Source: a virus. Taken from it: DNA of 34,269 nt. This document shows, in pieces, positions 1-34,269 of this stretch. The translations under genes and the position numbers were made by a program. The stretch is taken from the IMG/VR virus record IMGVR_UViG_3300048691_000015, positions 1 through 34,269 of that record, one strand, 5' to 3'. How positions within the stretch are numbered: the stretch's first letter is position 1; every line of letters begins with the position of its first letter. Below the pieces are notes generated by a model that was given only the letters and a program-made list of their open reading frames with translations, was not told the origin of the DNA and did not search any database.

Positions 1-688
1 CAACGGTAACCTTGAGTTTAGTAACCCCAGCAGGGATTGCCCAAGTTCCAGAAGTAGTTACTGCTACAATATTCGTAAACCCACCAGAAGGTGTTGGTAA
101 ATTTGTTAAATTGGAACCATTCAATGCGGGTAGTTTATTGTTTTCTGCTAGAAGTAAAACATTACCAGTAAGTGTCCCCGCATTCCTTGTAGCCGCCGAC
201 CCCAAACCACTTACTTGTGTATGTGCAATTGCAATAGCCGCCTGAGCAGCAGAAGTCAACCGACCATTTACATCAACCGTAAATGAAACGGTAGTTGATG
301 CAGAACCATATGTCCCAGCAGTTACCGCTGTGTTTGGTAGACTAAATTGCTTACCACTTAGAGTAAGCCCCACACCAGCAGTATAGCCCCCGGATACACC
401 ATTAACGAACTCTGTCGTAGCGACTTTGGTGCTGTTATCCAATGTTGGTGGAGTAGTTGATGTAATATAACCATTGGTATCCTTTACAACGATATTTGCA
501 GTTTCTACAATTACGCTATCTGTGAGGTCAGTTAGTTGATTTACTTTTAAAATTGACATTGGGATTGGAATTGTGAGATTAGAAGGTTGTGCAAAATTTG
601 TTATTATGTTGTTAGTGATTGGGTCAATATAAACAGGCGACCCAACAAAATTTGTAATAACATTCGTGGTAATTGGGGAAACATACAT
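1..688 (-). CDS. Tail fibre protein, C-terminus outside the window
   Basis: The frame is open from an ATG at 688 (GGATAG just upstream as a modest ribosome site) to the left edge, 229 codons. It begins with two near-copies of a short segment (SPITTNVITNF and DPITNNIITNF). It then shows features common in phage side and tail fibres: ATTEFVNG, a beta-rich stretch with VDVNGRLTSAAQAAI, and TSGTWAIPAGVTKLKVTV at the edge, which in many fibres opens a glycine-rich receptor-binding tip. It probably forms a trimeric host-binding fibre. It is the last gene of a minus-strand virion block, 10 nt after the 113-aa gene. The tail-fibre call rests on motif style, not on a close named homologue. Confidence 0.75.
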   Translation of the reverse strand, partial: MYVSPITTNVITNFVGSPVYIDPITNNIITNFAQPSNLTIPIPMSILKVNQLTDLTDSVIVETANIVVKDTNGYITSTTPPTLDNSTKVATTEFVNGVSGGYTAGVGLTLSGKQFSLPNTAVTAGTYGSASTTVSFTVDVNGRLTSAAQAAIAIAHTQVSGLGSAATRNAGTLTGNVLLLAENNKLPALNGSNLTNLPTPSGGFTNIVAVTTSGTWAIPAGVTKLKVTV

Positions 689-698
689 GATCTATCCA

Positions 699-1040
699 TT
701 AAACAGATGGGGTCAATCCACTGTCTCCCATATTATTAAATTCACTTGCTGGGGTCAAATATGTGGTGTAGTAATCACTCAATGCGGGATTGAGGTCATC
801 GAACCTATATTGGCCTAGGGAATTTGTTTTAGTTTCTAGTAAACAATCTGGGTAGATTGTTCTGTACAGGCGAACTACTACATCAATTTGAGCTACACCA
901 TTGACGCTGATTGTTCCTGCAATATATCCATTCTTAGGATAATTCAACCCAGTTTCGCCAGTTTTTGTGCCCCATAAAGGAACATTTCCAACGTGCGTAT
1001 TGGTCATGCCTCTACTAAATGTTTGTGGTAATAGTGCCAT
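699..1040 (-). CDS. Small virion protein with carboxypeptidase-regulatory-like beta domain
   Basis: 113 aa. Residues about 38-95 read as a small beta-sandwich of the carboxypeptidase regulatory or SpvB type: GYIAGTISVNG, then VVVRLYRT, then TNSLGQYRFDDL. Such domains are frequent in tail-fibre hinge and baseplate accessory proteins. It lies between the tail fibre and a 323-aa virion protein, 6 nt after the latter's stop codon, so co-translation is likely. The ATG at 1040 has only a weak Shine-Dalgarno sequence. The domain call is by pattern, and the exact role (fibre hinge, connector or decoration) is inference. Confidence 0.6.
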   Translation of the reverse strand: MALLPQTFSRGMTNTHVGNVPLWGTKTGETGLNYPKNGYIAGTISVNGVAQIDVVVRLYRTIYPDCLLETKTNSLGQYRFDDLNPALSDYYTTYLTPASEFNNMGDSGLTPSV

Positions 1041-1046
1041 TATATT

Positions 1047-2018
1047 TTACCAAGTATTTGAGGTTTCAATAGCCATCATTCCAGCATCACTTGTAACTCG
1101 CACAAATTCAAAAGTTTTTCCAGCAAATTCACCAGAACCATTGAATGTATCTCCTACTATGAATGTCCCTGTTGGGTGGCACAGTTGTAGTATTCCGGGC
1201 AATGTGCCTCGAACCGCACCTACCCCACCAACAGTTTCATGTATGACTACTTTATTTGCATATATACCGCCATCTACGGGGTTTGGAAATGGCACATTCC
1301 CACCTTGCATGACTAAAGAAGAACCAATTGCCGAAACATTCATTAACCCAAATGGAGAAGAACCAATTGCGGCGGTGTGTGACCTCGCTAAACACCGACT
1401 ATACGTCGAAATGGTCGCCCCAAAAGATTCCGTAAAAAATTGGGTCTGATATGCCGAAAATATTGGGTTTGTGTCGCCTTCACCTGCTCTACTAGAATAA
1501 AGACCCCCTAATATTGCACACTTATACAAATCTGTTGGTTTGTAGCTGTCAATATCTCCAAAAAAGAAAGGTACGGCAAAATCAAATGGGTCGCCAATAT
1601 TCGAACTTCTCGGTTTAATAAACAACCAAAACGCAGCACCAGTAGCAACAACAATCCATTCCATTGGGGCATTATCGGCGCTCCCCTTTGCAATAAACAT
1701 GCCACCCGGACTGGGTTCTTGTGCAGTTGTAGGGAATAATCGTGAACCAGTAGATACGGCGGTCATTGTTTCATATCCACGCAGTATAGCCCGATTGGAT
1801 GCCGTATTTTCATCCACCCGTAGATAGAAGTTAGATGTACCAGTAGGTTGCCGAAAGGCCGCAAGATTTGTTCCGGTGTATGGGCGAGTCCACCCAGACC
1901 CAGCTTTGGAACCATATCCTGTCACTAAACATGCATACAATATAGAAATGATGGATGGGCTACTTGGTAGTGCAACTGGAGCGCTTGCATCGGTAGAACG
2001 GTAAACGGTTACTGCCAT
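1047..2018 (-). CDS. Phage virion-associated protein of unknown function
   Basis: 323 aa. The N-terminus (MAVTVYRSTDASAPV, then ILYACLVTGYGSKAGSGWT) is a recurrent opening in proteins found next to tail-fibre genes of many tailed phages. The GYGSK..AGWT signature suggests a shared, probably structural, family. No enzymatic motif is visible. It follows the gp8-like gene on the same strand. A perfect T4-type late motif (TATAAATA) lies about 25 nt upstream of the ATG, and AAGGAAT precedes the start, which fits late expression of a virion protein. Confidence 0.6.
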   Translation of the reverse strand: MAVTVYRSTDASAPVALPSSPSIISILYACLVTGYGSKAGSGWTRPYTGTNLAAFRQPTGTSNFYLRVDENTASNRAILRGYETMTAVSTGSRLFPTTAQEPSPGGMFIAKGSADNAPMEWIVVATGAAFWLFIKPRSSNIGDPFDFAVPFFFGDIDSYKPTDLYKCAILGGLYSSRAGEGDTNPIFSAYQTQFFTESFGATISTYSRCLARSHTAAIGSSPFGLMNVSAIGSSLVMQGGNVPFPNPVDGGIYANKVVIHETVGGVGAVRGTLPGILQLCHPTGTFIVGDTFNGSGEFAGKTFEFVRVTSDAGMMAIETSNTW

Positions 2019-2042
2019 AATTATTCCTTGGTAGATCGACTA

Positions 2043-2050
2043 TATTTATA
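2043..2050 (-). promoter_or_regulatory. Candidate T4-type late promoter
   Basis: On the minus strand the octamer is exactly TATAAATA, the T4 late -10 element recognised by the gp55 sigma factor. It sits about 25 nt upstream of the ATG of the 323-aa virion gene. No -35 element is expected for this class. The window encodes gp33- and DsbA-like late-transcription factors, which supports the reading. Confidence 0.55.
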
Positions 2051-2053
2051 CGG

Positions 2054-3316
2054 TTAATATTCAAAAATTACACGGATGGTTTCTGTCTGACCGGCGGCGC
2101 GTTGAATTGGTGTGCGCTGCTCAATGTAAAGAATCTTGCCGCTATTTGTATAAATTTCTGGCTGTACTAAAGATGTGATTGTTGTAGACCCACCCAAATC
2201 CCCTATAATCGAACCAGAACTAGGCATGGTGCCAAAAATATCGTTAACCAATAGGTAACCTACACCAACCTCTACAATGTACGCAGAAACGGCTCCTACG
2301 GTCACCTTGGAGTCGACTACAAATCCTGTAGAGCTAACCACATTAACCCGAGTGGTCATATTGGCAGTAGTGCCAACAAAACTTGTGATGTTATCGCTCG
2401 CCAATGGGTTGCGCAACATAGAAATGCTACGGTAATCGTTCAATACAGAAAAATCCCCACCTTCGGTAGCTGTCAAAGATACTGCCGCAATCGTATAGAA
2501 GCCACCTAGTTCATCATATACATTTTTACCATGACCACCAATGGGTGCCAAGTTTACATAGCCGACAAACCCGGTACCACCAGCAACGCTTAATGTCGCA
2601 TATGTGTAGCCAGAACCTACCGCGGTAATAGTAATCTTTGTGATGACACCTGATACAACCGTAGCAACCGCAGTCGCCCCAGTACCATTTCCAGTAATTG
2701 TGCAGGTTTGTGAACCGTTTGTGTATCCACTACCACCATCAACGACAACCGCAGAGAAAATCTGCCCAACTACGCTCGCCGCAGAAACTACAGAATCACT
2801 TTCCACCGGAATGAAAGAGTCATTCAAGAATTTCAGCACGGAACCTGTTGAAATAGAATACATGTACTTCCACACATAGCCATCAGCCGTGGTAAAATGC
2901 GCTGTAGAAGTCCCGGTAGGTTCAACTGTAGACAACCCACCAAAGTTATTGAACAGGCACTTATAGACCTTGAATGATGGAGTCATCACATAGAAGGCTT
3001 TACCAAACAACGCTTGGTCTTCCGAGTCATACTGAATATACGCAGTACCGGTTACCCAATTGAACCGACTAACGCCTTGAATCACATCATTGGCTTGGAT
3101 GCGCTTTGCGGCAATAGAACCCTTAAATGTGCGGAAGATTTGGCTATAAGTATCTTCTGGTGTTGGGGGAGTGGTGTCACTAGCTGTGGGGTATTCACTT
3201 GACGCAACCCAAGGCCTAGTTTGCCCAATCATCATATAGGTTGGGTTTGTTGTGAAACTTGCTACAAAGTTTGCTGCATTTTCTGTACGAAACTGCTGTT
3301 TGATAATTGCTGCCAT
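2054..3316 (-). CDS. 8: Baseplate wedge protein, gp8-like
   Basis: 420 aa, against about 334 in T4 gp8. The C-terminus YIEQRTPIQRAAGQTETIRV matches T4 gp8, whose end I recall as YMENRPPIIMAMDQTEEINI. The N-terminus shares KQQFRTENAANF with the gp8 opening, plus the GYVWKYMYSI segment near residue 150. The extra length is a Gly/Thr/Val-rich beta insertion at about 195-250 with GGSGYTNG and GSGYTYA repeats, a module seen in other phage surface proteins. gp8 dimers are part of each baseplate wedge. The start is the ATG at 3316, with GGAAAG 8 nt upstream. It lies 30 nt after the neck-protein gene. Confidence 0.75.
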   Translation of the reverse strand: MAAIIKQQFRTENAANFVASFTTNPTYMMIGQTRPWVASSEYPTASDTTPPTPEDTYSQIFRTFKGSIAAKRIQANDVIQGVSRFNWVTGTAYIQYDSEDQALFGKAFYVMTPSFKVYKCLFNNFGGLSTVEPTGTSTAHFTTADGYVWKYMYSISTGSVLKFLNDSFIPVESDSVVSAASVVGQIFSAVVVDGGSGYTNGSQTCTITGNGTGATAVATVVSGVITKITITAVGSGYTYATLSVAGGTGFVGYVNLAPIGGHGKNVYDELGGFYTIAAVSLTATEGGDFSVLNDYRSISMLRNPLASDNITSFVGTTANMTTRVNVVSSTGFVVDSKVTVGAVSAYIVEVGVGYLLVNDIFGTMPSSGSIIGDLGGSTTITSLVQPEIYTNSGKILYIEQRTPIQRAAGQTETIRVIFEY

Positions 3317-3346
3317 TGTGTCTTTCCAATAAGGTTATGTGGGTAT

Positions 3347-4099
3347 TTAAGCCACTATTAGGCCAAGTGGTTCCATGTGCATTTTGATGTTTTGCTCAAT
3401 CAACTGAATTTCGGAAATGGCTTCTTGTTTCATCTGACTACCATTGATGGTGATGCCAGAAGGCAATTGAATATTCTCGTACTTTTGTAGGTTGCTGGCC
3501 CATTGCCGCTTCAAATAGGCTGTAGCAAGTTGGCGCAAGTACCTATCAGACCAAATTCGTGGGTTGGTTGCCGGGTCGAGCGTTTGGTGGCATTCAACAA
3601 CAACATAGGCACCAACGAGCAATGGCATATTGCTGTCAATATGTAAGACCCCATTATGTTGCCGATAGCGAAAGCAAGGTTCCGGCGAAAGCATTACATC
3701 AAGTTCCGCCAAGTATTGCTTGGTGATTGCATACGATACTAACCCACCACTATTGCCTTTGGCTAATTGCCAAGCCATCTCTGACCCCATGTGGTAATTA
3801 AAATTGAATAGATTATCCCCACTAACAGACCCACCAAAAGCGCTCCAATCAATCACCTTCAAAACCGATACGACATTCGCCGGAAGTGGCATAGCCCTTG
3901 ATGCAACCATCGGTGCAGTCAACTGTACGGCAATGAATGTACGTTCCTCCGCAGCTTCTTGGTACTCTTGCCAATATTGCAATGCCTCGTCAATGGCATC
4001 TGTAGTTTGTGCTGGCGACACATTGATGCGAATTACGCCGCCACCTAGTTGCCTAGTACACCATTGTTCGAGTTCGGCTTGTGTTGTTGGAAGTGCCAT
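3347..4099 (-). CDS. 13: Neck protein, gp13-like
   Basis: 250 aa. The layout is an N-terminal segment with GGGVIRINVSPAQTTDAIDEAL, a central beta region, and a C-terminal helical part with LKRQWASNLQKYENIQLPSG followed by ITINGSQMKQEAISEI. This matches what I recall of T4-like gp13 (GVQLPGG..ING..M..DA..E). In T4, gp13 and gp14 form the neck that closes the filled head and joins it to the tail. It is shorter than T4 gp13 (309 aa). The assignment is from memory of the family pattern; another head-completion protein is the alternative. It begins 2 nt after the preceding 80-aa gene, so the two are probably co-translated. Confidence 0.6.
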   Translation of the reverse strand: MALPTTQAELEQWCTRQLGGGVIRINVSPAQTTDAIDEALQYWQEYQEAAEERTFIAVQLTAPMVASRAMPLPANVVSVLKVIDWSAFGGSVSGDNLFNFNYHMGSEMAWQLAKGNSGGLVSYAITKQYLAELDVMLSPEPCFRYRQHNGVLHIDSNMPLLVGAYVVVECHQTLDPATNPRIWSDRYLRQLATAYLKRQWASNLQKYENIQLPSGITINGSQMKQEAISEIQLIEQNIKMHMEPLGLIVA

Positions 4100-4101
4100 G
4101 T

Positions 4102-4344
4102 TTATTTTCCGATAGAAGTTTGGTTAGCATCAACCCGCAATTTTTCGGCAAGTGCTTTGTGGTAGCCTGCGCGATTATTACCAGACTTATTCATAATTGT
4201 CGCAATAGTCGTGTGTAAGTTTGCGGCGGTCATAAGAATCTGATACAATTCAACATTGCCGGATGTAGCCTGCGCAACTTTTCCGAAGTCACCTGAAAAC
4301 GGCATTGTTTTCATTTCGTTTAAGATGTTGGTTAGATTCGACAT
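4102..4344 (-). CDS. Conserved-looking small protein, unknown function
   Basis: 80 aa and mostly helical by composition, with no transmembrane segment or cysteine motif. I do not recognise the family. It is the first gene of the minus-strand virion block, ends 2 nt before the neck protein, and starts opposite the heat-shock gene. The ATG at 4344 lacks a clear Shine-Dalgarno sequence. An internal Met at about residue 11 is a possible alternative start but is no better supported. Confidence 0.5.
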   Translation of the reverse strand: MSNLTNILNEMKTMPFSGDFGKVAQATSGNVELYQILMTAANLHTTIATIMNKSGNNRAGYHKALAEKLRVDANQTSIGK

Positions 4345-4417
4345 AAATAGTGGTGCAAGGATGCTGTAATGGGTCTTTGTATATTTAACAACTTGCTTTA
4401 ATTAGGAGTACCATATC

Positions 4418-4828
4418 ATGACTATCAATTCACTTTTCAGCGAACTATCCAAAGTCGCCTCTATTGGCCTCGCAGACTTGAACGTACAACCTTGGAAATC
4501 ATACCCACCCCATAACGTCTACAAAGAAGTCTTGGACAATTCTGTCAAGTACGTTATTGAACTTGCCGTTGCCGGGTTTGATAAATCCGAATTAGAAGTG
4601 TCTAAGGTGCGAGATTGCGTGTACATCAAAGGAACACCAAGTGATGATGGTGATTTGAATGGAACCATTGTGCATCATGGGTTGTCCCACCGCGCATTCA
4701 GCTTGAAATTCAATGTGGCAAACTATGTGGAAATTTCTAGCACCACCTTGACGAATGGTTTGTTGATTGTGGAATTGCTATATAAGCTGCCAGAAGAAGA
4801 ACAAGCGAGAATCTATGAGATTCTGTAA
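4418..4828 (+). CDS. Small heat-shock protein (Hsp20/IbpA type)
   Basis: 136 aa. It carries the alpha-crystallin domain pattern of IbpA-like chaperones: YPPHNVYKE, VIELAVAGFDKSELEVS, HHGLSHRAFSLKF, and NGLLIVELLYKLPEEE (the G-L-L.I..... signature strand). ATP-independent holdases of this family bind unfolding proteins. Hsp20-like genes are known in T4-like cyanophages, where a role in folding of virion proteins has been suggested. It is a lone plus-strand gene between two minus-strand blocks. GGAG lies 9 nt upstream of the ATG. TGCTGTAAT (4362-4370) is one mismatch from the extended -10 motif seen elsewhere in the window. It ends at the bidirectional terminator at 4830. Confidence 0.9.
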   Translation: MTINSLFSELSKVASIGLADLNVQPWKSYPPHNVYKEVLDNSVKYVIELAVAGFDKSELEVSKVRDCVYIKGTPSDDGDLNGTIVHHGLSHRAFSLKFNVANYVEISSTTLTNGLLIVELLYKLPEEEQARIYEIL

Positions 4829-4829
4829 C

Positions 4830-4856
4830 AAAAAGGGGGCATATGCCCCCTTTTTT
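4830..4856. terminator. Bidirectional intrinsic terminator (copy 1)
   Basis: A perfect palindrome GGGGGCATATGCCCCC is flanked by an A tract on the left and a T tract on the right, so it can terminate transcription from both strands. It starts 2 nt after the heat-shock stop codon and overlaps the stop of the 870-aa minus-strand gene. An identical element lies at 17133-17159. Confidence 0.9.
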
Positions 4857-7467
4857 ACTTTGCTTCGCCAGTTGTCAGCAAGTCGCTTTCTTCTGGCTCT
4901 GTAACAATCTCTGTCGGTTCAACTTTCAAAGCCTTTTCTTTCTTTGGGGCTTTCTTGTCATCTTTTGGGTCTACCTTAGCTTCATACAATTTCTTAAACT
5001 TTGCATAGGGTGCCTCTTTTAAGTAGTCTATAAGTTCGTCTGCTGGCTTATCAACTTGCACCACACCAACCCGACCATTGATAGCATGACCTGCAAGGAA
5101 TCTGTGGTGACCGTCGATGACATAGTTATCCGAAGACACGATAACACCACCTTGGGGCTTTCCACTAGCAGCAATCCCCTTGACCTTATCCCAATTGAAT
5201 TGACTTTGTGATGGGGTCAAGTCTTTGGTCTGCATAATCTTCTTAGAAGTTTTCAAATTCTTATCAGCGAGAATGTCATCTACCTTAACTTGTGGCATTC
5301 TGTACCTAGACTTGTTCAGACAAGCCTTTTCATTAGGAACTTCAAATGCTGGAGATGCCTCGATCAGAAAACCGCGCAAAGAAATTACCCTACTGGATTC
5401 ATGTAAGCCATGTTCATTATCGGCAATAGCGCTTTGAATCTCTGGGTGCTGTGTATCTTCCCGATTCTTTAGCTTACTGACAACCGACCTGAACTTAGAA
5501 TGCTGTGCAATATTTTTGTAAGCCTCTAGTTGATGGGTGTCATCTGCTGCATCGGCTTCAACATATGGCACCGATGCTCCCCCAGATTCCCTATCCAATC
5601 GTTCACCTTTAGGAACCAAAGTCCTTCTGTAGTTTCCTACTGCATTCACTGGCAATGTGGTTCGCTGCGCATCGTTGTGACCTCCGCTGAGTAGCATTTG
5701 TGAAGTCAATGAGTGCTGGATGTGTTCTCCGTGAGGGTTTGTATTCAATCCACGAACAAAGTCATCGTGAACGCCATTGCTACGTGCTGCTGAATATTCA
5801 TTAGCAAAGTGGTGCACCAATTCGCCATGCACCAAAGCATGTGCAAGTTTTTCATCAGCATGTTTGCCAATGTGTTCCGCAACTTCACTATCTCGGAACG
5901 ATTCTGCTTGTGGAATAGCACCGTTGGTACTTGTCATCAGGCTATGAATAGTTCTTGGGTTAGTTGTAAGCGTTGCTGGATGGTGTGCGTCGAAAATACT
6001 ATGGGTTTCATTATGCATGTGTTCATAATACCGGGCGTGACTATCGGTTGCCCCAATCATATCGTGCAAAACTTGATTCTTCTCACTTTCCGAACCAGTG
6101 CTCATGACATTATCAATCAGTTTAGCATGGTATGTTTTTAATTCATCATGTGATTCTGGTTCGCTCGTGTTGTTGATTGTTGAATCAATTTTCTTATGCA
6201 ATGCGAATGCCTCGTGAGAAGGTAGCTTTTGAATCTCATGCAAGTCTGCTTCCTTGTCGTACTTTGATCTATTGATTGTGTGATGATGAATATAATCATC
6301 GGCGTCCTTTTCGGAAGTATGCTTATCACTATAGAAGTCGTCGGAGCCTTCACCATCATGATCTTCAGCATTAGAAATCAGAGAATGGATTGTGTATAGT
6401 GCTCTTTCTTTATGTGGTAATTGGTTGTGAATTTTGTTCACCAAGTCATACATGTTATTTTCATGATTCCCCATAGCTTCGTAGTCATCGTGCTTGTATT
6501 GTTCATTCTCGGCATGCTCTAACCCAGCGCGATTCGCATTGACTACGTTGTCTCGAATTCTCGATGCTACCAAACTCATGTCAGAATTTGTTTCAATTGG
6601 CTTTTCCATCCTTAGAGAATTTCCGTCATCATTATACAATGATGGATTTTTGGTATAGATTCCCGGCTTGGATTCATAAGACTTTTCGGACCATGCACCA
6701 ACTTTCTCACGCAAAGCATTCTTTGTGCTTTTTGACATAGACCCATATGTATTTGCTTCGGGTCTATAAATTCTATGGCTACCATTTACAAACTGTTTCA
6801 AATTTACGCGACCGATAGGACTTTTCAAAGTGTCATCACCGGCCTTTGTGATGTACGCAGTCAATGTCCCATGTTGAATATCATTTTTCAAGAAGTGCTG
6901 ATTGATACCTTTATTGGAATCCCCGGCAAAACTTGGCATCTGCATACAAGAAGTCCAGCCGCGCCCCGTAGACATTCCGCATACATCGTGCTTACCTCGG
7001 GTGATTACAAGCTGCTTAGAGCCTCTAGATGCCCTTGTTGGGTCTGCTGCATACGCCTGTGAGTATGTCAGATAATTACCCGCCTTGTTGTGGATGTATG
7101 GCGCGTCTTGGTCGCCACCATGCTGCTCAAGAATCTTAGAAATCTTTACTTTCTTTGTGGGGGTATCTTTGTGTGCCGCCATGCCAGATTGGTATTCATC
7201 CGTATGATAGCCGTGATGTGCAAGTTTATCCATGATTGTCCGAGTGTGCGGCAATTCTTGGTACTCGCTGCGATTATTGTGTGAAATTGGTGTGTCTACA
7301 TGGTCGAATGGGATTACCAATTTATCGTTACCAGCACCAAATACTTTGTCGTGGTCTTCTTTTGTATCACGACCAACATGCATACCGTCTGCGCGTTTTT
7401 TCTGGTAGTCGTTAAGTTCTTCGACAATGGGATTAGTTAGGCCGAAAAATTCGTGAAAGGTTTTCAT
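4855..7467 (-). CDS. Large phage protein with W..SCM domain and C-terminal ParB-like domain
   Basis: 870 aa from the ATG at 7467 (GGAAATAAC upstream). A TTG four codons earlier overlaps that Shine-Dalgarno sequence and is unlikely. The N-terminal third is paralogous to the 691-aa protein at 17161-19236: HHGYHTDEYQSG, then KVKISKILEQ, then STGRGWTSCM (W171, C174), PIGRVNLK, IYRPEANTYG. The middle is His/Asp/Glu-rich and helical. Around 730-840 is a ParB/sulfiredoxin-like segment with DGHHRFLAGHA (785-795). The Lys/Glu tail looks disordered. I do not know the function. A packaged or injected DNA-acting protein is one possibility, a host-takeover factor another. The preceding terminator hairpin (7484-7506) implies partial read-through or a separate promoter. 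Confidence 0.7.
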   Translation of the reverse strand: MKTFHEFFGLTNPIVEELNDYQKKRADGMHVGRDTKEDHDKVFGAGNDKLVIPFDHVDTPISHNNRSEYQELPHTRTIMDKLAHHGYHTDEYQSGMAAHKDTPTKKVKISKILEQHGGDQDAPYIHNKAGNYLTYSQAYAADPTRASRGSKQLVITRGKHDVCGMSTGRGWTSCMQMPSFAGDSNKGINQHFLKNDIQHGTLTAYITKAGDDTLKSPIGRVNLKQFVNGSHRIYRPEANTYGSMSKSTKNALREKVGAWSEKSYESKPGIYTKNPSLYNDDGNSLRMEKPIETNSDMSLVASRIRDNVVNANRAGLEHAENEQYKHDDYEAMGNHENNMYDLVNKIHNQLPHKERALYTIHSLISNAEDHDGEGSDDFYSDKHTSEKDADDYIHHHTINRSKYDKEADLHEIQKLPSHEAFALHKKIDSTINNTSEPESHDELKTYHAKLIDNVMSTGSESEKNQVLHDMIGATDSHARYYEHMHNETHSIFDAHHPATLTTNPRTIHSLMTSTNGAIPQAESFRDSEVAEHIGKHADEKLAHALVHGELVHHFANEYSAARSNGVHDDFVRGLNTNPHGEHIQHSLTSQMLLSGGHNDAQRTTLPVNAVGNYRRTLVPKGERLDRESGGASVPYVEADAADDTHQLEAYKNIAQHSKFRSVVSKLKNREDTQHPEIQSAIADNEHGLHESSRVISLRGFLIEASPAFEVPNEKACLNKSRYRMPQVKVDDILADKNLKTSKKIMQTKDLTPSQSQFNWDKVKGIAASGKPQGGVIVSSDNYVIDGHHRFLAGHAINGRVGVVQVDKPADELIDYLKEAPYAKFKKLYEAKVDPKDDKKAPKKEKALKVEPTEIVTEPEESDLLTTGEAK

Positions 7468-7483
7468 TGTTATTTCCAATAAG

Positions 7484-7506
7484 AAAAGGGAGCATTTGCT
7501 CCCTTA
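7484..7506 (-). terminator. Intrinsic terminator after the helicase gene
   Basis: Perfect 8-bp stem AAGGGAGC/GCTCCCTT with a 4-nt loop, followed on the minus strand by a T-rich stretch. It lies just after the gp41 stop codon and only about 17 nt before the next start codon (7467), so it probably attenuates rather than fully stops transcription into the 870-aa gene. Confidence 0.7.
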
Positions 7507-7507
7507 T

Positions 7508-8881
7508 TTAACCAAACTTTAGCTTAGTCCTTTGTTCAACCCCATTAGCCGCTACTGGTAATGGTTCTTGTGGTAAATCAGCATCGTACAAGGTCATCTT
7601 AGCCCTATCAATACCAACTGTCCAAGAATTCGGGTTTGTCATACTACCATTCCGATTCTTTAGTAATTTAAACCGAACCAGCCCGGCTTGGTCGAGTTCT
7701 GGTGTACTCGTCATAATCCATATCATGTCAGCAGTATGTGTCACAGCAATACTATCGGCAATCGCATCTAGTTCCGGGTCGCTATTGTTCATACCACCAC
7801 GGTTAGTTTGCATAGGGGCAATTCCAACCGCATTGTAGTCCATCATAACCCCACGCAATTCTTCCGACACAGTTCCCAAGAATGTATTGGTGTTTACATT
7901 CCCAAGTTTAACTTGATGACTCGCCATTAGGCCTAGATAGTCGATGCAGATTACATCAGGAACAAACCCCTGCTTCTTCAATGTGTTTAGCAAAGTACGC
8001 AAGTGCATCGAGTGAAAAGTTTTTGGTGCAAAAGCCTTGATAATGATTTTACCAATGTTCTTTTGCTTCAACTTATCCAACCTAGCAATGAATGTCTCTT
8101 TAGGGATTTTCTTCACCTCCCACACATTGACATTCAGTAGCTTTGCATCAATCCTTTCAGCAAGCTGCTCCGCCGCCATCTCTAGTGAAATGTACAGCAC
8201 ATTGCGACCTTGCATAACGTGGAAAGCTGCTTGGTCGGTCATGAACAAACTCTTACCAGTACCAGTAGCTGCAATAGGGATTGCAAGTGACCTACGAGGC
8301 ATTCCAAGGCCACCTAGCACCTTGTTTAGCATACTTAGACTGAACGGTACTCGCTCTTCTTTACGGTTATAGAAATCATGCCGACTTTCCATATCGTTAA
8401 AGTAATCATGACCAATAGTTTCGTCAAAGTTAATCGACAATGCTTCGGCAAACAGGTCTGGGATAGCTTCTGGTAATTTCTTACCTTTAGTCTTATCAGT
8501 TTCATCAAGGATGCTCAAAGACTCCATGATGACGTTGTAGCAAGCCCGTTCGGTCAAATACTTCTTGGTCTTCTTTACGAGCCACTCCGCCGATAGACCT
8601 TTGATCTTTTCGGCATTACCATCTACCCAAACTTTTCTAAGAAACTCGCTGGAGGCGTTTAGTGTGTCTTGTGTAATCCCTTTACGGTCTTTGAGTTCAA
8701 CTAGAGATTCGTCGTGCGTCGGTAAGACTTTGAATTCATCCATGTGTGATTTGATAATAGAAAACACCACTTTGGCATCTTCGCTCTCAAATAGGTCTGG
8801 ATGAATCTTTGACGAAACTCGCTCAAAATAATCTGGATTATGGGCGCAAGCACCCACAATCAATACTTCAAGTTCTTTCAT
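7508..8881 (-). CDS. 41: Replicative DNA helicase, gp41 (DnaB-like)
   Basis: 457 aa, close to T4 gp41 (475). An N-terminal helical domain is followed by a RecA-like motor with Walker A ATGTGKS (205-211), Walker B VICIDYLGL (D314), and a Q/R finger region (APMQTNRGGMNNSD), then SIAVTHTADMIWIM and KLLKNRNG typical of DnaB-family helicases. It unwinds the fork 5' to 3' as a hexamer and would be loaded by gp59 and work with gp32, both encoded in this window. Its ATG overlaps the upstream stop codon by one base (TAATG), so it is translationally coupled to the 111-aa gene. Confidence 0.95.
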   Translation of the reverse strand: MKELEVLIVGACAHNPDYFERVSSKIHPDLFESEDAKVVFSIIKSHMDEFKVLPTHDESLVELKDRKGITQDTLNASSEFLRKVWVDGNAEKIKGLSAEWLVKKTKKYLTERACYNVIMESLSILDETDKTKGKKLPEAIPDLFAEALSINFDETIGHDYFNDMESRHDFYNRKEERVPFSLSMLNKVLGGLGMPRRSLAIPIAATGTGKSLFMTDQAAFHVMQGRNVLYISLEMAAEQLAERIDAKLLNVNVWEVKKIPKETFIARLDKLKQKNIGKIIIKAFAPKTFHSMHLRTLLNTLKKQGFVPDVICIDYLGLMASHQVKLGNVNTNTFLGTVSEELRGVMMDYNAVGIAPMQTNRGGMNNSDPELDAIADSIAVTHTADMIWIMTSTPELDQAGLVRFKLLKNRNGSMTNPNSWTVGIDRAKMTLYDADLPQEPLPVAANGVEQRTKLKFG

Positions 8882-9216
8882 TAGTCGGCTTTGTTAGTAT
8901 CCAGTTTCTTTTCTTGTTCTGATTCTTCTGCAACCAGAACGATGATGTTGTGCATTACAGGGACAGATACGGTGTCGTGAAACTCCCGCAAGATTTTTGC
9001 AGCAGGGGACTTTTCATAGAACTTCCCTTTGTGCTTAAAGATGTGAAAGTCTGTAGAGAACACTAGCTGACCAGTTGCATCTTCCTTGACTTCGTTGTAC
9101 GAGAAGATGGTTCCTTCAAAGTCCCCTTCGGTCACATTGATAACAGTTACTGAAGGGTCATCAATGCTATTACCATAGGCTACTGCTGGGTGGGGTTCAA
9201 GTTTTGTTTCGCTCAT
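8881..9216 (-). CDS. Unknown protein between uvsX and gene 41
   Basis: 111 aa. The start is set to the ATG at 9216 (MSETKLEPHP) because GGAATAATT precedes it; the longer frame has no such site. The core (VTEGDFEGTIFSYNEV, then VFSTDFHIFKHKGKFY) looks like a compact beta fold, followed by an acidic Glu/Lys tail. In T4 the gene between 41 and uvsX is 40, but I see no resemblance to gp40. The position and coupling to gp41 suggest a replication-related accessory role; that is inference. Confidence 0.6.
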   Translation of the reverse strand: MSETKLEPHPAVAYGNSIDDPSVTVINVTEGDFEGTIFSYNEVKEDATGQLVFSTDFHIFKHKGKFYEKSPAAKILREFHDTVSVPVMHNIIVLVAEESEQEKKLDTNKAD

Positions 9217-9218
9217 AA

Positions 9219-9446
9219 TTATTCCAGTTTTGGTAAGATTTTTATAGGTGACGACCATTTTGTACTAAGTGGGATTTGCTTTACGGGAATTCGCTTCCCA
9301 CTAGAATCAACAAACCACATATCAGGTGATTCGCCTAGGATTGTAACACACTTTGGCGCAGAATTTGTAGCCGCCATGATATAGAGGCCTGCCGAAGTTG
9401 GTCGGAACCTCGACAGGCGCAATAGCACTTCTTGCTTAGACAGCAT
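9219..9446 (-). CDS. Small basic protein overlapping the uvsX 3' end
   Basis: 75 aa, starting inside the last codons of uvsX (11-nt overlap) and ending 2 nt before the 111-aa start, so the four genes uvsX to 41 form a tight operon. The sequence LSRFRPTSAGLYIMAATNSAPK, read as LSRFRPTSAG and YIMAATNS in turn, and DMWFVDSSGKRIPV look like a small beta-barrel. No family is recognised. The overlap and lack of gaps support a real gene despite its size. Confidence 0.55.
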   Translation of the reverse strand: MLSKQEVLLRLSRFRPTSAGLYIMAATNSAPKCVTILGESPDMWFVDSSGKRIPVKQIPLSTKWSSPIKILPKLE

Positions 9447-10482
9447 CTAAGTCTTCTTGTGTAGTTTGTTTGACCAAGCAATACTTGGACTTCACGAATG
9501 TGTCGAAAGCTGGATTCTTTAGGATAGTACCCAAGAATCCATCATTCTCGGTGTCATCCCGGCGAACCTTTGCACCAAGCAATTCCCCAGTAGATTTGTC
9601 AATAATCTGATACCAACCCTTAGAGGCGTTAGAAACAAAACCACCTTCAATAGCCAAATCAAGAATACCAGAATATTTGTTGATGCCGCCATCATAAGTA
9701 ACTGTGAACATGAACTTAGACTTCTCACGAACATACCGGGACTTTTCGGCATTTAATGTAAAGTTCCATCCAACCAAATCCGTGCCATCTTTTTCTTGAG
9801 ACTTACCGATAATGAATGCTGTGTTTGCCGAATATATCAGCCCCTGACCACCCGCAATGATTGTCTTGCTATACCTTGCACCAATTTCTTCATAGGTGTG
9901 ACAGATAGCAATACAAGGAATGTCTTTAGCAACCAGCGATGGGGTCACCATGCGGAATAGAGACTTGACAGTCTTTGCACGAGTCATATCACCAACCGTC
10001 TTTTCATTTTCGGCATCATCAATCTCTTTGATAGATGCCGTATTCCCGATAGAGTCGATCATAAAGATTACATGGTCGCCGCGATTGATTTGCTTCAACT
10101 GGTTTACCAATTCAAACTTCACCATCTCTAGGTGTTCTACAGGTACATGGATGACCCGAGAAGCGTCCACACCATTTTGTGCAAGATAGTCTGGAGTGAT
10201 ACCACCTTCGCTATCTAGGATAACGGCAACTGCATCATCGTACTTGTTCAAGTAGGCTTTGATGCAAACCAGTCCTAGCATAGTCTTGAAAGACTTTGAT
10301 GGACCTGCTGCAAGGATTAGTCCTGAATGGATGCCACCATTAACAGAACCAGAGAAAGCGGCGTTGATGATTGGAATGTCTGTAGAGATAACATCCCGTT
10401 GGTTGAACATGACGGATTCTGACATGATTGCAGAATTTTTTACGGTAGATGCCGCAAGCATTTTTTTCATTAGTGGATTCAT
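9436..10482 (-). CDS. uvsX: RecA-like recombinase UvsX
   Basis: 348 aa. It has Walker A GPSKSFKT (60-67), the UvsX-specific form of the P-loop, the catalytic region ILDSEGGI, Walker B HVIFMIDSIG (D143), and IAICHTYEE plus IIAGGQGLIYSA, matching the L1/L2 and core of T4 UvsX. It forms filaments on gp32-coated ssDNA and performs strand invasion that starts recombination-dependent replication. AGGAAAATT precedes the ATG. The 104-nt gap upstream contains no gene and may hold its promoter. Confidence 0.95.
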   Translation of the reverse strand: MNPLMKKMLAASTVKNSAIMSESVMFNQRDVISTDIPIINAAFSGSVNGGIHSGLILAAGPSKSFKTMLGLVCIKAYLNKYDDAVAVILDSEGGITPDYLAQNGVDASRVIHVPVEHLEMVKFELVNQLKQINRGDHVIFMIDSIGNTASIKEIDDAENEKTVGDMTRAKTVKSLFRMVTPSLVAKDIPCIAICHTYEEIGARYSKTIIAGGQGLIYSANTAFIIGKSQEKDGTDLVGWNFTLNAEKSRYVREKSKFMFTVTYDGGINKYSGILDLAIEGGFVSNASKGWYQIIDKSTGELLGAKVRRDDTENDGFLGTILKNPAFDTFVKSKYCLVKQTTQEDLDAV

Positions 10483-10586
10483 AATTTTCCTATGCGTAGT
10501 TTGTGATGATGTGGTGATTCTTCTATCAAAGAATTATGTGTTCATTTACAGGGTTTCATATCTCCATTGTCATAGTGCTAGTTCCA

Positions 10587-11570
10587 TTACGGATGGTGTT
10601 TTGGGCTACTCAATACAACAGCACCAAGGTGTAAGTTTAAAGACTTGTCATAGTATTTTGTTGGTTCTGATATATTGAATCCTTCCTTCTTAGCAAGTCG
10701 TTTTGCTATTGCGTGATAAGTGTCAAAGTGGCTATGCTTAAAGTTATTTTCCTTATTAGTATTTCCGATTATCTTAACAAGTTTTCCTTCGTTAACTCGA
10801 TTCTTTGCAAAATTAGCAATAGTAGCAACCCATCTGGGATTTGGTTTATGATTTGATGGAATAGATTTTCCTATATCAAGCCCAGTGTCATCCGAATGGT
10901 GAATTTCCCAATATCCATTATTATCAAATTCAAAAATAGTTCCACGCGCTCCTTCGATTTCATGAGTTACTGCATTTTTGTAAGTACCAACATCTCCATG
11001 AACATTTCCACCCGGAGGTGAAGTTTCATATGGATTGTCCAAAGATTCCATTAACTCTAATTCAAACTTAATGTCTTCTAAGTATCCCATTGCTTTTCCT
11101 TTTAATATGTTTAAACATGCTTCCTTATGAGTCCACCCAATATAATTATTTTCATTAGTTCTAGTTTTCATAACTACATATTGAGCGACCCCTAAGAACG
11201 ATTTGAGATGAATTCTTTTTGTAATTGTTACTGTACGATAGTCATTTTCATAATATATATCAGAGACATAGAATTCAAACAAATTTGCCGCAATGTTTAC
11301 AAATTTGTAAATTTCACTAAGAACATCATCGTTTTTTAAAAATTTTATTGTTGTAGATTTTTCATAATTCATATATTGCTTAACAATATCAACAAAAAAT
11401 TCTACAATGTCGGGTGTCGTTCCGGTGTTTAATTCTAAAACAGCGGTGGGTATGTCTTTGTTTACACTAAAATAAATTTCATTTGGTCTTTCATTGGTTA
11501 CTACATGAATAAACCCAAGAAGATTTGGCAAAGTATATGTATCAGCCGTCTTTAAATTTTTGTCCAGCAT
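10587..11570 (-). CDS. AT-rich gene of unknown function upstream of uvsX
   Basis: 327 aa, ATG at 11570 with AAGGG 6 nt upstream. It is visibly richer in AT and in AAA/ATA/TTA-type codons than gp41 or uvsX beside it, suggesting recent acquisition. The N-terminal half looks like an alpha/beta domain (HVVTNERPNEIYFSV, then TAVLELNTG). The C-terminal half has NNGYWEIHHSDDTG, KLVKIIGNTNKENNF, YHAIAKRLAKKEGFNI, a charged helix pattern. I see no nuclease, methylase or membrane motif and cannot place the family. It lies 8 nt after the membrane-protein gene, so it is part of the same minus-strand transcription unit. Confidence 0.6.
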   Translation of the reverse strand: MLDKNLKTADTYTLPNLLGFIHVVTNERPNEIYFSVNKDIPTAVLELNTGTTPDIVEFFVDIVKQYMNYEKSTTIKFLKNDDVLSEIYKFVNIAANLFEFYVSDIYYENDYRTVTITKRIHLKSFLGVAQYVVMKTRTNENNYIGWTHKEACLNILKGKAMGYLEDIKFELELMESLDNPYETSPPGGNVHGDVGTYKNAVTHEIEGARGTIFEFDNNGYWEIHHSDDTGLDIGKSIPSNHKPNPRWVATIANFAKNRVNEGKLVKIIGNTNKENNFKHSHFDTYHAIAKRLAKKEGFNISEPTKYYDKSLNLHLGAVVLSSPKHHP

Positions 11571-11578
11571 TATAGCCC

Positions 11579-12472
11579 TTAAATTTTCTGCATGATTATG
11601 TTGCGGTAGCCACTATCGGGTTTGTCAACTTGTTCTACGACAACTTCATTAGTTGGTTCTGGTTCGGATTGTACCATAGGTTCGTTAATAGCCTCTATTG
11701 GGTCTTCTACGGCCTTTAATGGTGCTGGTGGGGGCACTATAGCAACTTCGTCTTTGTGCCCCGTAAACAGGCTTTGCGAGGCCATCAGTAGCACCGCTGC
11801 GAGTGGGTCGAATACAAACACTATCAGATAGATGACGATGCGGATTGCGCCTTCGATGGAACCTATAGAAGAATCACCATAGAAAGTTTTAGCGAGGTAA
11901 ACTGCTGGCCCGACTTCTGCCTGCACTTGACGATTCTCACCTTCTACACTTAGTCGTTCTTGGCGCAGCTTTTGAATGTCTTTATCAATAGTCTTGATTT
12001 CCCCATCAATAGAATTGCGCTGGACTTTTTGCTTGTTGTGCAAAGAAACCCCAACAGAACCTTTGTCACCCTTAGAAACGGAATCTACATAGCCATCAAG
12101 CCTAGACCTATCAGCAATCAATTCTTTGCGCCTAGACTCGATAGTGGTGATTTGGTTATCGACAAACTCAAGTTTAGACAATTGAGATTGAGATGCATTT
12201 GTGTGTACAAGTGCAGCACTGGACAAGTACCCATAGATGCCTGTTGATGTTAGCACCATAAGGATGCCAAGAGCAATACACAAGTACGTTTTAAGAACTT
12301 TGTTGACATTGTTCCAATGAGCATGTAAGTACAACACACCAACAATTTTACAGGCCTCTAGTGCAGCAAATGGAATGAATATCCCTACAAAGATTTTAGA
12401 TAGGCCAGAAACAGAAATATAAGCGGCAATAGCCGCCAAAGAAGCAGCAGCCGATAGTGTCAAATAGCGCAT
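11579..12472 (-). CDS. Multi-pass membrane protein with central coiled coil
   Basis: 297 aa. Hydrophobic segments lie at about 5-25, 28-50 and 63-88. A charged helical region at about 95-190 (EFVDNQITTIESRRKELIAD, RQERLSVEGENRQVQAE) reads as a coiled coil. A fourth membrane segment follows at about 207-230 (IVIYLIVFVFDPLAAVLLMA), then a Pro/Glu/Val-rich tail likely in the cytoplasm. Similar coil-containing membrane proteins occur in other large phages, with no function known to me. It would act at the host inner membrane. It starts 4 nt after a small predicted membrane ORF (12477-12653). Confidence 0.6.
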   Translation of the reverse strand: MRYLTLSAAASLAAIAAYISVSGLSKIFVGIFIPFAALEACKIVGVLYLHAHWNNVNKVLKTYLCIALGILMVLTSTGIYGYLSSAALVHTNASQSQLSKLEFVDNQITTIESRRKELIADRSRLDGYVDSVSKGDKGSVGVSLHNKQKVQRNSIDGEIKTIDKDIQKLRQERLSVEGENRQVQAEVGPAVYLAKTFYGDSSIGSIEGAIRIVIYLIVFVFDPLAAVLLMASQSLFTGHKDEVAIVPPPAPLKAVEDPIEAINEPMVQSEPEPTNEVVVEQVDKPDSGYRNIIMQKI

Positions 12473-12476
12473 AGGA

Positions 12477-12653
12477 TTATTGTGGTTTTGGAGGGTCTGT
12501 CCTAGACGCTAAGACAGAAATGTTGTGGTCATTTAACTTCGCGTATTTTGCAAAGTAGAAAAGATTTAGATTGATGTAGTAAAGTCTTTTGTAAATGTCT
12601 CGCACAATCAAGACAAAGACTACCGCAAGTGTGGTAACAATAATTTCAAACAA
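12477..12653 (-). CDS. Short putative membrane protein (TTG start)
   Basis: 58 codons open on the minus strand from a TTG at 12653 to TAA at 12477. They fill almost all of the space between the 60-aa gene and the membrane protein. The start is followed by a hydrophobic segment (IIVTTLAVVFVLIV), then an aromatic/basic stretch (RDIYKRLYY) and a polar Pro-rich end, i.e. one N-terminal membrane anchor. AAGAAAG lies about 7 nt upstream of the TTG. There is no ATG in frame nearby, so it is easily missed. A small anchored protein is plausible; no family is recognised. Confidence 0.45.
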   Translation of the reverse strand: MFEIIVTTLAVVFVLIVRDIYKRLYYINLNLFYFAKYAKLNDHNISVLASRTDPPKPQ

Positions 12654-12672
12654 GGTAGTCTTTCTTAGCAGC

Positions 12673-12855
12673 TTACCGCTGCTTTGTTGGTAGGTCTTTA
12701 GATGGCTTTGTGCGGTTTATTGTAGGCTTAACAAATTCCCTATCAGTTCTTTCTAAATGAATTTTCTTTTTAGCCATCATGCGAATTTCTATAGACTGAC
12801 TATCATCATATTCATCCGATAGGTACTTACCTAGTTCATTGGGATGTATTTTCAA
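12673..12855 (-). CDS. Small charged protein, unknown (TTG start)
   Basis: 60 aa, rich in Lys, Arg, Asp and Glu (KYLSDEYDDSQSIEIR, AKKKIHLERTDREF). The first codon is TTG, overlapping the TGA of the dNMP kinase by 4 nt (TTGA), with AAGGAA about 10 nt upstream, so translation by coupling is plausible. No motif is recognised. Confidence 0.5.
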   Translation of the reverse strand: MKIHPNELGKYLSDEYDDSQSIEIRMMAKKKIHLERTDREFVKPTINRTKPSKDLPTKQR

Positions 12856-13496
12856 AGCTCATATTCCTTTTCAAACCTACGCACAGCAAAATCTTTAATT
12901 CGTGTAAACGTCATATCGGCACTCTCTGACGTATTTATTACCCAATCGTGTTGTTCGTTGAACAATTCCCGAACGCCGATTGTGGATGGATGTGGGGCAA
13001 CTGCGAATGGGTTGATCGCGGTGCAAAACTTTTTGATAACAGACTTCTTGCGATAGTTTCGCTCCAAGTGGATAATTGTACCACCATACCGACGAATGAA
13101 GTCAACCTCATTCGGAAATCGAACATCATCAAAGACAACATAAGAATTTTTGCGGTTTGGTGCAATAGTTTGTGTGGCTAAGTCTCGGAAGCGAATCTCT
13201 GCATGTTTTACCCAGACATTCTCGTCGTGTGCTCTAGCAAACTCCGAACCAAATTCAATAAGCAATTCCCGAGGACTTGCATTGAGTTCGGGGATTTTTC
13301 GTTCTTTCAATACCCTGTCTGAAAAGTGGTTAGGTGTAAGTTGCTTGAATGTACTTAACAAAACACTTCTAGGAGCATCGGCAAAGGAACATACAACCGT
13401 AGGTTCTGCTGCCCCGTTGATTAGCTTAATCATTTTTGCTATGGTTGATTTGCCAGTCCCAGTCGCCCCGGCAAGACCAATTAGTTTTGTTTTCAT
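12852..13496 (-). CDS. 1: Deoxynucleoside monophosphate kinase (gp1-like)
   Basis: 214 aa. P-loop GATGTGKST at 10-18, then a helical lid region with LNASPRELLIEFGSEFAR, and VVFDDVRFPNEVDFI, the DVRFxNE motif of the T4 gp1 dNMP kinase family. It phosphorylates dNMPs (in T4, including the modified nucleotide) to feed dNTP synthesis. It overlaps the DUF3307-like gene by 4 nt (ATGA) on one side and the 60-aa gene on the other. The presence of gp1 does not by itself prove modified DNA. Confidence 0.85.
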   Translation of the reverse strand: MKTKLIGLAGATGTGKSTIAKMIKLINGAAEPTVVCSFADAPRSVLLSTFKQLTPNHFSDRVLKERKIPELNASPRELLIEFGSEFARAHDENVWVKHAEIRFRDLATQTIAPNRKNSYVVFDDVRFPNEVDFIRRYGGTIIHLERNYRKKSVIKKFCTAINPFAVAPHPSTIGVRELFNEQHDWVINTSESADMTFTRIKDFAVRRFEKEYEL

Positions 13497-13876
13497 TGAA
13501 TAACGATTTTGATGATAATGATGTAAAAGGTAATGTGTAATAGTTGGTCAATAGCGTTTGCTAGAAATAGCAATCTAGGCTTTGTCAACAACCGGTATTT
13601 ATGCACCAAGTTTGATTTGACCCAATCAATATGGTAATGACTAATCCCATCCACCAATGCCATCAACAAGCCCGTTACGAGGTGATTGACGGATGCGCCA
13701 TGCGTAGCCAATAGCCAGCAGGTCACCAATACAAAAGTCGTATCGGCATGAAGGTTTGCATGCACAATCCCATCACGACCACCATAGAGGCGTTTGTTCT
13801 TAGGCTTGAATATACGCTGTAGGACATAATCTACGAATATGTGCTTTACAACATAACACAATATCAAAAGTTCCAT
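13493..13876 (-). CDS. DUF3307-like membrane protein
   Basis: 127 aa with an N-terminal hydrophobic segment, YGGRDGIVHANLHADTTFVL, a hydrophobic middle, ALVDGISHYHIDWVKSN, and DQLLHITFYIIIIKIVI. The conserved HA..H, H..IDW and DQ..H spacing is what I recall for the DUF3307 family found in phages and bacteria, which has no established function. The His and Asp residues in the membrane hint at a metal site. It overlaps the dNMP kinase start by 4 nt. Confidence 0.65.
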   Translation of the reverse strand: MELLILCYVVKHIFVDYVLQRIFKPKNKRLYGGRDGIVHANLHADTTFVLVTCWLLATHGASVNHLVTGLLMALVDGISHYHIDWVKSNLVHKYRLLTKPRLLFLANAIDQLLHITFYIIIIKIVIQ

Positions 13877-13884
13877 AGTGACCC

Positions 13885-14079
13885 TTAGATGCCGTTGAAT
13901 GAGATGCTATCTGTAATATCCATCAAGTTCTTGACGGCAAACTCTTTACTAAAAGTTTTACCACCGACCTCGAACAGTTCGATTGCCCCGAGAATTGTAC
14001 TAGCTACTGTGTTTGAGCACCACATTTCCATATAGTGCTTGTCCCAATCACTTCTAGTAACAATGTACAGTTCCATCAT
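13885..14079 (-). CDS. Small unknown protein
   Basis: 64 aa (62-63 if the second ATG is used). It starts within the stop codon of the exported protein (TGATG arrangement), so it is coupled to it. The sequence ELYIVTRSDWDKHYMEMW, then VASTILGAIELFEVGGKTF, shows an alpha/beta character without a known motif. Confidence 0.5.
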   Translation of the reverse strand: MMELYIVTRSDWDKHYMEMWCSNTVASTILGAIELFEVGGKTFSKEFAVKNLMDITDSISFNGI

Positions 14080-14360
14080 AAAGCGCCTTGCTTACGCACA
14101 CCAATGTCGATTACGCAGGTCATACCACTGTCATATTGTTCGGCAATGGTGAATGTGCCTGTGGTCTTGTTTACATAGATTACAGTTGACGTACCACTTT
14201 TATTACGCACAGTTGAGTATAGGGTTTCTTTGTGTCGTGTACTCAAAGTTTCTACGAGTAGGTCGGTCTTGTAGCAAGGGCGCTGTACAACGTCTGGGGG
14301 TAGTAGCGCGGCGGCTTGCAAAGAAACTGCCATGAGCAAAGTAGCAAATAAAGATTTCAT
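14076..14360 (-). CDS. Small exported protein with signal peptide
   Basis: 94 aa from the ATG at 14360, chosen because GGAG lies 6 nt upstream and the resulting N-terminus MKSLFATLLMAVSLQAAA is a clear signal peptide (cleavage likely near residue 18-19). The mature part is about 75 residues with two cysteines (RPCYKTD and GMTCVID) that could form a disulphide in the periplasm. The function is unknown. Superinfection exclusion or interference with envelope proteins would fit a phage-encoded periplasmic protein but is not shown. Confidence 0.6.
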   Translation of the reverse strand: MKSLFATLLMAVSLQAAALLPPDVVQRPCYKTDLLVETLSTRHKETLYSTVRNKSGTSTVIYVNKTTGTFTIAEQYDSGMTCVIDIGVRKQGAL

Positions 14361-14394
14361 AGTGACTCCAAAAGTTGATGGCACGAATTGTACA

Positions 14395-15231
14395 TCAAAT
14401 TTCAAGAAATTTCAAATCCTCAAAATTTTTATTTTCCGAACGTGAGTAGCCGAGTGGGTTACAAACAACAGTCGTATTGTTGATGTTGTACTCAAAAGAA
14501 TTGTGCATATGACCATGCAGCCAATAATCTGCTTGGAAATCATCGGCATACATCATTTCATCTAAGTCTGTATAGTAGGCGTAGTTCATCTCCACATCAT
14601 GCTTATAATCATCATGTACAGACTGATACGATGGTGCATGGTGTGTGACAACGATGACTTTCTGGTCTTGGTTATCCCGCCTAGCATTCTTCGCAATGTA
14701 CGCCTTAGTCTTTTCAAAACATGCAATAACATCATTGGCACTGATTTTACACATGTTGCAGTAATTCCTGATGAATCTAAAGTCATTCATAGACCGAACC
14801 GCAGTTATCTTGGTGATAGGGTTGCCTTTGTTCAAATCTGTCCACAAAGTCCCACCAAGGAATTTGATGTTGCCAATGACAACCGATTCATTCTGTAAGA
14901 TGTGTACATTTGTAAGACCCTGATCGACAATAAGCTGCTTGGCCTTCGGCACCATAGTGTCTAAGAACCCATCCCAATAGTCGTGGTTACCAAACACGAT
15001 GACTACTGAATGAAACCTAGCAGAGATTAAAGAAATCCATGACGGTTGCAAATGGCGGCGGTTAAACGGCCTATTCTCGGCCCATAAGTCTCCGGCAATG
15101 ACTAGGATAGTATCTTGGTCGCTTTCGTGTTCTATGGGACTCCATATCAAATCACATTCAACATCACCGTGCTTATACATTTTGGTGAATGTAGAATCTA
15201 GGTGAATGTCCGAAATTAGTCTAACTTTCAT
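14395..15231 (-). CDS. Calcineurin-like metallophosphoesterase
   Basis: 278 aa with the full metal-binding set: DIHLD (8-12), AGDLW, GNHDYW, VTHHAPS and GHMHNS near the C-terminus. The family hydrolyses phosphodiesters or phosphomonoesters using two metal ions. It lacks the length and features of gp47 (the gp46 partner), so I do not call it that. It overlaps the HAD-like gene by 4 nt (ATGA), and the pairing of two phosphate-removing folds suggests nucleotide or nucleic-acid end processing. Confidence 0.85.
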   Translation of the reverse strand: MKVRLISDIHLDSTFTKMYKHGDVECDLIWSPIEHESDQDTILVIAGDLWAENRPFNRRHLQPSWISLISARFHSVVIVFGNHDYWDGFLDTMVPKAKQLIVDQGLTNVHILQNESVVIGNIKFLGGTLWTDLNKGNPITKITAVRSMNDFRFIRNYCNMCKISANDVIACFEKTKAYIAKNARRDNQDQKVIVVTHHAPSYQSVHDDYKHDVEMNYAYYTDLDEMMYADDFQADYWLHGHMHNSFEYNINNTTVVCNPLGYSRSENKNFEDLKFLEI

Positions 15232-15722
15232 TGAGAACCTTTAAGGTTGTTGCAAGCGTTTATATAGTATTCGATTTGTGTGTCTGGGGTGCCTAATACC
15301 CTACACGCCTTGGTGTAGTCGTGTATAGTGAACCCAACCAATCCACTCGTTTTTACAAAATTGTCAAGCTGACATTCCAACATATCAGAGTCATCGTCAA
15401 TGATGACATAGTTTTCAATCTGGGGATTTTCTTCTAGGTAGACAGCAATTTCTTCACCGCGCCTTCCACTTCGACTATTACAAGTTTTGCCGATGACTGG
15501 GATGACAAGCGCCGGTTCAAATTCTGCAACATCATGCGTCTTGCGCCACGTAGAACTTATAACAACCTTGGCACCAGTTTGTCTGACCAACCTTTGAATA
15601 AGCCCCAGAGCAACATTGTCAAATAGTTCTATCTGATCAAGTAAGTAAGGATACCCACCAAGGGCCATTGCGGATTCTACAGAATTTAAGACACCATCAA
15701 TGTCTAAGAAAATAACTTTCAT
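15228..15722 (-). CDS. HAD-family phosphatase-like protein
   Basis: 164 aa. Motif I is FLDIDGVLN (D7, D9), motif II is VVISSTWR, and the acidic motif is YVIIDDDSDM, all in HAD order with little cap. This short form resembles the HAD domain found in RNA-repair multi-domain proteins (HAD_SAK type). The likely activity is phosphate removal from a small molecule or nucleic-acid 3' end. It overlaps its neighbours by 4 nt on both sides, so it is co-translated with the metallophosphoesterase. Confidence 0.8.
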   Translation of the reverse strand: MKVIFLDIDGVLNSVESAMALGGYPYLLDQIELFDNVALGLIQRLVRQTGAKVVISSTWRKTHDVAEFEPALVIPVIGKTCNSRSGRRGEEIAVYLEENPQIENYVIIDDDSDMLECQLDNFVKTSGLVGFTIHDYTKACRVLGTPDTQIEYYINACNNLKGSQ

Positions 15723-16000
15723 TGAAGGGCTTTATCCATGTCCAGAACCGCATTACAAAGTGCTAGTAGGCCTTTGTTAGTAATGTCTGCTCCATCAAGA
15801 ATGTTCCGTGCAAGGTTTACAGCAGCACTGCGGTCAACATAAGGTTTTGAAAATTCTACAACTAAGTCTGCAAAAGTTTCTATGTTAGCTCTTTGAATTG
15901 GACCTACAGAATAGAAGTCTTTTAGTCTGTCTGTAGATGGGTCTGCTAATGCTTTTATGATAGTTTCTTTAGGAACTATATAAGAATTTTTGATAGTCAT
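15719..16000 (-). CDS. Small unknown protein, first gene of a minus-strand operon
   Basis: 93 aa, helical (TIIKALADPSTDRLKDFY, SAAVNLARNILDGADITN). No recognised motif. It overlaps the HAD-like gene by 4 nt. A TATAAATA late motif lies at 16035-16042, some 35 nt upstream of the ATG. The Shine-Dalgarno sequence is weak. Confidence 0.55.
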   Translation of the reverse strand: MTIKNSYIVPKETIIKALADPSTDRLKDFYSVGPIQRANIETFADLVVEFSKPYVDRSAAVNLARNILDGADITNKGLLALCNAVLDMDKALQ

Positions 16001-16034
16001 AGCGATAGTCTTTAATAGTTAATTTCAACAAAAT

Positions 16035-16042
16035 TATTTATA
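16035..16042 (-). promoter_or_regulatory. Candidate T4-type late promoter
   Basis: An exact TATAAATA octamer on the minus strand, upstream of the 93-aa gene that heads the HAD/phosphoesterase group. It lies in very AT-rich DNA, so chance occurrence is more likely here than at 2043. Confidence 0.4.
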
Positions 16043-16046
16043 AGAC

Positions 16047-16090
16047 TACCTGAACGAAGTGAAGGTAACAGATGAGTGAAACGAATCTGT
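16047..16090. repeat. Two adjacent hairpins with similar loops
   Basis: TACCT/AGGTA (16047-16067) is immediately followed by ACAGAT/ATCTGT (16068-16090). Each closes an 11-nt purine-rich loop (GAACGAAGTGA and GAGTGAAACGA). The stems are short, but the exact abutment and similar loops are unusual. Confidence 0.5.
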
Positions 16091-16306
16091 CTTTGCAAGG
16101 AAGTCTATATAAGCCTTTATTGTAACCTATAAGTTCTTTACAAAAGCAGCTAAAGCTGCATCTCCGCTTCGCTCCGATAAATTTTTATAAGACTTTTATG
16201 AAAACCATTTAAAGAATTTTTAAGAAGGTATTCATTTAAGCCTTTTTGAATTACTTTGATACTACCGATGTTAGCATACTTTTTATGAAAAGTCAAGAAA
16301 TTTTGA

Positions 16307-16359
16307 AAAATAAATTTATAAGTGTTGTTTTCTTGCAACTTAACAACAAAATTTATTTT
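16307..16359. repeat. Long inverted repeat
   Basis: The outer arms AAAATAAATTT and AAATTTATTTT pair perfectly over 11 bp. The inner arms TGTTGTT and AACAACA pair over 7 bp. Five unpaired bases sit on the left side only, and the loop is 12 nt. This is a strong hairpin for such AT-rich DNA, without the T tract expected of a terminator. Confidence 0.6.
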
Positions 16360-16389
16360 AACAACGTGTATGTTACTGTGCAAACTTCA

Positions 16390-16398
16390 TGATACAAT
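16390..16398 (+). promoter_or_regulatory. Extended -10 promoter
   Basis: TGATACAAT matches the extended -10 form TGnTATAAT with one change. It lies 31 nt upstream of the ATG at 16430. No good -35 is visible. Confidence 0.45.
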
Positions 16399-16429
16399 TC
16401 ATACATCGCAGCACTTGAAGGAACTGAAT

Positions 16430-16771
16430 ATGAACATTACTACAGCTACTGAGTCATTGATTGCTTGGATTGAGGGTAACACCGCTAACTACGTTGCAGA
16501 AGAACTTTCTAAGACCCACCCCAAAGAATATTGTGATAGCGTCATTGAACGTAAAAAGCACAAAGTCTTGGTTGGTAAGAAGTACCTTAAAGTAGTTTCT
16601 GACAGTTCTGTGCGATTCTTTGTTGATGCCACAACTGGTGCAATCTACATGGCGGCATCATATGCATCACCAGCAAAAGGCATTCGTGGTAATGTTCTTT
16701 CTGAAACCAATGGCAAAGAAGGCTTCCACTATGCTGGTCTTGGATTGACCTTCGTAAACTATGCCCGGTAA
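16430..16771 (+). CDS. Small unknown protein
   Basis: 113 aa from the ATG at 16430, chosen because AAGGAACTGA precedes it and the preceding frame lies in promoter DNA. The sequence has an N-terminal helical part (MNITTATESLIAWIEGNTAN) and a beta-rich C-terminal part (KVLVGKKYLKVVSDSSVRFF, ATTGAIYMAASY, GIRGNV). The second half resembles small phage proteins with a 'K+Y.K+......V..FVD..TG.IYKA.S...P..G.RGN+' pattern, which I recall in other phages without a known role. It is followed by a promoter and a tRNA gene. Confidence 0.65.
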   Translation: MNITTATESLIAWIEGNTANYVAEELSKTHPKEYCDSVIERKKHKVLVGKKYLKVVSDSSVRFFVDATTGAIYMAASYASPAKGIRGNVLSETNGKEGFHYAGLGLTFVNYAR

Positions 16772-16775
16772 ATTG

Positions 16776-16784
16776 TGCTATAAT
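16776..16784 (+). promoter_or_regulatory. Extended -10 promoter for the tRNA gene
   Basis: TGCTATAAT, a perfect extended -10, within GTGCTATAATTCGGCTA. It ends 15 nt before the tRNA 5' end. No -35 element is apparent at 17 nt. Confidence 0.6.
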
Positions 16785-16799
16785 TCGGCTAATAAATTT

Positions 16800-16876
16800 G
16801 CGACTGTAACTCAACTGGATAGAGTACCGGATTTCTACTCCGGGTGTTGGGGGTTCGAGTCCCTCCAGTCGCACCA
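16800..16876 (+). tRNA. tRNA-Arg (anticodon UCU)
   Basis: Full cloverleaf. The acceptor stem GCGACTG/CAGTCGC is perfect over 7 bp. The D stem is ACTC/GAGT. The anticodon stem CCGGA/TCCGG has loop TTTCTAC, giving anticodon TCT. The variable loop is GTGTT, and the T arm is GGGGG/CCCTC with loop TTCGAGT. The CCA end is encoded (16874-16876). It decodes AGA/AGG. It is the only tRNA in the window and probably supplements a host that reads these codons poorly. Confidence 0.95.
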
Positions 16877-16936
16877 TAATAGGCCTATCGACAAGTGCCT
16901 AACCAAAACTTGTCAAAACTTTATCATGGGAACATT

Positions 16937-17116
16937 ATGACGCAAATTTCTAAAATCTTGAAAAGCCTGAAAAGTGGTAAGCCACTAACCGTAGCACAGG
17001 CGCGAACCCGCTATGGCGTAACCAATCTTCGCGCACGAGTCTGTGAACTTCGTGGTGAAGGTGTCTCTGTACAAACTATTACAACAAAGGGTGGTCTTAC
17101 TGCCTATACGATGTAG
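16937..17116 (+). CDS. Small helix-turn-helix protein
   Basis: 59 aa from the ATG at 16937 (GGGAAC 7 nt upstream; the longer frame lacks a site). SGKPLTVAQARTRYGVTNLR and ARVCELRGEGVSVQT form a winged or simple helix-turn-helix of the HTH_39 kind (AR..YG...LRAR+.ELR..G). Basic and small, it could be a DNA-binding regulator. It lies 60 nt after the tRNA and ends just before the bidirectional terminator, so tRNA and protein may share a transcript. Confidence 0.75.
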   Translation: MTQISKILKSLKSGKPLTVAQARTRYGVTNLRARVCELRGEGVSVQTITTKGGLTAYTM

Positions 17117-17132
17117 TAAAATTTACATCAAC

Positions 17133-17159
17133 AAAAAGGGGGCATATGCCCCCTTTTTT
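17133..17159. terminator. Bidirectional intrinsic terminator (copy 2)
   Basis: Same palindrome GGGGGCATATGCCCCC with flanking A and T tracts as at 4830-4856, including the flanking bases. It separates the convergent HTH gene and the 691-aa gene, whose stop codon lies 2 nt beyond it. Confidence 0.9.
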
Positions 17160-17160
17160 A

Positions 17161-19236
17161 TTAGTCTGGTTCGCGTCTCTGTAGTGCTCTGCGTATGTCG
17201 TGTGTCTCTAAGTCCATACTAACATGATTTGCAATGCCAGTATGCTTTGAAATCATGTTCTCATAATTCTCCATATGATCGTTTAACTCATCTTCATCCC
17301 CATGATCTTCCGCATGCTTTTCTAATGTGGCTTGATGATCATATATTTTTGTATGTAGATTATCTACGTCATTTTCAAAGTCTGGGTGATCTTTTGGGGA
17401 TTCTTCGCCTTCGTACTTTTTACCAAACTTTGTTAGTTCGTGGTCAATATCATCTCTATGCAAATCTAGAACCTTATTGACAATTGCTTTTGATTGCGTA
17501 TTGGCAAACCTTCCGTTGTTCATCAGCGTTTTGAATTCATCATCATTAGTATGTTCCAAAATGCTTTTGGGAATTCTGGCTGGAGAATTCGATCTACCAA
17601 AATTGTTATTTTTATTGGTTGCGTTGTGAACCAATACGTCTTTGGCAACTTTTTGAGCATCTTCTACATGCGGCGATGTATTGTGTAATACTGACGTTGC
17701 ATGTTCTACGACTTCCACAGAGTCTGGCGACACATATGGCGAAAGTCCTAAGTGATATATGATATTCATGTGGGCTATACTATGACGTTTATCCGCAATC
17801 TTATCTGCATGCGCTTGTGTAAAATTATTTGAAGTCATAGCAGAACCATGAATATCGCGTCGTGAGTTAATTCCATGATCTATCAATTTATCAATGTGGT
17901 TTGCTGTAAGGGCTTTGCGAACATCGCTTAACCAATAAGAACTACCAGATTTACCATTGATGTACCCATTCACTAGCTTATCGACATGGTGTTCTTTCAA
18001 TCGGTTTGTCGGAACTTTTACGGTATCATCTTCTGATAAAGTATCAATGATGTGGTCTGGCAGTTTTTTGTTTGACAAAATATTAGATTTGTATGAGGTT
18101 GCCCCAGTCCTTGCGAGGTTTGCACGATACCGTTCAATGTTGTTTGTAGAAAACTTTTCACCGTGTTGGTAGGCCAATCCACCAGCAACATGAGTCGGGT
18201 CGTCAGATTCATTGATGATTCTGTTGACGTTATGGGTGTCCATATTGGTAATACCAATTCCGAGATTTACGGCAACATCTCTAGGAAGTTTTCCGCCAAC
18301 CGTGTCCTCAAATGCCTTGTTTATAGCATGGTGTGTATCTGGTGCGTTTAGTGTATAGTTTTGTCGATTGTTGCCTGTGTGAATTTTGTCCAAATCCTCT
18401 TTGGTTGGGTTATGATAGGTTGTTGTGCCTTCGCTATACAAATCGTCATGTAGGTTGTATGTTGTGCCACGTTTACCGGGGTAGTTCTTCATGGCCCAGT
18501 TATTCACGGCCCTATGGAAATCACTATTTCCCGCACCATATGTGCTGCCGCCAGCGCGGTAGATGCTATGTTCTTCTCCAGTGTCATCATCCTCACCAAC
18601 ATGTCGCTTCAAAGAAACCCTAGCAATCGGGTTAGAAGGCCATGCATCGCCCTTTGTAACGGAATCGTCGTCTGGGTGAACCAAGAACGCCTCGTGCGTA
18701 GCGTGAGCCATATCACGGTCTAGGTACTGTTTGTTAGACCCAGTTTCGGCATTCATACAGGATTCATTTGACCATCTTGTGCCGGAGGTTTTCCCAAAGA
18801 TTGCGTATGGGTGTGTAGAAATCAAAACTTTCAAACCATGCGATTTTGAACTTTGTCTTGCTTCATCATTTGCAAATGCATTCTTTACATGGTTAGGTGC
18901 CGAAGTTTTTTCAAGAACCTTTCCAATACTTTCATGAACTTCTTTGCTACGCATAGGGATTCCCATAGCCGGGTTCCCTACTTGCTTTTCAATTCTAGCA
19001 ATACCTTTCTTGTAGTCATGAATCTGGTAGCCGTGCTTTTCTAAGTGTTCTTTAACGTCAATATCGGGTTGTGCTTCTTGACCATGTACGTCTATAATAG
19101 CGTGGTTGCCCTTTGCACCAAACGCATTTCTGATAGCATCATGGGTGTCTTTGTCTAGGTCTTCTCCGTGCTCCGTCCAACTGCTATCTGCAAGGTCTTT
19201 TAATTGATAATTAACGGCTTCGTTTAGTTTATTCAT
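17161..19236 (-). CDS. Large protein of unknown function, paralogue of the 870-aa protein
   Basis: 691 aa, ATG at 19236 with GGGGAA 6 nt upstream. The first ~290 residues parallel the 870-aa protein: EKHGYQIHDYKKGIA, SIGKVLEK, SGTRWSNESCM (W155, C160), NPIARVSLKRHV, SIYRAGGSTYG, and a W..K..P....Y segment. The central part has loose repeats built around H+DKL+..G (for example KEHHVDKLVNGYIN and TANHIDKLIDHGIN), like helical repeats in other phage proteins. The C-terminus is acidic and helical, and there is no ParB-like domain. I do not recognise a function. The conserved W/C/H/R/Y residues suggest a real active or binding site. It is transcribed away from dut. Confidence 0.65.
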   Translation of the reverse strand: MNKLNEAVNYQLKDLADSSWTEHGEDLDKDTHDAIRNAFGAKGNHAIIDVHGQEAQPDIDVKEHLEKHGYQIHDYKKGIARIEKQVGNPAMGIPMRSKEVHESIGKVLEKTSAPNHVKNAFANDEARQSSKSHGLKVLISTHPYAIFGKTSGTRWSNESCMNAETGSNKQYLDRDMAHATHEAFLVHPDDDSVTKGDAWPSNPIARVSLKRHVGEDDDTGEEHSIYRAGGSTYGAGNSDFHRAVNNWAMKNYPGKRGTTYNLHDDLYSEGTTTYHNPTKEDLDKIHTGNNRQNYTLNAPDTHHAINKAFEDTVGGKLPRDVAVNLGIGITNMDTHNVNRIINESDDPTHVAGGLAYQHGEKFSTNNIERYRANLARTGATSYKSNILSNKKLPDHIIDTLSEDDTVKVPTNRLKEHHVDKLVNGYINGKSGSSYWLSDVRKALTANHIDKLIDHGINSRRDIHGSAMTSNNFTQAHADKIADKRHSIAHMNIIYHLGLSPYVSPDSVEVVEHATSVLHNTSPHVEDAQKVAKDVLVHNATNKNNNFGRSNSPARIPKSILEHTNDDEFKTLMNNGRFANTQSKAIVNKVLDLHRDDIDHELTKFGKKYEGEESPKDHPDFENDVDNLHTKIYDHQATLEKHAEDHGDEDELNDHMENYENMISKHTGIANHVSMDLETHDIRRALQRREPD

Positions 19237-19250
19237 GGGTTCCCCGAGTG

Positions 19251-19259
19251 TGGTATAAT
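19251..19259 (+). promoter_or_regulatory. Extended -10 promoter for the dUTPase operon
   Basis: TGGTATAAT within GTGTGGTATAATTGCG, 31 nt upstream of the dUTPase ATG. Same form as 16776 and 22298. Confidence 0.6.
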
Positions 19260-19290
19260 TGCGAAGTATTTAACAACACAAAGGAACTTC

Positions 19291-19725
19291 ATGATGATTT
19301 TGTTCAAGAAACTTCGCCAAGATGCAAAGCTACCCACCTATGGGTCGGACTATGCGGATTGCTTTGACTTCTATGCACCAGACACTACGGTACTTGCCCC
19401 ACACACCACAACAATCATCAAGACCGGACTTATCCCGGTGATGCCGAACCAGTACCAAGCATTGCACATCTTTTCTAGGTCTGGTCTATCAATCAAGTAC
19501 GGAATTGTCCTCGCAAACTCGGTGGGGATTATTGATGCGGATTACACCAACGAACTTTTGATAGCATTACATAATACTACCGATTCTCCATACCTCGTTG
19601 AAGCTGGTACTAGGGTTGCTCAAGGTCGCCTAGTAGCATCTAATCGAACACCTATTGCAGAATATGTTGGCGAAGTATTGCCATTGGGGAATCGTGTAGG
19701 TGGCCTTGGTTCAACTGGGAAATAA
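19291..19725 (+). CDS. dut: dUTP diphosphatase (trimeric dUTPase)
   Basis: 144 aa, the usual length. The trimeric dUTPase motifs are in order: GSDYADCFDFYA (motif 1), HIFSRSGLSIKYGI (2), ANSVGIIDADYTNEL (3), RVAQGRLV (4), and RVGGLGSTG (5, the C-terminal P-loop-like tail). It hydrolyses dUTP to dUMP, protecting phage DNA from uracil and feeding thymidylate synthesis. AAGGAAC precedes the first of two ATGs. It lies 3 nt before the intein-bearing gene. Confidence 0.95.
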   Translation: MMILFKKLRQDAKLPTYGSDYADCFDFYAPDTTVLAPHTTTIIKTGLIPVMPNQYQALHIFSRSGLSIKYGIVLANSVGIIDADYTNELLIALHNTTDSPYLVEAGTRVAQGRLVASNRTPIAEYVGEVLPLGNRVGGLGSTGK

Positions 19726-19728
19726 CTA

Positions 19729-22293
19729 ATGAATTGTTTGTATTGTGAATCTGATAACCTTCGCAACAAAGGGTATAGTACCCGCGCAAATGGTGTTGTC
19801 TTCCGTAGATACCATTGTAAAGATTGTGGGGAGTATTCTTCTTATGAGGTGACCCCGGTTGCTATCGAACCGACACAACCAGAAGAAAAGAAACCATCCA
19901 AGAAGTCTATTGAGGCAGAACTAACAGAACTTGGAGACTATGTAGGTATTGTTGTAACTTCTGCAATGAACGATACGGCTTTGCACAAACCATTCTTCAA
20001 TAATTTGGTCCGGTACTGCGATGAAAACCGTCTACGCCTGTTTGTAATCAAGAACAAGTACAACAACCCATCATTGCTAAATTCTCAGCAGGATGTGACA
20101 TACCCACCAGAACTTGTACCGTACTTCCTAGATACAACTTTCCGATACAAGGACAAATTTAAGGTCATTGGGGACTGTAACATCATTGCTACAGCCTCAC
20201 ACCCACTGACCGGAATTGATGGCCTTACGGAAGGGATTACGACCATTGTAGGGCACCCTGTGATGCAGATGCTGACATTACCAGTCAATGAGTGGAAATC
20301 CCCAGTAATTATGCACAGCACTGGTAGCGTTTCTATGAAGAATAACTACTCGGCAAGCAAAGCGGGATATCGTGCAAGTTTTCACCATTGTTGGTCTGCA
20401 TTAGTAATCGAAATTGATGCCGAAGATGATTTCCACATCCGACAGCTTTGTGCGACACAGAATGGGTCTTTCTATGACCTGAATGAGCATTGGGATGAAG
20501 GTGGTGTAACCTATGACAACCACATTGATGCCATTGTGACGGGTGACGAGCATTCTATATTCCGTGATGAAGATGTAGAAAGGGCCACGTATGGATATAA
20601 TGGTATTGTGGATAGATTGAAGCCTAAGTACATTATCCGTGGGGATGTGTTCGACGGTCATTCAATTTCGCACCATCACACCAATGACTTCTTTACGCAA
20701 TACAAGAAGCACATTGTAGAATCAAAGTATGGAAATTTGCAGCATGAACTTGACGATATGGTCGAGTACATTGGTAGGACAACCCCACCATTTGCACAAT
20801 CTTTGTTAGTCTATGGTAACCACGAAAGTCATCTAGACAAATGGCTAAACGTGGCAGACCCTAAGAAAGATTTGGTCAATGCAAAGTTGTACCATAAGTT
20901 GATGTATGACCGCCTAGAGAACATGGAAGAAGGAAAATCAACCCCGGCGGTAATTTCTTATATTGCTAAACACCTAGAAGAAACTGTGTGTAAGCCATGT
21001 CCAGAAGGTTTTACAATTCATGGCGTACTTCTATCAGAACATGGCGATAAAGGGCCAAACGGTGCTAGAGGGTCTGCACAAAACTTGTCGAAGATTGGAG
21101 AGAAGTCCATCCTAGGCCATTCTCATTGTTTGACGGATGACCATTCTGCACTAACTCAAACTGGTTGGAAAAAGGTATATAATATTGATGTTGGTGAATT
21201 AGTTTTGACGTATGACTACACTACTAAATCTAATGTGTGGTTGCCAAATAAAAAAACCCATGTCATGCAACATAGTGGAAAACTTGTTAATATAAACACA
21301 AACAATATACAGCAGTCAGTAACACCAAATCACATGTTATCGCTTTCTGATGGTAGATATATTAACGTGTGTGAAGCCATAACAACGGAGATGCCAGCAC
21401 TAATCCCAGTTTCCGCTTGTAATAGAGTCACAAATCCGAACATCATTGAAGTTGGTTTGAGTGATTTAGAGTTGAAAAAAATTGTTGCATTTTGCGCGGA
21501 TGGTCACGTTTCATTTACTGATAATGGAAGCCCTGTATATAGATTTCATATCAAGAAATCTAGGAAGATTGACAGACTGTATGAATTTTTTGGAAAAGAC
21601 TATACGCCAATGTCTGCAAAGAACTTCGGAAAAACTGGTTCGACTAAAATTTCGATTGCTGCTGGTACAGAATCTTATAATTTTTTGAAAAAATGGATTC
21701 CAATGCCAAAACGACTTCCTGAATTTTTCAGAACTCTATCCCCTTCGCAAAAGGAAGTTGTTATTGATGAATTGAAGTATTGGGATGGCACATTCGATAC
21801 TGGAACAAACGCGAGGCAATATTCAACTGCTAAACTCGAAGAAGTTGATCTGATTTCTTCAATCTTGGTAGAATTGGGGTATAGGACAAGTGTAATAAAC
21901 AGGGAATTCCATAAAAATAGAAACCACGCACCATCATTTGTAATAACATGGAACCATGATAAAAATATGCACACTGGGCCAGCTAAGGCTTCATGTCAGC
22001 CGGTTAGATATAAGTCGTGGGGAGTTACAATCACCACGGTTGATAATATTAGGGTATCTTGTTTAGAGACAGACAATAAAAATTTTTGGGTCAGAAATGA
22101 CAAGTACGGAAAGGTGTCACTGACTGGGAATTCTCCTAAGATCATAGCAGGGACGTTCCAAGTAGGTACATCATCAAAGCTAAAATTGGAGTACAATAAA
22201 GGCCCATCGTCATGGATGCATACACATTGCATTTTGCACAAGAATGGGAAGCGCCAAATGATTAACATTATCAATGGAAAATGGCATTCTTAA
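19729..22293 (+). CDS. Zinc-ribbon metallophosphoesterase interrupted by an intein
   Basis: 854 codons, of which 335 (467-801) are an intein; the spliced product would be 519 aa. The N-terminus is a zinc ribbon (C3, C6, C30, C33). The phosphoesterase motifs are GDEH (272-275), GDVFDGH (305-311), GNHE (363-366), SEHGD (436-440) and, after splicing, GHSHSP. The size and the GDVFDGHSISHHHTND segment remind me of the T5 A1 host-DNA-degradation protein, but I cannot confirm that. The likely action is phosphodiester cleavage of nucleic acid with two metals. Without splicing the GHxH site is broken, so activity should depend on the intein. It follows dut by 3 nt. Confidence 0.8.
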   Translation: MNCLYCESDNLRNKGYSTRANGVVFRRYHCKDCGEYSSYEVTPVAIEPTQPEEKKPSKKSIEAELTELGDYVGIVVTSAMNDTALHKPFFNNLVRYCDENRLRLFVIKNKYNNPSLLNSQQDVTYPPELVPYFLDTTFRYKDKFKVIGDCNIIATASHPLTGIDGLTEGITTIVGHPVMQMLTLPVNEWKSPVIMHSTGSVSMKNNYSASKAGYRASFHHCWSALVIEIDAEDDFHIRQLCATQNGSFYDLNEHWDEGGVTYDNHIDAIVTGDEHSIFRDEDVERATYGYNGIVDRLKPKYIIRGDVFDGHSISHHHTNDFFTQYKKHIVESKYGNLQHELDDMVEYIGRTTPPFAQSLLVYGNHESHLDKWLNVADPKKDLVNAKLYHKLMYDRLENMEEGKSTPAVISYIAKHLEETVCKPCPEGFTIHGVLLSEHGDKGPNGARGSAQNLSKIGEKSILGHSHCLTDDHSALTQTGWKKVYNIDVGELVLTYDYTTKSNVWLPNKKTHVMQHSGKLVNINTNNIQQSVTPNHMLSLSDGRYINVCEAITTEMPALIPVSACNRVTNPNIIEVGLSDLELKKIVAFCADGHVSFTDNGSPVYRFHIKKSRKIDRLYEFFGKDYTPMSAKNFGKTGSTKISIAAGTESYNFLKKWIPMPKRLPEFFRTLSPSQKEVVIDELKYWDGTFDTGTNARQYSTAKLEEVDLISSILVELGYRTSVINREFHKNRNHAPSFVITWNHDKNMHTGPAKASCQPVRYKSWGVTITTVDNIRVSCLETDNKNFWVRNDKYGKVSLTGNSPKIIAGTFQVGTSSKLKLEYNKGPSSWMHTHCILHKNGKRQMINIINGKWHS
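21127..22131 (+). mobile_element. Intein with LAGLIDADG-like homing endonuclease motifs
   Basis: Starts at C467 directly after GHSH and ends at N801, followed by S802. Block A is CLTDDHSALTQTGWKKVYN and block B is QQSVTPNHMLSL (T..H). Two LAGLIDADG-type motifs are visible: LKKIVAFCADGHVSF (582-596) and VIDELKYWDGTFDT (about 678-691). Block F is VSCLETDNKNFWVRND and block G is VSLTGN. The penultimate residue is Gly rather than the usual His. The DNA is more AT-rich than the flanking exteins. Both the splicing residues (C, TxxH, N, S) and the endonuclease acidic residues are present. Confidence 0.9.
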
Positions 22294-22297
22294 AATG

Positions 22298-22306
22298 TGC
22301 TATAAT
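22298..22306 (+). promoter_or_regulatory. Extended -10 promoter
   Basis: TGCTATAAT inside AATGTGCTATAATTGAGGCT, 28 nt upstream of the ATG at 22334 and starting just after the phosphoesterase stop codon. It would drive the dsbA-rnh-33-59-32 block. Confidence 0.6.
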
Positions 22307-22333
22307 TGAGGCTCAACAACTTTAGAGGATATT

Positions 22334-22504
22334 ATGGATGAAATTAAAGTAAACCACCGAAAGGAAAAGCTAAAGGGAATGTCCCTAGAGCGATTGGCGG
22401 AACTTGGGAAAGTTCTCACTGTCCCACATCGGTACTACACAGACGAGCAGAAAGTTATGCTTGCTGATTTAGAGGCCGAAGTAAAATCACGAAAGGTTGC
22501 ATAA
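22334..22504 (+). CDS. Short unknown protein
   Basis: 56 aa (MDEIKVNHRKEKLKGMSLER at the start), basic and helical. GAGGAT lies 6 nt upstream of the ATG, a promoter sits just before it, and its TAA overlaps the next ATG (TAATG), so it is well supported despite its size. No family is recognised. Confidence 0.65.
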   Translation: MDEIKVNHRKEKLKGMSLERLAELGKVLTVPHRYYTDEQKVMLADLEAEVKSRKVA

Positions 22505-22830
22505 TGACATTTGATGAACTTGAGCGAACTTCTTACATCAATGATGACCAGAGCACACTACAAATTATTGAAGTATGTCGTGAGCACTTTTCCGACCTGA
22601 CCGATGACCAACGCACGGAGTTATATGATGAAGGCTATGAGGTAGGCTTTAAGGATGCAAAATCTGAAGGCTATGATGATGGCTATGATGAAGGCATTAA
22701 GGATGGAAAATCTGAAGGCTTTAAAGATGGAAAATCTGAAGGCTATGATGATGGAAAATCTGAAGGCTATGATGATGGTTATGAAGCCGGATATGCAGCA
22801 GCTATGCGCGACAACAATACCCCTTACTGA
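22504..22830 (+). CDS. Acidic glycine-repeat protein
   Basis: 108 aa. The N-terminal ~45 residues are ordinary (FDELERTSYINDDQSTL, TDDQRTELYDEGYEVGF). Then come six tandem 8-residue units of the type DGKSEGYD or DGYDEGIK. Repeats with Gly every fourth residue and alternating charges occur in several phage proteins and may form a helical or extended stalk. It sits between the 56-aa gene and dsbA. The function is unknown. Confidence 0.7.
   Translation: MTFDELERTSYINDDQSTLQIIEVCREHFSDLTDDQRTELYDEGYEVGFKDAKSEGYDDGYDEGIKDGKSEGFKDGKSEGYDDGKSEGYDDGYEAGYAAAMRDNNTPY
22654..22797 (+). repeat. 24-nt tandem repeat, six units
   Basis: Six in-frame 24-nt units. Units 4 and 5 (22726-22749 and 22750-22773) are identical, and unit 3 differs only at its 3' end. 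The period preserves the reading frame, so copy number can change without disrupting the protein. Confidence 0.8.
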
Positions 22831-22841
22831 AAGAAAATATT

Positions 22842-23132
22842 ATGACAACTGAATTTATCCTACCAACATCACCAGCCGACTTGAAAACTTTGCAAGATGC
22901 AATTGAAGAAGGCTCTAATAGCTTTGCGCGAGAAGTTGCAGAGAAGTCTTTGCGCAAAGAAATTGCAGCCGACCTTAAAGAGAAAATTGCAATCCCTCCA
23001 AAGATTTTCAACAAGATGGTGAAGACCTATTACAAGTCCTCATTCCAAGATGATGTGAAAGAAGCCGAAGACTTCCAGACCATCTATGAAAAGGTCATGT
23101 CCGGCAAAGACTTTACAGTTGACCAAGAATGA
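22842..23132 (+). CDS. dsbA: DsbA-like dsDNA-binding late-transcription factor
   Basis: 96 aa (T4 DsbA 89). The segment LRKEIAADLKEKIAIPPKIF, then NKMVKTYYKSSFQDDVKEAE, aligns by eye with T4 DsbA (IRIRAKDELGVDGKMFNRLL). In T4, DsbA binds double-stranded DNA and enhances late transcription. The location directly before rnh and upstream of 33-59-32 matches T4 gene order. Its TGA overlaps the rnh ATG by 4 nt. Confidence 0.8.
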   Translation: MTTEFILPTSPADLKTLQDAIEEGSNSFAREVAEKSLRKEIAADLKEKIAIPPKIFNKMVKTYYKSSFQDDVKEAEDFQTIYEKVMSGKDFTVDQE

Positions 23133-24007
23133 TTATCGTAGACTTCAATGGGGTCTTGATTGCGCAGGTAGCAACTGCATCGAAAGAACTTGGTGCAGAA
23201 GTTGACCTACAAGCCGTCAAGAACTACTTTTTCCGAGAGTTACTAAACCTCAAGAAAAAGTTTTCTGAATATGGTGAGGTAGTTATTGCGTGTGATACAC
23301 CAAACACATGGCGCAAAGCATACTTCCCATATTACAAAGTTAAACGTGCAGAAACCCGCAAGGCTATGCCGTTTTCTTGGGAATTGGTATTAGAGGCCAT
23401 TGCAGCAATCCAAGCAGATATTGAGGAATACTTCCCATATAAACTGTTGAAGATTGATAAGTGCGAGGCCGATGATATTATTGCTGTGGTTTGTCGTCAT
23501 GTGTCTGGATACAAAGCTGGGCTTACTTTGAATAGCACCCCCATCATGATTATCTCTTCTGACAACGACTTTAGACAATTGCAGGTCATTCCTAAGCTAG
23601 ACCAATATTCGGCGGCATCTGGAAAGTTTGTTGTAGAATCCAACCCAGACCAATACCTATTTGAGAAAATCTTGAAAGGTGATGCCGGGGATTGTGTTCC
23701 GAACATTCTTAGTGAAGATGCAGATATTGCTAACGGGATTCGTCAAAGTCCTATTACGAAAGGGCGTATTGAGCGATGGACGGACCACTATGTAAATAAT
23801 AATGGGGAATTGCATGAAGAATTGAGCGCAGAAAAGTTTCTGCGCAACCAGACTTTGATGGACTTGATGAACTGTATTCCTAAAGAACTCGAAGTTGAAA
23901 TCGTGAATGCATTTGAAACTACTAAACCAGCATCTAAGCTAAAACTACAAGGCTATTTCATCAAGAACAAGATGAAGGCATTGTTTGAAGAACTACAAAA
24001 TTTTTGA
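23129..24007 (+). CDS. rnh: RNase H (5'-3' FEN-like exonuclease)
   Basis: 292 aa (T4 305). Acidic metal-binding residues lie in IIVDFNGVLIA, VIACDTPNTWRKAYFPYYK, DKCEADDIIAVV, IISSDNDFRQLQ and KGDAGDCVPN, the order of the FEN/RAD2 family. The C-terminal KLQGYFIKNKMKALFEELQNF region, in pieces KLQGYFIKNKM and LFEELQNF, corresponds to the gp32/clamp-binding end in T4. It removes RNA primers from lagging-strand fragments. Confidence 0.92.
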   Translation: MIIVDFNGVLIAQVATASKELGAEVDLQAVKNYFFRELLNLKKKFSEYGEVVIACDTPNTWRKAYFPYYKVKRAETRKAMPFSWELVLEAIAAIQADIEEYFPYKLLKIDKCEADDIIAVVCRHVSGYKAGLTLNSTPIMIISSDNDFRQLQVIPKLDQYSAASGKFVVESNPDQYLFEKILKGDAGDCVPNILSEDADIANGIRQSPITKGRIERWTDHYVNNNGELHEELSAEKFLRNQTLMDLMNCIPKELEVEIVNAFETTKPASKLKLQGYFIKNKMKALFEELQNF

Positions 24008-24019
24008 AAGGTAATTATT

Positions 24020-24523
24020 ATGGCACAAACTCCAGTAGAAGACCGTTTAGGCAATCCAAACCAAAAGGTTTATTTCACAGAACTGTTGCGCGAATGTGGT
24101 AAGCGCAAAACTCGTGCAGACCGCATTGCACTACTAAAGAAGTACCACTCTAAAAATAGTGATACTAAACTGGTAGTACAAAAAGTCATGGAATGGCTGA
24201 CTAATGATATGGTTAAACTCGAAATCCCATCCGGCGATGTACCATTCCAAACAAACAAGACAGAAGACTATACCAACGTCCCATTGATGCTACAAGGTGG
24301 CCTAGACCGCGCAAAATACTTTGTGAAGGGTTGCCCTAGCTACATTGAATCCACCATCAAGCGAGAGCATTTCTTTATCCAAACTTTAGAAAGTCTGTAC
24401 ACCGATGATGCAGTGCTTTTAGTTTGCCTGAAAGACAAAGAAATTGTAGGATTTCATGGAGTTACCGCGCAATTATTGATCGACGCATTTGAGCCAAAGG
24501 CATCGTCATTGGGAAACGAATAA
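24020..24523 (+). CDS. Conserved T4-like protein (DUF6433 type)
   Basis: 167 aa. An N-terminal helical part has GKRKTRADRIALLKKY, then EIPSGDVPFQTNKTEDY, ALQ-type helix LDRAKYFVKGCPSY, and KREHFFIQTLESLYTDDAVL plus LVCLKDKEI. These match a family I recall in T4-like phages near gene 32 (GDVPY..N..PE, RE..FIQ.LE.L...EA.L+...KDK). The function is unknown to me. Its conserved place in the replication and late-transcription block suggests a role there. Confidence 0.65.
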   Translation: MAQTPVEDRLGNPNQKVYFTELLRECGKRKTRADRIALLKKYHSKNSDTKLVVQKVMEWLTNDMVKLEIPSGDVPFQTNKTEDYTNVPLMLQGGLDRAKYFVKGCPSYIESTIKREHFFIQTLESLYTDDAVLLVCLKDKEIVGFHGVTAQLLIDAFEPKASSLGNE

Positions 24524-24557
24524 CTAGGTTAGTAACAAGAATAATCAGGAATTTTTG

Positions 24558-24809
24558 ATGCCAACCTATTCATACAAGTGTGATAAGTGTACTAACGAAT
24601 ACGAAGCCATTGTCAAGATGGCTGACCGTGATGTACCAACCACACAACCATGCACTGCTTGTGGTCAACTAGGGGTAATTCGTACCCCCGGAATTGGGGG
24701 GCATCAATTCAATGATGTTCAGAAACCATCCGGGGATTGGAAAAACCTACTAGAAAACCTAAGCCGTAAAAACTCAACCCCAACTTACAAATCAACAATT
24801 AACGTATGA
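24558..24809 (+). CDS. FmdB-like zinc ribbon protein
   Basis: 83 aa from the ATG at 24558 (AGGA upstream; the TTG one codon earlier is unlikely). MPTYSYKCDKCTNEYEAIV with C8 and C11, then PCTACGQ, form the CxxC...CxxC zinc ribbon of the FmdB regulatory family. The C-terminus is polar (NLLENLSRKN). It overlaps the gp33-like gene by 4 nt. A nucleic-acid- or polymerase-binding role is possible. Confidence 0.8.
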   Translation: MPTYSYKCDKCTNEYEAIVKMADRDVPTTQPCTACGQLGVIRTPGIGGHQFNDVQKPSGDWKNLLENLSRKNSTPTYKSTINV

Positions 24810-25051
24810 GCCGCGAAGAAATCAAATCTCTTGTAGAAGACCAAATGAAAGAGTTTCAGCTTGCTGTCATAGAAAACTTTGAATCGTATGCCGATACTTG
24901 GCTAGATGCTGTCATCGACCATTGTAATACCATCGGGATGGATATTGAGGATTGTGCCACAATGATTTCCCCATTCCTCGTGTCTAGGATGCGAGAAGAA
25001 GGAATCCGGCGCAAGACTTTAAAGAATGATGGGCTAATCAAACTGGACTAA
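24806..25051 (+). CDS. 33: Late-transcription coactivator, gp33-like
   Basis: 81 aa (T4 gp33 112). YADTWLDAVIDHCNTIGMDI, then EDCATMISPFLVSRMREE, fits the pattern of gp33 in T4 relatives (D.+..+C...++E+E..A..I+P.L...I..EA). gp33 links RNA polymerase to the sliding clamp at late promoters. The assignment leans on gene order: between rnh and 59, as in T4. One nucleotide separates it from gene 59. Confidence 0.7.
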   Translation: MSREEIKSLVEDQMKEFQLAVIENFESYADTWLDAVIDHCNTIGMDIEDCATMISPFLVSRMREEGIRRKTLKNDGLIKLD

Positions 25052-25052
25052 C

Positions 25053-25637
25053 ATGGAATTTCGAGATGATAAGTTTTGCACAGATGCGCAAGCCTATGCA
25101 ATACATCAGTCAGTAAAGAATTCTCTATTTGGAAAGTTTTGTATAGATAAGTATGGCATACAGCCAGCAAAGTTTGTAAAGCAGTATGATGGTCTTGGAG
25201 ACAACGTAAAAGTTGCCTTCAAGAGTGTGGTAAAATCTAAGCAAACCGAAAAGCGTCTGGTAACATACTTTGCGGCAAATCTTGTTAGGGGTGTTGGGTG
25301 GCTATATGATTATAAGGATGACCATTACATTGGTCTGAAAAAGTTTAATAGCTCACCTAGGTTCATTCAAGATGAACTACAAGAACTTTGTGGTACAATT
25401 GGGACTAAGGAATTATTCTCGGATAAAGTCTTAACCCACTTAACAAATGGAAAAATCTCTAGGGAACTTTTCAGTACACTTTTGATAGGGACCGACCTTG
25501 ATGAAATTCTACTGAAATCTTCACAATCATACATCTGGAAAATTATAAGGGGAGGAAATGTAAACTACGGGAAATATATTACACACTGCACTAACCAAAC
25601 AACACTGGTATCAACTTTACAAAACTGTTTTAATTAA
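25053..25637 (+). CDS. 59: Helicase loader, gp59-like
   Basis: 194 aa (T4 217). It is all-helical with KSKQTEKRLVTYFAANLVRG, WLYDY, then FIQDELQELC, LTHLTNGKISRELFSTL, YIWKII and YGKYITHC, paralleling T4 gp59 (FFQKLSEKYKLKELALIFISN, NIISFETFILL, W..Y..+...Y). gp59 binds fork DNA and gp32 and loads gp41. It lies immediately before gene 32, as in T4. Confidence 0.75.
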   Translation: MEFRDDKFCTDAQAYAIHQSVKNSLFGKFCIDKYGIQPAKFVKQYDGLGDNVKVAFKSVVKSKQTEKRLVTYFAANLVRGVGWLYDYKDDHYIGLKKFNSSPRFIQDELQELCGTIGTKELFSDKVLTHLTNGKISRELFSTLLIGTDLDEILLKSSQSYIWKIIRGGNVNYGKYITHCTNQTTLVSTLQNCFN

Positions 25638-25646
25638 GGAATTTAT

Positions 25647-26633
25647 ATGTCACTAGAATCACTGCGCAAAAATATGTCCGGCAACTTGCAACGTCTAAAG
25701 CAATCTGTCGAAGCAAGCAAGTCAACAAAGCCAGCGGCAGATAGCCGCTTTTGGAAGCCAACTTTCGACAAGGAAAAGGGAACTGGCGGTGCAATCATTC
25801 GCCCAATGCCTGCACCTAATGGAGAAGTCGATCACTTCGTTAAAGTCTATTCTCACGCCTTCCAAGGCAGCAATGGGAAGTGGTACATCGAAAACTCTTT
25901 GAGTACCATTGGTAAGCGCGATTGTATGTCCTCGTTGGGATACCGTCTGTACAATTCTGGCATCGAATCTGACCGACTTTTGCAAAAGCCAATGAAGCGT
26001 AAAGTGAAATACTATACGAACGTGTTGGTCAAGAATGACCCGGCATTCCCAGAAAACAATGGCAAAGTTTTCTTGTTCGAGTATGGCGCACAGCTTAACG
26101 AACTTTGGGAAAACGCTATGTTCCCACCAGAAGATAGCCTAGACCAAGCAGACCCTATTGATGTGTTCAACCCTTGGGAAGGTGCGGATTTCGTTATCAA
26201 GATGTACGGTAAGACTATTCCGGGTTCTAATGGTAAGCAAATCCTAGTACCATCTTACGAGAAGTCCACATTCAAGGCACCTAGCGAACTTGGTGATGAC
26301 GAGCAGATTGAGGCCTTGTGGAAACAATGCTACAGTATCAAAGAATTCATTTCTGAAGATAAGTTCAAGTCTGATGACGAATTGAAGAAGCGCCTTGTAG
26401 AAGTTCTTGGGTTGTCTGTAGGTTCTGGTATTCCAACTGTTGAAGGTTGGTCTGCTCCGGTGGAAGAAGAACCAAAGCCGGTTGTGCGACCAACGGAATC
26501 GTTTGACGATGTTCCCGAACTAGAAGAGACTCCACCACCAAAGGCATCCAAGCCTGCCGCAAAGTCTGTATCTAAGCCTGCTCCGGTGGAAGAAGACGAA
26601 GATATTGCTTTTCTGAAAAGTTTGATGGATTAA
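25647..26633 (+). CDS. 32: Single-stranded DNA-binding protein gp32
   Basis: 328 aa (T4 301). The N-terminal basic LAST-type segment (SLESLRKNMSGNLQRLKQS) is for cooperativity. The OB-fold core has FVKVYSHAFQ, WYIENSLSTIG and KYYTNVLVKNDP. Then comes VFLFEYGAQL, KLE-like helices, and an acidic tail ending EEDEDIAFLKSLMD that interacts with replication partners. Compared with T4, two of the zinc ligands are replaced (CxxC becomes CMSS; ETC becomes ENS), so zinc binding is likely lost. It is the last gene of the plus block before a terminator. Confidence 0.93.
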   Translation: MSLESLRKNMSGNLQRLKQSVEASKSTKPAADSRFWKPTFDKEKGTGGAIIRPMPAPNGEVDHFVKVYSHAFQGSNGKWYIENSLSTIGKRDCMSSLGYRLYNSGIESDRLLQKPMKRKVKYYTNVLVKNDPAFPENNGKVFLFEYGAQLNELWENAMFPPEDSLDQADPIDVFNPWEGADFVIKMYGKTIPGSNGKQILVPSYEKSTFKAPSELGDDEQIEALWKQCYSIKEFISEDKFKSDDELKKRLVEVLGLSVGSGIPTVEGWSAPVEEEPKPVVRPTESFDDVPELEETPPPKASKPAAKSVSKPAPVEEDEDIAFLKSLMD

Positions 26634-26635
26634 AC

Positions 26636-26657
26636 AAAGGGGCTTCGGCCCCTTTTT
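26636..26657. terminator. Intrinsic terminator with UUCG loop
   Basis: Stem GGGGC/GCCCC closes a TTCG tetraloop, with AAA on the left and TTTTT on the right. It lies between the convergent gp32 and transglycosylase genes and can work on both strands. Confidence 0.9.
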
Positions 26658-28715
26658 CTATGATAGTCTAGTCATCTCGATAGCTTTCATGGCACTGTAG
26701 TAGCTATCGTTGTTTCTTGTTGACAATGATGCAGATTTTTCTGGAGAACTATTCATACCACTTTGCTGTGCTGGCGCAGATTGTTGGTTGTTGATAATGA
26801 TATGCGAACCGCCAGAACCACTGTCGCCATTCACCGCAGCAGTTTGAGATAATCGGTCATCATTAAGTTTTTTGCGCAAATCTGGTCTTGTGGATGATTC
26901 GACCCCGACACCACCAACCCGGTTATTCTTCCCGATGTTCCCAGTCGCACCAGTTCCGGCACCACTAGATGATTCGTTGGTGGCTTTATTAGACCTTACA
27001 CCACTGTTGATTACAACCTTATCCCCATTGGCCTTATCAACCCCCGAACCAGAGCCAGTATTAGCCCCTCCAGCAGCATTTGAGGATGATTGCGTATCTA
27101 CCCCCTTGCGAACGTCTACAGACCCTTCTGAGCCAGTTTTAGTCCCACTATCAACCTCATCCATCTTTTCTACTTTCTTGCGCACTTCGGCACCACGGCG
27201 CTTCAACAATGCTGCGATGTTTACAACAAATTCGGAAACTGACAAGGCAACACCCTTGCGAGAAACTATTTCAAGGTTTGCGGTGTATTGGTCTGCGCCA
27301 ATGTGCTTCTTAATAGAATCGCTCGGTGAATTTATGTACGCGCCTATGACAGCTTTGCCTCGACCTGCTCCGAATAGGTGTAGGATATACAAGTCCACGT
27401 CCCTACTACCCGTTGTAAGTTTTCCCAAAATTTGTATGTTTTCTCTACGCAATAATGCGTACATCACAGAAGATTTAAGTGGGTCTAAACGGTCATCCTT
27501 ACCCGATATAATAGCCTCACCAATACCATATTGGGTTGCTATGTCTTTGTTTTTCTTTATTAACTTATTCCATGTATCTGGAATGAATTGAAACAACCCC
27601 CTAGCAGCACTGGTCTTTGGTGCAGCATTTGAGTCTAGGGAAGATTCCTGCATAGCGGCAGTCAACATCTCGTTTTTAGGTATGTCGAACTTTTCGGAAA
27701 CTTTAGTGATAGCGTCTACGGCATCTTTACTATCTTTGGAAAGTTCGGTAGACTTTTTATTCACGTCTTTCATCTGCACGGAACCACCGCTAACCATAGC
27801 TTCGGATGCACTTGCAACCGGGGTCTTCGAGAAGTAATCCCCGGCACTTTCACCAGCAATACCACCAAGGTAGCTAAGTGTTGGTACAGCTAGGAATGCT
27901 AGAGGCCCAGTGAGGGCACCTAATCCAGCACCTAATGTAGAACCTATGGCCTTTCCACCATTGCGGTAGTTTGATTCCTTTTGCTTCTGATCTCTTGCTT
28001 CTTTTGATAATTCTCCGGCCCTATACTGTTCTTCTATCTGCTTGGATTCCGTAATACTGTCATACAGCGCCATACCACCGCCGAATGCGGCACCGACCAA
28101 AGAACCTTTTAAGAACTTGCTACCAAGCTGGATTGCCTTGCCGGGTGTAGGCGTACCGGGAGTAGGTGCCCCCGGAGTAGGTGCCCCCGGTGTAGGAGTG
28201 CCGGGTGTAGGCTTTGGTGTCCCACCCTTATTAGGCAACATCCCCGGCAAACTAAACCCACCAGAACCACCAGCAGAAGCAAGTTCTTCCTTGATGATTT
28301 TCCGAATGTTCTTTAAATCTTCTGGGAATAGTACCGTGGTCGCACTGGAAGAAAACTTAGACGATTCGGAAGAAGCCCACTCCGCAGACCGTTGGCTTGC
28401 ATCTGCAAGAGAATTAGTTGACTTTTGTGCGGTGTTTATCGAAGCAAGTTTTGAAAGCTGCTTGTCGATTCCAGATACCAAAGCCTTTTGCTGAACGACT
28501 AATTCATGACTTTGTGCTTGATTCTTTTCGGTTTGTCTATCGTGGCCCACATCGCCAACAGGTACAATCTCACGACTATTTGATAGAGCAGTTTCGCGCT
28601 TTATGGCAACATCTTGAACCACCATAGCAGCACGACCAACCTTAGATGTTGGTATGCTAAAAGCCCGCTTTGTGGGTGCGGTGGTCCTGCGTTTTGCTTT
28701 GCGTAGTGATGCCAT
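26658..28715 (-). CDS. Tail-associated lytic transglycosylase-like protein
   Basis: 685 aa. The basic N-terminus is followed by a helical region, a low-complexity linker of PTPG(A/T) repeats (about 168-192), a Gly/Ala-rich membrane-like segment (about 205-290), and an SLT-type lysozyme domain: EMLTAAMQESSLDSNA (catalytic E357), TSAARGLFQFIPDTWN and YILHLFGAGRGKAV. The C-terminal third is Ser/Gly/Asn-rich and disordered. The domain cleaves peptidoglycan, so the protein probably opens the cell wall during tail penetration. It is the last gene of the baseplate operon. Confidence 0.8.
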   Translation of the reverse strand: MASLRKAKRRTTAPTKRAFSIPTSKVGRAAMVVQDVAIKRETALSNSREIVPVGDVGHDRQTEKNQAQSHELVVQQKALVSGIDKQLSKLASINTAQKSTNSLADASQRSAEWASSESSKFSSSATTVLFPEDLKNIRKIIKEELASAGGSGGFSLPGMLPNKGGTPKPTPGTPTPGAPTPGAPTPGTPTPGKAIQLGSKFLKGSLVGAAFGGGMALYDSITESKQIEEQYRAGELSKEARDQKQKESNYRNGGKAIGSTLGAGLGALTGPLAFLAVPTLSYLGGIAGESAGDYFSKTPVASASEAMVSGGSVQMKDVNKKSTELSKDSKDAVDAITKVSEKFDIPKNEMLTAAMQESSLDSNAAPKTSAARGLFQFIPDTWNKLIKKNKDIATQYGIGEAIISGKDDRLDPLKSSVMYALLRRENIQILGKLTTGSRDVDLYILHLFGAGRGKAVIGAYINSPSDSIKKHIGADQYTANLEIVSRKGVALSVSEFVVNIAALLKRRGAEVRKKVEKMDEVDSGTKTGSEGSVDVRKGVDTQSSSNAAGGANTGSGSGVDKANGDKVVINSGVRSNKATNESSSGAGTGATGNIGKNNRVGGVGVESSTRPDLRKKLNDDRLSQTAAVNGDSGSGGSHIIINNQQSAPAQQSGMNSSPEKSASLSTRNNDSYYSAMKAIEMTRLS

Positions 28716-28733
28716 AGTTTACCTTTTATGGGT

Positions 28734-28741
28734 TATTTATG
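28734..28741 (-). promoter_or_regulatory. Possible late promoter (variant octamer)
   Basis: CATAAATA on the minus strand, one base from TATAAATA, 19 nt before the ATG of the transglycosylase gene and directly after the frameshift extension stop codon. Confidence 0.4.
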
Positions 28742-28749
28742 GCGTAACC

Positions 28750-28929
28750 TTACATAGCTTTATTACGCTCTTTCTCTTCCTTCTTTAGAATGTTTATCAT
28801 GTCCACGTAAGCACCTAGCTCAAATGGAATCATGTCTTCTAATTCGGTAAGACTAAAGTATTTGTTTTTAAGTAGTTGTGCGACCTGTCGGTAATGGGTA
28901 AACAAATCCCCACTATCGACAGTTATACG
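28750..28929 (-). CDS. -1 frame extension of the gp26-like protein
   Basis: After slipping one base back at T_TTT_TTC, reading continues CGT ATA ACT and runs 59 codons to TAA at 28750. The peptide has HYRQVAQLLKNKYFSLTELE and DMIPFELGAYVDMINILKK. The segment 'KYSLTE+E.M+PWE...Y...L' is one I recall at or after the C-terminus of gp26-type proteins of related phages, which suggests real coding. No ATG lies near the beginning of this frame, so it is best explained as a frameshift extension (fusion of 289 aa). Internal initiation is the alternative. Confidence 0.75.
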   Translation of the reverse strand, partial: RITVDSGDLFTHYRQVAQLLKNKYFSLTELEDMIPFELGAYVDMINILKKEEKERNKAM

Positions 28930-28937
28930 AAAAAATC
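28885..28937 (-). promoter_or_regulatory. Programmed -1 frameshift signal
   Basis: The heptamer T_TTT_TTC lies in the correct frame (28935-28929) of the gp26-like gene. It is followed by a 6-nt spacer GTATAA and a hairpin at 28922-28885: the lower stem CTGTCG/CGACAG is 6 perfect pairs, then one A/C mismatch, then TAGTGGG/CCCATTA is 7 pairs including one G-U, with a loop of about 10 nt. This is the standard three-part -1 frameshift layout. Confidence 0.8.
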
Positions 28938-29618
28938 TAGGACACCTTTGAGGTCTGCTTGAATTTTCTTAGAACATTTTGTGCACGTTGCTGTTGCGTT
29001 TGTGAAGCAATATGGCTGTGTGTTGATGAACTCGTTAATCTTCTCGAAGTCTTCATTGAGTAAACCATCTAGGTACTCTGATAATTCTTCTTCATTGAAT
29101 TCATCATAGACCCCATCGGCATCATAGATGCTTACCACAGAATTAAAGATAGTTTCATTTTGATTGGTCATCGAAAGTGTCTGCTTCATACAGATACCAG
29201 ATTCTTCATCAAACGGGACCACCCAATAGTTCTTGCGGCGGACATACTTATCTTTAAGTTTGTCTAGGCCAATCACTTGAATGTTGTCTAGATTGATTGA
29301 TGTTTGGTGCGTAGCCGGACAACCATCCGTACCACAATCATGACTAAATTCTGCTGCCGCCACATTCGATATAGAAACTGACATTAGCCGAGTAAACAAG
29401 AATTCAAAATCCGCATCACACAACGCATCCCAATTGACATTGGTACAGTTTTCGATGACTTGTTTGATAGAATTGACAATCTCGGTTGGGTCATTGCCAG
29501 CCGCCGCCATCATCATAATCTTTTGTTCTTTTACGGTGTATGGACGGTACTTGACAACCAAGTCTGCTACTGGTAAAGTGGTTTCATACTCCGGCAAATC
29601 GCGTTTAGGTAGTTTCAT
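28923..29618 (-). CDS. 26: Baseplate hub/assembly protein, gp26-like (zero-frame product)
   Basis: 231 aa. MKLPKRDLPEYETTLPVADL and VKYRPYTVKEQKIMMMAA match the opening of gp26-like proteins in T4 relatives (TTLP..G..+.YRP+LVKEEK). Two Cys pairs, HDCGTDGCP and TCTKCSKK, plus a C-terminal LKGVLDFF complete the usual pattern (C..C......L.GL.DFF). gp26 takes part in baseplate hub assembly in T4. The gene ends in a slippery T_TTT_TTC followed by GTA TAA, and a -1 frame continues for 59 codons. It lies 16 nt after the gp54/48-like gene. Confidence 0.7.
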   Translation of the reverse strand: MKLPKRDLPEYETTLPVADLVVKYRPYTVKEQKIMMMAAAGNDPTEIVNSIKQVIENCTNVNWDALCDADFEFLFTRLMSVSISNVAAAEFSHDCGTDGCPATHQTSINLDNIQVIGLDKLKDKYVRRKNYWVVPFDEESGICMKQTLSMTNQNETIFNSVVSIYDADGVYDEFNEEELSEYLDGLLNEDFEKINEFINTQPYCFTNATATCTKCSKKIQADLKGVLDFFV

Positions 29619-29634
29619 AATAATCCTAGGTTAA

Positions 29635-30588
29635 TCAAAATTTTGGTTTAATCTTTTCAACAAATTTTTGGCTTGCACTTGTGAAGACCGGGCTTCGCTG
29701 TACTCGTTCGCCAAATGTCGAAGAACTCTCGAAGACTCTGCCGATATTGGTAAGCCCTTCTGCTGTTGTATTTAGGTCTTTGAATGACAAGTTTGTAAAA
29801 GACTTTTTAACCTGATCTGCGAGTCGCTGCGCATCTTTAATCTGTGCGCGAACCGTATTCACTTTAGTCTTTACATTGTTGACCGTTTGTACAACATCTC
29901 GAAACTTCTTGATACCTGCGCGAATGTCATCAAACAAACTTCTACCAACTTCCGGCCCTTCGTTGATAGCCAAACTTCCGTAGATTTGCTTAGGAACTTC
30001 GATAGCCTCCCAACGATGGAAAGCCATTTCAACCGGAACGGAAATAATCTGGTTCTTACTATCCCATGTCAATTGACTCGCACCAATAGTGATTGGATAT
30101 GCCTCGTAAAATCTATATACAGCAGCCGGTTTTGCCGCCGGGTTCCCCTTTTCAGAATTCCCCGCATTCCTGTTGAATAGTCTTAGTTCAATGTACTCTG
30201 CGACAACCTCATTGTAGTAAGGAACCGACCAACCATCTTGACTATCCATTATAGCAGATTGCCATTTGTCTAGTGTGTCTCGGGTTTTTCTATCAGCACC
30301 CTCAATGAACTGTATCTGTAAAGTTGTGTAGGTGTGGCCTACAGGAACATTGCGCATTGGTCCTGCATATCGCCTATCAATAGATTCTAGGTTCCGCGCT
30401 GGCATGTCTGTGATGTGTGCCCGAAACGTCAATACTTGTGATGCATCTTGTCCCCACAACATAGAACCACTTGTGGCTACTCGTGCTACTAATGGTGGTA
30501 CGATGACTACCTCGAAAAGATTGTCCTGCGCGGCACCGCCACCTTTTGCTAGGTGACTGCGAAAGTCTTTGGCGTTGAATGCGCTCAT
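29635..30588 (-). CDS. Baseplate-tail tube junction protein (gp54/gp48-like)
   Basis: 317 aa (T4 gp54 320). MPARNLESIDRRYAGPMRNV, then YTTLQIQFIEGADRKTRDTL, DKWQSAIMDSQDGWSVPYYN, YEAYPITIGASQLTWDSKNQ and IISVPVEMAFHRWE follow the gp54/gp48 pattern (MPE..., I.F..D......M..W.......YP........A.YP..+....L.+D..N.I....V.F.Y). These proteins cap the baseplate and start tail-tube growth. I cannot decide between gp48 and gp54. The C-terminal ~100 residues are helical. It overlaps the next gene upstream by 4 nt. Confidence 0.7.
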   Translation of the reverse strand: MSAFNAKDFRSHLAKGGGAAQDNLFEVVIVPPLVARVATSGSMLWGQDASQVLTFRAHITDMPARNLESIDRRYAGPMRNVPVGHTYTTLQIQFIEGADRKTRDTLDKWQSAIMDSQDGWSVPYYNEVVAEYIELRLFNRNAGNSEKGNPAAKPAAVYRFYEAYPITIGASQLTWDSKNQIISVPVEMAFHRWEAIEVPKQIYGSLAINEGPEVGRSLFDDIRAGIKKFRDVVQTVNNVKTKVNTVRAQIKDAQRLADQVKKSFTNLSFKDLNTTAEGLTNIGRVFESSSTFGERVQRSPVFTSASQKFVEKIKPKF

Positions 30589-31232
30589 TGGAAAGTTCTC
30601 CCGATTTTCTTACTGTATTCCCGGTACACGAATGATGACGACTTCTTCTGCCACTTTTGTGTAGGCAAGAACATGGCAGTCTGCCAATCTGTAACGGGGA
30701 TGTGAATGAATTGACTTCTTACATGGGACTTCAAGTAGCAGTGTACCAACGGAGCAATTAACCAATGTGTCGAAAGCCTCTGTAGGTATCCCCAAGACAA
30801 CCTAAGTCGAGTTTGATCATTCATCTTTGTGTCCGACAAAAGATTATATAGACCATACATAATCAAAATCCGAGCATCTGGCGGTGCGTAGTGTAAGTTG
30901 ATTGCATAGAACTTATCACCAGCATCTCGAAATGGGAACACCATAGGTGCCGCATCCCAAAATGGGAGGTCATCCTTAGTCTTTGCGTCGTATGCATAGC
31001 AATACATGTGACCAATCTTGACGATACCTCTAGAAGCAGAATCTCCTAAGTAGGATTTCATGTTCTGTGTGGATATGGGGTTCTTATACTGCCTGATGAA
31101 GTTCTTATACCACTTCATTGCAAGTTGCGTCCTAGCCCCTAATTGACCAGCAGCAAGCGCTTCCTGATGTGCGTGTAGGAAGGGGTTTCTATTCTTAGGC
31201 TGATGAGGCTTTGCTGTTTGGTCTGTAATCAT
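30585..31232 (-). CDS. Conserved virion-region protein, unknown
   Basis: 215 aa. The core GHMYCYAYDAKTKDDLPFWD, APMVFPFRD, FYAINLHYAPPDARILIMYG and HIPVTDWQTAMFLPTQKW follows a pattern I recall in T4-like phages next to gene 4 (G.MY.F.Y..K....LPYYD..PLV, G.N.HYLP...R..L+, +W..A.FLP...F). I do not recall a firm function. gp53 lies near gp4 in T4, but the sequence does not look like gp53. It overlaps the gp54/48-like gene by 4 nt and follows gp4 by 3 nt, so a structural or assembly role is likely. Confidence 0.6.
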   Translation of the reverse strand: MITDQTAKPHQPKNRNPFLHAHQEALAAGQLGARTQLAMKWYKNFIRQYKNPISTQNMKSYLGDSASRGIVKIGHMYCYAYDAKTKDDLPFWDAAPMVFPFRDAGDKFYAINLHYAPPDARILIMYGLYNLLSDTKMNDQTRLRLSWGYLQRLSTHWLIAPLVHCYLKSHVRSQFIHIPVTDWQTAMFLPTQKWQKKSSSFVYREYSKKIGRTFQ

Positions 31233-31235
31233 CTA

Positions 31236-31700
31236 CTATTTATTCTTGGTCGGGTTGGTCGAGTATTTGATGCCGATGCGCTTTAGTGCGGTTTCTCCCC
31301 AAATTTGAAAAGTCCACCCATTCTTTTTGCAGTACACTTCTGCGGCTTCCCACTTGGACACATTTTTTGCATAGGTAGTGACGGATTCTATCAAATTTTT
31401 GGAAACCTTCTTACCGATCACTTCTGGTTTTCTTATCTGGCTATCTGGTTTGACTTCAATTAGCATTGTGATGCCACTTGTGAATTTTACCAGAAAGTCG
31501 CAAAAGTACCTATGTTGCCTGTTATCGGTGCGGCAGATGTATGGTATAATTATTTCTTCGGATGACCATTCTACCACAGATGGGTTTTCGTCGAACCAGT
31601 GCATGACCGCCTTTTCCCATAAGGACCGCCAGATAATGTTGGTGTGGTTCCCCTTGTACTTTTTTGGGAATTTTGGGTAGAACTGTCCTGAATATGCCAT
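31236..31700 (-). CDS. 4: Head completion protein gp4
   Basis: 154 aa (T4 150). MAYSGQFYPKFPKKYKGN, IIWRSLWEKAVMHWFDENPS, VVEWSSEEIIIPYICRTDNR, RYFCDFLVKF and LIEVKPDSQ closely follow T4 gp4 (MAYSGKW.P+N..KY.GD, YRS.WEK.FF.W+D.NP, W.SE...IPY, RRYFMD, IE+KP). The D..E.K residues belong to a TnsA/restriction-endonuclease-like fold. gp4 is needed to finish filled heads before tail attachment. It is the first gene of the baseplate operon. Confidence 0.92.
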   Translation of the reverse strand: MAYSGQFYPKFPKKYKGNHTNIIWRSLWEKAVMHWFDENPSVVEWSSEEIIIPYICRTDNRQHRYFCDFLVKFTSGITMLIEVKPDSQIRKPEVIGKKVSKNLIESVTTYAKNVSKWEAAEVYCKKNGWTFQIWGETALKRIGIKYSTNPTKNK

Positions 31701-31784
31701 ATCCTATTTAATTTGTGTGAAACTGTGTATGCAATATGCAAACCGCATACGCTTTTGATATAGCAGGGAAATCTTTAAAAAGTT

Positions 31785-31813
31785 TTGCAAGGTGTAGGAA
31801 ACTACTGTATAAT
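31785..31813 (+). promoter_or_regulatory. Sigma-70-type promoter
   Basis: TTGCAA (31785-31790), a 17-nt spacer and TATAAT (31808-31813), 26 nt before the ATG of the 76-aa gene. It is the clearest full -35/-10 promoter in the window, in the 139-nt divergent gap after gp4. Confidence 0.75.
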
Positions 31814-31839
31814 TCGTCTATCGAACTTTAGGAGCCTTT

Positions 31840-32070
31840 ATGAAAACTATTGAAGCGGGAATTCGCCCAGACACAAACCCCGTAGTTTTGAATAAATATC
31901 GCGCAATAAATTACTTACAAGAATTCAACAACCATACCAAGGTTTCTGATTTGTATGACGACAATTCGCACTTTAGAACCATAATGAACGATTTTATCGA
32001 AGGCTTTGAATACCCAGATTGGTCTCATCGACGGGTGTGTGATATAATCAATGCTATCAAAAACTCTTGA
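31840..32070 (+). CDS. Small unknown protein
   Basis: 76 aa, ATG with AGGAG 7 nt upstream and a strong promoter before it. Helical, with DDNSHFRTIMNDFIEGFEYP and HRRVCDIINAIKN. No family recognised. First gene of the gp46 operon. Confidence 0.6.
   Translation: MKTIEAGIRPDTNPVVLNKYRAINYLQEFNNHTKVSDLYDDNSHFRTIMNDFIEGFEYPDWSHRRVCDIINAIKNS
32040..32048 (+). promoter_or_regulatory. Extended -10 promoter
   Basis: TGATATAAT within GTGTGATATAATCAATG, 31 nt before the ATG at 32080. It overlaps the 3' end of the 76-aa gene. Confidence 0.45.
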
Positions 32071-32079
32071 AGGATTATT

Positions 32080-32355
32080 ATGAGCAAAATTTTGGTAGAT
32101 GTTGCTATCATACAACAAGCATTAGAAACACTTGAAGATGTGTTTGGCAAAGGTAAAGTCGATGTTGGTGCTATCAACGCACTGCGAAGCACATTGACCC
32201 AACCCCATGTAAAGCCACTATCGGCAAAAGAGATTGATGAAATTACCAAGTACGTCATGCACGACCATTCGTTCGAGTGGGAGGGTGTACAACCTTGGGT
32301 CATCCGTCTAATAAGAGCAATCGAATCCTCTCATAACATTAAGGAAACATTATGA
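32080..32355 (+). CDS. Small unknown phage protein
   Basis: 91 aa, with GGATTATT before the ATG. The second half (KPLSAKEIDEITKYVMHDHS, WVIRLIRAIESSHNI) resembles a common phage C-terminal module (PL...EI..+.............RAIE..H), whose role is unknown to me. It overlaps the next gene by 4 nt. Confidence 0.6.
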   Translation: MSKILVDVAIIQQALETLEDVFGKGKVDVGAINALRSTLTQPHVKPLSAKEIDEITKYVMHDHSFEWEGVQPWVIRLIRAIESSHNIKETL

Positions 32356-32960
32356 AACTAGAACCGCACATCCGTAAGCTATTTGGAATGCAACCAACCC
32401 CACTATCATTATCGTGGGAAGATTGGAAAGTGTTTGATGCGCAATCTAAGAAAGATTCTGCTATTGGCTATTATTTCATCGAAGTTATAACTAACATGGG
32501 GTTATTCAAAGAATCATTTGTAGATTTGATTACGTTGCGAACAGTTCGATACAAGCTGTGCAATTTCCGTAGAAAGACCCATGTGCTAAGAACCACTGAT
32601 GGTTCTATTGGAGACTGGTACGACTTATGCGAACGAATCCCTGATGCACTGTTCACGGCACTTATCGACTTTGTTGAGATTGAATGTGAACATATGAACC
32701 AATTTTGTGGTGTTCCTAGCTACGAAACTGGGGTTGATTGGTTACTGCACCAAAAAAGCCATGCTAACGAAGCGGGTAAACAAGACTATGATGACATTAT
32801 CGAAGCATACTACTATGCAAAGCTGCGACCAACTTTATCAGACCCATACGAATCAACAGAAGACTATACTGCGATTCGTGCTATAATTGAAACTCGCAGC
32901 AACGAAGAAACACGACACCTTACAACTATCGTAAGACTGCGCGATTACCTATGGACATAA
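32352..32960 (+). CDS. Unknown protein upstream of gene 46
   Basis: 202 aa, ATG with AAGGAAAC upstream, overlapping the 91-aa gene by 4 nt. Helical and acidic, with RTVRYKLCNFRRKTHVLRTT, DWYDLCERIPDALFTAL, EIECEHMNQFCG and a Y/E/D-rich C-terminal part (DIIEAYYYAKLRPTLSDPYE). I recognise no catalytic motif. It ends 3 nt before gp46, suggesting expression with it. Confidence 0.6.
   Translation: MKLEPHIRKLFGMQPTPLSLSWEDWKVFDAQSKKDSAIGYYFIEVITNMGLFKESFVDLITLRTVRYKLCNFRRKTHVLRTTDGSIGDWYDLCERIPDALFTALIDFVEIECEHMNQFCGVPSYETGVDWLLHQKSHANEAGKQDYDDIIEAYYYAKLRPTLSDPYESTEDYTAIRAIIETRSNEETRHLTTIVRLRDYLWT
32879..32887 (+). promoter_or_regulatory. Extended -10 promoter candidate for gene 46
   Basis: TGCTATAAT inside the 202-aa reading frame, 77 nt before the gp46 ATG. 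It shares the CGTGCTATAATTGAAACTCGC context style of other sites, but being inside coding DNA it is weaker evidence. Confidence 0.35.
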
Positions 32961-32963
32961 CCA

Positions 32964-34269
32964 ATGATTAAGTTTAAATCAGTTTCATCGAAAAACTTTT
33001 TAACAGTCGGTGACAACCCTATCACAATTCTCTTGGATAGGGCACAAACCACCGCCATAACCGGGAAGAATGGTGTAGGTAAGTCGTCACTAACTTCAGA
33101 AAGCGTTTCATTTGCGCTTTTTGGTAAATCTTTCCGTGGAATCAATAAGTCCGAACTAATCAACACGACCAACCGTAAGGCCGCATTAGTCGTAGTTGAA
33201 TTTGACATTGGTTCGACTCCATATAAAGTTTCTCGTGGCATCAAGCCTGATGTATTCACTATCGAAAAGTCTGGTCAAATGTTGCCAGAAGTTTCTGCAA
33301 GTGAAATGCAAACAACCTTGGACGGAATCCTAGGATTCGACCATGCAATGTTTTGTAGCAGTATCGCACTAGGCTATGCAAACTACACCCCATTCATGGA
33401 GATGACCAAAGCACAGCGCCGACAATTTGTTGAAGACGCTTTGGGTCTATCTGTGTTTGCCGATATGAACAAGATCATCAAATCCCAGTTGTCTGCGCAC
33501 AATGCCAGTATGACCGAGATTAACACAAAGATTGCAAAGACAGAATCCTACATCGAAGCAACCGAAAGCAGCAACGAGTACATCAAGCAGACCATCGACA
33601 AAGAACTAGCAAACATCAATACAGACATTGAGAAAATTCTGGAATCTGTCAAGGAACAAAAAGCAACTTTGACTGGATTGGTTGAGCAAATCGATTCATT
33701 CAGCATTGACCAAATCTTCACACATTCTATACGTGCTGAAATCGTAAAGGTGCAGGCGGATAAAAGTTATTCTGAAAGGGAACGCAATACCGTCCTAAAG
33801 ACGTTGGAATTCTACAAAGCAAACTCTACTTGCCCCACATGCAAGACGGAGATGACCGAGGCTCACCGCAAAGACCACATCAATACTGCTAAAGTAACTA
33901 TCACATCCCTCGATAGTGTGATTAAAGAAGCAGAAGAAACTCTGGAATCTTTGACTGAAGACCTGAAAGAGAATGTTCAGAACATCACCACGGTCACCGG
34001 CCTAGAAGAAGAAGCACAGAGAGTCAAGGCAAAGATCACCCATGAAGTATCTCGCGCAAAGTTCCTTAAAGCAGAGGCCGTTAAACGCAAAGAATTCTCT
34101 ACGACCACTATCGACACAACCGAGCAAAAAGAATTGCTTAACCGCCTTTCTAGTGACCTTGATGCTGCTTTGGTGCGTCAAGAGGAATTCAAGATTGCTG
34201 TGGACTTGCTAAAAGATTCTGGAATCAAGGCAAGTGTTGTAGAAAACTTCCTACCAACATTGAATGCGA
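32964..34269 (+). CDS. 46: Recombination endonuclease subunit gp46 (SbcC/Rad50-like), cut by right edge
   Basis: ATG at 32964; 435 codons to the window edge (T4 gp46 560 aa). Walker A GKNGVGKSS (34-42), SSIALGYANYTPFMEMTKAQ, RRQFVEDALG, then coiled-coil arms, with the zinc hook CPTC (290-293) between them. The second arm, signature motif and Walker B lie outside the window. With gp47 it resects DNA ends for UvsX-driven recombination and host DNA breakdown. gp47 is not in this window. The ribosome site is weak (GGAC), suggesting coupling to the gene 3 nt upstream. Confidence 0.93.
   Translation, partial: MIKFKSVSSKNFLTVGDNPITILLDRAQTTAITGKNGVGKSSLTSESVSFALFGKSFRGINKSELINTTNRKAALVVVEFDIGSTPYKVSRGIKPDVFTIEKSGQMLPEVSASEMQTTLDGILGFDHAMFCSSIALGYANYTPFMEMTKAQRRQFVEDALGLSVFADMNKIIKSQLSAHNASMTEINTKIAKTESYIEATESSNEYIKQTIDKELANINTDIEKILESVKEQKATLTGLVEQIDSFSIDQIFTHSIRAEIVKVQADKSYSERERNTVLKTLEFYKANSTCPTCKTEMTEAHRKDHINTAKVTITSLDSVIKEAEETLESLTEDLKENVQNITTVTGLEEEAQRVKAKITHEVSRAKFLKAEAVKRKEFSTTTIDTTEQKELLNRLSSDLDAALVRQEEFKIAVDLLKDSGIKASVVENFLPTLNA

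Follow-up and report, generated by a model that had tools for sequence, protein, structure and literature searches.

A conserved slippery signal at the end of gp26-like genes points to −1 frameshifting in a putative tail assembly chaperone gene of T4-like phages

Introduction

The tail chaperones E and E' of phage P2 are produced by a −1 frameshift. The frameshift signal of Escherichia coli dnaX comprises an upstream Shine-Dalgarno (SD)-like element, a slippery heptamer and a downstream hairpin. The gpG and gpGT tail chaperones of phage lambda likewise arise by a −1 frameshift (PMC5009743). As Vladimirov et al. (2022) are cited in PMC10885494 and PMC12846349, the tail assembly chaperones of T4-like phages come as short/long pairs; according to PMC10885494, the same authors described separate genes for the short and the long chaperone, in place of frameshifting, in some T4-like phages, and PMC12846349 (2025) names them as its source on poly-T frameshift signals in the chaperone genes of T4-like phages. 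Given that two separate genes are, by these accounts, published for phages close to T4, a long form can be obtained without a shift. Frameshifted tail-assembly chaperones, including those of T4-like phages, are an already known theme.

The window analysed here is the whole 34,269-nucleotide stretch of IMG/VR virus record IMGVR_UViG_3300048691_000015. A reading made from its sequence alone had proposed that a gp26-like gene in the window ends in a complete −1 frameshift signal, and had added that no description of this was known for T4-type gp26. The latter statement has to be corrected in view of the T4-like chaperone pairs that PMC10885494 and PMC12846349 attribute to Vladimirov et al. (2022), and these pairs, together with the poly-T signals, reduce the novelty of the proposal. 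What may be unreported is the near-universality of the signal outside the T4 group and its upstream SD-like stimulator.

Results

The gp26-like gene lies on the minus strand (29618..28923), and its 231-aa short product matches PF12322 (T4_baseplate; E 3.4e-38) and phrog_150 (E 2.6e-39). Its 3' end reads CTA GAT TTT TTC GTA TAA on that strand, the last five codons as the sequence-only reading had them, with an in-frame T_TTT_TTC heptamer at 28929..28935 (−) and the TAA of the unshifted frame one codon further on, at 28923..28925 (−). The −1 frame was also found to stay open for the 59 codons that had been claimed after the heptamer (28753..28929, −), up to a TAA at 28752..28750 (−), and the frame arithmetic reproduces the expected product pair, namely a predicted short form of 231 aa and a predicted long form of 230 + 59 = 289 aa with the junction peptide LDFF-RITVDSGDLFTHYR. 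The extension matches phrog_634 (E 2.6e-11), 'baseplate hub assembly catalyst', which is the T4 gp51 family, and when aligned with related ORFs, as had been suggested, it proved to be conserved across very distant relatives. The sequence-only reading had described it as a gp26-associated tail in related phages; it is homologous to the C-terminal part of T4 gp51. AlphaFold modelled the short form with high confidence (pLDDT 92); the model had no structure match in the PDB with E ≤ 0.001, and a sequence search against solved structures returned no match for the gp26-like protein. These two comparisons gave no support for fold kinship with solved tail chaperones.

Upstream of the gp26-like gene, PHROG matches mark a gp4-like head closure gene, a gp2-like DNA end protector gene and a tail tube gene, and this gene order is that of distant T4-like phages such as nt-1. 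The next gene (26658..28715, −) encodes a 685-aa protein with an SLT transglycosylase domain (PF01464, E 3.5e-07; phrog_4067, transglycosylase, E 3.6e-21), possibly a tape-measure or hub protein; among the equivalents of this gene in relatives, tape measure family matches were confined to a weak one in phiM7. Within the same ORF, the region 28109-28282 encodes a PTPGTPTPGAPTPG-type proline-rich repeat and then a hydrophobic glycine-rich stretch. Elsewhere in the window, an 854-aa protein (19729..22293, +) matches phrog_1745, 'DNA transfer protein' (E 3.8e-119), and for a 691-aa ORF (17164..19236, −) neither Pfam nor PHROG gave a match at E ≤ 0.1.

The sequence-only reading had staked its proposal on conservation of the slippery site in relatives. 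Homologous loci were picked by similarity of the gp26 or extension protein, independently of the DNA site, and most of them come from the 80 best-scoring matches among at least 593; 101 loci came from the first sets and 37 were added later. An in-frame T_TTT_TTN lies close to the stop in 138 of the 138 gp26-like genes that reach their stop, without exception, although these loci are akin to one another and the counts are not independent. The 138 loci contain 123 distinct junction sequences, most of them strongly diverged, and amino acid identity to the window is mostly 25-35%. Among the named phages are Kyanoviridae cyanophages, Melnitz-3, phiM7, OLIVR5, ORM_20, BUCT608, Aeromonas phages 65 and Aswh_1, and Vibrio phages nt-1 and EniLVp02; viral contigs and two MAG-binned contigs complete the set. 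A genome scan added two distant loci, and both have the slippery site. A search for close relatives of the window found only five loci (L001-L005), and the phage collection held no relatives at the nucleotide level. The stop follows the heptamer after one codon in 76 of 93 loci, after 0-3 codons in 92 and after 8 codons in the remaining one. Wherever the contig continues, a conserved gp51-like segment is found in the −1 frame 3' of the gp26-like stop; in a few loci (L044, L061) it is clipped by the contig end.

Two candidate stimulatory elements flank the heptamer, both seen as sequence features. Upstream, an SD-like element, AAAGGTGT (28942..28949, −), pairs with the anti-SD at −6.4 kcal/mol and is a probable frameshift stimulator. 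It ends 6 nt before the heptamer in the window and about 6-9 nt before it across the loci, where the mean anti-SD energy in 8-nt windows is −5.4 kcal/mol at the element versus about −1 slightly further upstream. The element is stronger than in synonymous codon shuffles (z −7.2, 99 loci), and at four control positions the same shuffles gave nothing of similar size; part of the signal is due to conserved E/K-G residues.

Downstream, folding bore out the hairpin that had been described six bases after the heptamer (28885..28922, −), with a perfect 6-bp lower stem (CTGTCG/CGACAG) and an upper stem of 7 pairs, one of them G-U (TAGTGGG/CCCATTA). Its energy is −18.5 kcal/mol (z −4.92; 0 of 200 shuffles were as stable), and the 6-nt spacer is GTATAA (28928..28923). 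L003 retains the hairpin with one-sided pair changes and the loss of one pair, and in L005 the stem is largely lost; judged from these comparisons, the hairpin is lineage-specific, its conservation being limited to the lineage of the nearest relative (the window and L003, not L005). Structure downstream of the heptamer is weakly enriched, with z < −2 in 25% of loci versus 7% of control windows, and the mean folding energy over all loci did not differ from that of controls. A general conserved hairpin was rejected on these figures and on the loss of the stem in L005.

We compared the predicted pair with T4 gp26 and gp51. A profile of the fused product scores 90.7 bits with T4 gp26, along the short part alone, and 46.9 bits with T4 gp51, where the alignment crosses the junction and reaches the end, and a profile of the extension only matches T4 gp51 residues 200-246 (protein score 26.5 bits). 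T4 gp51, of 249 aa, matches the long product across the junction in a single frame, and matches spanning 80% or more of it occur in 1,334 phage records. T4 gene 26 ends in GAG TTC TTT GAG TTA CTA TAA, an end in which no slippery site was seen, and in the −1 frame that follows lies gene 25, not a gp51-like segment. Since T4 gp26 corresponds to the short form and T4 gp51 to the long form, T4 appears to use two genes where the others use a shift.

Could the heptamer be there by chance, or through sequencing error, with the extension a decayed remnant? Six-T runs are common in AT-rich genes and the site encodes Phe-Phe, yet of the 87 FF dipeptides in other parts of these genes only 8 have the slippery codon configuration, as against every one of the 138 sites near the stop, so that the conservation exceeds chance. 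The extension is moreover conserved, and its divergence is concentrated in third codon positions in two of the three pairs compared, which speaks against decay. With the comparative data already contradicting it, this is the least credible of the alternatives. RNA polymerase slippage at the T-run, which would put a subset of mRNAs into a changed frame, is only slightly less improbable. Although T-runs of 8-9 occur in 11 of 101 loci, 61 of the 101, the window among them, have exactly six T followed by another base, and a run of six is short for efficient transcriptional slippage. What is invariant is a frame-locked heptamer suited to tandem slippage, and an SD-like element that would act on ribosomes is favoured nearby.

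More has been said, in the records at least, for a small separate gene (gp51) with its own start codon, or one translated by termination-reinitiation at the gp26 stop. The extension is listed there as a gene of its own, either 'baseplate hub assembly catalyst' or hypothetical; in nt-1, BUCT608 and EniLVp02 its start, as annotated, shares bases with the gp26 stop (TAATG or TGATG), and the window offers a TTG at 28905. The annotated starts, however, vary between records, some lying deep inside the conserved segment, and homology extends upstream beyond them, as far as the heptamer and, for T4 gp51, across its position. A downstream start with a conserved ribosome site was the observation that the sequence-only reading had named as counting against it; none was found consistently among the 101 loci. 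In 82 of them, the first 40 extension codons offer no start codon that has an SD match of as little as 4 nt, while at the start of gp26 itself, used as a control, 80 of 100 show one; in 8 of 93 loci the first 22 extension codons contain no ATG, GTG or TTG at all. A start belonging to the extension is not supported, and it would leave the invariant in-frame heptamer unexplained. We regard a separate gene as very unlikely, if less so than the two explanations above, and favour −1 frameshifting at the heptamer.

The records themselves treat the extension in different ways. It is annotated as a small gene with inconsistent starts in L008 (3711-3896), L009 (3750-3893) and L106 (2265-2402) and is absent from the annotation of L094, L098, L099 and L100. 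In L095 (3813), L096 (3229) and L104 (2181), which are Vibrio and Stenotrophomonas phages, the gp26 end has a stop-start overlap (TAATG/TGATG) in addition to the slippery site; these overlapping codons could permit reinitiation as well.

Discussion

Based on the conservation and homology described above, we conclude, with a probability of roughly 0.93, that the gp26-like gene is a T4-type tail/baseplate-hub assembly chaperone gene predicted to be decoded into two proteins by a −1 frameshift. The conserved slip signal at its end is almost certainly real, judging by the comparative data. What the data show is the site, the frame, their conservation, the homology and the collinear T4 gp51; the slippage itself, and its rate, we infer, and the role in tail assembly is a putative one, drawn from the genetics of T4 and from cited work. 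Most ribosomes would terminate at the TAA and release the 231-aa short form. A minority would pause at U_UUU_UUC, aided by pairing of the upstream SD-like element with 16S rRNA and, in the window, also by the downstream hairpin; both tRNA-Phe would slip one base back, and the shifted ribosomes would translate 59 further codons to yield the 289-aa long form with its gp51-type tail. The two forms may act jointly, with the short form in excess of the long, as with lambda gpG/gpGT, and the tail segment of the long form may recruit another tail component.

One could envisage further that frameshifting between gp26 and gp51 is general outside the T4 group, directed by a conserved signal and probably ancestral, and that T4 genes 26 and 51 are a derived duplication. 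We advance this tentatively, at slightly less than even odds, and hold with similar reserve that the conserved signal consists of the SD-like element, T_TTT_TTN and a stop usually within one codon. If true, the derived duplication in T4 fixed both products as separate genes. Misannotation of the −1 extension is likely to be widespread in phage records, and many T4-like genomes would then carry two annotated genes in place of a single shifted one. The assembly role becomes testable, as synonymous substitutions at a single site of a cultured laboratory phage should alter the ratio of the two forms.

Among known systems, T4 gp26 and gp51 belong to the same protein family as the predicted pair, gp26 corresponding to the short form and gp51 to the long form, including its C-terminal tail; they differ in being two separate genes, whereas the window has one gene with a −1 shift. 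The loci of Kyanoviridae and of distant T4-like phages (S-B68, Syn19, phiM7, Melnitz-3, nt-1) share the heptamer class, its position, the frame and the extension with the window, but most lack its strong hairpin and are annotated as two genes. With lambda gpG/gpGT and P2 E/E', the locus would share a short/long pair, predicted here, that results from a −1 shift close to the 3' end of a gene for tail assembly, although no match of the gp26-like protein to a solved structure was found in sequence or fold. E. coli dnaX is another gene with another slippery heptamer, and the SD spacing here (about 6-9 nt) is shorter than that of dnaX, but the layout is the same in its three parts, an SD-like element, a heptamer and a hairpin.
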